This document shows, in pieces, positions 1-56,336 of a DNA stretch of 56,336 nt (position 1 is the stretch's first letter; the number at the start of each line of letters is the position of its first letter). The notes under the pieces were generated by a model that was not told where the DNA came from, searched no databases, and was given only the letters and a program-made list of their open reading frames with translations. The stretch is from Anaerolineales bacterium (GTDB taxonomy: Bacteria; Chloroflexota; Anaerolineae; Anaerolineales; Villigracilaceae), in NCBI GenBank assembly GCA_016934715.1, contig JAFGSI010000057.1, positions 1 to 56,336 on the forward strand, written 5' to 3'. A program made the position numbers and the translations under genes.

Positions 1-54
1 CGCCGAAAGGCGGGAGCTTCTTGGGCGTAGCCCAGGGATTGGTGCCCCAATCCC
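1..54. other. Cluster of three small hairpins
   Basis: Three inverted repeats lie in succession: CGCC-GAAA-GGCG (1-12), TGGGC-GTA-GCCCA (22-34) and GGGATTGG-TGCC-CCAATCCC (35-54, a perfect 8-bp stem). An A-rich stretch follows, which would be a T-rich tail on the minus strand. This could be the end of a structured RNA, a terminator or a palindromic repeat. No known RNA family is recognised, and the window edge cuts off the context. Confidence 0.3.
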
Positions 55-144
55 AAAATATGGATCGCGGCGTTTTGGTCTCGATCGCTGTTGAGACGAC
101 AGACAGGACAGGAATGCACACGAACAGAAAATGAGGTTGTCAAG

Positions 145-1158
145 ATGAAGATCCTGTTCATCGGCGGCACCGGCCTGATCAGTTCGGCCTGCTCGGAACT
201 GGCCATCGAGCGCGGCCTGGACCTGTGGGTCCTCAACCGCTCCGTTTCAGAGAAAACCCCGCTCCCGGCGGGGGCACACCTGCTCCGGGGCGATATCCAC
301 GGCGACGAGGCCGCTCTCGCCTGCCTGCTGGACGGGCACAACTTCGACTCTGTGGTGGATTGGATCGCCTACACCCCAGGCGATATCGAACGCGCTATCC
401 GGCTGTTTGGCGGGAAAACCCGCCAGTTCGTCTTCATCAGTTCGGCCAGCGCCTACCAGAAGCCGCCCGGGCACTACCTGATCACGGAGGCAACCCCGCT
501 CGAGAATCCCTTCTGGCAGTATTCGCGCGACAAGATCGCCTGCGAAGCACGCCTGATGCGCGCATATCATGAGGACGGCTTTCCGGTCACGATCGTGCGC
601 CCTTCGCTGACCTACGGCCCATCCCAGATCCCGCTGTGCGTTGGTTCATGGACCCATCCCTACACGGTCATCGACCGGATGAAGCGCGGCCGGCCGGTCA
701 TCGTCCCCGGCGACGGGACCTCGCTGTGGGTCTTGACCTGGAATGCTGATTTTGCGGTCGGGCTGGCCGGCCTGCTCGGGCGGGAGGAGGCCATCGGGGA
801 GGCCTTCCACATCACCTCCGACGAGGTCCTGAGCTGGGATCAGATCTACCGCCAGGCAGCGCAGGCGGCCGGGGTAGAGGCCCAGATCGTCCACGTACCA
901 TCCGACCTGATCGCTGCCTACGACCCGCACGCCCTGGGGAGTCTGGTCGGCGATAAGGCCAACAGTGCCGTCTTCGACAACACCAAGATCAAGCGCTTCG
1001 TCCCGGACTTTGCCTGCAAGGTGAGTTGGGCCGAAGGTGTGCGCCGGGCGATCGCCTGGCACGAGACCAGCCCGTCGCGGCAGACGATTGACGAACAGGC
1101 CAACCAGGTCTGGGATGCGATCCTGTCCACCTACCGGCAGGCCTGGCCGGGGGCGTAG
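145..1158 (+). CDS. NAD-dependent epimerase/dehydratase (extended SDR)
   Basis: Predicted cytosolic 337-residue protein of the extended short-chain dehydrogenase/reductase superfamily. The N-terminus MKILFIGGTGLIS is a Rossmann nucleotide-binding loop, FISSASAY is the usual active-site serine strand, and YSRDK gives the catalytic YxxxK pair. The C-terminal half has the substrate-binding layout of nucleoside-sugar epimerase relatives. The ATG at 145 is preferred because the Rossmann strand begins there; an upstream in-frame start at 91 would add an unrelated tail. The substrate cannot be told from sequence. The gene stands alone, with a hairpin cluster before it and an accessory repeat region after it. 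An inverted GTCTC/GAGAC pair lies near 80-97 upstream. Confidence 0.85.
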   Translation: MKILFIGGTGLISSACSELAIERGLDLWVLNRSVSEKTPLPAGAHLLRGDIHGDEAALACLLDGHNFDSVVDWIAYTPGDIERAIRLFGGKTRQFVFISSASAYQKPPGHYLITEATPLENPFWQYSRDKIACEARLMRAYHEDGFPVTIVRPSLTYGPSQIPLCVGSWTHPYTVIDRMKRGRPVIVPGDGTSLWVLTWNADFAVGLAGLLGREEAIGEAFHITSDEVLSWDQIYRQAAQAAGVEAQIVHVPSDLIAAYDPHALGSLVGDKANSAVFDNTKIKRFVPDFACKVSWAEGVRRAIAWHETSPSRQTIDEQANQVWDAILSTYRQAWPGA

Positions 1159-1257
1159 AGCTCGTCCTTTTTTTCAAGATCAGGTGGAACGGACAGTTAT
1201 ATTACCCCCCCCCGTTCCCCTCGCGGGTGGTTTTCGTTGTGAAGGTCCTGGTCTGCG

Positions 1258-1420
1258 GCTCCCGGAGTCACCAAACCCCGGAAGCCCGCAAAATCCGTTC
1301 CCGTCCACTTGTCCGCCGAAGGCCCCCGAAGGGGGTTTTAGAGTCCGTTGAAGATCTCCCGACACCGCACCTGCGGTGGGTGCAGGTGTGCTCTTCGGGA
1401 GGGCACTGCCGCCAGAGAGA
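1258..1420. repeat. Direct repeat copy A flanking the PIN cassette
   Basis: This stretch recurs at 2388-2541 with small differences. Both copies hold GCCCGCAAAATCCGTTC, then short hairpins (GCC-GWA-GGC and CCCCC-GWA-GGGGG), then a 46-base core that is identical in the two copies (here 1356-1401). The core begins CTCCCGACACCGCACCTGCG and ends CTCTTCGGGAG, so its ends pair and its middle contains further inverted repeats. The preceding gap (1159-1257) holds no gene but has a run of nine C at 1205-1213. The copies lie in direct orientation about 1.1 kb apart. Confidence 0.75.
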
Positions 1421-1432
1421 GTCTCAATCGCA

Positions 1433-1460
1433 TTGACTTGCCAGTAAGATCTGCTATACT
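1433..1460 (+). promoter_or_regulatory. Promoter of the PIN cassette
   Basis: TTGACT (1433-1438) and TATACT (1455-1460) are separated by 16 bases, close to the housekeeping sigma consensus. Transcription would begin near 1467, 14 bases before the ATG at 1481. The promoter starts 13 bases after repeat copy A ends, so the cassette appears to carry its own promoter. Confidence 0.6.
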
Positions 1461-1480
1461 GCCATGGAGTGAAGGGCGCC

Positions 1481-1920
1481 ATGAAAGTCTATCTGGATGC
1501 TTGCTGTCTCAACCGGCCGTTCGACGATCAGGGACAAACGCGCATCCGCCTGGAAGCGGAAGCCGTGCTGTTGATCCTGAACCGGCTTCATGCAGGGGAA
1601 TGGCAATGGATCGGCAGCGATGTGCTCTGGTATGAGATCCAACAAACCCCGGACACGGAGAGACGCGCCCGCGTCTCCTTGATGGCCGAATTCGCGCACG
1701 TCCATGCGAGACTCACCGAGAAGATCGTCTCACGCGCCCAGGACCTGGAAAAACTCGGCTTCGGCCCGTACGACGCCCTTCACCTGGCATCCGCCGAATC
1801 GAAGAACGCCAACGTTTTCCTGACCACGATGACCGCCTGTTGCTTCTCGCCCACCGCCACAGGAAAAAGTTGGACATGCTCGTCGCCAACCCCCTGGATT
1901 GGCTGGAGGAGGTACCATGA
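1481..1920 (+). pseudogene. PIN-domain (VapC-like) toxin, frameshifted
   Basis: The first 115 or so codons read as a PIN-domain RNase: MKVYLDACCLNRPFDDQ supplies the first metal-binding Asp, WYEIQQT the acidic Glu, and GFGPYDALHLA the next Asp. After FLTT (about 1828) this frame loses all resemblance, but the neighbouring frame continues with DDRLLLLAHRH and ends VANPLDWLEEVP, the normal family C-terminus. A single missing base near 1826-1830 explains this; restored, the product would be about 146 residues. The stop overlaps the next start as ATGA, as expected for a coupled toxin-antitoxin pair. It is either a real inactivating mutation or a sequencing indel. Confidence 0.75.
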
Positions 1921-2120
1921 ACGTCCAACATCTCCCTCTCGATCGAATCCGCACGCTTGGCTTAGAGGCCCTGGCACGCGAACTGGGGCCCGTCGGCCTG
2001 GCGCGTTTCCTGCAACAATTCGAGACCGGGAGCGGGGACTACACCCGCGCACGAGCCGATTGGTTGAAGGAAGAGGATGTGAAAACGCTGGCGGATAAAG
2101 TTACGAAAGCCCGCAAGTGA
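1917..2120 (+). CDS. Small partner protein of the PIN toxin, probable antitoxin
   Basis: Predicted 67-residue soluble protein starting MNVQHLPLDRIRTLGLEALA and ending in a Lys/Arg-rich tail. The central part RFLQQFETGSGDYTRARADW looks conserved and globular; no DNA-binding motif is certain. The ATG at 1917 overlaps the toxin stop by ATGA and has a strong Shine-Dalgarno stretch GGAGGAGG. Its position and size fit the antitoxin of a type II system, but that role is inferred from context; no named family is recognised with confidence. The frame is intact although the upstream toxin frame is broken. Confidence 0.65.
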   Translation: MNVQHLPLDRIRTLGLEALARELGPVGLARFLQQFETGSGDYTRARADWLKEEDVKTLADKVTKARK

Positions 2121-2142
2121 TCCCTGCCCGTTTCTACCGACC

Positions 2143-2174
2143 GATCTCCCGGCGTCCCGACGAGCCGGGAGATC
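2143..2174. terminator. Hairpin after the PIN cassette
   Basis: GATCTCCCGGC (2143-2153) and GCCGGGAGATC (2164-2174) form a perfect 11-bp stem with a 10-base loop, 22 bases after the small partner gene. There is no T-run on either side, so it is either a weak terminator or another palindromic element of this region. Confidence 0.4.
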
Positions 2175-2261
2175 GCGCGCCGAAGCGAGGGAAGTGAGAG
2201 GTAATAAGTGAAAAGCGGTGGGGTCGCCGGGATCATGGGTTCGCGGAGTCGCCCATGACAC

Positions 2262-2327
2262 ATTCTCCCGGCGTCTTGTCGAAGCACCCTGAAATCGCGA
2301 GCAAGGGCATGAAGACGCCGGGAGAAT
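2262..2327. other. Perfect 16-bp inverted repeat
   Basis: ATTCTCCCGGCGTCTT (2262-2277) is the exact reverse complement of AAGACGCCGGGAGAAT (2312-2327), with a 34-base loop. It shares the CTCCCGGCGTC arm sequence with the hairpin at 2143-2174. It lies in a geneless stretch between the PIN cassette and repeat copy B and does not look like a standard terminator. Confidence 0.6.
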
Positions 2328-2387
2328 CGATCGCCCGATGCCAACGCATGATCCCCTGTCGGGGTGGGTCAAGACACGGGCCCCCGG

Positions 2388-2541
2388 AGCCAACCAGCTC
2401 AGGGAGCCCGCAAAATCCGTTCGAATCCGTTTATCCGTTATAGAGTCCGCCGTAGGCCCCCGTAGGGGGTTGAAGAGCTCCCGACACCGCACCTGCGGTG
2501 GGTGCAGGTGTGCTCTTCGGGAGAGCATCGTCGCCAGGAGA
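2388..2541. repeat. Direct repeat copy B flanking the PIN cassette
   Basis: Second copy of the repeat at 1258-1420, in the same orientation. The identical 46-base core is at 2478-2523. The two mini-hairpins before it have GTA loops where copy A has GAA, while their stems are preserved. Upstream, TCCGTT occurs three times at 9-10 base spacing (2415-2440). The region 2121-2567 contains no gene. Confidence 0.75.
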
Positions 2542-2567
2542 AATGACGTAACAACTGCGTGAAGAAA

Positions 2568-2585
2568 TACTATTTCCGAATAGTA
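2568..2585 (-). terminator. Terminator of the truncated minus-strand gene
   Basis: TACTATT and AATAGTA form a perfect 7-bp stem around a 4-base loop. Read on the minus strand it is followed by TTTCTTC, so it fits a short factor-independent terminator. It overlaps the stop codon of the fragment at 2570-2820. Confidence 0.4.
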
Positions 2586-2820
2586 AAGCAATAAGAGGCA
2601 TTTTCCCCAATGAACAAACTCCGGAATTCTTCCAAATTCATTCCTGGCGGCCCATCAAAATAATAAGAAAAGGCTGATGCCTCTTCACTCATTGCTAAAC
2701 GTTTTTCATCCAGAAATGTGTCACCTGGCGCCTGAATGAATATTGTTCCCCCAATAATACTACCTCGATCAAGATCGGGGCAGACTATTGTCTCTGTTTC
2801 AGTGTTGGTTTGAAGTCGGC
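2570..2820 (-). pseudogene. C-terminal remnant of an unknown protein
   Basis: About 80 codons on the minus strand read as protein (for example GGTIFIQAPGDTFLDEKRLA and later PPGMNLEEFRSLF) and end at a stop that overlaps a terminator-like hairpin. Base composition is clearly more AT-rich than the flanking genes, suggesting transfer. Upstream the frame runs into the antisense of the transposase at about 2820 and has no plausible start, so the gene was probably cut by the insertion. No family is recognised. Confidence 0.4.
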
Positions 2821-2825
2821 CATAA

Positions 2826-3425
2826 CCTCTGGCCGAACTGGGCGAAAAACCGGTGCGCCAGGCCTCGGAATTGAATTTGGCGCCTGAAGCAGGGCAACTG
2901 TTCTTCCAGGATGGCACTGAAAGGCCAATGGAGCGGCCCAAAGATCCTGAGAAGCAGGCGATTTTCTACAGCGGCAAGCAGAAACGACATTGCATCAAGA
3001 ACAATCTGCTCGTCGACCATCACGCCAAGATCATTTTGCTCCCCCCTACCTGCGAAGGCAAGAAACATGACAAGAAGATCGCAGATGAAACCGGACTGGT
3101 TTTACCGGAAGGGAGTAGCCTGGCTCAAGATACTGGCTTTCAAGGCTATGCGGTAGCGAAGGTGACCATGATCCAGCCGATGAAGAAACCCCGTGGCAAA
3201 GAGCTCACTCCCGAACAAAAAGGAATCAACCGCCCAATATCGAGCGTGCGCATTCGGGTCGAGTATGCCATCGGTGGGGTGAAACGCTACCGGATTGTCA
3301 AAGATCTGGTGCGAGCTCGGAAGGATGACTTTCGAGATCGCGCGATGGAAACTTGCTGCGGCCTCCATAACTTCCGTTTGAACTTCAGACCCTGGCATTA
3401 CAACGCCAATTTTGCTAAACCGTGA
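2826..3425 (+). mobile_element. 5'-truncated IS5-type transposase (DDE_Tnp_4)
   Basis: The frame opens after a stop at 2823-2825 and reads as the catalytic part of a DDE superfamily endonuclease. The three acidic residues are visible in QDGTERPMERPKDPEKQ (D), AQDTGFQGYAV (D) and RVEYAIGGVKRYRIVKDL (E). Hallmarks of the family such as YSGKQKRH, DKKIADE and KKPRGKELTPEQK are present. The N-terminal helix-turn-helix half is missing and there is no credible start codon, so the element is probably dead despite an intact active site. No terminal inverted repeats could be assigned. Confidence 0.8.
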
Positions 3426-4050
3426 TAAGGTCTAGTATCCCAGGTTAGCGGATTCGAACGGGCAGCCAAACAATATAGCGAGCTTGCCAGGAGGCTTCGC
3501 ATACCCACTTTCGGCTGGCCCATACGTCACACACCCGGAGCAGGACGTCCCCGTTCCTAACCAACTGGGAGTCTACTCCCAAATGCACCCGGCCGCCTCT
3601 CCTCGGAGAGGTGCTCATATGCTAACAATATAAGGCCCGTGATTCCTTTTGCGCGATTGAATACAAGATATTGAAAATTATCTTTGTTCATGAGGATCAA
3701 GCCATCCGGGATTGCGGTGGCACAGACTCTGGTGGAAACCCAGGCGCGCTTGTGGAAGAGTGGGCTCAGGCCGGCTGAAGCCTGCGGCAGGCCGCTTTGT
3801 TTTGAGGGGCGGCGGGGAAAACTCTCGCATGGCCTGGACGAAAGGCAAGTATAATCAGCGGTCAGGTAGGGGCTCGGCTGGGTTGATCTCCGCAAGCAAT
3901 CTCCGGGATCCGGTAATCCTCTGCTGTGGGCGCGCTCGTGTCTTGCGGCGTCGCAAGATACGTGTCGGCGGATGTCATCTGGGAGGGCTCCAGGTCCGCC
4001 GCGCGACCATCCTTTTTCGAGACGATCAAGCAGGAGAGACAGGCAGATCC
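3426..4050. other. Geneless stretch after the IS remnant
   Basis: No convincing gene is seen on either strand. The stretch contains two hairpins, TGGGAGT/ACTCCCA (3566-3581) and CCTCTCC/GGAGAGG (3596-3611), which may mark the end of the old insertion, and a TATAAT box at 3850-3855 about 200 bases before the next gene. A 112-codon minus-strand frame (3557-3895) resembles nothing known. Confidence 0.4.
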
Positions 4051-4512
4051 ATGGACGTTCATATCGAAGGGCCAGATCTTAAAACAGCAAGCCTTTGCGC
4101 GCCGATCCTGCGTGCTCTACCGGCATGGTTCGGCATCGAGGAAGCGATTGTCCGCTATATCACCGAGATTGACCATCTGCCCACGCTGCTGGCCTACGAA
4201 GCCGAGCGTGTGATCGGCTTCCTGAGTCTCAAACAACACACGCCGTATTCGGCCGAGATCTATGTGATGGGCGTTTTGCCGGAAGCACAGCGCAGGGGGA
4301 TTGGTCGGGTGCTGATCGACCGGGCCCAGGCGTGGTTGAAGGAACACGATGTCGAGTACTTGCAGGTAAAGACTTTGGGACCATCTCGCGCCGATGCAGG
4401 CTATGCCAAGACCCGGACCTTCTATGCGGCAATGGGATTCAGACCCCTGGAAGAGTTCACCCAGATCTGGGATGAATCCAATCCTTGTCTGATCATGGTC
4501 AAAAGGCTTTAG
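4051..4512 (+). CDS. GNAT family N-acetyltransferase
   Basis: Predicted 153-residue cytosolic acetyl-CoA-dependent acetyltransferase. The core reads IYVMGVLPEAQRRGIGRVLI, with the Q/RxxGxG/A acetyl-CoA loop given by QRRGIG; the preceding strand is GFLSLKQHTPYSAEI and the C-terminal FYAAMGFRPLEEF is the usual motif B region. The ATG at 4051 is chosen because the GNAT fold begins just after it; longer in-frame starts would add an arginine-rich tail without homology. The Shine-Dalgarno is weak. The substrate is unknown. The gene stands alone, convergent with glnE. Confidence 0.8.
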   Translation: MDVHIEGPDLKTASLCAPILRALPAWFGIEEAIVRYITEIDHLPTLLAYEAERVIGFLSLKQHTPYSAEIYVMGVLPEAQRRGIGRVLIDRAQAWLKEHDVEYLQVKTLGPSRADAGYAKTRTFYAAMGFRPLEEFTQIWDESNPCLIMVKRL

Positions 4513-4663
4513 CAAACAAGGGGCGCCTTCGTGGGTGGACCCATCGTGTCTCGAGGATGGCCGCCGAGGCCAGCGACCATCCCAACTCCTTGACCAGATG
4601 GAGTGGAATTATCCTTTCCCGCGGAGGCTGCTCATCGAGCGCAAGGACCGGCCATGGTCCTCC

Positions 4664-7600
4664 TTATGCCAGCAGGCGCAGGTTCATCTCCTGGATGTCG
4701 CTTGAATAACGCTCCAGTTCATCGCGCAGGCGGGCGGCATCGTTGCCGTACAGCAGGCGGCGGGCCAGGAAGGAAAACTCCTCGCTTTCATAGGGCGGCA
4801 GGCTGACATCCTGGGCGTCGCCGCGCACCACCCGCAGCGAATCGATCAGCCAGCGCATGAAGGTGTGCGCCTTGCGCAGGCGGGTGTATTCCTCGCTTGA
4901 AAGGTGCCCGGCAGCATGCAGGCCGGCCATGGCGGCCCGCAGATTGGTGCTGCGCAGCGATGGGTCCCCGGCGCCGTGGCTGATTTGCAGCCCCTGGACC
5001 AGGTATTCAATATCGACCAGGCCGCCGGGGCTGTACTTGGCGTTGAAGGTTCCCCCGCTGACAAGGTGGCGCAGCTGGCGCTCGCGCATCGCCCGCATGG
5101 CGCTGACATCGAACGGCTCGCCGGTGTAGACGAACCCGTCGCGCAGGGCGCTGATCTGCTCCCCAAGATCCTGGTCACCGGCGATCGGGCGCAGCTTGAC
5201 CAGGGCCTGGCGCTCGTAGGCCCAGGCCGGGCCGCCAGGGGCGAAATAACGCTGGAAGGCCTCCAGCGAGACGGCCAGGCTGCCGGCCTTGCCGTACGGC
5301 CGCAGCTGCAGGTCGATCTCGAAGATGCCCTTGCGCTTGGCCAGCACGGCGTTGAGAAAATCGTGAACCACCCTCTCGTGGAACTCGGCCGAGGCGATGA
5401 CCTGCGGGCCGGCGGTCTTTCCGTCCCCGGTGTAGATGAACATCAACTCGATATCGGAGGCGAAGCCCAGCTCGCGGCCGCCGCACTTGCCCAGGGCGAA
5501 GACTGCCATCTGCGAGACAGCGCCGTCCACCAGGAGGGGCGTACCGTGGACACTGCGCAGGTCCTCGGCGGCCAGGTGGTAGGTGGCATTGACGAGCACT
5601 TCGGCCAGGTCGGTCAGCTCTTCGGAAAACTCGTCGAATTCGCGCGTGTGGCCGAGAATGTGGCGCATGTCGATGCGGAACATCTCGCGGTCCTTGAAGT
5701 CGTTGACCACCCCCCGCCAGGGAGCCTCCGGCCGCGGTGCCTGCGCCCCGTCATGGACCGGCAGCAGGGCCGCCTCCAGTTCGGCCTGTAATTGTTGACG
5801 TACTTTGACCGTCTGGAGGGCGTCCAGGTCTTGGACCACCGGAAACAGGTTGGCGTACTGCATGCGCAGGAAGTCATCCCACAGAAAGTCGCTGACTCCC
5901 AGCAGGCGGGCCAGGTTGTCGAGCACTTCCGGGCGTTCGATGGAGGCCAGTTCATCGGGCCAGTTGGGGCGCTGGAACAGTTTGCCCAGGAATTCGCGGA
6001 AGTGCAGCAGGGCCGCCTCGGGGTTGGGCGAGCGCGGCAGCAGGTGTGTGAAGTGCTTGATCAACACGATGGCGGTGCGCAGTTCGCGCTGGCGCTCGAG
6101 GTCGCCGATCTTGTGGCCGTCGGCGTCGGTGACGAACAGGATGTCCTGGACCCGGTTGCCGATCGAGTCGATGATCACCCGGGCGATGTAGATCCGGTAG
6201 ATGGCCAGGGCGTTGGTCAGTTCGTACAGGAAGCCGAAGGTGTCGGTGCCGTCGATGCGTAGCAGGGTGTAGCGTTCGGATGCCTGGTTGTCGATCTCGA
6301 TCTCGATCGGATAGAGCGTTGGACTGCCCTCGGGCAGATCCTCGAAGGCGGCTCCGACCCGCCTGGCCAGTTCGCCGCGCGCCTCCCGCCGCTGCCCCGT
6401 GCGCATCCGGCCCAGCAGGGCGGTCAGGTCGTCCTGGTAGCGGGCCCAGGCCTCGTCCGGCAGCGGGTCCGGGCTGACCGGCGCGACGGTGAACACGTCG
6501 ACAATCTTGCGCTGGGTCGAGGCGGTCCGCCCGGGGTGGCGTCCGCGCGGGCGCGCCGGCTCGCCGGGGGCCTCCAGCGGCTCGTAGGTGAAGACCTGCC
6601 CGTCGAGGATGTTCAGGCCGTGAAGGAACATCAGGCCGCAGATGATCGACAGTTCACCGGGATAGTCGTAGGCGACGATGGTCACCTTCCAGCGTCCATC
6701 GTCGAGGGCGCGGGACTCGACCACCGCCAGCCGTTCGGGATCCAGGCGGGCAGCCAGGGCGGCGTGGTGCTGGATCTCTGCGGGAGAGAAGGTCTCGGCG
6801 TAGGAGGCATCCAGGCGGGCCAGGTGCTGGCGGACCTGGGGGTTTTCGGCCTCGTCCGGGCCGGTGGAGAAAACGGGATCGTCATTCATCGGCATACTCC
6901 CGACATGGTGCAGGAAGACTGCCCGGATGGCTCGACAGTGCTGCTGGTAACGTTCCATGAAGGCCTCTCCGGCCAGAGGTTCCTGGAAGCCGAGTCGCCG
7001 GGCGAGCAAGGCGATGGCGGTTGGGTCGGACGGCAGGGTGTAGGTCTGACGGTAGTCGAGCATCTGCAGGTGGTGCTCAACCGTGCGCAGGAAGACATAG
7101 CCGTCGGACAGGGTGGTGGTCTCGGCGGAGGTCAGCAGCCCGGCAGCCTTAAGGGCCGCCAGGCCCTTGAGGGTCGCCCGGGTGCGGAGCTCCGGGTGGT
7201 TGTTGACATGGATCAGCTGCAGCACCTGGAGCACGAATTCGATGTCGCGTATCGATCCCTCACCAAGTTTGACCTCCCCCCAGCGGCGCCCCTTCTCACA
7301 CAGGAATTGCTCCGTGCGCTGTTTCATGGCGAAGACCCCAGCGCGCACCTGTTCAGGCGGATTGCTGTAGAGCAGGGGATAGACCAGCTCGCGCAGGGCC
7401 TCGCCCAGGCCAAGCTCCCCGGCGATCGGCCGGACCTTGAGCAGGGCCTGCTTTTCCCACAAGCGGGCGTGCTCTCGCAGGTAGTGCAGGTAGGAGTCGA
7501 GCGTGTTGACCAGCGGACCATCCTTGCCCCACGGGCGCAGGCGCAGGTCGACCCGGTAGAGGAAGCCCTCCGGGGTGTTCTGCCCCATGACCTGGATGAA

Positions 7601-8326
7601 CTTTTCGGCCAGAGGCTGGTAGCGACCGGTGTCGCCGCGCGCGATGAAGAGCAGGTCGACGTCGGAGGAGTAGTTGAGTTCGCGCCCGCCCAGTTTGCCC
7701 AGCGCCAGGACGGTGAACCCGTCGAGCGTGACGCCGGTCTGGCGGGCGGCCAGGTTGAGGCCGGCCCGGATCAGGCCGGTGGCCAGGCGTGAGAGCTGCG
7801 AGACCACTGCCCGCAGGTCGTAGAGTTCCAGGAAGTCGCAGGCCCCGATGCGTAGCAGTTCGCCGCGCTGGTAGCGGCGGATGGAGTCCAGTTTTTCAGC
7901 CTCGCTCTCAGCCTGGCGAATTCCGGCCTCGGCCTCGGACTGGAATTGCTCGATGGTCTTGCGGCGGGTGTACTCCTGGCGGTCGAGCAGCCGGTGCAGC
8001 GAATCGGGATTGCGCAGCAGGATCTCGGTCAGGAACTGACTGGCCGAGAAGAGCGTGATCAGGATCTCGATCAGGCGCGGGTTGGCGGCGAGCGCGGGGA
8101 ACAGGGCCGGGCCGTAGTTCTCGGCGAAGCGCTCGAGGAAGACCAGCGACCGGTCAGGGTCGGCGGCCGCCTCGAGGGCTGCGGCCAGAGCCGGCATGAT
8201 CCCGGCCAGGCTGCCCTGCTGGCGGCTGTCCAGGCGCTGCAGCAGGATCCAGGCCGCCTGTGGGTTGGCGAAGGACACGGAACGCAGGGGAACAGGGAGC
8301 GGATTTTGGTCAGGCATGACGGGCAC
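4664..8326 (-). CDS. glnE: Glutamine synthetase adenylyltransferase with internal ACT domains
   Basis: Predicted 1220-residue bifunctional enzyme that adds and removes AMP on glutamine synthetase. Two nucleotidyltransferase halves are visible: ALGKLGGRELNYSSDVDLLF (residues 208-227, metal ligands D222/D224) and ALGKCGGRELGFASDIEL (944-961, D958/E960), each followed by a helical GlnE/GlnD-type domain. Between them, about residues 515-770, is a GlnD-like region with two ACT-type segments (VTIVAYDYPGELSIICGL near 548-565, and YTLLRIDGTDTFGFLYEL near 686-703). Typical GlnE proteins have about 950 residues and no ACT domain, so an effector-sensing role for the extra 250 is inferred. GTG at 8326 or ATG at 8317 starts the gene; a TATAAT box lies 6 bases before the GTG. 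glnA is 1 kb away on the opposite strand. Confidence 0.9.
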   Translation of the reverse strand: MPVMPDQNPLPVPLRSVSFANPQAAWILLQRLDSRQQGSLAGIMPALAAALEAAADPDRSLVFLERFAENYGPALFPALAANPRLIEILITLFSASQFLTEILLRNPDSLHRLLDRQEYTRRKTIEQFQSEAEAGIRQAESEAEKLDSIRRYQRGELLRIGACDFLELYDLRAVVSQLSRLATGLIRAGLNLAARQTGVTLDGFTVLALGKLGGRELNYSSDVDLLFIARGDTGRYQPLAEKFIQVMGQNTPEGFLYRVDLRLRPWGKDGPLVNTLDSYLHYLREHARLWEKQALLKVRPIAGELGLGEALRELVYPLLYSNPPEQVRAGVFAMKQRTEQFLCEKGRRWGEVKLGEGSIRDIEFVLQVLQLIHVNNHPELRTRATLKGLAALKAAGLLTSAETTTLSDGYVFLRTVEHHLQMLDYRQTYTLPSDPTAIALLARRLGFQEPLAGEAFMERYQQHCRAIRAVFLHHVGSMPMNDDPVFSTGPDEAENPQVRQHLARLDASYAETFSPAEIQHHAALAARLDPERLAVVESRALDDGRWKVTIVAYDYPGELSIICGLMFLHGLNILDGQVFTYEPLEAPGEPARPRGRHPGRTASTQRKIVDVFTVAPVSPDPLPDEAWARYQDDLTALLGRMRTGQRREARGELARRVGAAFEDLPEGSPTLYPIEIEIDNQASERYTLLRIDGTDTFGFLYELTNALAIYRIYIARVIIDSIGNRVQDILFVTDADGHKIGDLERQRELRTAIVLIKHFTHLLPRSPNPEAALLHFREFLGKLFQRPNWPDELASIERPEVLDNLARLLGVSDFLWDDFLRMQYANLFPVVQDLDALQTVKVRQQLQAELEAALLPVHDGAQAPRPEAPWRGVVNDFKDREMFRIDMRHILGHTREFDEFSEELTDLAEVLVNATYHLAAEDLRSVHGTPLLVDGAVSQMAVFALGKCGGRELGFASDIELMFIYTGDGKTAGPQVIASAEFHERVVHDFLNAVLAKRKGIFEIDLQLRPYGKAGSLAVSLEAFQRYFAPGGPAWAYERQALVKLRPIAGDQDLGEQISALRDGFVYTGEPFDVSAMRAMRERQLRHLVSGGTFNAKYSPGGLVDIEYLVQGLQISHGAGDPSLRSTNLRAAMAGLHAAGHLSSEEYTRLRKAHTFMRWLIDSLRVVRGDAQDVSLPPYESEEFSFLARRLLYGNDAARLRDELERYSSDIQEMNLRLLA

Positions 8327-8332
8327 GGTGAG

Positions 8333-8338
8333 ATTATA
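8333..8338 (-). promoter_or_regulatory. -10 box of glnE, probably leaderless
   Basis: On the minus strand TATAAT ends 6 bases before the GTG at 8326, so transcription should start at or next to the start codon. No Shine-Dalgarno can fit in that space. The -35 is not obvious. Confidence 0.5.
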
Positions 8339-8538
8339 CCTTCATAGGAGGAATGCTTTGTGCAGCGCCTGGCTGATTTGGGCAGGCAGTTTTCCCTTTG
8401 ACGCCAGCCAGAGAGAATCGGCTGTGCCGCGGACAGCAAGCGGCGTGTTTTCTGAAGTGGCGCGATAATCGAGCAGGAGTCTCGCTCGTCCGCCGCTGGC
8501 GCTGAGCCATACCACAGATTCGCTGAAGGAGGATGTTG

Positions 8539-9201
8539 ATGATCAGCTTCACCCCTTGGGCTTTGCGATTGTTGGGTATATCCGGTATTCTCGGTTCGAT
8601 ACTTTTCATCCTGGGGGACCTTCTCTACAACCATGTCCCCGGTTCTATCGATAGCCCTGCGGTGAAAATGAGTACGATGCCTGAATCGCGCTTGCTCAGT
8701 GCCGGTACTCTGGGTTTAATCGGTTGCTGGCTTTATACCCTGGCCTCGTTGCATTTGTTCATCGCTTTTCAGCCTGCCGGGGTTATTTTTGCCATTCTCT
8801 CTTGGCTTGCTTTTGCAGCAACACTGATCAGTTATGGAATATCGCATACTGCCTATTTTGCCATTGCCGCTGGAGCCCAGGTCGCCACGCAACTTGGATC
8901 CGGCCCACTCTCGGGCGGAAAATTGGGAAACGCGTTGTTCCAACGGTTGGTGTACATCACCTATCTCCCGGCCGCTGTCTTTAGCTTGATGATGATTTAT
9001 GGAATTGTCTCTGGACGGTCAATGTATCCGAGGTGGATGGTGGCATTCCTGCCGACTGTTCTCTATCTTCTCAAAACACCTGTTACTCGGATTTTGAAGG
9101 GGCACCTGCAGGAGATCATCCACGACTCGTACGACAATATCGTTCTGTTTGTGTTTTTTGTTCTCTCTACGATCGTCTTATGGAATGGGTTGGTTCCCTG
9201 A
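8539..9201 (+). CDS. Multi-pass membrane protein of unknown function
   Basis: Predicted 220-residue integral membrane protein with about six hydrophobic segments (for example LLGISGILGSILFILGDLLY at the N-terminus and IVLFVFFVLSTIVLW at the C-terminus). The layout resembles the DUF6796 group of small membrane proteins, an assignment from memory of the pattern. AAGGAGG at 8526-8532 sits 6 bases before the ATG at 8539 and directly abuts the ATG at 8533, so 8539 is the likelier start. The gene is less GC-rich than its neighbours and may be an acquisition. It is transcribed away from glnE and toward glnA. Confidence 0.65.
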   Translation: MISFTPWALRLLGISGILGSILFILGDLLYNHVPGSIDSPAVKMSTMPESRLLSAGTLGLIGCWLYTLASLHLFIAFQPAGVIFAILSWLAFAATLISYGISHTAYFAIAAGAQVATQLGSGPLSGGKLGNALFQRLVYITYLPAAVFSLMMIYGIVSGRSMYPRWMVAFLPTVLYLLKTPVTRILKGHLQEIIHDSYDNIVLFVFFVLSTIVLWNGLVP

Positions 9202-9328
9202 AGCAGGTTTTCGACCCAATGGTCGAGGTGCTGTGCTCCCGGAAAGCCCTTCCAGTTGCTCCATGATCCTTTTTTCGGATTCTCAAAGATCATCCGTTTG
9301 GGTAATAGACGGGCCTCATGGGGGTCCA

Positions 9329-9334
9329 TATAAT
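9329..9334 (+). promoter_or_regulatory. -10 box of glnA
   Basis: TATAAT lies 52 bases before the glnA start, giving a leader of about 45 bases that ends in AAAGGAGAG. No good -35 hexamer is seen at 16-18 bases, so an activator or a different -35 may be used. Confidence 0.4.
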
Positions 9335-9386
9335 GCCTCCAAGACAAGCACTTATTTTCACACAGTGACATAAAGGAGAGACACAG

Positions 9387-10799
9387 ATGGCAAAGACAGT
9401 CAAAGACGTCCTCGATATGGCGAAGAACGTCAAGATGGTCGATATCCGCTTCACCGACCTGCCGGGCACGTGGAATCACTTCACGATCCCGGCCGGCCGC
9501 TTCGGTGCTGACCTGTTCGAAGAGGGCCTGGCTTTTGATGGTTCGTCGATCCGCGGTTTTCAGGAAATCCACGAATCCGATATGCTCCTGTTGCCCGATC
9601 CGGATACGGCCTTCATCGACCCGGTCTCCAGCATCCCGACCCTGGTGATCACCTGTGATGTGCATGACCCGATCACCCTGCAGCCCTACAGTCGCGACCC
9701 GCGCTACGTGGCGAAGAAGGCCGAGGCCTACCTCAAGCAGACCGGGATCGCCGATACCGTATTCTTCGGACCCGAGGCCGAGTTTTTCATTTTTGATAAC
9801 GTCCGTTATGCCAGCGGCACCAATGAATCGTTCTATTCGGTCGACAGCGCCGAAGGCTGGTGGAACAGCGGCGATGCCAGCAAGCCCAATTACGGCGGCC
9901 AGATCCAGGCCAAGCGCGGCTATTTCCCGGTCCCGCCTGTCGATACACTGCAGGAGATCCGCAGTGAGATCGTGATGGCATTGATGGAAGCCGGAGCGGA
10001 GATGGAAGTCCATCATCACGAGGTTGCCACCGCCGGCCAGACCGAGTTGGGCCTAAAGTTCGGCCCGCTGACCCGCACGGCCGATAACCTGCTGCTCTAC
10101 AAGTACATTGCCAAGAACGTGGCCCGCAGGAACGGCAAGACCGTGACCTTCATGCCCAAGCCGCTCTTTGGCGACAACGGCTCCGGGATGCACTGCCACC
10201 AGTCGCTGTGGAAGGGGGACACCAATGTCTTTTACGATGCCTCTGGCTACGCCGGCCTGTCAGACACGGCCAAGTACTACATCGGCGGCCTGCTCCAGCA
10301 CGCCCCGGCCCTGCTGGCCTTGACCTCGCCGACGACCAACTCCTTCCGCCGCCTGGTGCCCGGCTTCGAGGCTCCGGTCAACCTCGCATATTCGCAGCGC
10401 AACCGCTCGGCGATCTGCCGCATCCCGGTCACCAAGAGTGCCAAGACCAAGCGGGTCGAATTCCGGGCTCCCGATCCGACGGCCAACCCGTACCTGTGCT
10501 TTGCGGCCCTGCTGATGGCCGGCCTGGATGGGGTACAGAACCGCATCGACCCGGGTGAACCGTCCGACAAGGACCTGTATGAACTGCCACCGGAAGAGGC
10601 CCGGTTGATCAAGCAGGTTCCCGGCTCGCTGGGCGAGGTCCTGACGGCGCTCGAAGCCGACCACGAATTCCTGCTCAAGGGCGACGTCTTCACCACCGAC
10701 CTGCTCGAGGCCTACATCGCCTACAAGCGCCAGGTGGAACTTGACCCGGTGCGCCTGCGCCCGACGCCCTACGAGTTCGTCCTGTACTTCAATGCCTAG
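9387..10799 (+). CDS. glnA: Glutamine synthetase, type I
   Basis: Predicted 470-residue glutamate-ammonia ligase (ATP + glutamate + ammonia to glutamine), the usual length of the dodecameric GSI-beta form. The N-terminal beta-grasp domain begins with [15 protein letters not shown]. Catalytic-domain motifs include [40 protein letters not shown] and [24 protein letters not shown] places the adenylylation tyrosine at about residue 398, matching the nearby GlnE. The start follows AAAGGAGAG at good spacing. A 16-bp hairpin follows the stop. Confidence 0.97.
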
Positions 10800-10836
10800 T
10801 TGAGCGTTTCCCGATTTGGACGAATGGGACTGCATG

Positions 10837-10872
10837 CTGGAAAGGCCGAGGGTCGTCCCTCGGCCTTTCCAG
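10837..10872 (+). terminator. Hairpin terminator after glnA
   Basis: CTGGAAAGGCCGAGGG (10837-10852) and CCCTCGGCCTTTCCAG (10857-10872) form a perfect 16-bp stem with a TCGT loop, 37 bases after the glnA stop. No T-run follows, so it may act as a terminator or an mRNA-stabilising structure before the sensor kinase gene. Confidence 0.6.
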
Positions 10873-10952
10873 TCCGGCACAGCCAGGATGGGGCAGCCGT
10901 GTTAGAATCTTCATCAGATCGTTTCTTCCATTTCGACCCGGATCCGGATTCC

Positions 10953-13214
10953 ATGTCTCGCCTTGCCTCCGACGACTCACGCCTGTTCGAAGCCCTGGCC
11001 AGCCTCAACCAGATCAGCGGTACCATCAACCGCCTTGGTCCGGGGGATGTGGTCAGTGTCGAGGCGACCTTGCGCCTGATCGTCAAGAGCGCCATCCGGG
11101 TTGTGCCGGGCTCGTCGGCGGTCATCTACACCTACGATGCCGGGCGTGGTCTTTTCGAGACCGAGTCGCGCGTTTCGGCCGGGGCGGCCGACCGCTACCT
11201 GGACCCCGAGCAGGATATTCCACAGGATACTCCGCGCCCCCAGGGGTTGGGGATGCGCGCCATCGCCCAGCGCCGCAGCGTGATCTCTTACGAGGAATCC
11301 GACCTGGACGTACATCCGCACCATGCTGCTCTGGGGGTTCGGGCGGTGGCCTGCTTCCCGCTGATCGTCGCAGAGCAGGTCGTTGGTGTGCTGTATGTGT
11401 ACCTGTACAAGGAGCGCGAGTTCACCCGCCTGGAACTGCTCATGCTGGCCAACTTTGTCAACCAGGCGGCGATGGCCATTTTCCACGCCCGCCGTCTGGC
11501 CGGCATGCGGCGTGACCTGGCCCGCAAGGAGCAGGAACTCAGCCGTCTCAACCGGGCCGGGATGTTGATCTCGTCTCGCCTGCGCCTGGAGGAGACCCTC
11601 GAGTCGATCCTCCAGCTGGCCCTGGAGTTCACCCAGGCCCAGCACGGCATTTTCCGTCTGCTTGACAAGGGCGGCCAGGTGCTGGTCACGCGGGCCATTG
11701 CCGGCGAACATCTCGACCGTCCGATGGTCGAGGCTCTGCCGCTCGAGTCCAACAGCGTGATGGGCCTGGTGGCCCGCACCCGCCAGCCGGTCCTGATCGC
11801 CGACCTGCGCGCCGAACCGTGGTCGAAGGTCTATTATCCGCTGGACGCCGAACTGGAGATGCGCTCCGAACTGGCTGTCCCGCTGATCAATGCCAGTGGG
11901 CGCCTGGAGGGGGTCCTTAACCTGGAAAGCCCGCGGGTCGGGGCCTTCAATGAGAACGACAATCACAGCCTGCAGACCCTGGCGACCTATGCCGTGACTG
12001 CCATTCAGGAGGTCCGCCTGCTCGATACCCTGCAGGAGGTCGCGCGCCTGCTGCTGGCTCTGCCGTATCATCAGGTCCTCGACCACCTGGTCTGCGAGGC
12101 CTGCAGCCTGCTCAACGCTTCCGATGCCACGATCTGGCTCCTGGACTCCGAGGAGCTGGTCCTGGAGGCCTCCAGTGGGGGCTTCGAGCACGGCGAACGC
12201 GTTCCCTTGAGGGCAAGCCTCAGCGGGCAGGCGGTCCTCGATCGCCTGCCGGTCGCGGCCACGGATGTGCGCACTGACCCGCGGTTCTACCGCCCAGACC
12301 TGGCCAGGACCCAGAACTGGGCCCGGGCACTGGTCGTGCCCCTGCTGCCCGGTGACGACGAGCATCCGTTGGGCGCCTTCGGGGTCTACAGTTCCGGCGA
12401 CGATCCCGGCCGCTTTGCCGAGTCCGATTGGGATAACAAGGTTTTGACCTGTCTGGCGCACTACGCTGTGCTGGCCGTCCAGAACGAGGCCCGCCAGCAG
12501 GCCCTGCGCGCCGCCCAGGAGCAGCGCTCGGTGGCCGAGACCTTTGCGGCTGTCGGCGATATTGCCTCCAACCTGCTGCACCATCTCAACAATAAGGTCG
12601 GTACCATTCCGGTGCGGATCCAGAACGTGCAGGAGAAGAGCCGCCCGGCCCTGGAGTCCGACGCCTACCTGGCCAGCAACCTGGCTGAGATCGAACGCTG
12701 TGCCAGCGAGGCGATGCAGTCGGTGCGTGACAACCTCGCGCACCTGCGCCCGATCCGGCTCGAACCGGTCTACGTGGCGGCCAGGGTCGCTGACGCCGTC
12801 CTGGCGGCTGACCTGCCGCCCGGCGTGACCCTGCAAACCGAGGGCCTCGATGACCTGCCGGTGGTCGTTGCCGGGGGCCAGAGCCTGACCTTCGTCTTTG
12901 CCAACCTGTTCGAGAACGCCGTCGATGCCATGCAGGGCCAGGGTCAGATCAACGTGCGCGGCTGGACGGACGATGGCTGGGTCGAAGTGACCGTCAGCGA
13001 CAACGGGCCGGGCATCCGCCCCGAACTTCACGAGCGCATCTTTGAATTGAACTTCTCGGGTCGGGGCGGGACGCGGCCGGGCAAGCTCGGTTTTGGCCTG
13101 TGGTGGGTCAAGACCTTGATGACCCGCCTGGGCGGATCAGTGGGCGTGGAGAGCGATGGCTGTCATGGGGCGACCTTCCGCCTGCGCCTGCCATGGAGCG
13201 GGGAGGAGCGATGA
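10953..13214 (+). CDS. Sensor histidine kinase with three GAF domains
   Basis: Predicted 753-residue soluble kinase with no membrane segment. Three GAF-type sensor domains follow one another (about residues 25-180, 205-365 and 370-530). The dimerisation helix has [11 protein letters not shown] with the phosphorylated His near 543. The ATPase domain has the N-box LFENAVDAM (about 650), G1 DNGPGI (about 683) and G2 GFGLWW (about 713). The ATG at 10953 is chosen; a GTG near 10899 is an alternative. The stop overlaps the start of the regulator by ATGA, so the two are translationally coupled. The ligand of the GAF domains is unknown; the position after glnA hints at nitrogen or redox signals but does not prove it. 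Confidence 0.9.
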
Positions 13215-14305
13215 ATCCTCCGCCCCTGCGCGCCCTGGTGGTGGAAGACGACCGCTCCTGGCAGCAGATCTTGAGCGAGATCCTGTCCGACTGCGGGCTG
13301 GAGGTCGATGCGGCCGGTACGATCGACCAGGCCCTGGCAGCTCTCAAGTCCCAGCCGCATCGCCTGGCGATCGTCGACCTCTCGTTGGCTGCCGACGATC
13401 ACATGAACTCCGATGGCTTGCAGGTGCTCGACGCCGTCCGGCGTCTGGATCCCAACTGTAAGACGGTCCTGTTGACCGGCTTTGCGACCGTCGAACTGGC
13501 TGTATCCGTCCTGACCGACTACAATGCTTTTACCTTCCTGCGAAAAGAGACCTTCAACCGGGCGCAGTTTCGCGAGACTGTCTACCGGGCCCTGGCCAGC
13601 GCCCCGCTCCACCCGCAGGCTGGTCCAGTCCCCGCTCCGGAGGCGGCTGCAACCCTGCTGACACAGACCGCCTCCCCCCGCAAGGCCCTGGGCGAACGGG
13701 CCCTGGTGGTGGAGGATGACGCCGGCTGGCGCAGTATTCTCTCCGAACTGCTCGCCGACAATGGTTATGAAGTGCGGGCTTGCGTCAGCTTCGGCGAGGC
13801 GCTTGGCTGCCTGCGGCGTGAGAAGTTCGGCCTGGCGGTCGTCGATCTTTCCCTGACCGGGGTGATCTTCGGTTCCGAGGGGGAACCCGGTGCTGGGCAG
13901 AACCTGGAAGGTTTCCAGCTGCTGGCCAACACGCGTTCTGGCGGTATCCCGACGATCGTTGTCAGCGGGGTGGCCTCGCCGGACGAGATCCGGCGGGCTT
14001 ATACAGAGCAGTCGATCTTCGCGTATCTGGAAAAACAGACCTTCGACCGGGTCGCCTTCCGGCGGGCGGTCGAGGAGGCGCGTCTGTCATCGGCAGGGAA
14101 GAGCGACCTGGATCTCCTGACCGGGCGCGAGACCGAGGTTCTCGCCCTGCTGGCGCGCGGCCTGACCAACAAGGAGATTGCCGCCGAGTTGTTCATCACC
14201 ACCAACACGGTCAAACGCCACCTGAAGGCCATTTTCGAGAAGCTCGAGGTCCACACCCGTTCCGCAGCGGCCGCCCGGGCGGTGGGGGAGAAGGGCCCGC
14301 AATAA
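13211..14305 (+). CDS. Response regulator with two receiver domains and LuxR-type HTH
   Basis: Predicted 364-residue regulator, cognate of the preceding kinase. Receiver 1 (residues 5-125) has acidic residues D13/D14, phosphoacceptor D56 in LAIVDLSL and K112 in FLRKET. Receiver 2 (160-290) has VVEDD, D212 in AVVDLSL and K275 in YLEKQT, so both look phosphorylatable. A LuxR/NarL-type helix-turn-helix occupies 300-360 ([20 protein letters not shown] then [14 protein letters not shown]). Most NarL-family regulators have one receiver; two intact ones in tandem are unusual. It overlaps the kinase stop by ATGA. A 9-bp hairpin follows. Confidence 0.92.
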
Positions 14306-14862
14306 TCCCCGAAGTGCGAAAAAACGTCCCCCAGAAGGCTTGTTGCTGAGACGAAAAGGATCGTCTGCCATCCTATGGAAAAAGGCGGATGGGGTTAACC
14401 ATCCGCCAGTTCGATCTGTTGCTTTGGCTTGCCGAGGAAAGAGCGGGTAAGACCAACGTTCGTCGTGGGTGACGTCTGGTGCAGGCCAGAGGCCGCTTAC
14501 CAAGGGAGGTTACCCGGTCCTTCCTCCTATGAGGTTCACTTCCATACGGGTTTCGGTGGTCGCCTCCTTTCCAGACCTATTTCGGTCTGCCTCCATCATA
14601 CAACAAATGGATAGGAATTGCATTAAAAATAGCCTACGAAACTGATAGGGCTTGTCCAGACAGAAGGTTGGGCCGGCAGATTCCTCATGGTGCGCATTTC
14701 CCTGGCGGAGAAATTTAAAAGAAGGACTCCGCGGATTCAACGGAAGAATCACGCTCGAATGGCGGAAGGAACCGCGGAGGCATTTCTTTCCGGCGCCTAA
14801 GGACTGGATTTGCGAGCCGGGATTTCAACACCGGGCGGAATTGCACCCTGGACAAATCCGAT
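14306..14862. other. Geneless stretch with hairpin
   Basis: No gene is supported here. Besides the hairpin at 14384-14407 there is a small inverted repeat AGACC/GGTCT near 14573-14588. Short minus- and plus-strand frames do not resemble proteins, and a tRNA-like look at 14800-14866 does not hold up on pairing. Confidence 0.4.
14384..14407 (+). terminator. Hairpin after the response regulator
   Basis: GGCGGATGG (14384-14392) and CCATCCGCC (14399-14407) pair perfectly around GGTTAA, 79 bases after the regulator stop. There is no T-run. Confidence 0.4.
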
Positions 14863-15732
14863 CTAGGGAAGGCCTTCAAAAATGGCTTGGGGGGCGAATG
14901 CCACGCCGACCATGCTGGGGCCGGTGTGGGCGGCCAGGGCCGGGGACATGTACATGCTGGGCATCCAGGTGCACTTGAAAACCGGATCGATCAGTTCGAT
15001 CAGCCGGGCTGCGCCTGTCGGGTTGTACGAATGCAGGACCTGGACGCGCAGGGCCGTTCCGGGGGCCTGGTATTTCTTCATCAGGTCGACCAGTCCGTGC
15101 AGCGCCCGCTCGAAGGTCCGCGCCATGCCCAACTGGGCATACGTTCCGCCCACTTTTTCAACCCCGATCAGCGGACGGATGTGCAGCAACGAGGCAAGCA
15201 GTCCTTTCATGTGGCTGATGCGCCCACCGTGGATCAGGTATTTCAGGTCATCCAGTGTGTACATGCTCTCGCTGGCGTCGCCGATGCGCTGGATAAGGGC
15301 GATGAGCTTTTCCTTCGGCCAGCCGGCCTTGAGCGCCCGGGCTGCGGCCGCCACCTGCCAGCCGAGCACGGCGCACAGGGTCTTGGTGTCGATGATGGTC
15401 ACGTTCGCTTCCGGGACCATTTCCGCCCCGGCCCGGGCCGCGTTGACGGTGCCGCTCAGCCCGGACGACATCTGGATGGAAAGGATGTCGGGGTCCGTGG
15501 CGGCCAATTGGCGGTATTTCTCTGCAAAGTCACCGGACGAAGGCTGGGAGGTGACTGGAAAACTGGGCGTTTTCAGCAGCAGCTCCTGCAGTTCGTCCGA
15601 CTGGATATCCTTGCCGCTCAAATAGGTCTTGCCATCCAGGGTGATCGCTTGCCGTATCACGTGGATGGGCCCCTCGGGCATGAGTTCCGGGGGAAGGTAC
15701 ATGTCCATGCCGGTATCAGTCACGATTTGCAT
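14863..15732 (-). CDS. DegV family (fatty-acid-binding) protein
   Basis: Predicted 289-residue cytosolic protein. MQIVTDTGMDMYLPPEL is the DegV N-terminus, SFPVTSQPSSGDF and LSIQMSSGLSGTVNAA carry the Thr/Ser residues that hold the lipid carboxylate, and LKYLIHGGRISHMKGLLASL is the signature of the second domain. DegV/FakB proteins bind fatty acids and hand them to the kinase FakA for phosphorylation; no fakA-like gene is in this window. On the minus strand a TACAAT box lies at 15822-15827 about 90 bases upstream. The Shine-Dalgarno is weak (AAGGAAAAG). Confidence 0.88.
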   Translation of the reverse strand: MQIVTDTGMDMYLPPELMPEGPIHVIRQAITLDGKTYLSGKDIQSDELQELLLKTPSFPVTSQPSSGDFAEKYRQLAATDPDILSIQMSSGLSGTVNAARAGAEMVPEANVTIIDTKTLCAVLGWQVAAAARALKAGWPKEKLIALIQRIGDASESMYTLDDLKYLIHGGRISHMKGLLASLLHIRPLIGVEKVGGTYAQLGMARTFERALHGLVDLMKKYQAPGTALRVQVLHSYNPTGAARLIELIDPVFKCTWMPSMYMSPALAAHTGPSMVGVAFAPQAIFEGLP

Positions 15733-15997
15733 TTTACTTTTCCTTGGCGAAAGGTGGGCCGGTCCCTGCCGGCGGGGTTTCTACGCCTCCCTTGGGGGCG
15801 CACTTCGATGCACGCACACCTATTGTAATGCGGAATGGCGGGAGGAATACCAGAAAAACCGGTCAGAATTCTCGATGGGCTGGTTGTCTTGGCGGTCAGT
15901 CTGTCAGGGTGGGGATGGGGATTTGTTTGGAGGAATTGGCTCCTCCGTGATGGTCTGCGCGACAGCTGCATGGTATGTGCGCCTTCTAATTTCGCGA

Positions 15998-16003
15998 TAT
16001 AAT
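15998..16003 (+). promoter_or_regulatory. -10 box of the PLP enzyme gene
   Basis: TATAAT lies 62 bases before the start at 16065. The -35 (about ATGTGC) is poor. The rest of the gap from 15733 holds the minus-strand degV promoter and a weak GGAGGA/TCCTCC inverted repeat (15929-15946), and no gene. Confidence 0.4.
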
Positions 16004-16064
16004 CAGATTGTCAGACAACTTGCCTTATCCCGGACAACTTTCGACCTGTAAGGAGTTCCCCGAA

Positions 16065-17531
16065 ATGACCACGATCGATCTCACCATCCACAAGGACCGC
16101 CGGCAGCGCGCGATCCAGCGTGCCCGCGAGCGCAACATCCTCATCCCCACCTTCGCACAGATGAAAGACCCCTCCCTGATCCCGGCCAGGATCAAGGAGG
16201 AGTTGAAGGGCATCGGCCTTTGGGACGTCCATCCGCGCAACCTGTTCCGCATCACCTGGCACAATGAACCCAAAGGTTCGGGCGGCGGGTTCAGCGGGGT
16301 CAACTGGCTCGAGCTGCCGCCTGCCCTGACCGGCGTCCCGGCCCGGATCATTGTCCTGGTCGGCAAGTGGTTCCCGACCGGGGCACACAAGGTCGGGGCG
16401 GCCTTCGGCTGCCTGGTCCCGCGGCTGATCACCGGCCAGTTCGATCCGACCACGCAGAAGGCCGTCTGGCCCTCAACCGGGAATTACTGCCGCGGCGGGG
16501 CGTATGACTCGGCTCTCCTGGCCTGTGAGTCGATTGCCATCCTGCCGGAGGGCATGTCCCAGGAGCGTTTCGAATGGCTGGCCAGCATCGCCGGCGAGAC
16601 GATCAAGACCCCCGGGTCCGAATCGAACGTCAAGGAGATCTTTGACAAGTGCTGGGAACTGCGCAATTCGGGCCAGGACCTGATGATCTTCAACCAGTTC
16701 GACGAGTTTGGCAACTACCTGTGGCATTACGAGATCACCGGCCATGCCATGGAAGAGGTTCTGCAGCAGGTCCTGGGACCTGAGGATGTCTACCGCGGCA
16801 TGGCTTCCGCCACTGGCTCGGCCGGGACGATCGCCAGCGGCGACTACCTGAAGCAGCTCTATCCTGGCAGCAAGATCGCTGCCAGCGAAGCGCTGCAGTG
16901 CCCGACCCTGCTCGAGAACGGCTTCGGCGCGCACCGCATCGAGGGCATCGGTGACAAGCACGTGCCCTGGATCCACAATTCCCGCAACACCGACCTGGTA
17001 GTGGCCATTGACGACAATGCGGTGGTCAACATCTCGCGCCTGTTCAACGAAGAGAACGGCCGCGCGGCCCTGGTTGAAAAGGGCGTTCCGGAGTCGCTCG
17101 TGGCACAACTGGACCTGTTCGGCTTTTCGGGGATCTCGAATGTCTTGACGGCGATCAAGATGGCCAAGTATTATGAGCTGGGCGAGCACGATGTGGTCCT
17201 GACCGTCCTGACCGACTCGATGGAACTTTACCAGTCACGGCTGGCCGAAATGCACCAGGAATTCGGTCCGTACAGCGACCGGGATGCCGCAGTCGACTAT
17301 GCCCGCTGGATCCTGCAGCAGTCGACCGACAACATGCTCGAACTGCGCCACCCGGACCGGCGGCGTGTCCACAACCTGAAGTATTTCACCTGGGTCGAGC
17401 AGCAGGGCAAGACCTACGAGGAGATCCAGGAAATGTGGTCTGCTCCCGATTACTGGACCGGGGTCCAGGGGCAGGTGGCAGAGATCGATGCTCTGATCGA
17501 GGACTTCAATGCCGAGGTCGGGATTGCCTGA
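16065..17531 (+). CDS. Fold-type II pyridoxal-phosphate enzyme
   Basis: Predicted 488-residue cytosolic PLP enzyme of the tryptophan synthase beta/cysteine synthase superfamily. The Schiff-base lysine is K109 in FPTGAHKVGAA, the cofactor loop is STGNYCRGG, and ATGSAGTIASGDYLKQLYPG is the glycine-rich phosphate-binding region. It is longer than cysteine synthases (about 310) and TrpB (about 400), with an N-terminal extension and a long C-terminal part containing TVLTDSMELYQSRL. The substrate is not clear; it should not be called TrpB without evidence, as no trpA is adjacent. AAGGAG before the ATG at 16065 sets the start. A strong terminator follows. Confidence 0.82.
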   Translation: MTTIDLTIHKDRRQRAIQRARERNILIPTFAQMKDPSLIPARIKEELKGIGLWDVHPRNLFRITWHNEPKGSGGGFSGVNWLELPPALTGVPARIIVLVGKWFPTGAHKVGAAFGCLVPRLITGQFDPTTQKAVWPSTGNYCRGGAYDSALLACESIAILPEGMSQERFEWLASIAGETIKTPGSESNVKEIFDKCWELRNSGQDLMIFNQFDEFGNYLWHYEITGHAMEEVLQQVLGPEDVYRGMASATGSAGTIASGDYLKQLYPGSKIAASEALQCPTLLENGFGAHRIEGIGDKHVPWIHNSRNTDLVVAIDDNAVVNISRLFNEENGRAALVEKGVPESLVAQLDLFGFSGISNVLTAIKMAKYYELGEHDVVLTVLTDSMELYQSRLAEMHQEFGPYSDRDAAVDYARWILQQSTDNMLELRHPDRRRVHNLKYFTWVEQQGKTYEEIQEMWSAPDYWTGVQGQVAEIDALIEDFNAEVGIA

Positions 17532-17667
17532 AACATGCGCGGGACTGACCCCACAGACCCCTCTTTTCTTTTCGGACTGTCAAAGCAGGAGCAAATTCCG
17601 CCAACAGGTCCCCCATTGAGGGAACCCAGATAGAAACCCCAATCGTCCGTACCTGGGAAATCCAACA

Positions 17668-17697
17668 GGGGCTGTCCTTTTTTTGGACAGCCCTTTT
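17668..17697 (+). terminator. Rho-independent terminator after the PLP enzyme
   Basis: GGGCTGTCC (17669-17677) and GGACAGCCC (17685-17693) form a 9-bp stem around seven T, followed by TTTT. It ends just before the convergent gene at 17701. Confidence 0.75.
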
Positions 17698-17700
17698 CGA

Positions 17701-20031
17701 TTAGGGCTGCTGTCCGGAGCGGACCAGATACCCCAGCCCGCTTTCTCCGTCCATGGCGATCTCCAGTTGCCATCCGGGCCGCTCGCCGGGGACATGGACG
17801 ACCCGGATGCAGCCGCGGGCGGCCGACTCCTGGGGGATGAATTCAGCCACCCTGTTCTTGGCCTGGACCAGGAAATCCAGGTTCAGGAAATCACCGGCTT
17901 CCTCCAGGCTGATCGCCAGCGGGTAGATCTGGCTCTCGACCAGGTCCTGGAAGAAGTGTGTCCCGTAGGAGGGTTCGGAGGCGTAGCCGCCCTTCTGGCT
18001 GGCCAGCTCGATCAGCGCCCGGGTGTTGAAGATATCGGCGTAGGTGACCGGGACACCCTGGGTGTGGTCGGTGGAGCCCCAGCGACCGGGTCCGAGCATG
18101 ACGAAGGTGTGCCCCTCGAGGGCCCTGTTCAAAAGGCCGACCAGCCGGGCGACCTCGGCGAAGTCGTGCGGCGCCTGGAGGCGGAAATAGGCTTCCGGAT
18201 CGACATAGACCAGGTACTCGATCTGGCTGACGTGTCCCTGTGGAACCATGCGCGTGCACAGGAAGACCCTGTCCTCGTCCTGCAGGCCGGTGGGCAGCGG
18301 CTGGAGCGGGCCCTCGGCACCCCACTGTTTCTGCGGCCGGCACTGCAGCAGGTGGAAGGCCAGAGCCGGCTTTCCGTCGGCGGGGGTCAGGGACAGGGTG
18401 AATTCGACGTCGACCGGCAGCTGGTACTGCTCGGCCAGGCTGCTCAGGATCGTCTTCATCAGAGGGACGAAATCGCTGCGCTGCAGCAGGCCCTCGAAGG
18501 TCAGGACCAGCTTGCCAGGATCCAGGTTGAGGCCCGGCGAGAGCGGCGGACGGATCGTGTCCCCGTCGTCCACCGAGGCGATCCAGCGCAGGGGCGCGAA
18601 GTCCGGGCCGAGCACGGCTTCGAGCGGCTGCGTGACCATCTGGTTGTGGTCCAGGTCAAGCAGGTCGACGTGATGCTGCGAGTAGTAGCGGATCGCCTTG
18701 CGGGTCACCTCGGGACGCAGCTGCGGGTGGCTCAGGTTGACCATGCGCGGGTAGTCATTGGCCATGCGTTCGACGGCGCGTGTTCCCAGGCCCAGCACCA
18801 GGCGTACAAAGCCCTGTTCCCGCTTCAGGCGCGGATTCCAGACCATCGGGCTGGTGCTGAAGGCCACCCCGGCAACGGTCGGGAAATACATCTGCTGGTG
18901 GCGTTCGCCCTGAACTTCCTGGAGCAGGATGGCCATGCGCTCGTCGTAGTCGAGCAGGTCCATGCGTTTGCGGTACATCAGGGCGTCGGGGCTGTAAACG
19001 CTGGCATAAGTGCGTCGGATCGCCAGGGTCAGGTCGCGCAGGTTCTCCTTGGGCGTCCCCTGGTTGGGGCAGAAGTGGCTCTGGTATTTCCCGGCGAAGG
19101 ATGTCCCGAAGTTGTCCTCCAGCAGGCTCGACGAGCGCACGATCAGCGGACGCCTGCCGACCTCCTCCAGGATCTCGCGTAGCCGGTCGGCGATCTCCTC
19201 GGGAAAACGGGCCTGGCTGTACTGCTCCTGGATCATGGGATATTCCGACCGGATCTGCTCCATGGGCTTGTATTTCTGATCCATGAAGGCCACGTCGTTG
19301 ATCGCCAGGAAGTCGTAGAAGACATCCGCACCGACGAAATACGAGCGCGGCAGGACCACCTGGTCGAAGATCTGCGGGGCGGTGTTCTGCAGGATCTTGT
19401 AGGCCAGCAGCATCCCGGCTGCCTTCCCGCCCACCTTGCCGGTCCCGATGCGGTGGTCGACCACATAGTTGAAATCAGCGGTCGTGAACCACTGCTTGGC
19501 GATGCGGATGAAGGCCAGCTGGTCGCTGATCAGGCTCTTGAGCAGGACGACGCGCAGCTCCTGCAGGTGGTGGTCGACGGTGGCCAGCTGGTCGGGGGGC
19601 AGGCTCTCGTATTCCTCGGCCTGGCGCAGGACCATTTCCAGCGGGGCCAGTTCGGGATTGAAGCGCAGGGTCAGCTCAGCCGGGATCTCCTCCCGGTTGG
19701 GAATGCCGGCCAGCAGGTTGTCGATGATGCTGTGCAGCAGATCCACCGGCAGGTTGTAGGCGAAGTAGAAGTCCGTCAGGGTTCGCCGGATGCGGTGATA
19801 GCGAATGTCCCAGCGTTCGTCCGGTTCGCTCTTGGCCGGCACGCCCTCGCGCTGCTGGGATTGGATGGCGTGCTCCTTGATCTCCTGCTCGAAGCGCTCG
19901 GGCGTGATGATGCCGCGCCGGAAGAGCTCCTGACGCATCTGGCGCCGGATGGGCGAAGCCAGCATCGGGTACTGGGCGATCAGCAGGTAGATCTCGAGGA
20001 CCTTGGACGATTCGGGTGGAATGTGCGACAT
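17701..20031 (-). CDS. PEP/pyruvate-binding domain protein (PPDK_N-like)
   Basis: Predicted 776-residue protein with the ATP-binding domain of pyruvate phosphate dikinase/PEP synthase: GTGKVGGKAAGMLLAYKIL (near residue 200), RPLIVRSSSLLEDNFGTSF and FAGKYQSHF are the family signatures. The N-terminal 190 residues are helical without a known domain. No TGGxx(S/C)H phosphohistidine motif and no PEP/pyruvate-binding TIM-barrel are visible, so it cannot perform the full dikinase reaction by itself; a regulatory or partial phosphotransfer role is inferred. The ATG at 20031 is preferred to longer starts that enter gdhA. It lies 103 bases downstream of gdhA in the same direction, with a TATAAT box at 20126-20131 and a GC-rich hairpin in its leader. 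Confidence 0.8.
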   Translation of the reverse strand: MSHIPPESSKVLEIYLLIAQYPMLASPIRRQMRQELFRRGIITPERFEQEIKEHAIQSQQREGVPAKSEPDERWDIRYHRIRRTLTDFYFAYNLPVDLLHSIIDNLLAGIPNREEIPAELTLRFNPELAPLEMVLRQAEEYESLPPDQLATVDHHLQELRVVLLKSLISDQLAFIRIAKQWFTTADFNYVVDHRIGTGKVGGKAAGMLLAYKILQNTAPQIFDQVVLPRSYFVGADVFYDFLAINDVAFMDQKYKPMEQIRSEYPMIQEQYSQARFPEEIADRLREILEEVGRRPLIVRSSSLLEDNFGTSFAGKYQSHFCPNQGTPKENLRDLTLAIRRTYASVYSPDALMYRKRMDLLDYDERMAILLQEVQGERHQQMYFPTVAGVAFSTSPMVWNPRLKREQGFVRLVLGLGTRAVERMANDYPRMVNLSHPQLRPEVTRKAIRYYSQHHVDLLDLDHNQMVTQPLEAVLGPDFAPLRWIASVDDGDTIRPPLSPGLNLDPGKLVLTFEGLLQRSDFVPLMKTILSSLAEQYQLPVDVEFTLSLTPADGKPALAFHLLQCRPQKQWGAEGPLQPLPTGLQDEDRVFLCTRMVPQGHVSQIEYLVYVDPEAYFRLQAPHDFAEVARLVGLLNRALEGHTFVMLGPGRWGSTDHTQGVPVTYADIFNTRALIELASQKGGYASEPSYGTHFFQDLVESQIYPLAISLEEAGDFLNLDFLVQAKNRVAEFIPQESAARGCIRVVHVPGERPGWQLEIAMDGESGLGYLVRSGQQP

Positions 20032-20057
20032 TGGACTTGCTCGCGGTTGCGATCGAG

Positions 20058-20099
20058 GGGACGCGGACCCGCAGCGAGAACGGAGCTCGTCCGCGTCCC
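20058..20099 (-). promoter_or_regulatory. Leader hairpin between gdhA and the PEP-binding gene
   Basis: GGGACGCGGAC and GTCCGCGTCCC form a perfect 11-bp stem with a 20-base loop, 27 bases before the ATG at 20031. It could attenuate read-through from gdhA or shape the leader of the downstream gene. No T-run follows it in the direction of transcription. Confidence 0.45.
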
Positions 20100-20134
20100 A
20101 GGCAGGCGGAAATTTTTGTTTATTATAGTCCAGA

Positions 20135-21394
20135 CTACGCCCAGCCGCGCAGGCGGACAGCCTCGGCCACCCGGTTGACAGCCACCAGATAGGCCGCCAG
20201 GCGGTTGTGGACCTTCTTCTGCTGGGCCATCGCATGGACTGTCCGGAAGGCGGTGGTCATCTTCTGATCCAGGCGGGTGTGGACCACCTCCTCTTCCCAG
20301 TAGTAGTTGTAAGCGTTCTGGACCATTTCGAAATACGAAACGGTCACGCCACCCGCGTTGCACAGGAAGTCGGGGATCACGTAGGCGCCCTTCTCGTGGA
20401 GCACCCTGTCAGCCTCGGGCGTGGTCGGGCCGTTGGCCAGTTCCACGATGAACTTGCCCCTGATCTGCCCGGCGTTGTCGGCGTTGATGGCGTTCTCCAG
20501 CGCTGCCGGCACCAGGATGAGCACGTCCAGTTCAAGCAGTTCCTCGTTGGTGATGTTGCGGGCCCCGGGAAAATCGATCACCGAGCCGGTGCGGGCCTTG
20601 TGGGCCGCGACAGGCTCGTAATCCAACCCTTCGGGGTTGTGGATCCCACCCCGCGAATCTGAGACGGCCACGATTTTGAGACCGAACAGTTCCCTGCCCA
20701 GCTTATGGGCGAGCGAGCCGGCGTTGCCATATCCCTGGATGGCAGCCGTGGCGCCCTTGAGTTCGACCTGCAATTCCCTGGCGGCCTCGCGCAGGCAGAT
20801 CATTCCCCCGCGGGCGGTGGCGTCGCCGCGTCCGGCGGAACCGCCCAGGGCCAGCGGCTTGCCGGTGATCATGCCGAACTCGTTGTAGCCCTGCATGAAG
20901 GCGTATTCGTCGGCCATCCAGGCCATGATCTGCGGGGTGGTGTAGACATCGGGGGCGGGGACATCCTTTTCCAGGCCCAGCATGCGACCCACCTGGCGAA
21001 TGTAGGCCCGGCTGAGACGTTCGAGCTCGCCCGGGGACAGGGTCTTGGGGTCGCAGACGATGCCGCCTTTGCCGCCGCCGAGCGGGATGTCCACCACGGC
21101 GGTCTTCCAGGTCATCCAGGCTGCCAGAGCCCGGACGGTGTCGATCGTCTCGGCACTGTGGTAGCGGATGCCTCCTTTGTTGGGACCCCGGGCGTCGTTG
21201 TACTGGACCCGGTAGCCGTGGAAGATCTTGGTCGAGCCGTCGTCCATCTTCACCGGCAGTGTGACATGCAGTTCGCGCAGCGGCCAGCGCAGCAGTTCGT
21301 GCACGGCGGGATCGAGCTGGAGCAGGGCGGCGGCCTCGTCCAGCTGCCGCTGGGCCATCGCAAAGGGGTTGAATGCTTTCTGGGGGGTGTCCAT
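20135..21394 (-). CDS. gdhA: Glutamate dehydrogenase (Glu/Leu/Phe/Val family)
   Basis: Predicted 419-residue NAD(P)-linked dehydrogenase interconverting glutamate and 2-oxoglutarate plus ammonia. [14 protein letters not shown] and the lysine-rich [13 protein letters not shown] form the substrate and catalytic site, [17 protein letters not shown] carries the conserved Asp, and [15 protein letters not shown] is the Rossmann dinucleotide loop. Length matches hexameric small-type GDH. The start at 21394 has AAGGAG at good spacing. An 11-bp hairpin lies directly upstream in its leader. The downstream PEP/pyruvate-binding gene may be co-transcribed, which would tie carbon and nitrogen flow. Confidence 0.95.
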
Positions 21395-21429
21395 CTGAAA
21401 TCTCCTTGGCTGGAAGTTTGATTGCGCAA

Positions 21430-21460
21430 ACGGGGGCTGCTCTTGTCAGGCAGCCCCCGT
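21430..21460 (-). promoter_or_regulatory. Leader hairpin upstream of gdhA
   Basis: ACGGGGGCTGC (21430-21440) and GCAGCCCCCGT (21450-21460) pair perfectly (11 bp) around a 9-base loop, about 35 bases before the gdhA start. It may be an attenuator or an mRNA-stabilising structure. Confidence 0.4.
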
Positions 21461-21602
21461 CTGGTGGGGTTTGGGTAGGGTCTTCGTCTGTCAACGCGCC
21501 GCTGGCTGCCTGTGCTCCGGGGAATCGGGACGGGTAGTGGAGTACGTGATACGGACGGTGATCGTCGGCGCGACGCTATCCAGTCTGAACATATTGGCGC
21601 CT

Positions 21603-21641
21603 ATTGTATATACAATGACCGATTTTGTCCATAGCAAAATC
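21603..21641. promoter_or_regulatory. Palindromic operator candidates between gdhA and hydA
   Basis: ATTGTATATACAAT (21603-21616) is a perfect 14-base palindrome. Five bases on, GATTTTG (21621-21627) and CAAAATC (21635-21641) form a second inverted repeat. Both lie in the divergent region (21395-21841) between gdhA and hydA, which holds no gene, and are AT-rich against a GC-rich background, as expected for repressor or activator sites. The regulator is unknown. Confidence 0.45.
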
Positions 21642-21797
21642 GAGATTGGTCACCTGCTATGCGGACAGTCACGGGGGGAGAACGGGGTTTTCGGTCTGGT
21701 TCCCACCCGGTGGCAGGCTCTGCGCGCACCTGTTCGCGCTCATCCGCCTCCTTTTCTTGCGATCGATGGCTGGCCCGCTTTGTCGATGCGGTTGGCT

Positions 21798-21803
21798 TAT
21801 AAT
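21798..21803 (+). promoter_or_regulatory. -10 box of the dihydropyrimidinase gene
   Basis: TATAAT lies 38 bases before the ATG at 21842. The best nearby -35 candidates are at poor spacing. Confidence 0.4.
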
Positions 21804-21841
21804 TGAGGCAGGTCGAGAGAAAACCCGAGCAGAGGAATCGC

Positions 21842-23257
21842 ATGATGACGACCCTGATAAAAGGCGGCACGCTGGTCACTGCTGAGAGAACCTTTGCGGC
21901 AGATATTTCCATAGAAGGCGAGCGGATCGCCGCGATCGCGCCTGGCCTGCCGGCCGGGGCGGCCGAGATTGTGGATGCTGCCGGCAAGCTGGTCTTCCCG
22001 GGTGGGGTCGATCCGCACACCCACTTCGATCTGCCGATGTTCGGCACGGTCTCCTCGGACGATCATTACAGCGGCCACAAGGCGGCTGCCTTCGGCGGGA
22101 CGACGACGGTGATCGACTTCGTTTCGCAGGATTTTCCCTCCCTGCGCCAGTGTGTCGAGGCCTGGCACCGCAAGGCCGAAAAGGCGGCGATCGATTATTC
22201 CTTTCACATGAACCTCACGTATTTCGACGATGCGATCGCGGCCGAGATCCCGTCCCTGCCGGGGATGGGCATCACCACGCTGAAGGTCTTCACTGCCTAC
22301 AACGAACGCCTGCGCCTGGAGGATGGGTCTATCTTTCGCGTCCTTCGCATAGCCAGAGATCACGGGATGCTGGTGCTGCTGCATGCCGAGAACGGGGACG
22401 TGATCGAGACCCTGACCGCCGAGGCCCTGGCAGCCGGTCACCGGACCCCTGAATGGCATGCCCGCACACGTCCGGCCTGGGGGGCGGTCGAGGCGACCCT
22501 GCGGGCCTGTTCGCTGGCCGCCCAGGCCGGGGCGCCGCTGTATGTTGTCCACATGAACGCCGGGGGTGAGGTGGACATGCTCGACTACGCCCGTGCGCGC
22601 GGTGTCCCGGTGATGGGTGAGACCTGCCCGCAGTACCTGTTCTTCACCGAGGACGACCTGCGCCGACCCGATGGGTCCAAGTGGATCTGCTCGCCGCCGG
22701 TCCGCACTGCGGCCGATCAGGCCCGCCTATGGGCCGGGCTGGGCGACGGCAGTCTGCAGGTCATCGGCACGGACCACTGCCCGTTCTTCTACGACGGGAC
22801 CCAACCGATCGACTACGAAGGCGAAGCGGTCGCCATTCCCGGCAAGGAGCTTGGAGCGGATGACTTCACAAAGATTCCCAACGGATTGCCCGGCGTGGGC
22901 GACCGCCTGCCGGTCTTATGGACGACCGGCGTCGGGTCGGGAAAGCTGACCCCCGAGCAGTTCGTGGCCCTGACCAGCACCAATCCGGCCCGCATCTTCG
23001 GTCTGTACCCGCGCAAGGGCGCCCTGCTCCCCGGTTCCGACGCCGACCTGGTCATTTGGGACCCGGGGAAGAAGGTCGAATACGGAGTGGCCCATGCCCA
23101 TCACCGCACCGACTACAACCTGTACGAGGGTTGGGAGCTGACCGGCATGCCCGAGAAGGTCTTCCTGCGCGGCCGACTGATCGTCGACCGAGGCGAGTGG
23201 AAGGGCGAACGAGGGTTGGGTGAGTTCCTGCTGCGCAGCGCGGGGGCAGTTCTCTGA
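21842..23257 (+). CDS. hydA: Dihydropyrimidinase (D-hydantoinase)
   Basis: Predicted 471-residue cyclic amidohydrolase that opens dihydrouracil, dihydrothymine or hydantoins to N-carbamoyl amino acids. All metal-site residues are visible: H59 and H61 in DPHTHFDLP, the carboxylated lysine K148 in TTLKVFTAYN, H181 in LLHAENGD, H237 in VVHMNAGG and D311 in GTDHCPFF. FVSQDFPSLRQ and the C-terminal SDADLVIWDP are family hallmarks. The tandem ATGATG at 21842 follows GAGGAA; either ATG may be used. An M20 hydrolase able to act on the carbamoyl product is encoded at 49625-50854, far from this gene. No dihydropyrimidine dehydrogenase is in the window. Confidence 0.93.
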   Translation: MMTTLIKGGTLVTAERTFAADISIEGERIAAIAPGLPAGAAEIVDAAGKLVFPGGVDPHTHFDLPMFGTVSSDDHYSGHKAAAFGGTTTVIDFVSQDFPSLRQCVEAWHRKAEKAAIDYSFHMNLTYFDDAIAAEIPSLPGMGITTLKVFTAYNERLRLEDGSIFRVLRIARDHGMLVLLHAENGDVIETLTAEALAAGHRTPEWHARTRPAWGAVEATLRACSLAAQAGAPLYVVHMNAGGEVDMLDYARARGVPVMGETCPQYLFFTEDDLRRPDGSKWICSPPVRTAADQARLWAGLGDGSLQVIGTDHCPFFYDGTQPIDYEGEAVAIPGKELGADDFTKIPNGLPGVGDRLPVLWTTGVGSGKLTPEQFVALTSTNPARIFGLYPRKGALLPGSDADLVIWDPGKKVEYGVAHAHHRTDYNLYEGWELTGMPEKVFLRGRLIVDRGEWKGERGLGEFLLRSAGAVL

Positions 23258-23351
23258 CAACCCCTCCCACGGATCCAGCTGAGGATTTGCGTGTCTGGGG
23301 GGAGGAACAAAAGGGACCACCAGGTCGTCTAGTCATTCGAGGAGGCACACC

Positions 23352-24680
23352 ATGCAACAGTCCGATCGCATTGGGATCCTGATCCTGGCTGCCGCGGCCA
23401 TCCTGCTGGCCGCCTGCCGACCTGAGCCGATCCTGCCGACGCCGGTCCCGGACCCCGGGACCGTGCACCCGCCGTACGCCCGGGTTCTCCATCCGGACGT
23501 CGCCGCATCCGACCTGGACGAACTGACCGCCGGGAACACTGCCTTTGCCTTTGACCTGTACCAGGCCCTGCGCGGCGAAGCCGACAACCTGTTCTACTCT
23601 CCCTACAGCATCTCGATCGCCCTGGCAATGACCTTCAGTGGGGCGCGCGGCGAGACCGAAACCCAGATGGCCAATGTGCTGCACTTCACCCTTCCCCCGC
23701 AGCGCCTGCACCCGGCCTTCAATGCCCTCGATCTGGAACTGGCCGGCCGCCCCGCTGAGCTCGATTATCTGGATGAGAGCCAGCGCTTCGAGTTCAACCT
23801 GGCCAATGCCACCTGGGGTCAGATGGACGAGCCCTTTCTGCCCGAATTTCTGGACACCCTGGCGCTCAACTACGGCGCCGGCATGTACCTGACCGACTTT
23901 GTCTCGAACGATGAGGCGGCCCGCCTGGAGATCAACGACTGGGTCAGCGCGGAGACCCGTGAGCGGATCAATGATCTGATCCCGCAGGGGGTCCTCAGCC
24001 CGGATACACGCCTGGTGCTGGTCAATGCGGTCTACTTCAGGGCCGGCTGGCAGACCCCCTTTGCCGAGCATCTCACCCACGACTTGCCTTTCACCCTCCT
24101 GGACGGGACCCGGGTCGATGTGCCGATGATGTCCTGCGCTGAGCTGCAGCAGCGGGCCTACGCGGCCGGCGACGGCTGGCAGGCGGTCAGCCTGCCTTAC
24201 GCCGGCGGTTTGGCCGAGATGGTCATCCTGGTGCCGGAGGAGGGCCGCTTCGAGGAGTTCGAGGCCGGGCTCAGCGCCGAATCCTACGCCGGGATCCTGG
24301 ATGGAATGAATATCCGGACGGTGTCCCTGACCCTGCCGCAGTTCGAATTCACCAGCGACTTCTCGCTCAAGGAGACCCTCCCCGCGATGGGCATGACGGA
24401 TGCCTTTCTCCCCGGCCTGGCCGACCTGTCCGGCATGAACGGGATCCCGTATGACCTGTTCATCATGGATGTGATCCACAAGGCCTTCATTGGTGTGGAT
24501 GAAAATGGCACCGAGGCGGCCGCCGCCACGGCGGTGATCGTCGGCCGTGAGTCAGCCATGGTCGGCGAACCTGCGCTGGTTCTGACCATTGACCGGCCGT
24601 TCATCTTCATCATCCGGGATGTGCCCACCGGGACGGTCCTGTTTCTAGGGCGGGTGCTCGACCCGACTGGGGGAGAATAA
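23352..24680 (+). CDS. Serpin family lipoprotein
   Basis: Predicted 442-residue secreted serine/cysteine protease inhibitor. ILLAAC near residues 17-22 is a lipobox, so the mature protein should be lipid-anchored at Cys22 and followed by a Pro-rich spacer. The serpin fold runs from about 55 to 440: SPYSISIALAMTFSGARGET, LVNAVYFRAGW, and near the end IDRPFIFIIRD and GTVLFLGRV. The hinge of the reactive loop, GTEAAAATA (386-394), has the small residues needed for loop insertion, so it is predicted to be an active inhibitor. The scissile bond is probably near GRES-A but cannot be fixed from sequence. GAGGAGG precedes the ATG at 23352. A subtilase gene lies 4 kb downstream. Confidence 0.93.
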   Translation: MQQSDRIGILILAAAAILLAACRPEPILPTPVPDPGTVHPPYARVLHPDVAASDLDELTAGNTAFAFDLYQALRGEADNLFYSPYSISIALAMTFSGARGETETQMANVLHFTLPPQRLHPAFNALDLELAGRPAELDYLDESQRFEFNLANATWGQMDEPFLPEFLDTLALNYGAGMYLTDFVSNDEAARLEINDWVSAETRERINDLIPQGVLSPDTRLVLVNAVYFRAGWQTPFAEHLTHDLPFTLLDGTRVDVPMMSCAELQQRAYAAGDGWQAVSLPYAGGLAEMVILVPEEGRFEEFEAGLSAESYAGILDGMNIRTVSLTLPQFEFTSDFSLKETLPAMGMTDAFLPGLADLSGMNGIPYDLFIMDVIHKAFIGVDENGTEAAAATAVIVGRESAMVGEPALVLTIDRPFIFIIRDVPTGTVLFLGRVLDPTGGE

Positions 24681-24687
24681 AATGCGT

Positions 24688-24715
24688 GGGGCACGATTGG
24701 AGCCAATCGTGCCCC
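24688..24715. terminator. Bidirectional terminator between serpin and acyltransferase genes
   Basis: GGGGCACGATTGG and CCAATCGTGCCCC form a 13-bp inverted repeat with almost no loop. On the minus strand it is followed by ACGCATTTTATT, so it can terminate the convergent acyltransferase transcript as well as the serpin transcript. Confidence 0.65.
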
Positions 24716-24722
24716 GGTTCTA

Positions 24723-25385
24723 TTATAGGAATTCCATCAAGCGGGGGTGGTCGGCGTAGAAGCCGCGTTTCTCCTCCGGCAGCAGGGCGGCGATTCGGCA
24801 CATGACCTCATCGGTGTAGTCCTGCAGCAGGGCGGCACGGCCTTTGCCTTTGGCTTCGACCGGCAGGCTGAATGCCGGCCCGGCAACGACCCGGATGTCC
24901 AGCCGGCGGAAGCGCTTCAGGCGCCGTCTGACTTCGTAGTCTTCGGTCCCGACCAGGGCGATCGGAACGATCGGGACGCCGGCTTTCCAGGCCAGGTAGA
25001 TGCCCCCCGGTTTGGCCGCGAGCAAACTGCCGGATTTCGAACGGGTCCCTTCCGGCGCAATCGCCAGCAAGCCGCCGTCCTGCAGGCGCTTCATCGCCAT
25101 CCGCAGGGCGCGCACGTCAGGGTTGAAGCGGTCGATGAAGATGCCATCCACAGCCTTCGTCAACCAGCGGGTAATGGCGTACTTCTGGTATTTCTCCGCC
25201 ACCAGGACGATCACGTCGTCCCGGTCGAGAACATGGTAGATCATGGCTGCGTCCAGCCGCCCGACATGGTTGGCGGCGATAACGAAGCCTTCTGCTTGGG
25301 GCAGGTTTGTCATCCCGACCAGTTCGATTCGGGAGATCAGGCGCATGATCAGGCGGATAAGGCCGCGGACGATCTTGAGTGCCAT
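24723..25385 (-). CDS. Lysophospholipid (1-acylglycerol-3-phosphate) acyltransferase
   Basis: Predicted 220-residue membrane-associated PlsC-family acyltransferase. Motif I appears as NHVGRLDA, that is NHxGxxD where NHxSxxD is usual; FIDRF is motif II and APEGTRSKSG is motif III; VPIVPIALVG is motif IV. It would acylate lysophosphatidate or a related glycerolipid. The ATG at 25385 is preferred to one 12 codons upstream because the amphipathic N-terminus MALKIVRGLIRLI begins there. The serine-to-glycine change in motif I is tolerated in some relatives. Possibly transcribed separately from the thiolase upstream, which has its own terminator. Confidence 0.87.
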   Translation of the reverse strand: MALKIVRGLIRLIMRLISRIELVGMTNLPQAEGFVIAANHVGRLDAAMIYHVLDRDDVIVLVAEKYQKYAITRWLTKAVDGIFIDRFNPDVRALRMAMKRLQDGGLLAIAPEGTRSKSGSLLAAKPGGIYLAWKAGVPIVPIALVGTEDYEVRRRLKRFRRLDIRVVAGPAFSLPVEAKGKGRAALLQDYTDEVMCRIAALLPEEKRGFYADHPRLMEFL

Positions 25386-25419
25386 GGGTACCTCTGGGAG
25401 GTTAAACCGCTCTGGCGCC

Positions 25420-25462
25420 AAAAAGATGCGAAGAACGCGCAGGGGTTCGCGCTCTTCGCATC
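25420..25462 (-). terminator. Rho-independent terminator after the thiolase gene
   Basis: On the minus strand GATGCGAAGA and TCTTCGCATC form a 10-bp outer stem enclosing an inner GCGC/GCGC stem, followed by TTTTTGG. It lies about 20 bases after the thiolase stop. Confidence 0.7.
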
Positions 25463-25481
25463 TGTGCGGGATGCGAGAATC

Positions 25482-26630
25482 CTATTCTCTGACCAGGATG
25501 TGGGTCAGGATCGTTGCTCCCGAGCCGCCGATGTTCTGGGCCATGCCGATGCGGGCTTCCGGGATCTGGGTCGGGCCGCACTCGCCGCGCAGCTGCTGGA
25601 CGACTTCAACGACCTGGTATACGCCGGTCGCCCCGACCGGGTGGCCGCGGGCCTTCAGCCCGCCGCGGGTGGTGATCGGAACGCTCCCGGTCGGCGTGAT
25701 CTCGCCGTCCAGGCCGAGCTGGATGCCCTTGCCGCGCTCGGCAAAGCCGCAGGCTTCCAGCGACAGGGCAGTCATGATCGTGAAGGCGTCGTGCAGCTCA
25801 AAGACGTCGATGTCCTGGGGCCCGACTCTGGCCTGCCTGTAGGCCTCCTGGGATGATTTGTAGGCTGCTTTCAGGAACAACCCGTCCGGACGGTCATGCA
25901 CGGCGAGCGTGTCGGTGGATGCTGCCGAAGCAGCGACCAGGATCCGGGCCCCGGATGCCAGGCTCTCGGCCGGGACCAGGTAGACTGCTGCCGCGCCGTC
26001 GCCGACCGGGCTGGCGTCCAGCAGGTTGATCGGCGTGGCGACCATCACCGACTTTTCGAATTCCTGGGCCGTGATCTGGCTGTGCAGCCGGGCGAAGGGG
26101 TTGTGGATCGCATTGGCGTGGGCGTTGATCGCAAACGGGGCGAAGTCGGCGTGCTTCCACCCGAACTCGTGCATGTAGCGGCGCATCACCAGGGCGTTCA
26201 GGCCGACGAAGGAGATGCCCATCTCGACCTCGTAATCGGCATCGGCGGCGGTGGCCAGGCTGGCGGTGACCTCGCGCATCGGCCGGTCGGTCATCTTTTC
26301 AACCCCGACTACCAGGGCGGAGTCGAGCTCTCCCGAGGCGATCGCCATCAAGGCCGACCGCAGGGCAGCCGCACCCGAGGCGCAGGCTGCTTCCACCTTG
26401 ACGGCGTCACCGCCGCGCGCCCCGGCCCAGTCGGCCACCAGCGGGCCGAGATTGTTCTGCTGGTTGATGGTCCCCGACATCATGTTGCCGACGAAGACCC
26501 CGCCAGCGCCTTCTCGTCCGGCGTCATGCATCGCCCGGACGGCGGCGTCCGCCGCCAGGTCGCGCAGGGAGAGCTCCCAGTGTTCGTCAATGGGGGTCTG
26601 TCCGATGCCGATGATCGCAACTTGTCGCAT
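25482..26630 (-). CDS. Thiolase (acetyl-CoA acetyltransferase, SCP2/archaeal type)
   Basis: Predicted 382-residue thiolase. The nucleophile is C83 in EAACASGAAAL; the second-site residues are in ELHDAFTIM and GLKARGHPVGATG. The length, the HDAF motif and the lack of the usual bacterial biosynthetic thiolase insert place it with SCP2-like and archaeal acetoacetyl-CoA thiolases. In archaea such enzymes usually work with a DUF35 zinc-ribbon/OB protein and HMG-CoA synthase; neither is next to this gene, so its pathway is open (fatty-acid or isoprenoid related). The start at 26630 has GAGG upstream, and a TATACA box lies at about 26648-26653. Confidence 0.88.
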   Translation of the reverse strand: MRQVAIIGIGQTPIDEHWELSLRDLAADAAVRAMHDAGREGAGGVFVGNMMSGTINQQNNLGPLVADWAGARGGDAVKVEAACASGAAALRSALMAIASGELDSALVVGVEKMTDRPMREVTASLATAADADYEVEMGISFVGLNALVMRRYMHEFGWKHADFAPFAINAHANAIHNPFARLHSQITAQEFEKSVMVATPINLLDASPVGDGAAAVYLVPAESLASGARILVAASAASTDTLAVHDRPDGLFLKAAYKSSQEAYRQARVGPQDIDVFELHDAFTIMTALSLEACGFAERGKGIQLGLDGEITPTGSVPITTRGGLKARGHPVGATGVYQVVEVVQQLRGECGPTQIPEARIGMAQNIGGSGATILTHILVRE

Positions 26631-26773
26631 GTGAACCTCGTTGGTGTATACTTGGATTGAGCTTCTGCGAGGCTGGCCGGCCGCCGGTTGCCAGGCAGGA
26701 GGTGGCCGGCACAGGGAATGTCGCTGGCAACTTCGATAATTGTATCTTAGGCTGCTCTCAAGTGCTATCAAGA

Positions 26774-27283
26774 ATGAACTTCGAACCGGTTTTGGATCAC
26801 CTCGCCATGCTGGGCGAGACCGGGCGTTCGACCGTGGACTTTCTGCGTAGCCACAAGACCCGCCTCAGCCTCCGCCGGCAGGGGCGAGCTACGGGCGCCA
26901 GATGGACTCTGGGGGGAAGCATCTACCTCAACCCGCGCCACTTTTCCCCAGCCACCCCGTTTGATCATCCTGGCCTGCTCAGCCTGATCGTCCACGAGAC
27001 GGTCCACCTGCGCCAAGGGGTTGGGACGGCGCTCTCGATCTACGGCGAACTGGAGGCCTGGCAGGTCGGATTGGCCTTCTATTGTGCGATCAGCGGAAAG
27101 GCGCCTGGCCGCTTGGCTGCCGAGATCCTGGCCCTTGCGCATGGCTGGAACCGGGATGTCCTGCGACAGGCGCGCATGCTGATGCGCGCCTATGCGGGCA
27201 AGAAATACCGGGCCGACCTGCTGCCCTTGTATCCCATGCCCCTTGAAATCCGGTACTGGTTGACCCGCCGGGCGCCGTCGTAG
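26774..27283 (+). CDS. Small HExxH protein, putative metalloprotease-like
   Basis: Predicted 169-residue protein without a known family. LIVHETVHLRQG (H74, E75, H78) is a zincin-type HExxH motif in a hydrophobic helix, and GELEAW 14 residues further on offers E92/E94 as a possible third ligand, so a gluzincin-like site is plausible. No signal peptide or pro-domain is seen, and the rest is rich in Arg, Leu and Ala. The ATG at 26774 is chosen because the upstream extension to 26657 is low in coding character; there is no clear Shine-Dalgarno. It is divergent from the thiolase gene. Confidence 0.6.
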   Translation: MNFEPVLDHLAMLGETGRSTVDFLRSHKTRLSLRRQGRATGARWTLGGSIYLNPRHFSPATPFDHPGLLSLIVHETVHLRQGVGTALSIYGELEAWQVGLAFYCAISGKAPGRLAAEILALAHGWNRDVLRQARMLMRAYAGKKYRADLLPLYPMPLEIRYWLTRRAPS

Positions 27284-27396
27284 AGGCGCCGCCCTGGCTG
27301 TCCTGGCCGGTGGAGCAGGTGTCGAAATCCATCGGGCGTGGATCCGGAACGCCGCCCCTTTTTGCCGTAAGAAACTGTCTCTCCGATCGCCATTCC

Positions 27397-28110
27397 TCAC
27401 CAGGCGATCTGCTGGCGGTCTTCGAAAAACCCCCCATGCGGCCCGCCGGCCGGCAGGGTCGCCAGCCAGACGATGGTATCAGCACCCTCGTTGACCGAGC
27501 GCGGGGCCGAGTCGCCGCCCATCCCGGTCCGCACCCAACCGGGATGGCAGGCGTTGATCAGGATGTCGGGCTCCCTGACGGCCGCGGCGAGCATGATCGT
27601 CACGGCGTTCAGGGCGGTCTTCGAGAGCCGGTAGGCGGAGGAGATCTCCCGCAGGCGGGCGATCTGGCCCATCCCCGACGAGACGTTGACGATCCGCCCG
27701 TACTTTTGCTTGCGCATCAAGGGCAGGAAGGCCTGGCACAGACGCAGGGGGGCCAGGGTGTTGGTTTCCAGCGTAGCGCGGACCGTTTCCAGCTTCAGGG
27801 TGGTGATCCCCTTGTCTTCGGCATGCAGGAAGATCCCGGCGTTGTTGACCAGCACGTCCAGCCGGCCGAGGTCCTTTTCGACGAATTGCTGCAGGTCCGT
27901 GATGCTCGCCTCGCTGGTCACGTCCAGGGGGTGGAAGCGGACATCCAGACCTTCATCGGCCAGGGCTGCCGCGGCGGCCTCTCCACCGGGCAGGTCGCGG
28001 GCGGTCAGGAGGATGCGGTGGCCCTGGCGGCTCAGCTGGCGGCAGGCTTCGAGTCCGATGCCCCGGTTGCCGCCGGTGACGAGGATGGTGCGGGGTAGGG
28101 GCGATTCCAT
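27397..28110 (-). CDS. Short-chain dehydrogenase/reductase (classical SDR)
   Basis: Predicted 237-residue NADP(H)-dependent oxidoreductase resembling carbonyl reductases. TGGNRGIG is the cofactor loop, LDVLVNNAGIF the NNAG motif, NVSSGMG the catalytic serine and YRLSK the YxxxK pair; HPGWVRTGMGG is the C-terminal PG motif. The substrate is unknown. The gene is divergent from the secreted subtilase, sharing a 217-base intergenic region. Confidence 0.9.
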   Translation of the reverse strand: MESPLPRTILVTGGNRGIGLEACRQLSRQGHRILLTARDLPGGEAAAAALADEGLDVRFHPLDVTSEASITDLQQFVEKDLGRLDVLVNNAGIFLHAEDKGITTLKLETVRATLETNTLAPLRLCQAFLPLMRKQKYGRIVNVSSGMGQIARLREISSAYRLSKTALNAVTIMLAAAVREPDILINACHPGWVRTGMGGDSAPRSVNEGADTIVWLATLPAGGPHGGFFEDRQQIAW

Positions 28111-28155
28111 GTCGGGAGGATAATCGAATTTGAGATCTTTGGCGCAAAATTTAAG

Positions 28156-28184
28156 TTGACAAGGTCCTGTGATTCAATAATAAT
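28156..28184 (+). promoter_or_regulatory. Strong promoter of the subtilase gene
   Basis: A perfect TTGACA (28156-28161) and AATAAT (28179-28184) are 17 bases apart. The predicted leader is about 135 bases long and AT-rich at its start, with the gene's own Shine-Dalgarno CTGGAGGAAAC before the ATG. Confidence 0.7.
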
Positions 28185-28327
28185 ATACTAGCTGGACCTA
28201 ACAAATTTGTTAACTCTGGGGGAGGTGTATTCTTGGCAAGAAGGAGGAGCCACAACCTGAGTAACCACCAACGGTCTTTCCATAATACTTTTGCACACAG
28301 AATCCCTACTTTCCCTGGAGGAAACTC

Positions 28328-30259
28328 ATGAAGCGTTTTTCTGCATTGCTCGTCCTGGCGTTGCTGGTGGCCATCACCCTGAGCCTGCTCGGCCCGACCA
28401 CGGCCTCCAGCGCCGCGGATCAAGTGCGTGTTTTTGTCCAGTTCCAGCCTGGCCGGCGGGGGACCGTCGAACAGTCGCTGCACGGCGTTGGCGCGCAATT
28501 CCACTATGCCTTTGACGATCTGGATGCCTTCGTGGTCAGCGTCCCGGCCAATGCCCTGCAGGGCCTGAGTCGCAACCCGAACGTGGTCCTGGTCGAGGAA
28601 GATGCGCCCCGCTATCCAGTCGCGACCAGGGCCTCGCAGGGGGCAGCACCGGCCGCGGCTGGCAGCCAGGTCGTGCCCTACGGCATCGACATGGTCCAGG
28701 CACGTGATGTCTGGGATGTGGACCGGGATGACGTCGTCGACGCCGGTGCCCCGACCGGCGCAGGCATCACTGTCTGCATCATCGACTCGGGCCTGTACAC
28801 CGGTCACGAGGACCTGTCTGGCGTGAGTGTCAGCGGCTATGCCAGCGCCGGTGATTGGAATGTCGATCGCAACGGACACGGTACACATGTGGCCGGAACG
28901 ATCACGGCGATGAACAACTCCCTCGGTGTGGTCGGCGTCCTGCCCGGGACGGCGAACCTGTATATCGTCAAGGTTTTTGGCGAGGGTGGCGAGTGGGTCT
29001 ATGCTTCGACCCTGATCGATGCCGCCAACCGCTGTGCGGCCAACGGCGCCCGGGTGATCAGCATGAGCCTGAGCGGGACGCGCGCCAGCACGACCGAGCG
29101 ACGCGGCTTCGACAAGCTCTACAGCCAGGGCGTGCTCTCGATCGCTGCCGCCAGCAATGACGCTGGGACCAGCTATGCGTATCCGGCCTCGTATGCTTCG
29201 GTCGTCTCGGTGGCGGCCATTGACGAGACCATGCTGGTGGCTGATTTCTCGCAGCAGAACGATCAGGTTGAGCTGGCAGCCCCCGGCGTGGGGGTCCTGT
29301 CCACGGTCCCGTACCTGGATTCCAGCCTCCTGACCGTCGGCGGCCTCGATTACGCTGCCAATCACATCGAGTTCTCCGCTCGCGGCTCGGCCAGCGGTGC
29401 GTTGGTGAACGGCGGCTTGTGCGACAGCGTGGGTGCCTGGTCGGGACAGATCGTCCTGTGCGAACGCGGCGTGATCTCGTTCTATGAGAAGGTGATCAAC
29501 GTCCAGAACGGTGGCGGGGCGGCGGTGGTGATCTACAACAACGCCCCCGGCAATTTCTTGGGGACCCTGGGCGAGGGCAGTACCTCCGTGATCATCGGCA
29601 TCAGCCTGAGCCAGGAGGACGGCCAGTATCTGGTCGCCAACCAGCTGGGTTCGGTTGCGAGCGTTACCAGTGAGTGGATCTACCCGAGCAACAACTACGA
29701 ATACTACGACGGTACCTCGATGGCAACCCCGCATGTCTCGGCCGTGGCGGCCCTGATCTGGAGTGCCAACCCGACTGCCACAAACGCCGAGATCCGTGAA
29801 GCCCTGACCGCGACCGCCTTCGACCTTGGGCCTGCCGGCCGTGACAATGCCTACGGCTATGGCCTGGTCCAGGCGGCGGACGCTCTGGCTTACCTGGGCG
29901 GCGGCGGCCCGGTCGAGGACACGGTCCACGTGGCTGACCTGGATGGCTCGGCCACCTGGATCAGCAGCCTCTACTGGAAGGCGACCGTGACCATCCGGGT
30001 CGTCGACCAGGATGGGGTTGGGGTGGCCAATGCGGTCGTCAGCGTGACCTGGAGCGGCGGCTACAACGCCTCGAGCACCTGCACGACCGACGGCGCGGGC
30101 CTGTGCTCGGTCACGACCGGGAACATCCGCAAGAACAAGGCCAATGTGACCCTGACGGTAACCGCCATTACGGCTTCCGGCTTCACCTATGACCCGGCTG
30201 CCAACAGCGACCCGGACGGCGACAGCAACGGTACAGCGATCACGGTGCTCAAGCCATAG
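28328..30259 (+). CDS. Secreted S8 family serine peptidase (subtilase) with PA insert
   Basis: Predicted 643-residue secreted protease. Residues 1-30 are a signal peptide (MKRFSALLVLALLVAITLSL then SSA). An inhibitor-I9-like propeptide follows (VRVFVQFQPGRRGTVEQSL, to about 97). The catalytic triad is D153 in CIIDSG, H184 in NGHGTHVAGT and S464 in DGTSMATPHVSAVAALI; the oxyanion Asn is in AAASNDAG. A protease-associated (PA) domain is inserted between His and Ser (about 335-445). The C-terminus (about 535-643) is an Ig-like domain (TVTIRVVDQDGVGVANAVV). It has a consensus promoter and probably degrades external protein. Confidence 0.95.
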   Translation: MKRFSALLVLALLVAITLSLLGPTTASSAADQVRVFVQFQPGRRGTVEQSLHGVGAQFHYAFDDLDAFVVSVPANALQGLSRNPNVVLVEEDAPRYPVATRASQGAAPAAAGSQVVPYGIDMVQARDVWDVDRDDVVDAGAPTGAGITVCIIDSGLYTGHEDLSGVSVSGYASAGDWNVDRNGHGTHVAGTITAMNNSLGVVGVLPGTANLYIVKVFGEGGEWVYASTLIDAANRCAANGARVISMSLSGTRASTTERRGFDKLYSQGVLSIAAASNDAGTSYAYPASYASVVSVAAIDETMLVADFSQQNDQVELAAPGVGVLSTVPYLDSSLLTVGGLDYAANHIEFSARGSASGALVNGGLCDSVGAWSGQIVLCERGVISFYEKVINVQNGGGAAVVIYNNAPGNFLGTLGEGSTSVIIGISLSQEDGQYLVANQLGSVASVTSEWIYPSNNYEYYDGTSMATPHVSAVAALIWSANPTATNAEIREALTATAFDLGPAGRDNAYGYGLVQAADALAYLGGGGPVEDTVHVADLDGSATWISSLYWKATVTIRVVDQDGVGVANAVVSVTWSGGYNASSTCTTDGAGLCSVTTGNIRKNKANVTLTVTAITASGFTYDPAANSDPDGDSNGTAITVLKP

Positions 30260-30281
30260 CCGGTCAGGACTTGCGCTCTCG

Positions 30282-30306
30282 GACGGGGAGGCTCAGCCTC
30301 CCCGTC
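30282..30306. terminator. Terminator hairpin between subtilase and MFS genes
   Basis: GACGGGGAGGC (30282-30292) and GCCTCCCCGTC (30296-30306) pair perfectly with a 3-base loop between the convergent stops at 30259 and 30319. No T-run is present. Confidence 0.5.
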
Positions 30307-30318
30307 TCGATTAAGGGA

Positions 30319-31590
30319 TCATTTGATTGGAAGATCGGCCAGCCGGCGCGGTCGGGGGTCGCGCACCAGCCAGTAGAGCAGGGCGGCAATGACCAGCCCG
30401 CCAACGGCCGAAATCATGAAGGTGGCCTGGAAGCTGACGGCGTCGACGATCCAGCCCCCGATCAGCGGGGCGATGATCGTCGCCGGGGCGACCAGGGTGT
30501 TCGACAGACCGATGTAGGTCGGGCGGGTTTCTTCGGTCCCGAATTCGGTGCTGATGGCCATGCCGATCGTCCAGTAGGCCACGTTGGCCAGCCCGGAGAG
30601 GATGAAGACGGGATACAGCCAGCCGATCGACGGCGCCCACCAGGCGATCAGCGAGCTGAATGCCACGGCGAACGACCCGGCGATCATCATTGCCCGGTGC
30701 CCGAACCGGTCGCCCAGCCAGCCCATGACCGCGTTGGCGACCGTTTGGGTGATGGTCAGGGCAGCGGTCAGGAAGCCGGCGGTGACCTCGTCCATGTTGA
30801 AACGGCGCAGGCCGTAGACGATGTAGAAGGCGAAGCCCATGGTGGCGAAGCTGGACAGGAAGCGCACGAAAAGGTAGGCCGTGAAGTTGCGATCGGCGCG
30901 CAGGATCGCAAGCCAGTCACGCCAGGGAAGGGATTGCCGGACGGGGATGTTTTTCTCATTGTCGACCGGTTCGCGGGTCAGGCCGAGGAAGAAGAATGAC
31001 ACGCCCATGCCCACCAAGGTCAACAGGAAGCAGGTGGCGAAATCCCAGTGGTCGTTAACCTTATCCAGGATGAACCCGGCCGCGATGGCCGTTCCGCTCA
31101 TCAGCACGTTGGCCAGTCCCGCCTGCAGTCCGAAGAACGTGCCGCGCCAGTCGGAGGGAATGATCTTGGCCACCATGCTCTGCCAGGGATTGGCGGTAAA
31201 CCCGGCTCCCAGCCCCTGCCAGAGGATCAGTGCGAAGGTCAGCACGAGGGCGACCCGGGTCCCCAATGTGCCCATGAGCAGGGCGACCAGGGCCAGCCCG
31301 AGGTAGGGAACCCTTTCGTGGATCGTGATCCACATGACCATCGGTTTGTAGATCCGCCGGCGGGCGACCGAGTTGGCCATGAACAACTGCGGTAGCTGCC
31401 AGGCCACGCCGTGGATGGCCGGAATCAGGCCGATCAACAGAGCTGAATCGGTCATCCGGGCGACCAGCAGCGGGACGATGGTTCCCAGGGAGCCGAAGCC
31501 CCATCCCAGGCCGAAAAAGCCCCCGTCAACCAGGTTGACCAGGATGTTGTGTTTGAGGTGCTTGCGGACGTGTTGCTCGAGGGTGGACAT
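30319..31590 (-). CDS. MFS transporter
   Basis: Predicted 423-residue carrier with about 12 membrane segments. The protein begins MSTLEQHVRKHLKHNILVN with a cytosolic helix and then GGFFGLGWGFGSLGTIVPLL as the first segment; GWLGDRFGHRAMMIAG carries the loop motif GxxxDRxGxR of the major facilitator superfamily, here between later helices. The start at 31590 follows from where the fold begins. The substrate is unknown. It lies 94 bases after the flotillin gene in the same direction, separated by a hairpin. Confidence 0.85.
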   Translation of the reverse strand: MSTLEQHVRKHLKHNILVNLVDGGFFGLGWGFGSLGTIVPLLVARMTDSALLIGLIPAIHGVAWQLPQLFMANSVARRRIYKPMVMWITIHERVPYLGLALVALLMGTLGTRVALVLTFALILWQGLGAGFTANPWQSMVAKIIPSDWRGTFFGLQAGLANVLMSGTAIAAGFILDKVNDHWDFATCFLLTLVGMGVSFFFLGLTREPVDNEKNIPVRQSLPWRDWLAILRADRNFTAYLFVRFLSSFATMGFAFYIVYGLRRFNMDEVTAGFLTAALTITQTVANAVMGWLGDRFGHRAMMIAGSFAVAFSSLIAWWAPSIGWLYPVFILSGLANVAYWTIGMAISTEFGTEETRPTYIGLSNTLVAPATIIAPLIGGWIVDAVSFQATFMISAVGGLVIAALLYWLVRDPRPRRLADLPIK

Positions 31591-31648
31591 GCCGGTCGAT
31601 TGTACCCAATGAAGCTGGGACTGGACAGAGGCAGATTCTGATAGCGAA

Positions 31649-31669
31649 GCCCGGCCTTGTGGGCCGGGC
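31649..31669 (-). terminator. Hairpin between flotillin and MFS genes
   Basis: GCCCGGCC and GGCCGGGC form an 8-bp stem with a 5-base loop just after the flotillin stop. It lacks a T-run. Confidence 0.4.
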
Positions 31670-31684
31670 GGTGAAGATCCGATT

Positions 31685-33325
31685 TTAGGGGGCTGCTTCC
31701 GGTGGCTTGGGCTTGCCTTTCCTGGTTGTCGCTTCCACCTTCTGATCCTGCTTGCCGACCACCGCGGTGGAGCCCCTGGCGGGGACCTCGCGGTCCTTGA
31801 CCTTCCCCAGGTATTCGGGCAGCTCGAAGCCGGCCATTTCGGCAATATCCTGCAGGGGCGGCAGGCTCTTGAACAGGTTGGCGATGAAGTTGGAGGTCGC
31901 CGATCCTTCGCCGTTGCCGCCCGAGTCCCAGACGGTGATCTTGTCGATCTTGAGATTGCTGATCGCTTCGACCTGGCGGGCGACCAGTTCCTCGAGTTTC
32001 TCGATCATCAGCAGGGTGGCAGCTGCCTGCGAGTCACCCCCCACGCTCTCAACCATCTTGCGGTACCCTTCGGCCTTGGATTCGAGCAGCTTGCGCATGC
32101 CGTCGGCCTCGGCCTGGTACTTGGCCAGGATGCCATCGGCCACACCGCGGGCTTCGCGGCGGGTGCGTTCGGCCTCGGCCTCGGCCGCGATCTCGATCTT
32201 GCTCTTCTCGATCTCCTGGCGGACGACTTCCTCGGCCCGCAGGCGTTCCTGTTCGGATTTGTAGAAAGCCTGCTGGATGGACACCTGGGCTTCGAACCGG
32301 GCCACCTCGGCCTGCTTCAGGGCCGTGGCCCGTTTGACCTCCAGCTCCGCCTCGTAGGCGGCGATATTGGCCTTGGCGGTGTTCTCGCCCTTGATCGCGC
32401 TGGCCTCCTGTTCCTGGACGAAGATCCGCTGGTCGGCCAGGGCCTGCTTCTTGCCCTTTTCTGCCTCGGCCGCGGCGTTGGCCCGCTGGATCTCCAGGCT
32501 GGCATTGTACTTGGCGATGTTGGCATTGGCGGTGTTCTCGCCCTCGACCGCATCGGCTTCCTGCTCCTGGACGCGCTTGCGCTGGTTGGCGTCGGCGGTC
32601 TTGCGGCCGATCTCGGCCTCGGCCAATGCCTGGGCGACTTTGATCTCCTGCTCGCGCACCGCCTGGGCCTCACCAATGGCACCCAGTTTGTTCTGTTCCG
32701 CGACATCGATCTTGGCCTGGTTAATTGCCTCCGAGGCCGCCTTCTTCCCGATGCTGGCGATGTAGTCTGATTCGTCGGTGATGTCGGTGATGTTGACGTT
32801 GATCAGGTGCAGGCCGATCTTGTTCAGTTCAGGCTCCACATTGTGGCGGATCGCCTCGAGGAAGCTTTCGCGGTCCTGGTTGATTTGCTCGATCGTCAGC
32901 GAGGCTACCGTCAGACGCAACTGGCCGAAGATGATCTCTTTGGCCATTTCTTCCACCTGCTGCAGGGGCAGGTGCAGGATGCGCTCGGCGGCGGCGCTGG
33001 TGACCTCGGGTGTGGTGCTGATGCCGACGGTGAAGGTGCTCGGCACGTGGATGCGGATGTTCTGCTGGGAGAGAGCGTTCTCGAGCGGGATGCTGATGGT
33101 CAGCGGGGTCAGGCTTAGATAAGCATAGTCCTGGATCAGAGGCCAGACAAACGTTCCACCGCCGTGCAGGGTTCTGCTCGAACGGCCCTTGGCCACCCGT
33201 CCGTAGATCACCAGAATCTTATCCGATGGGCAGCGCTTGTAGCGGCTCGCCATGTAGACAAAGGTGAAGAAGACGATCACCGCAAAAGCGACTACCGAAA
33301 GTATTCCGAAGCCAGCAGCGTTCAT
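31685..33325 (-). CDS. Flotillin family protein (SPFH domain)
   Basis: Predicted 546-residue membrane-anchored scaffold. Residues 5-27 are a hydrophobic anchor, 30-210 the SPFH/band-7 domain (GGGTFVWPLIQDYAYLSL), and 210-440 a long Glu/Ala coiled coil. Within it a unit of about 50 residues occurs twice (233-284 and 285-335; compare RVQEQEADAVEGENTANANI with FVQEQEASAIKGENTAKANI). The C-terminus carries LPPLQDIAEMAGFELPEYLG, typical of bacterial flotillins such as YuaG/FloT. It follows the NfeD gene by 33 bases, the usual nfeD-flotillin pairing. GGAGG precedes the ATG. It is expected to organise membrane microdomains. Confidence 0.95.
   Translation of the reverse strand: MNAAGFGILSVVAFAVIVFFTFVYMASRYKRCPSDKILVIYGRVAKGRSSRTLHGGGTFVWPLIQDYAYLSLTPLTISIPLENALSQQNIRIHVPSTFTVGISTTPEVTSAAAERILHLPLQQVEEMAKEIIFGQLRLTVASLTIEQINQDRESFLEAIRHNVEPELNKIGLHLINVNITDITDESDYIASIGKKAASEAINQAKIDVAEQNKLGAIGEAQAVREQEIKVAQALAEAEIGRKTADANQRKRVQEQEADAVEGENTANANIAKYNASLEIQRANAAAEAEKGKKQALADQRIFVQEQEASAIKGENTAKANIAAYEAELEVKRATALKQAEVARFEAQVSIQQAFYKSEQERLRAEEVVRQEIEKSKIEIAAEAEAERTRREARGVADGILAKYQAEADGMRKLLESKAEGYRKMVESVGGDSQAAATLLMIEKLEELVARQVEAISNLKIDKITVWDSGGNGEGSATSNFIANLFKSLPPLQDIAEMAGFELPEYLGKVKDREVPARGSTAVVGKQDQKVEATTRKGKPKPPEAAP
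32321..32629 (-). repeat. Tandem internal duplication within the flotillin gene
   Basis: Two adjacent stretches of about 153 bases encode similar 50-residue coiled-coil units (residues 233-284 and 285-335). They share QEQEA-A--GENTA-ANIA as backbone but differ enough to be an old duplication. Confidence 0.6.
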
Positions 33326-33358
33326 GGTTTTCCTCCGTAAGAATCGTGTATGGCTACT

Positions 33359-33967
33359 TTAGTTTTTTTCGACAACCAGCAGGTTGTCAGCCGTAATGCC
33401 CACCACGCGGATGCCCTCTCCGGTGGAGATCTTCTTCTTGTTCGTGCTGACGGCATCCATAATATGCAGCGATCCCTGGACGGGCACCCGCACCTGTCCG
33501 GACCCGCCTTCCGGGATGGTCAGGTAGACCGAGCCGGTCTGCCCGATGGCGTTCTGGATGTCCAGTGTTCCCTCGGATTGCAGGCGTTTCATCTGCATGA
33601 ACAGCATGCCCAGGATCCAGACCGCCAGGATACCGGCTGCGCTCGCCCCGAGAAAGGTCAGCAGGACGTGCCATTCCAGCTGTACCAATGCCAGCCCGAC
33701 CAGGCCGAAGATGGTGAAGAAGGCGGTCAGGCCCTGCAGGGAAGCGAATTTGAAGCTGACGTCGGCTGCATCAGCGTGGTCGCCGGCGGCGTCGGCATGG
33801 GCGTCGTGGGGGATATCCATCGGAACGTCACCGGTGTCACCGATGTCGCTGATGTCGTGGTCACCCCCGATGCCGATCATGACCATGATGGTGCGGAGGA
33901 GGAAGAGCGTTCCGCCGCCGATCGCACAAACCCAGTAGAAGATTTCTATCCAAGTGAGTTCGCTCAT
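33359..33967 (-). CDS. NfeD-like (YuaF-type) membrane protein
   Basis: Predicted 202-residue partner of the adjacent flotillin. Three hydrophobic segments (about 5-33, 83-102 and 105-125) are separated by an Asp/His-rich loop (DISDIGDTGDVPMDIPHDAH). The C-terminal soluble part is an OB-fold: AIGQTGSVYLTIPEGGSGQV and IRVVGITADNLLVVEKN. The start at 33967 is set by the first membrane helix. It is first in the nfeD-flotillin pair. Confidence 0.88.
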   Translation of the reverse strand: MSELTWIEIFYWVCAIGGGTLFLLRTIMVMIGIGGDHDISDIGDTGDVPMDIPHDAHADAAGDHADAADVSFKFASLQGLTAFFTIFGLVGLALVQLEWHVLLTFLGASAAGILAVWILGMLFMQMKRLQSEGTLDIQNAIGQTGSVYLTIPEGGSGQVRVPVQGSLHIMDAVSTNKKKISTGEGIRVVGITADNLLVVEKN

Positions 33968-34504
33968 ATTTCCATCCCGTTTCAAAAGGATATACGAAGA
34001 AGATCTGTCGGGAGTTTCAGCCCCATGGATGAAGGCTGGACGAATTTTGCCTAATCCCCCGGGCGGGGAGTCATGATATCTCGTTTCCATTTTACCACTG
34101 GAAAGAAAAAGCCCGGGGGGTTCCCTGAGGCAATTTAGCGGCACTGCGATTCCGCCATCGGGAGTGGTTTCATTTGCCAGAAGAGGCTCCCCACCGACTT
34201 TCGCGGCCAGCGGTTCCGCGGCTTGTCCGTGGACGCATTTGCACGAAATGCGCGATAATCGAGAAGGAGTTGCCTTGCCGATTTTGCCTCTGTCCGCTTG
34301 CTCCGGGAGCATTTTTGTCGAGGAAAGATTTCGCAGAGTCTCCAGCTGCGGATTCCGGCGATCGTGCACAGTGATTCCGGAGCATTCCGCACAGTGAAGA
34401 GCGGGGAAACACTGGTTGGATTGATTGTACATCAGGTGTGCTATGGAACGGATTTTGCGCCGGCAACGCCTGCGTTGGGGTGCAACACAGGAGGAGATCC
34501 AACG
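33968..34504. other. Geneless stretch with nested inverted repeats
   Basis: No gene is supported. CCCCCGGGC (34056-34064) and GCCCGGGGG (34111-34119) enclose a second pair TTTCCA/TGGAAA (34084-34104). The stretch separates the nfeD operon from the FRG gene and should hold both promoters. Confidence 0.45.
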
Positions 34505-35347
34505 ATGGTATCAAAACCAGCTTCGGAGCCCAGAAGGAGACAGGCGGGCACTGGTCGCGCACGGCAGCCCCGTCACGTCTCCGTGGAAACAATTGATTCT
34601 TGGGACAGTTACCTGAGACTGGTTAACGGTGACTCGTATCGAAACTGGGCATTTCGCGGCCAGGCGGATGCAGCCTGGCAACTCTGGCCGAGTATCACCC
34701 GCGAATTGCAGAACCGCCAGGTGAAGTCACAATACTGGACAAATCAGGAGAGTCGAATCTTCCGCATCTTTCAACGCAAAGCTCTCCAGCTCCTCGAGAA
34801 AGTCCCTGACATTGCAGACACATTTCGCTGGATGGCATTGATGCAGCACCACGGTGCCCCGACACGGCTTCTCGACTTTACCTGGTCCCCCTATGTCGCT
34901 GCGTTTTTCGCGCTGGAGTCCAGTACCACTGACGCAGCGGTATGGGCCATCAACACACTGAGGCTGGGGACGTATTCCTTTACGTTAAGGTCGCATGAAG
35001 ATGATCCAATGGATCTGGAGAAAGCGTTGAAGCTCTACTATAGTTACAGTGCCAACGATGTCGCATTCGGCGAGCCCTTTTTTATGGATCAACGGCTGAT
35101 CGCCCAATCGGGAACATTCGCTTGTCCTTTCGATCTTACGCGACCGATAAACGAGATCTTGGGCCGGCGTCGGGATACTGTTGCCAAGTTTGTGCTTCGA
35201 GGGTCTGGCCTCAGAAAACAGGCGCTCAGCGAGCTCTACCGCATGAACATAACCCACGCGACCCTTTTTCCGGACCTCTACGGACTTGCTCGCTCTCTTC
35301 GATATGAGCTTGAGTCCCATTGGGAATATGATCCTACAGCCCAGTGA
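34505..35347 (+). CDS. FRG domain-containing protein
   Basis: Predicted 280-residue protein built around an FRG domain: NWAFRGQADAAWQLWPSITR (about residues 48-67) with the name-giving F-R-G, then MQHHGAPTRLLDFTWSPYVA and AAFFALE, the most conserved block. Biochemical function of the domain is not established to my knowledge; such genes are frequent in accessory and mobile regions. The N-terminal 35 residues are Arg-rich. AGGAGGAG before the ATG at 34505 sets the start. The gene is less GC-rich than neighbours and sits beside a decayed MNT gene, suggesting an acquired patch. Confidence 0.85.
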   Translation: MVSKPASEPRRRQAGTGRARQPRHVSVETIDSWDSYLRLVNGDSYRNWAFRGQADAAWQLWPSITRELQNRQVKSQYWTNQESRIFRIFQRKALQLLEKVPDIADTFRWMALMQHHGAPTRLLDFTWSPYVAAFFALESSTTDAAVWAINTLRLGTYSFTLRSHEDDPMDLEKALKLYYSYSANDVAFGEPFFMDQRLIAQSGTFACPFDLTRPINEILGRRRDTVAKFVLRGSGLRKQALSELYRMNITHATLFPDLYGLARSLRYELESHWEYDPTAQ

Positions 35348-35500
35348 GGCGCCCTGGCGGATTGTTTACGCGGCGAGTTGTTGAGGAACCTCTATTTCTG
35401 GCAAAGGTGGTTCTTCCAGGCCTGTGGCGGGAAGAACAGCATTGTAACCCTTCCATGGAGGACTGGAATAGGATGGCCCACAAGCCGATATTGATCGCCT

Positions 35501-35790
35501 TCAGGCGACATGGACGGCCTCACTCGATATCTTGGTCCGCATGGCCGGGCGCAGGGCATCCAGGATCGCCTATCCACACGCCGGCTGCCCCACTCTTCCA
35601 GGTACAACTTCAAACGGATGAACTCGAGCAACCCCACCGGACGATCAAACTCCACCAGGAGATCAATATCGCCGGCAGGGGTTGCATCGCCACGCGCCTG
35701 GATGCTGCACACGGCCGGCGTTTTTCCTCCGCTGCGAAAAGTACAGGAGAAAACGCGTCTCTCGCGTTGGAAATGGCAAGCACTTGTCCT
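35501..35790 (-). pseudogene. Decayed MNT-type nucleotidyltransferase (antitoxin-like)
   Basis: On the minus strand ARGDATPAGDIDLLVEFDRP and GLLEFIRLKLYLEE match minimal nucleotidyltransferases of MNT/HEPN systems. Two defects are visible: the ALFGS stretch that should precede ARGD is missing, removing the GS part of the active site (near 35695), and a one-base loss near 35569-35573 shifts the frame. The proper ending LDALRPAMRTKISSEAVHVA then appears in the next frame with a stop at 35501-35503. No intact HEPN partner is seen beside it. The rest of 35348-35860 contains only the tetR promoter. Confidence 0.65.
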
Positions 35791-35792
35791 TA

Positions 35793-35820
35793 TTGACTTT
35801 TCCAGAGAATCGAGTAGAAT
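35793..35820 (+). promoter_or_regulatory. Promoter of the tetR-ABC operon
   Basis: TTGACT (35793-35798) and TAGAAT (35815-35820) are 16 bases apart. Transcription would start near 35827, inside the palindrome at 35823-35838. Confidence 0.6.
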
Positions 35821-35822
35821 AA

Positions 35823-35838
35823 AAACGAACGTTCGTTT
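35823..35838. promoter_or_regulatory. TetR-type operator palindrome
   Basis: AAACGAACGTTCGTTT is a perfect 16-base palindrome at the predicted start of transcription, 22 bases before the tetR ATG. Position and form fit autorepression by the adjacent TetR-family protein, which would also control the exporter genes behind it. Confidence 0.75.
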
Positions 35839-35859
35839 ATATTCTATGGGAGCGATGCC

Positions 35860-36471
35860 ATGGATGAGATCCAACAATCCAAAGGAGAGCGCACTCGCCA
35901 GGCGATCATCGAGGCGGCCAACGGGTTGTTCCTCGAACAGGGCTACGCGGCCACATCGATGCGCCAGGTCGCCGACCGGGCCGGGCTGGCACTGGGGGGC
36001 ATTTACAACCACTTTACCAACAAGGAGGCCATTTTCCGTGAATTGATCCACGACCGGCATCCTTATCGCCAGATCCTGCCGATCATGCTCAGCACGCCGG
36101 CTGACAACGCAGAGACCTTTGTGCGCTCGGCGGCGCAGGCAATGGTGTCCGAACTTGGGAAACGGCCGGATTTCATCCGGTTGATGATGATCGAACTGGT
36201 CGAATTCAACGGCCGTAACATGCCCAAGATCATCGAGCACGTCCTGCCCGAGGTCATCCCGCTGATCCAGAAATTCAGCGACCAGAAGGGCCAGTTGCGC
36301 AAGCTGCCCCCTTTCGTCTTCTTCCGTGCCTTTATAGGCCTGTTCTTCTCTTACTACATTACGGAGATGATGATTGCCAGCACCCCGATCGCCCTGAACC
36401 AGAATAACGCCCTCGACCACTTCATCGACATCTTCCTGCATGGAATCCTGGCTGACCAGGATCGGAGTTGA
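35860..36471 (+). CDS. TetR/AcrR family transcriptional regulator
   Basis: Predicted 203-residue dimeric repressor. The N-terminal helix-turn-helix is RTRQAIIEAANGLFLEQGYA followed by TSMRQVADRAGLALGGIYNH and FTNKEAIF, a clean TetR_N domain; the ligand-binding C-terminal part is helical. A perfect palindrome overlaps its promoter. The permease gene starts 4 bases after its stop, so this is the first gene of the exporter operon and most likely its regulator, as CecR is for the ybh genes of E. coli. Confidence 0.92.
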   Translation: MDEIQQSKGERTRQAIIEAANGLFLEQGYAATSMRQVADRAGLALGGIYNHFTNKEAIFRELIHDRHPYRQILPIMLSTPADNAETFVRSAAQAMVSELGKRPDFIRLMMIELVEFNGRNMPKIIEHVLPEVIPLIQKFSDQKGQLRKLPPFVFFRAFIGLFFSYYITEMMIASTPIALNQNNALDHFIDIFLHGILADQDRS

Positions 36472-36475
36472 ACCC

Positions 36476-37609
36476 ATGTCCAATTCCCGCTTGTTCTCTA
36501 TCATACGCAAAGAATTCATCCAGATCACGCGTGACCGGCGGACGCTGGCGATCATCTTGCTCATCCCGATCATGCAGTTATTCCTGCTGGGCTACTCGGC
36601 GACCACGGATGTGCGCAACATCCCGCTGGCAGTCTTCGACCAGTGCCGCTGTGCCGAGTCGCGCCAGCTGCTGGACGCCTACCGCGCAGCCGACTACTTT
36701 CACCTGGCTTACGTGGTCGGTTCGGAGGACGAGCTTCGTATCCTGATCGAGCACGGCGACGCCCGGGCCGGTTTGATCATCCCGCCCGACTACGCTGCCC
36801 GCCTGACCGAAGGCCGGGCCCAGGTGGCGTTCATCCTCGACGGCTCGGACGCAACTGCCGGGTCCACCGCGCTCGCGGCGGCGACTTTGATTGGACAGGC
36901 GCATGCCACCGAGTTGATGTTCGAACGCCTGGAGCGCCGTGGAGTGGAGGTCGACAATTTTCAGCCCCCACTCGAGGTCCGCACCCGGGTCTGGTACAAC
37001 CCGGATCTGGTCAGTTCGCACTTCATGATCCCGGGCGTGATCGGCATGATCCTGTTTGCCATCACCTCGATCCTGACCGCCACCGCCATTGTGCGCGAGC
37101 GCGAGCGCGGCACCATCGAGCAGTTGATCGTCACTCCCATCCGTCCGTGGGAGCTGGTGGTCGGCAAGGTTCTGCCTTACGTGATCCTGGCCTTCATCGA
37201 CACGCTCGAGGTCCTGGCCATTGGCCACTGGTGGTTCGGTGTCCCGGTGCGCGGCTCGCTGAGCCTGATCCTGGCCTGCTCGGGGCTGCTGCTGCTATCG
37301 GGGCTCGGGATTGGCCTGTTCGCCTCGACGATCGCCAATACCCAGCAGGAGGCCATGCTGTCGGTCTGGATGACGCTCCTGCCGTCCATCTTCCTGTCGG
37401 GTTTCTTCTTTCCCCTGGAGGCCATGCCCAAGGTGTTGCAGTGGATTTCCTACATCATCCCATTGCGCTACTACCTGGTCATCATTCGGGCTTTGTTGAT
37501 CAAGGGAGTCGGGGCGGGGGCCGTCTGGACCGAGATCCTGGCCCTGACCCTGTTCGGGATCGCCATCCTGGGGGCGGCTTCGGCCCGCTTCCGCAAACGT
37601 TTGGATTAA
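36476..37609 (+). CDS. ABC transporter permease (ABC-2 type)
   Basis: Predicted 377-residue membrane subunit of an exporter. One N-terminal membrane helix (LAIILLIPIMQLFLLGYSAT) is followed by a large extracytoplasmic domain (about 55-175) and five C-terminal helices; TAIVRERERGTIEQLIVTPI is the family signature of YhiP/YbhS-type permeases. The ATG at 36476 follows GGAG, and the tetR stop is 4 bases upstream. It is the only permease seen in this operon, so it should form a homodimer unless a second one lies elsewhere. Confidence 0.92.
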   Translation: MSNSRLFSIIRKEFIQITRDRRTLAIILLIPIMQLFLLGYSATTDVRNIPLAVFDQCRCAESRQLLDAYRAADYFHLAYVVGSEDELRILIEHGDARAGLIIPPDYAARLTEGRAQVAFILDGSDATAGSTALAAATLIGQAHATELMFERLERRGVEVDNFQPPLEVRTRVWYNPDLVSSHFMIPGVIGMILFAITSILTATAIVRERERGTIEQLIVTPIRPWELVVGKVLPYVILAFIDTLEVLAIGHWWFGVPVRGSLSLILACSGLLLLSGLGIGLFASTIANTQQEAMLSVWMTLLPSIFLSGFFFPLEAMPKVLQWISYIIPLRYYLVIIRALLIKGVGAGAVWTEILALTLFGIAILGAASARFRKRLD

Positions 37610-37645
37610 AGATCAACACTTGAGTTGTTCGTTTAGGAGATGACC

Positions 37646-38995
37646 ATGAACCACAAACGCCCTCCCATCCCTGTGATCGTGATCCTCGTGCTCGTTCTTC
37701 TGACGACTGGTTACTTCGGTATCCGGGCCTTGCTTGCCAACGGCGATAACCCGCTGGCCGCCTCCGGGACGATCGAGACGGTTTCGGTCAGCCTGGCGCC
37801 TGAGATCGGCGGCCGGGTGGTTGAAGTGTATGTCAGCGAAGGCGAGGCTGTCCAAACCGGGGCCCCGCTCTTTCGCCTGGATGACACCCTGCTGCTGGCC
37901 CAGCGTGATCTGGCCGCTGCCAGCCTTGAAACGACAGCGGCTGCAGCGGCGACCGCCGCTGCAGCTGTCGAGAGCGCCCGGGCGCAATATGATCTGGCTG
38001 TCGCCGCTGCCCGGGCCGAGGCGGCGGCCAACCGGAGTGCCAATTTGAGCGCCCTGAATCCGACCGGGGCTGTCCTCCCGGGCTGGTATTTGGCCGATGA
38101 TGAAAGGATCGCTGCCGCCCGGTCAACTGTCGAGAGCGCCCTGGTCGTTCGTGATGCATATCGGGGAAGCCTGGAGCATTTGCTTACCGACCCGGCCAAC
38201 GCCGACTTCGTCGCTGCCGAAGAACGCCTGGTGACAGCCCAGGGCGCCTTCCTGACCGCTCGCAGCACGCTCACGCTGGCGACGCTATCCTATGGAGATG
38301 TCGTCTTGCGTGATGCCGCCCAGGAGGCTTACGATGCCGCCCGGGATGAACTGGATGAGGCCCAGACCGCCTATGACCAGCTGGCGGATACCGAATCCGG
38401 GCAGGCCATCCTGACCGCCCGGGCCGAACTGGCGGTGGCGGAGGAGCGCTACCAGTCGGCCCAGGATTTCACCCTGGGGTTGCAGACCGGTCTGTACTCG
38501 CCGCGCGTGGCGGCCGCACAGGCGGTCCTGCGCCAGGCGGAGGCGGCCGCACAGCAGGCCCTTCTGGCTGTGACCCAGGCCGAGGCCAACCTGGCCCTGG
38601 TCGATGTCCAGATCGCCAGGCTGATCGTCACTGCCCCGGTCGATGGCGTGATTCTGATCCGCACGATCGAACCGGGCGAGTTCGTCACCCCCGGCGGTGT
38701 GGCCATGACCCTCGGCCGGCTCGACGACCTGACCATCACTGTCTTCGTCCCCGAGGACCGCTACGGCGAACTATCGCTTGGCCAGTCCGCCAGCGTGACG
38801 GTCGATTCCTTCCCCGGCCGGACCTTCGCGGCGACGGTGGTTCACATTGCCGGCCAGGCTGAGTTCACTCCCCGCAACGTCCAGACCGCTGAAGGGCGCA
38901 CCAGCACTGTCTACGCGATCCGGCTGCAGGTCGATGATCCGGATGGGGTGCTCAAACCCGGCATGCCCGCAGATGTTGTTTTCAACGGAGAGTGA
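37646..38995 (+). CDS. HlyD-family membrane-fusion (adaptor) protein
   Basis: Predicted 449-residue adaptor with one N-terminal membrane anchor (VIVILVLVLLTTGYFGIRAL). Lipoyl half-motifs (GRVVEVYVSEGEAVQTGAPL and TAPVDGVILIRTIEPGEFV) enclose a long Ala-rich coiled coil (about 90-310), followed by a beta-barrel region (VFVPEDRYGELSLGQSASV). It is of the YbhG/EmrA kind. AGGAG at 37634-37638 fits the ATG at 37646 better than the ATG two codons upstream. It should link the ABC permease to the cell envelope. Confidence 0.92.
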   Translation: MNHKRPPIPVIVILVLVLLTTGYFGIRALLANGDNPLAASGTIETVSVSLAPEIGGRVVEVYVSEGEAVQTGAPLFRLDDTLLLAQRDLAAASLETTAAAAATAAAAVESARAQYDLAVAAARAEAAANRSANLSALNPTGAVLPGWYLADDERIAAARSTVESALVVRDAYRGSLEHLLTDPANADFVAAEERLVTAQGAFLTARSTLTLATLSYGDVVLRDAAQEAYDAARDELDEAQTAYDQLADTESGQAILTARAELAVAEERYQSAQDFTLGLQTGLYSPRVAAAQAVLRQAEAAAQQALLAVTQAEANLALVDVQIARLIVTAPVDGVILIRTIEPGEFVTPGGVAMTLGRLDDLTITVFVPEDRYGELSLGQSASVTVDSFPGRTFAATVVHIAGQAEFTPRNVQTAEGRTSTVYAIRLQVDDPDGVLKPGMPADVVFNGE

Positions 38996-38996
38996 G

Positions 38997-39470
38997 ATGG
39001 ATTTCGCCATCCGTCTGGCGCGATCCGGGGACGCCCCGGCCCTGGCAGACCTGATCCGTGAACTGGGTATGTTTGCGTACCTGGCCGCCGAACCCGCACA
39101 GGCGACCGGAGTGCGCGTAGCCGAGCACCTGTCCATGTGCCTGGCCGACGACAGCCATCTGGTCTGCGTGGCCGAGGATGGCGATGGCGTGATCGCCGGC
39201 TATGTGGCGGTTCACTGGCTGCCCTACCTGATCCTGGCCGGGCCGGAGGGTTACGTCTCAGAGTTGTTCGTTCGGGAGCTGGCGCGCGGCCAGGGCCTGG
39301 GTGCCAGGCTGCTGGAGGCCGTGGAAGTGGAGGCTCGGCGGCGTGGGTGTACCCGCCTGATGCTGCTCAACATGCGCCCGCGCGAATCGTACCGGCGCGG
39401 CTTCTATGCCAAGCGCGGCTGGCAGGAACGGCCGGAGGCGGCCAATTTTCTCCGCGATCTGGAGGGGTGA
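38997..39470 (+). CDS. GNAT family N-acetyltransferase
   Basis: Predicted 157-residue acetyltransferase. IRLARSGDAPALADLIREL is the N-terminal GNAT motif [21 protein letters not shown] holds the acetyl-CoA loop (RGQGLG), and FYAKRGWQERPEA is motif B. The ATG follows the HlyD stop (38993-38995) by a single base, so it is co-translated with the exporter genes. The substrate is unknown. Confidence 0.88.
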   Translation: MDFAIRLARSGDAPALADLIRELGMFAYLAAEPAQATGVRVAEHLSMCLADDSHLVCVAEDGDGVIAGYVAVHWLPYLILAGPEGYVSELFVRELARGQGLGARLLEAVEVEARRRGCTRLMLLNMRPRESYRRGFYAKRGWQERPEAANFLRDLEG

Positions 39471-39474
39471 GACC

Positions 39475-39879
39475 TTGAAGAGGTGGATTCCGTGGCTCCA
39501 TCTGGCAATCGGCCTCATGCCGGCCGCCCACCGCATCGAGAAGCAGCAGAGCGGGTGTACCGGATTCTATTCTCCCACCGCCGCCGTCCTGCCCGAGCGG
39601 ACGGGCTTCATCCCGGTCTACATCCTGGGCGCCGATGGATTGGCGGCCGCCAAGAAGGCCTTCGTCACCCACCTGCTCTTCTTCGCCCCCGCCGTATCCC
39701 TGCGCCGGTGCTGGGCCTTGAAGGTCGGGCTGGTCGAGAGGCGGGCCTCGAACGGACCAACGGCATGTACCCTCTCTCCTTGGCGGCCATTCCCGGGCGG
39801 CACCGCCTCCCTCGGTCTGCTGGCCTCGTCCGTGTTTAACCTGACAGGCATGCTCCTTCGAAAGGAGGCCTCAACATGA
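39475..39879 (+). pseudogene. Probable decayed small membrane-protein gene
   Basis: This 405-base interval fills the operon gap. The coding signal jumps between two frames: RWIPWLHLAIG in one, ERVYRILFSHRRR in the other, then FIPVYILGADGLAAAKKAF and AFVTHLLFFAPAV in the first, ERTNGMYPLSLAAI in the second, and GGTASLGLLASSVFNLTGML in the first. Read piecewise it would be a membrane protein of about 130 residues. One continuous frame (TTG at 39475 to 39879) exists, but several stretches then have poor codon use. It overlaps the next ATG by ATGA. Several compensating indels, or sequencing errors, are the best explanation. No family is recognised. Confidence 0.4.
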
Positions 39880-40343
39880 TTCCGGATTCCTTCTGGTCAA
39901 AGATCAAGAATGTCCAGCGCATCCACCAGCGGCTGTATGACTCGGGCAAGGGCTGGATCGTCGGCTGGCTGATCCTGCTCCTGCGCCACACGGGCCGCCG
40001 GTCGGGCAAGCAGTATGCCACCCCGCTGCAGTATGAGCGGATCGACGGCCGATATTACGTCGGGGCGGGGCGTGGCCAGAAGGCGGACTGGTTCCTCAAC
40101 CTGCGGGCCGATCCGCAGGTCGAGGTCTCGGTCGGGCGGCGAACCTTCCCGGCCTGGGCCGAGACGGTCACTGACCCGGCCCGGGTGGCCGATTTCCTGG
40201 CCTACCGGCTGGAGCGCCATCCTTTCATGCTCGGTCTGATGATGAAGCTGCATCACCTGCCGATGCGCCCCAGCCGCGCGCAACTGCTCGAACTGGCGGA
40301 TACGACCGCCATGGCCATCCTGCACCCTCGGGAGGAGAATTGA
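39876..40343 (+). CDS. Deazaflavin (F420)-type nitroreductase family protein
   Basis: Predicted 155-residue protein of the split-barrel DUF385/Ddn family. LLLRHTGRRSGKQYATPLQY is the hallmark, with the positive residues that hold the cofactor's poly-glutamate/phosphate, and GRGQKADWFLNLRADPQVEV is the second conserved block. Relatives use F420 (some FMN or haem) to reduce quinones, nitro compounds or enones. GGAGG before the ATG sets the start. It overlaps the next gene by one base (stop TGA 40341-40343, ATG 40343). Confidence 0.87.
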   Translation: MIPDSFWSKIKNVQRIHQRLYDSGKGWIVGWLILLLRHTGRRSGKQYATPLQYERIDGRYYVGAGRGQKADWFLNLRADPQVEVSVGRRTFPAWAETVTDPARVADFLAYRLERHPFMLGLMMKLHHLPMRPSRAQLLELADTTAMAILHPREEN

Positions 40344-40849
40344 TGAAACGCGATCAGGCGATCGAAATCGCCACCTATGTGATCGTACCGCTGGCCATGC
40401 TGGTGGTCTCGCCTCTGCTGGCGCGCTGGCTGGATTCGTTCTTTTTCTCGCCCGGTCCGCTGGTGACCGGATCACCGGGTCTGCTGGTTTTTGGCATCCT
40501 GGTTTTTCTGCTCGGCCTCGGATTGGCGATCTGGGCGATCTTTCTGTTCAAAACGGCCGGCGAGGGCACCCCTCACCCGAAGCTCCCGCCGAAGAAACTG
40601 GTCACCCGGGGTCCCTATGCGGTGACGCGCAACCCGATGGCCCTGGGCGGTTTCTACATCCTGCTCGGGCAGGCGGCGTTGTATGCGTCATTGGCGCTGC
40701 TGCTGATCGCCCTCCTGTTTGTGCTCATTCTGTACCTGAATGCGAAGTATGTCGAGGAGCCGCAGTTGAAGCGCCGTTTTGGCAAGGCCTATCGGGAATA
40801 CTTGCGCCGGGTGCCGCGTTTCTTCCCCAATCCCTTCCGACGCGCGTGA
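40343..40849 (+). CDS. Isoprenylcysteine carboxyl methyltransferase-like membrane protein
   Basis: Predicted 168-residue protein with four to five membrane helices. The C-terminal signature VTRGPYAVTRNPMALGG, then EEPQLKRRFGKAYREYLRRV, matches the ICMT/PEMT methyltransferase family, which methylates lipids or small substrates with S-adenosylmethionine. GGAGGAG overlaps the end of the previous gene. The bacterial substrate cannot be predicted. Confidence 0.87.
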   Translation: MKRDQAIEIATYVIVPLAMLVVSPLLARWLDSFFFSPGPLVTGSPGLLVFGILVFLLGLGLAIWAIFLFKTAGEGTPHPKLPPKKLVTRGPYAVTRNPMALGGFYILLGQAALYASLALLLIALLFVLILYLNAKYVEEPQLKRRFGKAYREYLRRVPRFFPNPFRRA

Positions 40850-40862
40850 GGACAGGGCGGAC

Positions 40863-41813
40863 ATGACTCTGATCCTGGCATCTGATTTGCACAAATCCTT
40901 TGGCGCCACGAACGCTGTGAATGGCGTCTCATTGGATATCGCCGCGGGCGAGATCTATGGCCTGGTCGGCTCGGACGGGGCTGGCAAGACCACCACCCTG
41001 CGCCTGCTGGTTGGAGCGTTCCAACCGGACCGCGGCGAGATCGCCATCGGCGGTTGCGACATTGCCCGCCAGACCGAGCAGGCCCGGGCCCAGGTCGGCT
41101 ACCTGTCGCAGCGTTTTTCGCTCTACGAGGATCTGACCGTGTTGGAGAACATTCGTTTCTTTGCCGAAGTGCGCGGTCTGACCCGTGACGAGTGGCTGCC
41201 GCGCTGCATGGAGATCCTCGCCTTCGTCGGTCTGGCGGACTTCAAGGACCGCCGCGCCGGGCAGCTTTCCGGCGGCATGAAGCAAAAGCTCGGCCTGGCC
41301 TCGGCCCTGGTCACCCGGCCGAGGGTCCTGCTGCTTGATGAGCCGACCACCGGGGTCGATCCGGTCACCCGCCAGGATTTCTGGCAGCTGCTGATCCGCC
41401 TGGTGGCTTTTCCTCTGGCCCAGGCGGGAGACGGGGCAGATGTGGCGGTCATCATCACCACGCCCTATATGGACGAGGCCTCCCGCTGCCACCGTCTGGG
41501 CTTCATGCGCGCCGGGCAGATCATTGCCAGCGGGACACCTTCGGACTTGCGTGCCCGACTGCAGGGGCGGATCATGGAACTGCGCGGCGCGCCGCTGGAC
41601 CTGCTGCGACGGGTCGCCGCCCAATTGCCGGAGGTGGAAAATGTGCGCCTGTTCGGCGACAGACTGCATCTGCGTCTGGCTCCTGGTCGGTCGCAGGCCG
41701 CGACCGCTGCCCTGGAGCAGGCGGTCCTCGCTGCAGGCGGCTCGCTGTCCGAGGCGCGTCCCGTTTCCCCGACCCTGGAAGACGTCTTCATCGAACTGTC
41801 GGAGCAGGCATGA
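40863..41813 (+). CDS. ABC exporter ATP-binding protein (first)
   Basis: Predicted 316-residue nucleotide-binding subunit. Walker A is GSDGAGKTTT, the Q-loop is in GYLSQRFSLYEDLT, the signature is LSGGMKQKLGLA and Walker B is VLLLDEPTTGVDP; TPYMDEA stands in the H-loop place, with Thr-Pro where His is expected (TTHYMDEA in the second ATPase). A C-terminal extension (about 230-316) is of the drug-exporter type. It starts 13 bases after the methyltransferase gene and overlaps the next gene by ATGA. The lost switch histidine suggests an asymmetric heterodimer with the second ATPase. Confidence 0.92.
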   Translation: MTLILASDLHKSFGATNAVNGVSLDIAAGEIYGLVGSDGAGKTTTLRLLVGAFQPDRGEIAIGGCDIARQTEQARAQVGYLSQRFSLYEDLTVLENIRFFAEVRGLTRDEWLPRCMEILAFVGLADFKDRRAGQLSGGMKQKLGLASALVTRPRVLLLDEPTTGVDPVTRQDFWQLLIRLVAFPLAQAGDGADVAVIITTPYMDEASRCHRLGFMRAGQIIASGTPSDLRARLQGRIMELRGAPLDLLRRVAAQLPEVENVRLFGDRLHLRLAPGRSQAATAALEQAVLAAGGSLSEARPVSPTLEDVFIELSEQA

Positions 41814-42310
41814 CAGGGATTCAGCCCAGACTCGACCTTTCCGAAGAACATGCCCGGGCCCTGGCCTGGCTGCTGGACAATGTCCCGCCGGCGGAACTGC
41901 TCTGGGCCCTGACCGGCTCGGCCGGATTGCGTCTGCAGGGCGTTGACCTGCAGGTCCACGACCTGGATATTCAGACCGATCAGCAGACAGTCTATGCCAT
42001 CGAGCAACGTCTGGGGTCGAAGGTGCACACCCCGGTTCGCTTGTGGGAATCGCCCGGGATGCGCTCGCTGGACGGTAAGGCCAGGGTCGCGGGGATCGAG
42101 ATTGAGCTGCTGGCCAATCTGGTCCACCGGCTGCCAGACGGTTCCTGGTCGAGCTTGACCGATTTCTCGCGCCTGGTCTGGCTCGACTGGCACGGCCGGT
42201 CGCTGGCGGTCTTCCCGCTCGAGAACGAGGCTGAGGCCTATGAAGCCATGGGCCGGGCTGAAAAAGCGGCCCTGATCCGCCAGACGATCCGGCATCTGCA
42301 GACAGGCTAG
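41810..42310 (+). CDS. Minimal nucleotidyltransferase-fold protein
   Basis: Predicted 166-residue protein of the polymerase-beta nucleotidyltransferase fold. LTGSAGLRLQGVDLQVHDLD gives the GS motif (36-37) and the D51/D53 metal pair; AGIEIELLANL offers the third carboxylate (E97 or E99). It resembles small aminoglycoside/lincosamide-type and AbiEii-like transferases at the level of fold only; no target can be named. It overlaps the upstream ATPase gene by ATGA and is followed by the second ATPase gene, so it is embedded in the exporter operon. Confidence 0.72.
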   Translation: MTGIQPRLDLSEEHARALAWLLDNVPPAELLWALTGSAGLRLQGVDLQVHDLDIQTDQQTVYAIEQRLGSKVHTPVRLWESPGMRSLDGKARVAGIEIELLANLVHRLPDGSWSSLTDFSRLVWLDWHGRSLAVFPLENEAEAYEAMGRAEKAALIRQTIRHLQTG

Positions 42311-42372
42311 CAGAGCGGATTCTCTGAGGTCCGGTCCTTTCGTGATCCTTCGTGTCAAGTGTGGAGATCCTG

Positions 42373-43284
42373 ATGCCTGAACCTGTCGTCATTGCTGAAA
42401 ACCTGACCCGCCGATTCGGCGATTTCGTCGCCGTCGACCACGTCAACTTCACGGTTGCGCCCGGCGAGATCGTCGGCTACCTGGGGCCGAACGGGTCAGG
42501 CAAGACCACCACCATCCGCATGCTGCTCGGCCTGCTGGAACCGTCCGAGGGACGGGCGAGTGTGCTTGGCTTCGATGCCTTTCGCCAGTCGGAGGAAATC
42601 CGTGCCCGGGCCGGTTACATGTCGCAAAAGTTCGCCCTCTACGATGACCTGACCGTCTGGGAGAATCTGGTCTTTTATGCCGGGGTTTATGGCATCCGTG
42701 AGAAGGAGCGCATCGAAGCGACCTTGGACCAGGTCGAAGTGGGGGAGCATCGCCTCGATCTGGCGCGCGACCTCTCGGCTGGCTGGCGCCAGCGCCTGGC
42801 CATGGCGATCGCCCTGGTCCACCGGCCGAAATTGCTCTTTCTCGACGAGCCGACCTCGGGGGTCGACCCGGCCGCCCGGCGGGTCTTCTGGGATCTGATC
42901 TATGCCCTGGCCGGGCAAGGCGTGACCATCTTCGTGACCACCCACTACATGGACGAGGCCGAGTACTGCGAGCGGGTCGGGATCATGCGTGAAGGCAAAC
43001 TGTTGGCCCTCGACACACCGGCAGTGCTCAAGGCCCGGGCCATCCCGGGCGACGTCTGGGAGGTGCATGCCTCGCCGCTGCAGGCCGCCCTGGATGCCTG
43101 CGAGACCGGCCGGGGTGTGCTGCGCGTCGGCCTGGCCGGGGATCACCTGCGGCTCATTACGGAGCGCGGCCTGCAGCAGGAACAGCTGCGGGCGGGACTG
43201 GCCGCCTCCGGATTGACGGTTGCTCGCCTGGAACGCGGCGAGCCAACTCTTGAGGATGTCTTCCTGGCACTGGCCAGGGACTAG
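42373..43284 (+). CDS. ABC exporter ATP-binding protein (second)
   Basis: Predicted 303-residue nucleotide-binding subunit. Walker A is GPNGSGKTTT, Q-loop GYMSQKFALYDDLT, Walker B LLFLDEPTSGVDP and H-loop VTTHYMDEAEY. The signature reads LSAGWRQRLAMA rather than LSGGxxQ. It is similar to the first ATPase at 40863; in E. coli YbhF both domains are in one chain. GGAG precedes the ATG at 42373. It is the last gene of the run. Confidence 0.92.
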   Translation: MPEPVVIAENLTRRFGDFVAVDHVNFTVAPGEIVGYLGPNGSGKTTTIRMLLGLLEPSEGRASVLGFDAFRQSEEIRARAGYMSQKFALYDDLTVWENLVFYAGVYGIREKERIEATLDQVEVGEHRLDLARDLSAGWRQRLAMAIALVHRPKLLFLDEPTSGVDPAARRVFWDLIYALAGQGVTIFVTTHYMDEAEYCERVGIMREGKLLALDTPAVLKARAIPGDVWEVHASPLQAALDACETGRGVLRVGLAGDHLRLITERGLQQEQLRAGLAASGLTVARLERGEPTLEDVFLALARD

Positions 43285-43317
43285 GGGAATTTATCGGCCT
43301 CGCCCGGCCCGGCGTGA

Positions 43318-43323
43318 TACAAT
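43318..43323 (+). promoter_or_regulatory. Extended -10 of the ydjM-like gene, leaderless
   Basis: TGATACAAT gives an extended -10 whose TACAAT ends 7 bases before the ATG at 43331, so transcription should start at the start codon itself. Confidence 0.5.
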
Positions 43324-43330
43324 CGGCGCC

Positions 43331-44029
43331 ATGAATTATGTTCATCATGCCGTCATCGGAGTCGGGACGGCCTCGCTGGGGGTGGCGGCAGCCGAACTGC
43401 TGGGGGCCCCGCTGGCCGTCCCTGCGGCAGTGGCCTTCGGGGCGGTGACTGTCATCCTGGGCTCGATCGCAGTCGACATCGACCATCCCAAGTCCTACAT
43501 CAGCAACACGATCCCAACCCGGGTGATACGCCTGGCAATCGCCGGGCTTTCCCTGCCGGCACTGGTCGCAGTGGGAGTCTACCTGACCACCCGTGATCTG
43601 CAGGGCGCCTGGACCCAGTTCACTGCGGCTGTATTCGGGGTGGCCATCCTGCGCTGGATGGCGGTCGCCATGGGCGCGGCCCTGGCGCTGATGGGACTCT
43701 CCTGGGTGCTCTGCAGGAGTTTGCATCACCGCGGTCCTCTGCATTCGCTGGTCTTCACTGCCGGGGTGACCCTGGTCGCCTGCCTGGCCTGCTGGGGCGT
43801 GGGGCTCTACTGGTGGTGGGGGCTGTGGTTCGGCTGGGGGTGGTTATGGCATATCCTGGCCGACGGTCTGACCGAGGCTGGTGTGCCGTTGTTGTGGCCG
43901 TTCCGGGATCAGCGTTTGCATGTCCTGCCGCGCTGGGGGCGGCGCATCGGACAAGTCCTGCTTTCGTTGGCAGCGATTCTCGGCATTGTGGGGTTGATCA
44001 CCCTGCGGTTGCACTCTTTCATCGATTAA
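43331..44029 (+). CDS. YdjM-like membrane-bound metal-dependent hydrolase
   Basis: Predicted 232-residue inner-membrane protein with about five helices. SIAVDIDHPKS, RSLHHRGPLHS and LWHILADGLTEAGVPLLWPF are the conserved metal-site motifs of the YdjM/PF04307 family. Some relatives are LexA-regulated or involved in lipid/phosphate chemistry; the activity here is unknown. There is no room for a Shine-Dalgarno between the -10 box and the ATG. Confidence 0.85.
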   Translation: MNYVHHAVIGVGTASLGVAAAELLGAPLAVPAAVAFGAVTVILGSIAVDIDHPKSYISNTIPTRVIRLAIAGLSLPALVAVGVYLTTRDLQGAWTQFTAAVFGVAILRWMAVAMGAALALMGLSWVLCRSLHHRGPLHSLVFTAGVTLVACLACWGVGLYWWWGLWFGWGWLWHILADGLTEAGVPLLWPFRDQRLHVLPRWGRRIGQVLLSLAAILGIVGLITLRLHSFID

Positions 44030-44037
44030 GATACAAT
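44009..44037 (+). promoter_or_regulatory. Promoter of the GNAT gene at 44074
   Basis: TTGCAC (44009-44014) and TACAAT (44032-44037) are exactly 17 bases apart and straddle the stop of the ydjM-like gene. Transcription would begin near 44044. Confidence 0.6.
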
Positions 44038-44073
44038 TTTTCTCATTCGTATTGGTATGAGGAGATCTTTCGT

Positions 44074-44586
44074 GTGAGAATTGAAGTCAAGGCCACCAAT
44101 CAGTTGACCCGCGAAGACAACGCCCGTATCGACTGCGTGGTGACCAGCGTTCTGTATCCGTATTTGTTTGGGGTGCAGTGGTCTGTGCCCGGCTGGAATG
44201 TTCTGGTCTGGGAGGATGGCGAACTGGTCAGCCACCTCGGGATCGTGGTCCGGGAGGCCAGCGTTGGCGGACAGCCGGTCAGACTGGGCGGCGTCGGGCA
44301 TGTGGCCACCAAGGTCGAGTGGCGCAAGCGCGGCTTTGCCAGTGCGGCGATGCAGACGGCTCAGGCCTATCTGTGCGAGCCGCTGGCGGTCGACTTCGGC
44401 CTGGTGATGTGCAATGACGAAATGGTTTCTTATTATGAGAAGTTCGGCTGGGAACGGGTTGCCGATTCCCTGCTGGCCGAACAGCAGGGGCGAAAAAAGG
44501 CCTTCGCCTATCCTGTCCTGACCCTGCAGGTCAACGGCGGGAAATGGCCGCCGGGCGAGATCGACCTGTGCGGTCTGCCCTGGTGA
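44074..44586 (+). CDS. GNAT family N-acetyltransferase (AAC(2')-like layout)
   Basis: Predicted 170-residue acetyltransferase. WNVLVWEDGELVSHLGIVVR, then VRLGGVGHVATKVEWRKRGF with the acetyl-CoA loop RKRGFA, and MVSYYEKFGWERV follow the order seen in aminoglycoside 2'-N-acetyltransferases and their many housekeeping relatives. A resistance role is not claimed. The GTG at 44074 is chosen because TGAGGAG lies at proper spacing and the fold begins just after it. It has its own promoter. Confidence 0.8.
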   Translation: MRIEVKATNQLTREDNARIDCVVTSVLYPYLFGVQWSVPGWNVLVWEDGELVSHLGIVVREASVGGQPVRLGGVGHVATKVEWRKRGFASAAMQTAQAYLCEPLAVDFGLVMCNDEMVSYYEKFGWERVADSLLAEQQGRKKAFAYPVLTLQVNGGKWPPGEIDLCGLPW

Positions 44587-44655
44587 GGGCGGAACGCCAG
44601 AACTGATCTGAGTAGAACGCGTGCGCCGTACTTCCCGGGCGCGTCACACGCATGC

Positions 44656-45075
44656 TTACTCCCCAACGATCTGAACGACCAGCTGTCTCTGCCGTGGGCG
44701 GATGTCGAAGTCGATATACAGGACCTGCTGCCAGGTTCCCAGGGTCAGGTGCCCGTCGACCAGGGGGACCGTCAGTGAGGGACCGAGCAGGGCGGCCCGC
44801 AGGTGCGAGTGGCCGTTGCCGTCGCCCCAGGCGGCCTCGTGGGCGTAATCGTGGCCCTGCGGGGCAAGCTGGTCGAACAGCCGCCGCAGGTCGGCCAGCG
44901 CCCCGGGCTCGTACTCGATGGTTGTCACCGCGCTGGTCGAGGAGGGGCAGAAGATGGTCAGCGTGCCGTTCTGCAGCCCGCTTTCCTGGATGGCGGCAGT
45001 TAATGCGCCGGTCAGATTGTGCATATCGGCGTTCCCGCGCGTCTCCAGCGAGATGGTCGTGGTTGTGACAGGCAT
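44656..45075 (-). CDS. YjbQ family protein (UPF0047)
   Basis: Predicted 139-residue cytosolic protein. LTIFCPSSTSAVTTIEYEPG, GNGHSHLRAALLGPS and LTLGTWQQVLYIDFDIRPRQ are the conserved blocks of the YjbQ family, whose trimeric members have weak thiamine-phosphate-synthase-like activity; the true role is unsettled. It is divergent from the dehydrogenase at 45197. Confidence 0.92.
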   Translation of the reverse strand: MPVTTTTISLETRGNADMHNLTGALTAAIQESGLQNGTLTIFCPSSTSAVTTIEYEPGALADLRRLFDQLAPQGHDYAHEAAWGDGNGHSHLRAALLGPSLTVPLVDGHLTLGTWQQVLYIDFDIRPRQRQLVVQIVGE

Positions 45076-45155
45076 GGGGCTTCCCTTTCCTGATGGTGAT
45101 GAACATCCTGATGAAAAACTGGCGAATGGTCATTGTGGCTGGCCGGGATTCTCTA

Positions 45156-45161
45156 TACAAT
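45156..45161 (+). promoter_or_regulatory. -10 box of the carboxylic-acid module
   Basis: TATACAAT lies about 36 bases before the ATG at 45197; a possible -35 TTGTGG (45134-45139) is at short spacing. Confidence 0.4.
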
Positions 45162-45196
45162 TATCCTGTATTCTGAATTCTACCCGAGGAGGCCAA

Positions 45197-46315
45197 ATGG
45201 CGAAATACAAACTAGCCTGGTTACCAGGTGACGGCATCGGGGTGGACGTCCTGGATGCCACCCAAATCGTCCTGAAGCGGATCGCACTGGACGCCGAGTA
45301 CATCCCTGGCGACATTGGCTGGGAGTTCTGGTGTCGGGAGGGGGAAGCCCTGCCTCAACGGACCATTGACCTGCTCAGGAACGTGGACGCGGCCATGTTC
45401 GGCGCCATCACCTCCAAGCCGGTCAAGGCTGCAGAGGCGGAACTGGTTCCCGAGCTGCGCGGCCAGGGTCTGGTCTACCGCTCGCCGATCGTCCGCATGC
45501 GCCAGATGTTCGACCTGTACATCTGCCTGCGCCCATGCAAGGCTTACCCGGGCAACCCGCTCAACTACCGGGACGACATCGACCTGGTCGTCTTCCGTGA
45601 GAACACCGAGGACCTGTACTCCGGGGTGGAATTCAATCCGGTCCCGGCCGAACTGGCCGAGGTATTGTTAAAACTCTCGAAGCCGTTCGCGGCCTTCAGG
45701 GAATACCCGCTCGACCAGCTGGCCATCTCCAGCAAGATCGTCACCCGCAAGGGTTCGGAGCGGATCATCCGGGCAGCCTTCGAGTTTGCCCGCCAGCATC
45801 ATCGCCGAAAAGTGACCGTCATTCACAAGGCCAATGTGGTGCGGGCCACCGAGGGCATGTTCCTGGATATTGCCCGGGAGGTCCATCAGGACTTCCCCGA
45901 GATCGAGATGGACGATGCGAACGTGGATGCCATCTGCATGTGGCTGTTGAAGAATCCAGGCAACTACGATGTGCTGGTGGCGACCAATATGTTCGGTGAC
46001 ATCATCTCGGACCTGGCAGCCCAGATGGTCGGTGGGTTGGGCTTCGGCTGCTCGGGCAACATCAGTGAGAACCTGGGAGTCTTCGAACCCAGCCACGGCT
46101 CGGCGCCCAAGTATGCCGGGCAGTACAAGGTCAACCCGATCGCGACGATCCTCTCGGCCCGGATGATGCTCGACTGGCTGGGCGAGACCGACAAAGCCGC
46201 CGCCATTGAGCGGGCCGTCGCGGCGGTCATCCAGGAAGGCCAGATTCGCACGTACGACATGGGCGGCTCGCACTCGACCCTGGAGATGGGCGAAGCGATC
46301 GCAGCGAAATTGTAG
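45197..46315 (+). CDS. Isocitrate/isopropylmalate family dehydrogenase
   Basis: Predicted 372-residue beta-decarboxylating dehydrogenase. LAWLPGDGIGVDV is the N-terminal signature, RMRQMFDLYICLRPCKAYPG the substrate-binding segment, LVVFRENTEDLYSGVEF the catalytic region with Tyr, VIHKANVVRATEGMFLDIA the catalytic Lys, and NMFGDIISDLAAQMVGG the metal aspartates. The substrate segment is neither the IPMDH form (LRxxxxLYANLRP) nor the classic NADP-IDH form, so isocitrate, isopropylmalate, homoisocitrate or another 2-hydroxy-dicarboxylate is possible. GGAGG precedes the ATG. It leads a run containing a lyase and a LeuC/LeuD-type hydratase. Confidence 0.9.
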   Translation: MAKYKLAWLPGDGIGVDVLDATQIVLKRIALDAEYIPGDIGWEFWCREGEALPQRTIDLLRNVDAAMFGAITSKPVKAAEAELVPELRGQGLVYRSPIVRMRQMFDLYICLRPCKAYPGNPLNYRDDIDLVVFRENTEDLYSGVEFNPVPAELAEVLLKLSKPFAAFREYPLDQLAISSKIVTRKGSERIIRAAFEFARQHHRRKVTVIHKANVVRATEGMFLDIAREVHQDFPEIEMDDANVDAICMWLLKNPGNYDVLVATNMFGDIISDLAAQMVGGLGFGCSGNISENLGVFEPSHGSAPKYAGQYKVNPIATILSARMMLDWLGETDKAAAIERAVAAVIQEGQIRTYDMGGSHSTLEMGEAIAAKL

Positions 46316-46561
46316 GTCACGCAAATTGTGCGACGGGTGGCGATGGTTGTCGGGCTCCCCGCGCGAGACCAGCAGCACTGTCCAGACTCTATCCACCCTG
46401 GCCAGTGGCGGCGATTCCATTCCCGAAAGGGGTACCATGCGTGCATCTCTCATGGCCATCAAGGAGATCCAGCCTTGCCCCATGTTGGGGCCGGGGACTT
46501 GTTCTCATCAATCAGTGGCTCTGGTATTGGCCACCTGCAAAATCCATGATCCCAGGAGCAT

Positions 46562-47494
46562 ATGAAAAAATCCACGGTTTTGCGTAAGGCGATTCTGGAA
46601 CGCCGGGCGGTGGTTGTCCCCGGCTGTCACGACGCCTTCTCTGCGAAGGTCATTGCCGACTGCGGCTTCGAGGCCATCCAGGTTTCGGGTTATGGACTGG
46701 CCGGTTCGCTGCTCGGTCGCCCCGATGTGGGCCTGGTGCAGATGAAGGACATCCTCGACATCACCTGGAACATCGATCAGGCGGTGGAGATCCCGGTCAT
46801 GGCCGATGTCGACACTGGTGGCGGGAATGCCATCAACGCGGCCTGGATCGTCGAGCGGCTGATCGGGATGGGTGTGGCTGGGATGAATATCGAGGACCAG
46901 GTCTTTCCCAAGCGCTGCGGTCACATGGCCGGCAAGGAGATGATCCCGGCTGAGGAGATGGCTGGCAAGGTGCGCGCCTGTGCAGCGAGCCGTGACCGGC
47001 TGGATCCCGACTTCATCCTCAACGCCCGCACGGATGCTTATTCCATCGCTGGCCTGGACGAGGCTGTCAGGCGCTGCAACCTGTACCTGGCGGCGGGCGC
47101 TGACCTGGTCTTTATCGACGGGATCAGGACGCGCCTCGACATCGAGCGGGCCGTGCAGGAGATCCGTGGCCCGCTGAGTGTCAACCTGATGGACGGTGTC
47201 TCGGGAATGAAGACCGAGATGATCTCAATCCCTGAACTGGCCCGCATGGGCATCGGGCGGGTCTCCATCCCGGTGGCGTCCATCATGGTGACCCACAAGG
47301 CGCTGAAGGCCTTCTTCACGGCGCTCAAGGCCTCCCCAACCGGTACGCTCCCCGGCCAGACCCAATGGCTCACTTCCTTCGAGGAATATACCGATTTCGT
47401 CGGCTTGAAGGAATACCGCCAGCTGGAAGATGCCTACCTGCCCCGCGAACGGATCGAGACCAAATACCGGGACGGGGAGCAGATCGTCGGGTAG
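46562..47494 (+). CDS. Isocitrate lyase/PEP mutase superfamily C-C lyase
   Basis: Predicted 310-residue TIM-barrel enzyme. VMADVDTGGGNA (D82/D84) binds magnesium and EDQVFPKRCGHMAGKEM carries the KRCGH motif (117-121) with the catalytic Cys found in isocitrate, methylisocitrate and 2,3-dimethylmalate lyases but not in PEP mutase, so a lyase is expected. NARTDAYSIAGLDEAVRRC and LSVNLMDGVSG are further family blocks. It would split a 2-hydroxy acid into pyruvate or glyoxylate plus a second acid. AGGAG precedes the ATG. The 246-base gap before it (46316-46561) holds no gene. Confidence 0.88.
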   Translation: MKKSTVLRKAILERRAVVVPGCHDAFSAKVIADCGFEAIQVSGYGLAGSLLGRPDVGLVQMKDILDITWNIDQAVEIPVMADVDTGGGNAINAAWIVERLIGMGVAGMNIEDQVFPKRCGHMAGKEMIPAEEMAGKVRACAASRDRLDPDFILNARTDAYSIAGLDEAVRRCNLYLAAGADLVFIDGIRTRLDIERAVQEIRGPLSVNLMDGVSGMKTEMISIPELARMGIGRVSIPVASIMVTHKALKAFFTALKASPTGTLPGQTQWLTSFEEYTDFVGLKEYRQLEDAYLPRERIETKYRDGEQIVG

Positions 47495-47721
47495 ATCGTT
47501 CCCGGCGGATGGAGCAACGCCGTTCTCCGGCCCGGGTTATCCTCAGCGATCCTTGACCGGGAAGTGCGAGTATTGATCAGGGCTTCTTCGCGCAAATGGC
47601 AGCAAGGCGCAGGAGGTCACGGAAGGTGCAAAGCTGGCACTTCAAGGATCAACGTCAGGCGAATTCGTGGACCTAACCTGATGATGGGTCGGGGTAGCTG
47701 AAATTGTCACAGGAGGCGACA

Positions 47722-49011
47722 ATGGGAATGACAATGGTAGAAAAGATCCTGGCCCGGGCCAGTGGACAGGCCGCTGTCCGGGCGGGCGAGGTGGTTGAGC
47801 CGGGTGTCGATCTGGCCATGTCGCACGAGAACGCCGCCCTGGTGATCAACCAGTTCCATGAGATCTACCAGGGTACCGGGCTGGAGGCCCAAGTCTGGGA
47901 TCCGTCGAAGATCGCCATCATCTTCGATCATCGCGTCCCGGCCGAGAGCGCCAAGACGGCCACCAATCAGAAAAAGGTGCGGGAGTTCGTCGCCGCCCAG
48001 GGCATCGCCCGCTTCCACGACATCCGCGGCGATGAGGGCGGCATCTGCCATCAGATCCTGCCTGAGAACGGCTATGTCCGCCCGGGGATGGTCGTGGTCG
48101 GTACCGACAGCCATACCACCAGCCACGGGGCCCTGGGCGCCTTCGCCTTTGGGGTTGGGGCGACAGAGATGGCCTCGATCTGGACTCTCGGGCGGGCACT
48201 CAACATCGAGGTTCCAGGGACGGTCAAAGTGATCGTCGAAGGCGTCTTCCCCGAGTACGTCCTGCCCAAGGACCTGATCCTGGCCCTGATCGGCCAACTG
48301 ACCGCCGAGGGGGCCAATTTTAAAGTGATCGAGTTTCACGGTGCGGCGATCCGTTCCATGCCGACCTCCGGCCGGCTGACGATCTGCAACATGGCGGTCG
48401 AGGCCGGGGCGACCTCCGGGATCGTTGTGCCGGATGACGAAACCCGCCACTACCTGCGGGAGGTGGCGGGCGTAGCCGAAGCGGTGCCGCTCCTCGCTCC
48501 GGATTTGGATGCGCCCTATGAGCGGACGATCGCGATCGATGCGGGGGCGCTTGTTCCGCAGATCGCCTGCCCGCACACCGTCGACAATGTGAAACCGGTG
48601 ACTGCTGTCGCCGGGACACCGGTCCAGCAGATCGTCATCGGCTCGTGCACCAACGGGCGCCTGGACGATATCGCCGTGGCGGCCGGGATCCTGGCGGGCA
48701 AGCAGGTCGCCCGCGGCGTGCGCATGCTGGTCTTCCCGGCCTCCGGGCGCATTTTCCAAGAGGCGATGAAGGCCGGCTACCTGACGACGCTGATGGAAGC
48801 CGGTGCGGTGGTGGCCAACTCGGGTTGCGGGCCGTGCCTGGGCGTCCACCAGGGGGCGCTGGGCGATGGCGAGGTGGCGCTCTCGACCACCAATCGCAAT
48901 TTCAAGGGCCGGATGGGCAACCCGAATTCCGAAGTCTACCTTTGCTCGCCTGCGGTGGCGGCAGCCAGTGCCGTGGCCGGAGTGATCACCGACCCCAGGA
49001 AGGGAGGCTGA
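47722..49011 (+). CDS. LeuC-like hydro-lyase large subunit (aconitase superfamily)
   Basis: Predicted 429-residue [4Fe-4S] subunit of 3-isopropylmalate dehydratase type. IIFDHRVPAESAKTATNQKK, VGTDSHTTSHGALGAFAFGV and the cluster cysteines in GSCTNGRLDD and NSGCGPCLGVHQG are present. The 420-residue form without the small domain is shared by LeuC, homoaconitase, dimethylmaleate hydratase and related enzymes. AGGAGG is 5 bases before the ATG at 47722 (another ATG is at 47728). The 227-base gap upstream holds a small GTGC/GCAC hairpin. The small subunit follows after one base. Confidence 0.9.
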   Translation: MGMTMVEKILARASGQAAVRAGEVVEPGVDLAMSHENAALVINQFHEIYQGTGLEAQVWDPSKIAIIFDHRVPAESAKTATNQKKVREFVAAQGIARFHDIRGDEGGICHQILPENGYVRPGMVVVGTDSHTTSHGALGAFAFGVGATEMASIWTLGRALNIEVPGTVKVIVEGVFPEYVLPKDLILALIGQLTAEGANFKVIEFHGAAIRSMPTSGRLTICNMAVEAGATSGIVVPDDETRHYLREVAGVAEAVPLLAPDLDAPYERTIAIDAGALVPQIACPHTVDNVKPVTAVAGTPVQQIVIGSCTNGRLDDIAVAAGILAGKQVARGVRMLVFPASGRIFQEAMKAGYLTTLMEAGAVVANSGCGPCLGVHQGALGDGEVALSTTNRNFKGRMGNPNSEVYLCSPAVAAASAVAGVITDPRKGG

Positions 49012-49012
49012 G

Positions 49013-49507
49013 ATGGGAAAGGTCGTGCTTAAACTCGGCGATGATATCTCGACCGACATTATTTATCCAGGCCGCTTCATGGCCACCGTCCTGCCGACGG
49101 AGACTCCCCAGTACACCTTCGCCGATCTGCCGGAGTTCAATGCCCGTTTGAAGGCCGGCGAGTTCCCACCGGGGAGCGTGATCGTGGCCGGGGACAACTT
49201 CGGCTGCGGTTCTTCGCGCGAGCAGGCCGCCTCCGGCCTGAAGGGGCCAGACCTGGTGATCGTGGCCAGGCACTTCGCCCGGATCTTCCTGCAGAATGCC
49301 ATCAACCTGGGTCTGCAGGTGGTCATCTGTCCGGAAATCGAAGCAAATGAAGAGGACGAACTCGAGATCCATGCCGACCGGGTGGTCAATCTGACCCGCG
49401 AGGAGTCGTTTGCGGTCGTCCCGTTGCCGGCGGCGCGTCAGGCGATCCTGGTCGCCGGGGGGCTGGTGGCCTATACCCGGCAGAGGCTGCTCGACGAGAG
49501 AAAATAA
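49013..49507 (+). CDS. LeuD-like hydro-lyase small subunit
   Basis: Predicted 164-residue swivelling-domain partner of the large subunit. DDISTDIIYPGRFMATVLP and GDNFGCGSSREQAASGLKG are the hallmarks of the small subunit. YLRG-type substrate loops that mark true isopropylmalate isomerases are not evident; the corresponding loop has a Phe-rich TFADLPEF. It begins one base after the large-subunit stop. Together they would hydrate or isomerise a hydroxy-di/tricarboxylate. Confidence 0.9.
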   Translation: MGKVVLKLGDDISTDIIYPGRFMATVLPTETPQYTFADLPEFNARLKAGEFPPGSVIVAGDNFGCGSSREQAASGLKGPDLVIVARHFARIFLQNAINLGLQVVICPEIEANEEDELEIHADRVVNLTREESFAVVPLPAARQAILVAGGLVAYTRQRLLDERK

Positions 49508-49624
49508 GATCTCTTTCCGCAAAGTCGAAACCGGCCGGGCACAGATTGGTGGTTGGATCGGTGCCCGTTTCTCCGATTCTATGGTTACAATAGAAGAGTA
49601 GGACCAGTCTCGAAAGGACCTGGC

Positions 49625-50854
49625 ATGAACCGTGAGTTAGGTGTCAACTCCTCCCGCCTGCTTGCCCGCTTGGACGAACTGGCCCAGTTTGGTGCCATGC
49701 AGGGCGGCGGGATCACCCGCCTGGCGCTCTCGGATGCCGACCGGGACGCCCGCGATCGCTTCGTTTCCTGGCTGGAAGCCCTCGGCCTGGCCGTCTACGT
49801 CGACGCCATCGGTAACATCCTCGGCTTCCGCCCGGGCGGTGAGGATCTGGCCCCGGTGCTTTTTGGCTCGCATCTCGACACGGTCCGGGACGCCGGGCGC
49901 TTCGACGGGGCCTACGGCGTCCTGGCCGCGCTGGAGGTGCTCGAAACCTTGATCGAGGTCGGCTTGGAGACCCGCCGTCCACTGGCGGTGGTGGCTTTCA
50001 CCAACGAGGAGGGCGTCCGCTTCCCGACCGACATGCTGGGCAGCAATGTCTACAGTGGAGCCCTGTCGCTCGAGGAGGCCTACGCCGTGCCTGGCTTCGA
50101 CGGCCTGACGGTTGGCGATGAATTGCGCCGCATCGGCTACGCCGGCGAATTTCCCCCGGGGGCGCTCAAACCCTATGCCTATGTTGAACTGCATATCGAG
50201 CAGGGCCCGATCCTGGACCGGAGCTCCATTCCGATCGGGGTGGTCGAGACGGTCACCGGAATCTCCTGGAAGGAATTGACCATCTGCGGAGCGGCCAACC
50301 ACGCCGGGACGACGCCAATGGACGGCCGGCGTGACGCCGGCCTGGCTGCGGCCCGGATCATCACTGGTCTGCGTCAACTGACCCTTGACCTGGGAGGCGA
50401 CCAGCGGGCGACCTGCGGGATGCTCAGCCTGGAGCCGGGGGCGGTCAATGTCATTCCCGGTCGGGCGGTCCTGACCGTCGATCTGCGCAACGGCGACGAG
50501 TCCACCCTGGAGGAGGCGGAACGCCGCCTGGCGGGCCTGGTCGCCGAGGTGGCCCAGCAGGAGGGCGTGACCATCACCGCCCGCAAACTGGCACGCGTCC
50601 GGGCGGTGGCTTTCAACCCGATGGTCCCGGCGGCTGTCGAGGCGGCCGCCGCCGACCTGCACCTGGCCTCGCTCCGGATGGGGTCGGGAGCCGGGCATGA
50701 CGCCCAGGTCATGGCCGGACTCTGCCCGGCCGGGATGGTCTTCATCCCCAGCCGGGATGGGATCTCGCACAGCCCGCATGAGTATTCCTCCCCCGAGGCC
50801 CTGGCCGCCGGGGCCAATGTCCTGCTGCGCACGGTGATGAAATTGGCAGAATAA
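49625..50854 (+). CDS. M20 family Zn hydrolase (N-carbamoyl-L-amino-acid hydrolase/allantoate amidohydrolase)
   Basis: Predicted 409-residue dimeric metallohydrolase. The two-metal site is visible in LFGSHLDTVRDAGRFDGAYG (His and Asp), FTNEEGVRFP (Glu pair), ELHIEQGP (His) and SPHEYSS (His); the lid domain has NHAGTTPMDGRRDAG. It releases ammonia and CO2 from N-carbamoyl amino acids or allantoate. It would act after the dihydropyrimidinase encoded at 21842, but beta-ureidopropionase activity in particular cannot be assumed. AAGGA precedes the ATG; a TACAAT box is at 49586-49591. A strong terminator follows. Confidence 0.9.
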   Translation: MNRELGVNSSRLLARLDELAQFGAMQGGGITRLALSDADRDARDRFVSWLEALGLAVYVDAIGNILGFRPGGEDLAPVLFGSHLDTVRDAGRFDGAYGVLAALEVLETLIEVGLETRRPLAVVAFTNEEGVRFPTDMLGSNVYSGALSLEEAYAVPGFDGLTVGDELRRIGYAGEFPPGALKPYAYVELHIEQGPILDRSSIPIGVVETVTGISWKELTICGAANHAGTTPMDGRRDAGLAAARIITGLRQLTLDLGGDQRATCGMLSLEPGAVNVIPGRAVLTVDLRNGDESTLEEAERRLAGLVAEVAQQEGVTITARKLARVRAVAFNPMVPAAVEAAAADLHLASLRMGSGAGHDAQVMAGLCPAGMVFIPSRDGISHSPHEYSSPEALAAGANVLLRTVMKLAE

Positions 50855-50933
50855 ATGCGGGGATGTCTGGGGCGGGTTGGCGTCCCGCAGGAAACGGGAC
50901 GCGCTCTCCTGTTTCCCAAGAAAGCGATTCTAA

Positions 50934-50970
50934 GGCGGCCCGGTCAATTCCACCGGGCCGCCTTTTCTTT
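50934..50970 (+). terminator. Rho-independent terminator after the M20 hydrolase
   Basis: GGCGGCCCGGT (50934-50944) and ACCGGGCCGCC (50952-50962) form an 11-bp stem followed by TTTTCTTT. A second hairpin, GCGTCCCG/CGGGACGC, lies just upstream at 50880-50902. Confidence 0.8.
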
Positions 50971-50989
50971 GCCTTCCCTGTTTTGTCGA

Positions 50990-51184
50990 TCATTTCTCCG
51001 GCACGATGATCCACATGACGAGATAGACCCACAGGGTCGTCGAAACGCCCAGGAAGAATCCCAGCACGAACAGCAGGCGGACGACAGTCGCATCGATGTC
51101 GAAGTACTCTCCCAGCCCGGCACAGACGCCACCGACCATGCGGTTGGACTGGCTGCGGGTCAGCTTCTTGGTTTCTGTGATCAT
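50990..51184 (-). CDS. PspC domain protein
   Basis: Predicted 64-residue membrane protein. RMVGGVCAGLGEYFDIDATV followed by VRLLFVLGFFLGVSTTLWVY is the PspC domain, a small membrane sensor/stress protein that in enterobacteria works with PspB on the phage-shock response. AAAGGAGCG before the ATG at 51184 sets the start. No pspA is nearby. The 232 bases up to dinB (51185-51416) hold no other gene. Confidence 0.88.
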   Translation of the reverse strand: MITETKKLTRSQSNRMVGGVCAGLGEYFDIDATVVRLLFVLGFFLGVSTTLWVYLVMWIIVPEK

Positions 51185-51416
51185 GGTTGCGCTCCTTTCC
51201 TTTTGCTTGTAGTGAATCCACATACGCAAGTTGTGGGCCCCCGGTTGCGTCCACCTTTCCCCCGGAAGTACTCCCCACTGGCTGTGGGACCCAGAAACCA
51301 GATTGAGCGCAGGCGGGCTCACAACGAATCGACAAACCGTGCAGGATGCTTTTTCGCCTCGTCTGTGCTCGCCGGCATCCCATTCTTGTTTGTGGTCGAG
51401 GTGTTCGCCTTCTTAT

Positions 51417-52604
51417 TCACCTGTCCCTGTTCTTCTTTGTGGCGTCTCTGCCACGCCGGATGGCCTGCTGGCCGAATTTCTCCTGCAGTGCGTCGACGAC
51501 TTCCTGCAGCCGGCGCTTCTTCTCATCCTCCTGGCCCCACAGTTCCAGCTGACGTTCCGGAGGCCGGAAACCGCTTACCCCGACACCGATCAGGCGGACT
51601 GCCTTGCCCGATGGGCGGACCTTGTGCAAGAGGGCCAGGGCGATGGCCTGGATCTCGTCGTCTTGATCGGTAGGGTGGGGCAGGGTTGTCTGGCGGGTCA
51701 GGGTGGTGAAGTCGGGCCAGCGCAGCTTGAGTTTGACCGTCGTCCCGGCCAGGTCGGCCCGGCGCAGACGTCGCGCGACCTGGCCGGCCAGGTCGCGCAG
51801 GGTCTCCTCCAGGGCCCGATCATCGCGCAGGTCGCGGGCGAAGGTGACCTCCTGCGAGATCGACTTGACCTCGTGCTCGGTGACCACTGGGCGCTCGTCG
51901 ATCCCCTGGGCGTGGCGCCAGAGCTCGCGCCCGTTTTCGCCAAACCAGCGCAGCAGGTCCGTTTCGGGACGGCGGGCGATGTCGCCGATCGTGCGGATGC
52001 CGACCTCGGCCAGGCGGGCTTCGGTCTTGGGTCCCACGCCCCATAACATGGAAACCGGCAGGGGATCCAGGAAGGCGGCCTCCTGCCCGGGCGGGACGAT
52101 TGTGAGCGCGTTGGGCGGTTCACCATTCCGAGCGCCTTTCTTGCCCACCTCCGTGGCGATCTTGGCTACCAGTTTGTTGCCTGCCACGCCGACCGAATTG
52201 GGCAGCCCGAGTTCATCCCGGACCCGGGCCTGGATGCGCATAGCCATATTTCGGGATTCCTCACGCAGATCGCTGAGGTCGACGAAGGCTTCGTCGATCG
52301 AGATCTGCTCGACCAGCGGCGACAGCTCACGCAGACGGGCCATGACCTTCTCGGACAGCTCCTCGTAACCCCGGCGGTGGTGGTCGAGGATCCTCAGTTT
52401 CGGGCAAAGGCGCAGTGCCTGCGCCATCGCCATCGCCGAGCGGACCCCAAAACTGCGCGCCGCGTACGAACACGATGAAACCACTCCGCGCTCCTCCGGA
52501 TGTCCGCCGACAGCGAAAGGCACTCCGCGCAGGGACGGGTCGTTCAGTTCTTCGACTGCGCAGAAGAAGGCATCCAGGTCCAGATGCAGGATCGTACGGG
52601 GCAT
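51417..52604 (-). CDS. dinB: DNA polymerase IV (Y-family)
   Basis: Predicted 395-residue translesion polymerase. ILHLDLDAFFCAVEELNDP holds the first catalytic Asp, VVSSCSYAARSFGVRSAMAM the nucleotide-binding fingers, EQISIDEAFVDLSDL the S-(I/V)-DE catalytic pair, and VGPKTEARLAEVGIRTIGDI the helix-hairpin-helix thumb; the little-finger domain follows. A C-terminal QxxLxLW-like clamp motif may be RQLELWG. A TATAAT box is 7 bases before the ATG, so the mRNA is predicted to be leaderless. No LexA box is recognised. Confidence 0.95.
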   Translation of the reverse strand: MPRTILHLDLDAFFCAVEELNDPSLRGVPFAVGGHPEERGVVSSCSYAARSFGVRSAMAMAQALRLCPKLRILDHHRRGYEELSEKVMARLRELSPLVEQISIDEAFVDLSDLREESRNMAMRIQARVRDELGLPNSVGVAGNKLVAKIATEVGKKGARNGEPPNALTIVPPGQEAAFLDPLPVSMLWGVGPKTEARLAEVGIRTIGDIARRPETDLLRWFGENGRELWRHAQGIDERPVVTEHEVKSISQEVTFARDLRDDRALEETLRDLAGQVARRLRRADLAGTTVKLKLRWPDFTTLTRQTTLPHPTDQDDEIQAIALALLHKVRPSGKAVRLIGVGVSGFRPPERQLELWGQEDEKKRRLQEVVDALQEKFGQQAIRRGRDATKKNRDR

Positions 52605-52611
52605 GGTTTTG

Positions 52612-52617
52612 ATTATA
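52612..52617 (-). promoter_or_regulatory. -10 box of dinB, leaderless
   Basis: On the minus strand TATAAT ends 7 bases before the dinB ATG (52604), leaving no room for a Shine-Dalgarno. Confidence 0.5.
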
Positions 52618-52791
52618 ATAGGTTACGCGCGCCTCTCCCGGGCAAGACAGTTCCTGGAGGGATATTCAATTCGCGTAATTTGCGCTATCATTGATTTAAA
52701 GGGTTTGTTGATGGAACTTCTCGACCCCCATTTACGTCTGTGATGGTGCAGGGAAGCGGAACCCTGCTCTGAATCATGGAAGGAGGAACGA

Positions 52792-55700
52792 ATGAAAGTG
52801 CAACGTATCTTGATTCCCATCGTCCTGATCATCACCGTCCTGGCGCAGTTCCTGCCCGGGTCTGTCTTTGGGGCACGGCCTGCCGGGGCGGTGGCCTATG
52901 CGGATTGGGCCCAATTCGTCGCCGATGTGACCATCCCCGACGGCAGTGCCATCGCTCCGGGGACGACCTTCACCAAGACCTGGCGTCTGCGCAACATCGG
53001 TACCACCACCTGGACGACCGGTTATGCACTGGTCTTCTCCAGCGGCAATCAACTCGGTGCCCCGGCAGCTGTCAACATGCCCTACAGCGTGGCTCCCGGC
53101 CAGACCGTCGACATCTCGGTCACGATGACCGCCCCCAGCGCGGCTGGGCACTACCGCGGTTATTTCAAGCTCCGCAACGCCTCCGGGGTCCTGTTCGGGA
53201 TCGGCTCGTCCGGAACCAGCACATTCTGGGTCGACATCAATGTCTCAGCTACATCAACCACGGCTTACGATTTCGCCGCCAACTATTGCGCCGCCACCTG
53301 GACCAACGGCACGACCACCCTGCCCTGCCCGGGCACGGATGGCGCTGCCAGCGGCTTCGTGGTCAGGGTTGATTCTCCCACCCTGGAGACCGGTGCCGTC
53401 GACAGCGGCCCCGGCCTGCTGGTCGCCCCCCAGGCCGTGACCGATGGCTTCGTTCAGGCAACTTTCCCGGCCTTCACGGTCCAATCTGGCGACCGCTTCC
53501 AGACGACCGTCGGCTGCGAGCGTGGAGCGACGAGCTGCTATGTGGCCTACCGCCTCGACTACCAGATCGGCAGCGGCACGGTGCGCACGCTGTGGACCTT
53601 CCGTGAGCGTTACGAGGGCCTGGTCTACCGGGCCAGCATCGACCTTTCGTCGCTGGCCGGGCAGAATGTCAACTTCATCCTGCGGGTCATGGCCTACGGC
53701 ACGCCGACCGGCGACCGGGCCCTGTGGGGCACGCCGCGCATCGTGCGCGGCAGCAGCACCACACCTGTGACGCCCACCACGCCGACCACCACGACCACCA
53801 CGCCCACCACGGTCACCCCGACGCCGGTCCCGGCCGCTTGTGACCGGGCGACCTTTATCGCCGACGTCACCATCCCCGACGGCTCGAACCAGGCTGCTGG
53901 CGTGGCCTTCACGAAAACCTGGCGCCTGCGCAATTCTGGCTCCTGCACCTGGACGACCGGCTACTCGCTGGTCTTCGTCAGCGGTGACTCGATGAGCGCC
54001 CCGGTAAGAATTAACCTTCCCTCCAGTGTTGCTCCCGGGCAGACCATCAACCTGTCGGTCCCGATGGTGGCTCCCGGAACCCCCGGCCATTACCGCGGCT
54101 ACTGGAAGCTCAGCAATTCCTCCGGTGTTCCATTCGGCCTCGGCTCGGCCGGCACGGTCGCCTTCTGGGTCGACATCAACGTGACCGGTTCTTACGGCAC
54201 AGCTTACGACTTTGTGGCCAATGCCTGCTCGGCTGCCTGGACCAGTGGGGCGGGCACGTTGCCCTGTCCGGGTACCGATGGCGCTGCTGCTGGCTTCGTC
54301 CAGCGGCTGGACAATCCCATCCTGGAGAATAGCACCACCGCTGGACCCGGGCTGCTGGTCGCCCCGCAGGCGATCAACAACGGCTACGTCCAGGCGGTTT
54401 ACCCGGCCTTCAATGTCCTGGCCGGCGATCACTTCCGGTCGATCCTCTCCTGCCAGCGTGGAGCGACGAACTGCTACGTTACCTACCGGCTCGATTACCG
54501 CATCGGGAGCGGCCCAATCCAGACTCTCAAGGTCTTCCGCGAACGCTATGAAGGCCTGTATTACAACATGGATGTCGATCTTTCGGCCTTGGCAGGGCAG
54601 TCGGTTCAGTTCATCCTGACGGTCCAGGCCTACGGCTCGCCGACCGGTGACCGGGCCCTGTGGGTCGGGGCGCGGATTGCCCGAGTGGGTGCAAGCACGG
54701 GCAGCGGAACGCCGACCCAGACCCCAACTCAGACAGCAACTCCTACGACGACCGGCACGGGCACGACTTCGACTCCTACCGCAACTGGGACAGGTGAGAC
54801 CGCGACCCCAACGCCTACCCCTACCCCTACCCCTACGCCGAGCGAAACCCCGACGCCGTCAGAGACGCCGACCACGACGCCCACCAGTACGACATCGGGC
54901 AGTACTTCCAACTGGGCCACCTATCAGAATACCCGCTATGGGTACGCAATCCAGCTTCCTTCGCCCCCGGTTATTACCGGGGGCGACCCCTCTCTGATCA
55001 AACTGACCTTGCCGGTCCGACAGCCGGGAACCAACCTGGTTTCGGAATATGTGGATATTTCTGTGGTTGAGAATGCCAGCTCGTGCGCCAATGCGGTTGG
55101 CGACGACCCGTCCACAGGCCAGTCGGTGCTCCTCAATAATGTCACTTTCCTCAGGCAGGAGGGTACTGACCAGGGTGCCGGGCAGATCCGCGATTATGTG
55201 AGTTACACCACCTTGCGTGGGACGACCTGCATTTCGCTGCTCTTCGTTCTGCACTCGGGCAACCCGGGTGCCTACACCCCTCCCCGGCCGTTGTTCGATA
55301 AGCAGGCTGAGATCGCCTTGTTCACCCAGATGATGGAGACATTTGTTTTGTACATGGGTCCATATGCGGTGATCAATGTGGCCTCCAATGAAGTGCTCAA
55401 CGTCCGTTCGGCGGCGGGAACGTCCAATCCGGTGGTGGCGACCTTTGCCTACGACGAAACCCGCATCTATCGTACAGGGCTTTCTGCCCAGGTGGGAAGC
55501 ATCACCTGGGTTGAAGTCATCCGTCCAGACAGTGGCAGGGGCTGGGTCAATTCAGCCTATTTGCATGAAACTCTCAGCTCGGCAGCCTTCTGCGCTGACA
55601 GCAGGGTGACCGCCCTGCTGAATGATTTCAGGACTGCGATGGTCAACTCAAACGGCACCCTGTTTTCATCCCTGGTCAGTCCGGTCCATGGTGTGAATAT

Positions 55701-56088
55701 CCACACGACATCCCACAATCCAATCGTCAACCTTTCCGCTTCCACGGCGGCGGGCATCTTCACCAGCGCCAGCTCGTATGACTGGGGCCCGGGGCCTGGC
55801 GGCGGGCCAAATCAGGTTGGCACCTTCGCGGCCATCCTCCAGCCCAAGATCGTGGATGTGGTGACCAATCCCGGGTATTCGCCCTACTGTGATACGCCCC
55901 AGGTAGGGGGCGCGACCAACTGGGAGGCTGCCTGGCCTGCAACCTATGAGAACCTGCACTACTATGCCCTCTGGAAGCCTGGCACGCCCGGCATCGATCT
56001 TGACTACCGGTCCTGGGTGCTGGGGATCGAGTATATCGATGGCAGGCCCTACATCATGGTCATGATGCAGTTCGAATGGGCACCATAA
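52792..56088 (+). CDS. Large secreted protein with two NBR1-Ig units and an SH3b domain
   Basis: Predicted 1098-residue exported protein with an N-terminal signal peptide (VQRILIPIVLIITVLAQFLP). Two related units follow: an NBR1-type Ig domain (VTIPDGSAIAPGTTFTKTWR, about 40-150) plus a 170-residue jelly-roll-like domain to about 320, and the same again from 350 to 633 (VTIPDGSNQAAGVAFTKTWR). PT-rich linkers lie at 321-347 and 634-706. A domain of unknown type (about 707-850), a bacterial SH3 domain (NEVLNVRSAAGTSNPVVATF, 854-926) and a C-terminal domain (930-1098) complete it. AAGGAGG precedes the ATG. A cell-surface binding role is inferred; no catalytic motif is seen. Confidence 0.88.
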   Translation: MKVQRILIPIVLIITVLAQFLPGSVFGARPAGAVAYADWAQFVADVTIPDGSAIAPGTTFTKTWRLRNIGTTTWTTGYALVFSSGNQLGAPAAVNMPYSVAPGQTVDISVTMTAPSAAGHYRGYFKLRNASGVLFGIGSSGTSTFWVDINVSATSTTAYDFAANYCAATWTNGTTTLPCPGTDGAASGFVVRVDSPTLETGAVDSGPGLLVAPQAVTDGFVQATFPAFTVQSGDRFQTTVGCERGATSCYVAYRLDYQIGSGTVRTLWTFRERYEGLVYRASIDLSSLAGQNVNFILRVMAYGTPTGDRALWGTPRIVRGSSTTPVTPTTPTTTTTTPTTVTPTPVPAACDRATFIADVTIPDGSNQAAGVAFTKTWRLRNSGSCTWTTGYSLVFVSGDSMSAPVRINLPSSVAPGQTINLSVPMVAPGTPGHYRGYWKLSNSSGVPFGLGSAGTVAFWVDINVTGSYGTAYDFVANACSAAWTSGAGTLPCPGTDGAAAGFVQRLDNPILENSTTAGPGLLVAPQAINNGYVQAVYPAFNVLAGDHFRSILSCQRGATNCYVTYRLDYRIGSGPIQTLKVFRERYEGLYYNMDVDLSALAGQSVQFILTVQAYGSPTGDRALWVGARIARVGASTGSGTPTQTPTQTATPTTTGTGTTSTPTATGTGETATPTPTPTPTPTPSETPTPSETPTTTPTSTTSGSTSNWATYQNTRYGYAIQLPSPPVITGGDPSLIKLTLPVRQPGTNLVSEYVDISVVENASSCANAVGDDPSTGQSVLLNNVTFLRQEGTDQGAGQIRDYVSYTTLRGTTCISLLFVLHSGNPGAYTPPRPLFDKQAEIALFTQMMETFVLYMGPYAVINVASNEVLNVRSAAGTSNPVVATFAYDETRIYRTGLSAQVGSITWVEVIRPDSGRGWVNSAYLHETLSSAAFCADSRVTALLNDFRTAMVNSNGTLFSSLVSPVHGVNIHTTSHNPIVNLSASTAAGIFTSASSYDWGPGPGGGPNQVGTFAAILQPKIVDVVTNPGYSPYCDTPQVGGATNWEAAWPATYENLHYYALWKPGTPGIDLDYRSWVLGIEYIDGRPYIMVMMQFEWAP
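52897..54690 (+). repeat. Tandem duplication encoding two NBR1-Ig/beta units
   Basis: Bases 52897-53755 and 53836-54690 encode two collinear units of about 285 residues that remain similar throughout; compare RERYEGLVYRASIDLSSLAG with RERYEGLYYNMDVDLSALAG. The two copies keep cysteine pairs (CERGATSCY and CQRGATNCY). Confidence 0.75.
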
Positions 56089-56267
56089 GCGAATGGATTG
56101 TAGAGAAGAGAACCAGTTCATAGTCCGACGAATCGAAGAAATTAAGAGTCAGCTGCTCTGCCCTCTACTCCACACGTGAAGAGTAAAATAATTCACCCGC
56201 CATCACAAAGTGCACCGTTTACAAGCCTTTACGCTTGAGGAAACGTCAGGACCATGTCAAGGATCAT

Positions 56268-56336
56268 ATGCCTACCGAACAACCCGCAGCAAGCTTTCCC
56301 GTCAGTGAACGATACTCTATCGCCGCGAAGCGATTA
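56268..56336 (+). CDS. Possible gene start cut by the window edge
   Basis: An ATG preceded by AAGGATCAT opens a frame MPTEQPAASFPVSERYSIAA that is still open at the last base. Only 23 codons are visible, so no family can be assigned. The 179 bases before it (56089-56267) hold no recognisable feature. Confidence 0.3.
   Translation, partial: MPTEQPAASFPVSERYSIAAKRL

Follow-up and report, generated by a model that had tools for sequence, protein, structure and literature searches.

We describe an ABC exporter operon of Anaerolineales (Chloroflexota) in which a regulator, a permease, an adaptor and two unequal ATPases are joined by five inserted genes. Our preferred interpretation, held with moderate confidence, is that it encodes a TetR-switched efflux module of the YbhF/RbbA class carrying optional detoxifying enzymes. 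As a pump operon with a changing set of small modifying enzymes, it may therefore chemically alter unwanted compounds and then export them. Permease homology, the motif pattern of the nucleotide-binding domains (NBDs) and a HlyD-type adaptor all point to the YbhF/RbbA class of ABC-2 exporters. The operon provides a clearly bounded efflux unit for a poorly studied group.

The operon and its regulator

The operon lies within a stretch of 56,336 nucleotides (the window). All of the genes that a preliminary description had placed at 36476-43284 were found on the forward strand, and we make two additions to the unit, a TetR gene (35860-36471) and an open reading frame (ORF, 39475-39879). The unit starts with the TetR gene, which is preceded by a promoter-like site and a palindrome (35793-35838). 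Its features are as follows.

35793..35820, +, promoter-like site: TTGACT, 16 nt, TAGAAT (10/12 consensus matches)
35823..35838, +, 16-bp perfect palindrome AAACGAACGTTCGTTT, probable TetR operator
35860..36471, +, TetR-family regulator (PF00440, 1.1e-16)
36476..37609, +, ABC-2 permease, the sole permease in the unit (PF12698, 1.6e-50)
37640..38995, +, HlyD/membrane-fusion-type (MFP) adaptor (PF16576, 1.7e-22)
38997..39470, +, GNAT acetyltransferase (PF00583, 1e-15)
39475..39879, +, HXXEE-like ORF, divergent, possibly decaying; its stop overlapping the reductase start
39876..40343, +, F420H2-dependent (deazaflavin) reductase family, DDN/FDOR-A-like (PF04075, F420H2_quin_red, 4e-17; TIGR00026)
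40343..40849, +, membrane methyltransferase, PEMT/ICMT superfamily (PF04191, 3.4e-16)
40863..41813, +, ATPase 1 (ATP1): Walker A/B intact, LSGGM signature, switch His replaced by Pro
41810..42310, +, TM1012-like nucleotidyltransferase (PF10706, 31.5 bits, cut-off 21)
42352..43284, +, ATPase 2 (ATP2): Walker A/B and switch His intact, signature LSAGW; possible ATG start at 42376

From the permease to ATP2 the genes overlap or lie no more than 65 bases apart, and together with TetR they are predicted to form a single transcript. The unit contains one weak promoter-like site (41943-41971, 9/12 consensus matches), and terminator-like sites occur in the region at about the number expected by chance (7, against a mean of 5.8 in shuffles).

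We compared the operon with its relatives in 197 loci, this one included. A permease is present in 194, which reduce to 140 unique loci after merging identical or contained permeases; 108 of these have the full core of permease, HlyD, ATP1 and ATP2. Some counts refer to the 91 full-core loci of an earlier set of 117, before further named loci joined. A paralogous unit (L068) was left out, and ORF clusters 0 and 5, judged to be antisense or out-of-frame shadows, were not used. The core tree was built with FastTree and has local supports only. A further 18 loci sample the region outside the family.

The core is strongly conserved. TetR lies 5' of the permease in 83 of the 91 full-core loci, and the order TetR-permease-HlyD-ATP1-ATP2 is found in 83 of the 91. 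A single permease, already remarked on in the preliminary description, is the rule in the family (90/91). We searched for a second permease using phmmer, with YbhS, YbhR and the operon's own permease against the first 37 stretches and with its own permease against all 117 plus 18 further loci, and found one per unit. Tandem permease pairs occur in L122 and, outside the family, in L311 and L312. The permease, which is 31.9% identical to YbhR (3.9e-63) and 32.9% identical to YbhS (2.1e-58), probably acts as a homodimer. The HlyD-type adaptor is present in this operon; none was seen in L118, L120 or L129.

The DNA upstream of TetR is also conserved. The motif TTGAC falls in one common column in 12 comparable aligned upstream regions, that of this locus among them; a thirteenth (L170) was misplaced. 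Moreover, a 14-bp palindrome with at most two mismatches precedes TetR in 115 of the 126 loci that have this gene, and is exact in 85; ten of the 126 lack a good copy, the mismatches there numbering 5 to 7, and in one there are three. It was found in none of the eight loci that lack TetR (not counting four loci whose upstream DNA was too short). At one mismatch or fewer, the inner 14 bases of the 16-bp palindrome have one site in this genome, and such a site is located at the operon's TetR in 10 of 12 genomes searched. Two genomes have the operon without TetR: in G017 the one palindrome site precedes a TetR match that is partial (172 bits) and located on a different contig; in G005 the genome search gave no palindrome site. 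The linkage of palindrome and TetR is newly found here, and it supports the appearance of a single operon behind one TetR switch.

The palindrome is thus the probable operator, to which TetR would bind. We propose that a ligand would lift TetR off the promoter palindrome, so that the whole unit is expressed. Given a likely ligand switch and a likely operator, inducers can be searched for directly.

Two unequal ATPases

The ATPase motifs are as they were first read. ATP1 has TTPYMDEA in place of the H-loop and an LSGGM signature; ATP2 has the H-loop TTHYMDEA and the signature LSAGW. In an alignment from which sequences with stops or frame breaks had been dropped, Pro occupies the switch position of ATP1 in 100 of 100 relatives, all of which have LSGGM, and the switch His of ATP2 is kept in 95 of 95. 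The third position of the ATP2 signature varies in the family sample (A 45, T 38, V 7, G 5). The changes in ATP1 and ATP2 map to one and the same composite ATP site. This pattern, invariant in the family sample, supports the predicted unequal pair, in which one composite site is consensus and the other degenerate.

We propose that these two unlike ATPases, from separate genes, power the single permease, which probably forms a homodimer. The hydrolysing site would comprise the Walker motifs and switch His of ATP2 with LSGGM of ATP1. The second, comprising the Walker motifs of ATP1 (Pro for His) and the altered signature of ATP2, would bind ATP and is expected to hydrolyse it poorly, so that hydrolysis probably takes place at one site only.

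Two alternative readings of the ATPases were discarded. The Trp of LSAGW is not a lesion: four single-ATPase relatives have LSGGW, which marks Trp as a trait of the lineage and leaves the Gly to Ala change at signature position 3 as the relaxed position. Overlapping ORFs in L048 and L056 looked like fused ATPases, but ATP1 and ATP2 share no open frame there. Indeed, there are no ATP1-ATP2 fusions in the 91 full-core loci, and the two are separate genes in this locus. Of the 18 loci outside the family, 11 have two ATPases, four have one and three have none (L298, L302 and the cut L312). Pro is at the ATP1 switch position in 10 of the 11 two-ATPase loci (in one the pattern did not find the position). 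In six of these 11 the third signature position of ATP2 is unaltered (LSGGW), so the asymmetry there stems from the lost His of ATP1 alone.

The unequal ATPases had been presented as a departure from ybhF. However, YbhF and RbbA have the same asymmetry, with no switch His in NBD1 (STSYLDEA/LSGGM in YbhF; ATAYMEEA/LSGGM in RbbA) and an altered signature in NBD2 (LPLGF/TTHFMDEA; LPLGI/STHFMNEA). The asymmetry therefore does not distinguish this operon from ybhF. Rather, YbhF and RbbA share their unequal ATPases with split-gene relatives, and in this family the inequality is strictly conserved.

The inserted genes and their possible role

The four enzymes reported earlier (GNAT, F420-type reductase, membrane methyltransferase and nucleotidyltransferase) are all present as inserted genes. 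The reductase exceeds the TIGR00026 cut-off (65.2 versus 46.35 bits) and the genome encodes the F420 protein CofD (299 bits, cut-off 257.45); profile and pathway gene together indicate a probable F420-dependent member of the FDOR-A/Ddn family. The methyltransferase had been called ICMT-like. It is a membrane methyltransferase, but it scores below the cut-off for ICMT (15.9 bits against 24) and well above that for PEMT (PF04191, 60 against 25). In the nucleotidyltransferase, alignment shows that TGS, DLD and a later acidic residue are retained in 12 of 12 operon copies; its link to aminoglycoside nucleotidyltransferases is the PF10706 family match only.

The fifth inserted gene is the ORF at 39475-39879. 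It has no match in Pfam or NCBIfam and could be taken for noise, which we rejected because relatives carry HXXEE-family proteins in the corresponding position and it resembles these (against the L167 copy blastp gives 1.5e-15, the E-value being computed on a set of five sequences), and because its GC3 of 0.82 is similar to that of the neighbouring genes. We do not claim intact function for it, because the HXXEE motif reads H..EK and the last third aligns badly.

Across relatives the inserted genes have constant positions and variable presence. The reductase lies between HlyD and ATP1 in 44 of 44 loci, and the nucleotidyltransferase between ATP1 and ATP2 in 10 of 10. The enzymes had been taken as a fixed part of the operon, and this holds in part: these two recur in place and track the permease, whereas all five inserted genes are missing from two genomes of the same genus (G001 and G002), where an S23-family gene alone fills the slot. 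Such a lack in close relatives is the outcome that the preliminary description had named as speaking against its view. G062, with the highest full-length permease identity (89%) and, as L155, the shortest path on the core tree, has no inserted gene, and 38 of the 108 full-core loci have no scored accessory family. The pump therefore does not need the enzymes.

Could the inserted genes simply be passengers? The pump would then work without them, and the gaps preceding the two ATPase genes would tolerate insertion of useful but unrelated genes that ride on the promoter. We regard this as possible, though tentatively so. The other 70 full-core loci carry very different accessory genes, among them genes of the S23 family and PIN-domain genes that have no evident connection with efflux. 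S23 requires 19 changes on the core tree and the reductase at least 16; GNAT was seen in this locus alone (1 of 140), and the absence of all five genes from same-genus genomes is in keeping with the idea. The single position of the reductase and of the nucleotidyltransferase argues the other way. Moreover, both are co-inherited with the permease about as closely as the core genes are: distances correlate with permease distance at r 0.35 for the reductase (0 of 2,000 permutations as high) and 0.51 for the nucleotidyltransferase (7 of 2,000), compared with 0.40-0.51 for core genes. This correlation alone is no proof of shared function, because a vertically inherited passenger would correlate too. 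In a draw of 400 genomes from the order, however, close nucleotidyltransferase homologues were found solely in this operon type (10 of 10 between ATP1 and ATP2), in contrast to none of the 10 examined among 32 distant homologues.

The reductases may have entered the operon more than once. A FastTree run with 10 paralogues gave a single clean clade; we used instead a more careful run with 22 of 24 paralogues (two rows had no locus), which gave three changes rather than one. One change was seen in 38% of bootstrap trees, leaving room for a single origin. The nucleotidyltransferase and an SRPBCC protein never occur together in the 108 full-core loci (10 and 18 singly); we make no claim of mutual exclusion, because by our own estimate zero overlap would arise by chance about one time in seven.

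An exporter of envelope lipid or quinone is unlikely. Here the pump would move a lipid or isoprenoid, with the reductase, the PEMT-type methyltransferase and the SRPBCC protein responsible for making or carrying it. The closest PDB relatives of ATP1 are indeed ABCA phospholipid transporters, but resemblance to ABCA is widespread among ATPases of this class. PEMT denotes phospholipid methyltransferase, the SRPBCC protein matches the Pfam family 'Polyketide cyclase / dehydrase and lipid transport', and the DDN family includes menaquinone reductases (PMC8498797). Nevertheless, the enzymes are optional whereas an envelope pathway should be constant, and a local TetR switch better suits an inducible pump. 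Least probable of all is that the unit confers self-resistance or exports a small product of the cell itself, the small exported molecule of the preliminary description: GNAT, methyltransferase, reductase and nucleotidyltransferase could tailor such a molecule, and the best NCBIfam match of GNAT is a RiPP acetyltransferase (45.7 bits, well under the cut-off of 250), but Pfam and NCBIfam reveal no scaffold-making gene among the genes of the unit and the enzyme set varies between close relatives.

Our preferred reading remains the switched efflux module with optional detoxifying enzymes. These occupy set places: the reductase is found between HlyD and ATP1, a nucleotidyltransferase or an SRPBCC protein can lie between the two ATPase genes, and there are others. 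It is plausible that they modify the exported molecule; most likely they would alter unwanted hydrophobic compounds, making them less toxic or better pumped. A bolder version, which we consider doubtful, is a complete and swappable detoxification line under one switch, with F420H2 reduction followed by conjugation (nucleotidyl, acetyl or methyl) and export, and with the nucleotidyltransferase as a dedicated partner of the pump. If true, the line would parallel phases I, II and III of drug metabolism in animals. That an F420-type reductase and a TM1012-like nucleotidyltransferase travel with one pump gives a handle on their substrates.

Comparison with known systems

The heterodimeric exporters TM287/288, BmrCD and TAP have, as this unit does, one consensus and one degenerate composite site. 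They fuse transmembrane domain and NBD in a chain, whereas here an ABC-2 pump has separate ATPases.

The reductase resembles Ddn/FDOR-A F420H2-dependent reductases in its family match, its PDB relatives (8d4w, and Ddn 3r5p at 1.8e-8) and the accompanying CofD gene, but belongs to an operon-linked subgroup. In PMC8498797, FDOR enzymes are described as reducing menaquinone, tetracycline and other compounds, often promiscuously. The nucleotidyltransferase matches Thermotoga TM1012 (PDB 2ewr, 2fcl, 4hx0) at 1.5e-24 over residues 12-160 of 166; unlike TM1012, it sits between two exporter ATPase genes. Our literature search (titles and abstract openings of open-licence papers) gave no paper on TM1012 function among the matches listed, and none that deals with operons of this type or with nucleotidyltransferases linked to exporters.

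E. coli YhiI-RbbA-YhhJ is of the same class, with an adaptor, an NBD1-NBD2-permease arrangement and the same asymmetric motifs. The NCBIfam RbbA model is the best match for the permease, ATP1 and ATP2 alike; RbbA is a single fused chain, however, and the split proteins here score 229-282 bits, below the model's cut-off of 1050.

E. coli CecR-YbhG-YbhF-YbhS-YbhR is similar in its TetR-family gene, HlyD-type adaptor, asymmetric NBD motifs and ABC-2 permease. It differs in having its NBDs fused in one chain (two genes here) and two permease genes (one here); in our unit the permease is upstream of the adaptor and accessory enzymes lie within the unit. The TetR protein is only weakly CecR-like, scoring 19.1 bits against the CecR model (cut-off 365). 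YbhFSR exports tetracyclines and ethidium (PMC7190983).

The operon and its core

The operon gene set put forward in the preliminary description is real and was well read: its genes are present as open reading frames (ORFs) and give family profile matches. The unit lies in a 4.09 Mb assembly (G000, the genome of this study; contig C79) and comprises the following features.

35793-35820 (+): promoter-like site ahead of the unit
35823-35838: 16-bp palindrome, 3′ of a −10-like hexamer and 21 bases short of TetR
From 35860 (+), in order: TetR regulator, ABC-2 permease, HlyD-type adaptor, GNAT, small unassigned ORF, F420-type reductase, PEMT-superfamily methyltransferase, ATPase 1, nucleotidyltransferase, ATPase 2
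41943-41971: weaker promoter-like site within the unit (9/12 consensus matches)

Three gene junctions overlap (39876/39879, 40343 and 41810/41813), the intergenic gaps from the permease to ATPase 2 are at most 65 bases by ORF coordinates, and terminator-like sites in the operon region are about as many as expected by chance. Ahead of the operon are the adjoining genes 31685-33325 (−), presumably a flotillin-like (SPFH) protein, and 33359-34432 (−), presumably a membrane protein, and the ORF 34298-35347 (+), which we take to be an FRG-domain-like protein; a similar membrane protein likewise precedes the operon at locus L038. On the 3′ side are 44656-45075 (−), presumably a small conserved protein, and an ORF ending at 46315 (+), presumably isocitrate/isopropylmalate dehydrogenase-like; similar sequences follow the operon in two same-genus loci (L032, L066).

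The best 80 named permease relatives bear Chloroflexota-type names, mostly Anaerolineales, Anaerolineae or Chloroflexi. Counting the genome of this study each time, a close permease homologue occurs in 122 of 152 family genomes (E≤1e-100), 145 of 301 genomes drawn from the order and 40 of 301 drawn from the phylum (both E≤1e-90). Permease, HlyD and both ATPases are all present in 91 of 117 loci, this one included. The order TetR-permease-HlyD-ATPase 1-ATPase 2 holds in 83 of these 91, and the remaining 8 have the same order without TetR. The claim of one permease per unit holds in 90, and none of the 91 has fused ATPases. HlyD was not seen in a few relatives (L118, L120, L129). Three loci (L122, L311, L312) carry permeases tandemly duplicated within the operon, reminiscent of YbhS-YbhR. 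Four phylum-level loci with close permease relatives and HlyD (L306-L309) have only one ATPase; within the phylum, then, some units have two different ATPases and others a single one.

The unequal ATPase pair

In an ABC dimer, each ATP is sandwiched at the subunit interface, where one subunit supplies the Walker motifs and its partner the signature. The lost switch histidine of ATPase 1 and the altered signature of ATPase 2 therefore fall in one site, leaving the other intact, and the pump probably works with one functional ATP site. In the family sample, ATPase 1 has proline at the switch position and the signature LSGGM in 100 of 100 sequences, and ATPase 2 has the switch histidine in 95 of 95, with alanine (45), threonine (38), valine (7) or glycine (5) at signature position 3 and tryptophan (93) or phenylalanine (2) at position 5.

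Two ATPases are present at 11 of 18 additional loci sampled outside the family; the ATPase 1 switch is proline in 10 of these (one was not located by pattern) and the ATPase 2 signature is LSGGW in 6. The single ATPases of L306-L309 also combine LSGGW with a switch histidine. The tryptophan is thus a lineage trait and the relaxed position is glycine to alanine, threonine or valine, a change found mostly within this family. The asymmetry described in the preliminary account is therefore real, with switch residues invariant in the family sample, but does not distinguish the pair from YbhF: the two nucleotide-binding domains of YbhF and of RbbA have this pattern too, so it is not particular to split genes. 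By these motifs, it is inherited and ordinary for this pump class.

TetR and a putative operator

Thirteen upstream regions were aligned. TTGAC in one shared column and the palindrome core GAACGTTC occur in all 12 that are comparable; in L170, the thirteenth, a short TetR match puts the region out of register. Among 126 unique loci with TetR, 115 have the 14-base core in the 150 bp upstream of it with at most two mismatches (85 exact, 22 with one mismatch and 8 with two; a further locus has three and 10 have five to seven). It was found upstream of the permease in none of 8 loci without TetR, where the best sites have 5 to 7 mismatches.

Genome-wide, at no more than one mismatch, 11 of 12 genomes have a match, 10 of those 11 at the operon's TetR; the reversed pattern, our control, gave 0 to 2 sites per genome. 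G002 has an additional second site elsewhere. G017, with an operon lacking TetR, has a single site on another contig, where a partial match to TetR (172 bits, ∼110 residues) follows it, and G005, also missing TetR from its operon, has no site genome-wide at this threshold. In L303, a relative at phylum level only, a site with one mismatch begins 31 bases ahead of the TetR match. These comparisons are good evidence that TetR acts on this unit, with the palindrome as its putative operator.

Inserted enzymes and likely role

At least one scored accessory gene is present in 70 of 108 unique full-core loci; S23 (PF05635), SRPBCC (PF10604), HXXEE (PF13787), PIN, methyltransferase and FMN reductase are Pfam-derived names.

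Accessory genes: full-core loci (of 108); position (140 loci); minimum changes on core tree; distance correlation with permease (permutations as high, of 2,000)
Reductase: 43; HlyD-ATPase 1 gap 44/44; 16; 0.35 (0)
S23: 24; HlyD-ATPase 1 gap 25, plus 2 at contig ends, so 27; 19; 0.29 (34)
SRPBCC: 18; ATPase 1-ATPase 2 gap 18, plus 1 at a contig end; 8; 0.22 (33)
Nucleotidyltransferase: 10; ATPase 1-ATPase 2 gap 10/10; 7; 0.51 (7)
PEMT: 9; TetR-permease gap 8, HlyD-ATPase 1 gap 2, ahead of TetR 1; 7; 0.32 (157)

HXXEE occurs in 4 of these loci, others in at most 4, and GNAT in this locus only. Core genes give correlations of 0.51 (HlyD), 0.44 (ATPase 1), 0.43 (ATPase 2) and 0.40 (TetR), with 0 of 2,000 permutations as high for each. 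Within the operon, the HlyD-ATPase 1 gap holds a PIN-domain gene and genes for 23S_rRNA_IVP four-helix proteins (L035 5479-5892; L032 6899-7312, −).

In two same-genus genomes (G001, G002) the slot holds an S23 gene only, and G062, with the highest full-length permease identity (89%) and the nearest by core-tree path (as L155), has no inserted gene. The set as a whole is therefore absent from close relatives, the outcome that the preliminary description named as refuting its reading. The G061 permease match (94%) is confined to the last half of the permease; this locus was left out of the gene-content comparison.

The picture is different for the reductase and the nucleotidyltransferase. In a 400-genome draw from the order, all 10 nucleotidyltransferase homologues of at least 143 bits sit between ATPase 1 and ATPase 2, as they do in two genomes from outside the draw (G138, G170); operon core genes were near none of 10 examined among 32 lower-scoring homologues (∼0.6 to 3.9 kb each side). 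All 12 aligned operon copies keep TGS, DLD and a later acidic residue, which we take to be the usual catalytic pattern, so the enzyme is probably active. Operon reductases group apart from paralogues (3 changes versus 18.8 in shuffles; tree of 22 of 24 paralogues, from nine genomes) and could have a single origin. A CofD gene for F420 is present in the genome of this study. The correlation with permease distance would also be expected of a vertically inherited passenger. In a tolerant operon, the optional enzymes may to some extent be carried as passengers.

Together, the local TetR switch, the co-inherited modifying enzymes and a pump that probably has one functional ATP site fit an inducible detoxification unit; the substrate is the weak step of this reading. 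E. coli YbhFSR, a pump of this class, exports drugs, including tetracyclines and ethidium (PMC7190983), and FDOR enzymes are often promiscuous, reducing quinones, dyes, tetracycline and more (PMC8498797). With a putative operator and a linked reductase and nucleotidyltransferase, the unit merits a bench test. With these features and its single permease and split ATPases, it counts as a distinct variant rather than a system of a new kind.
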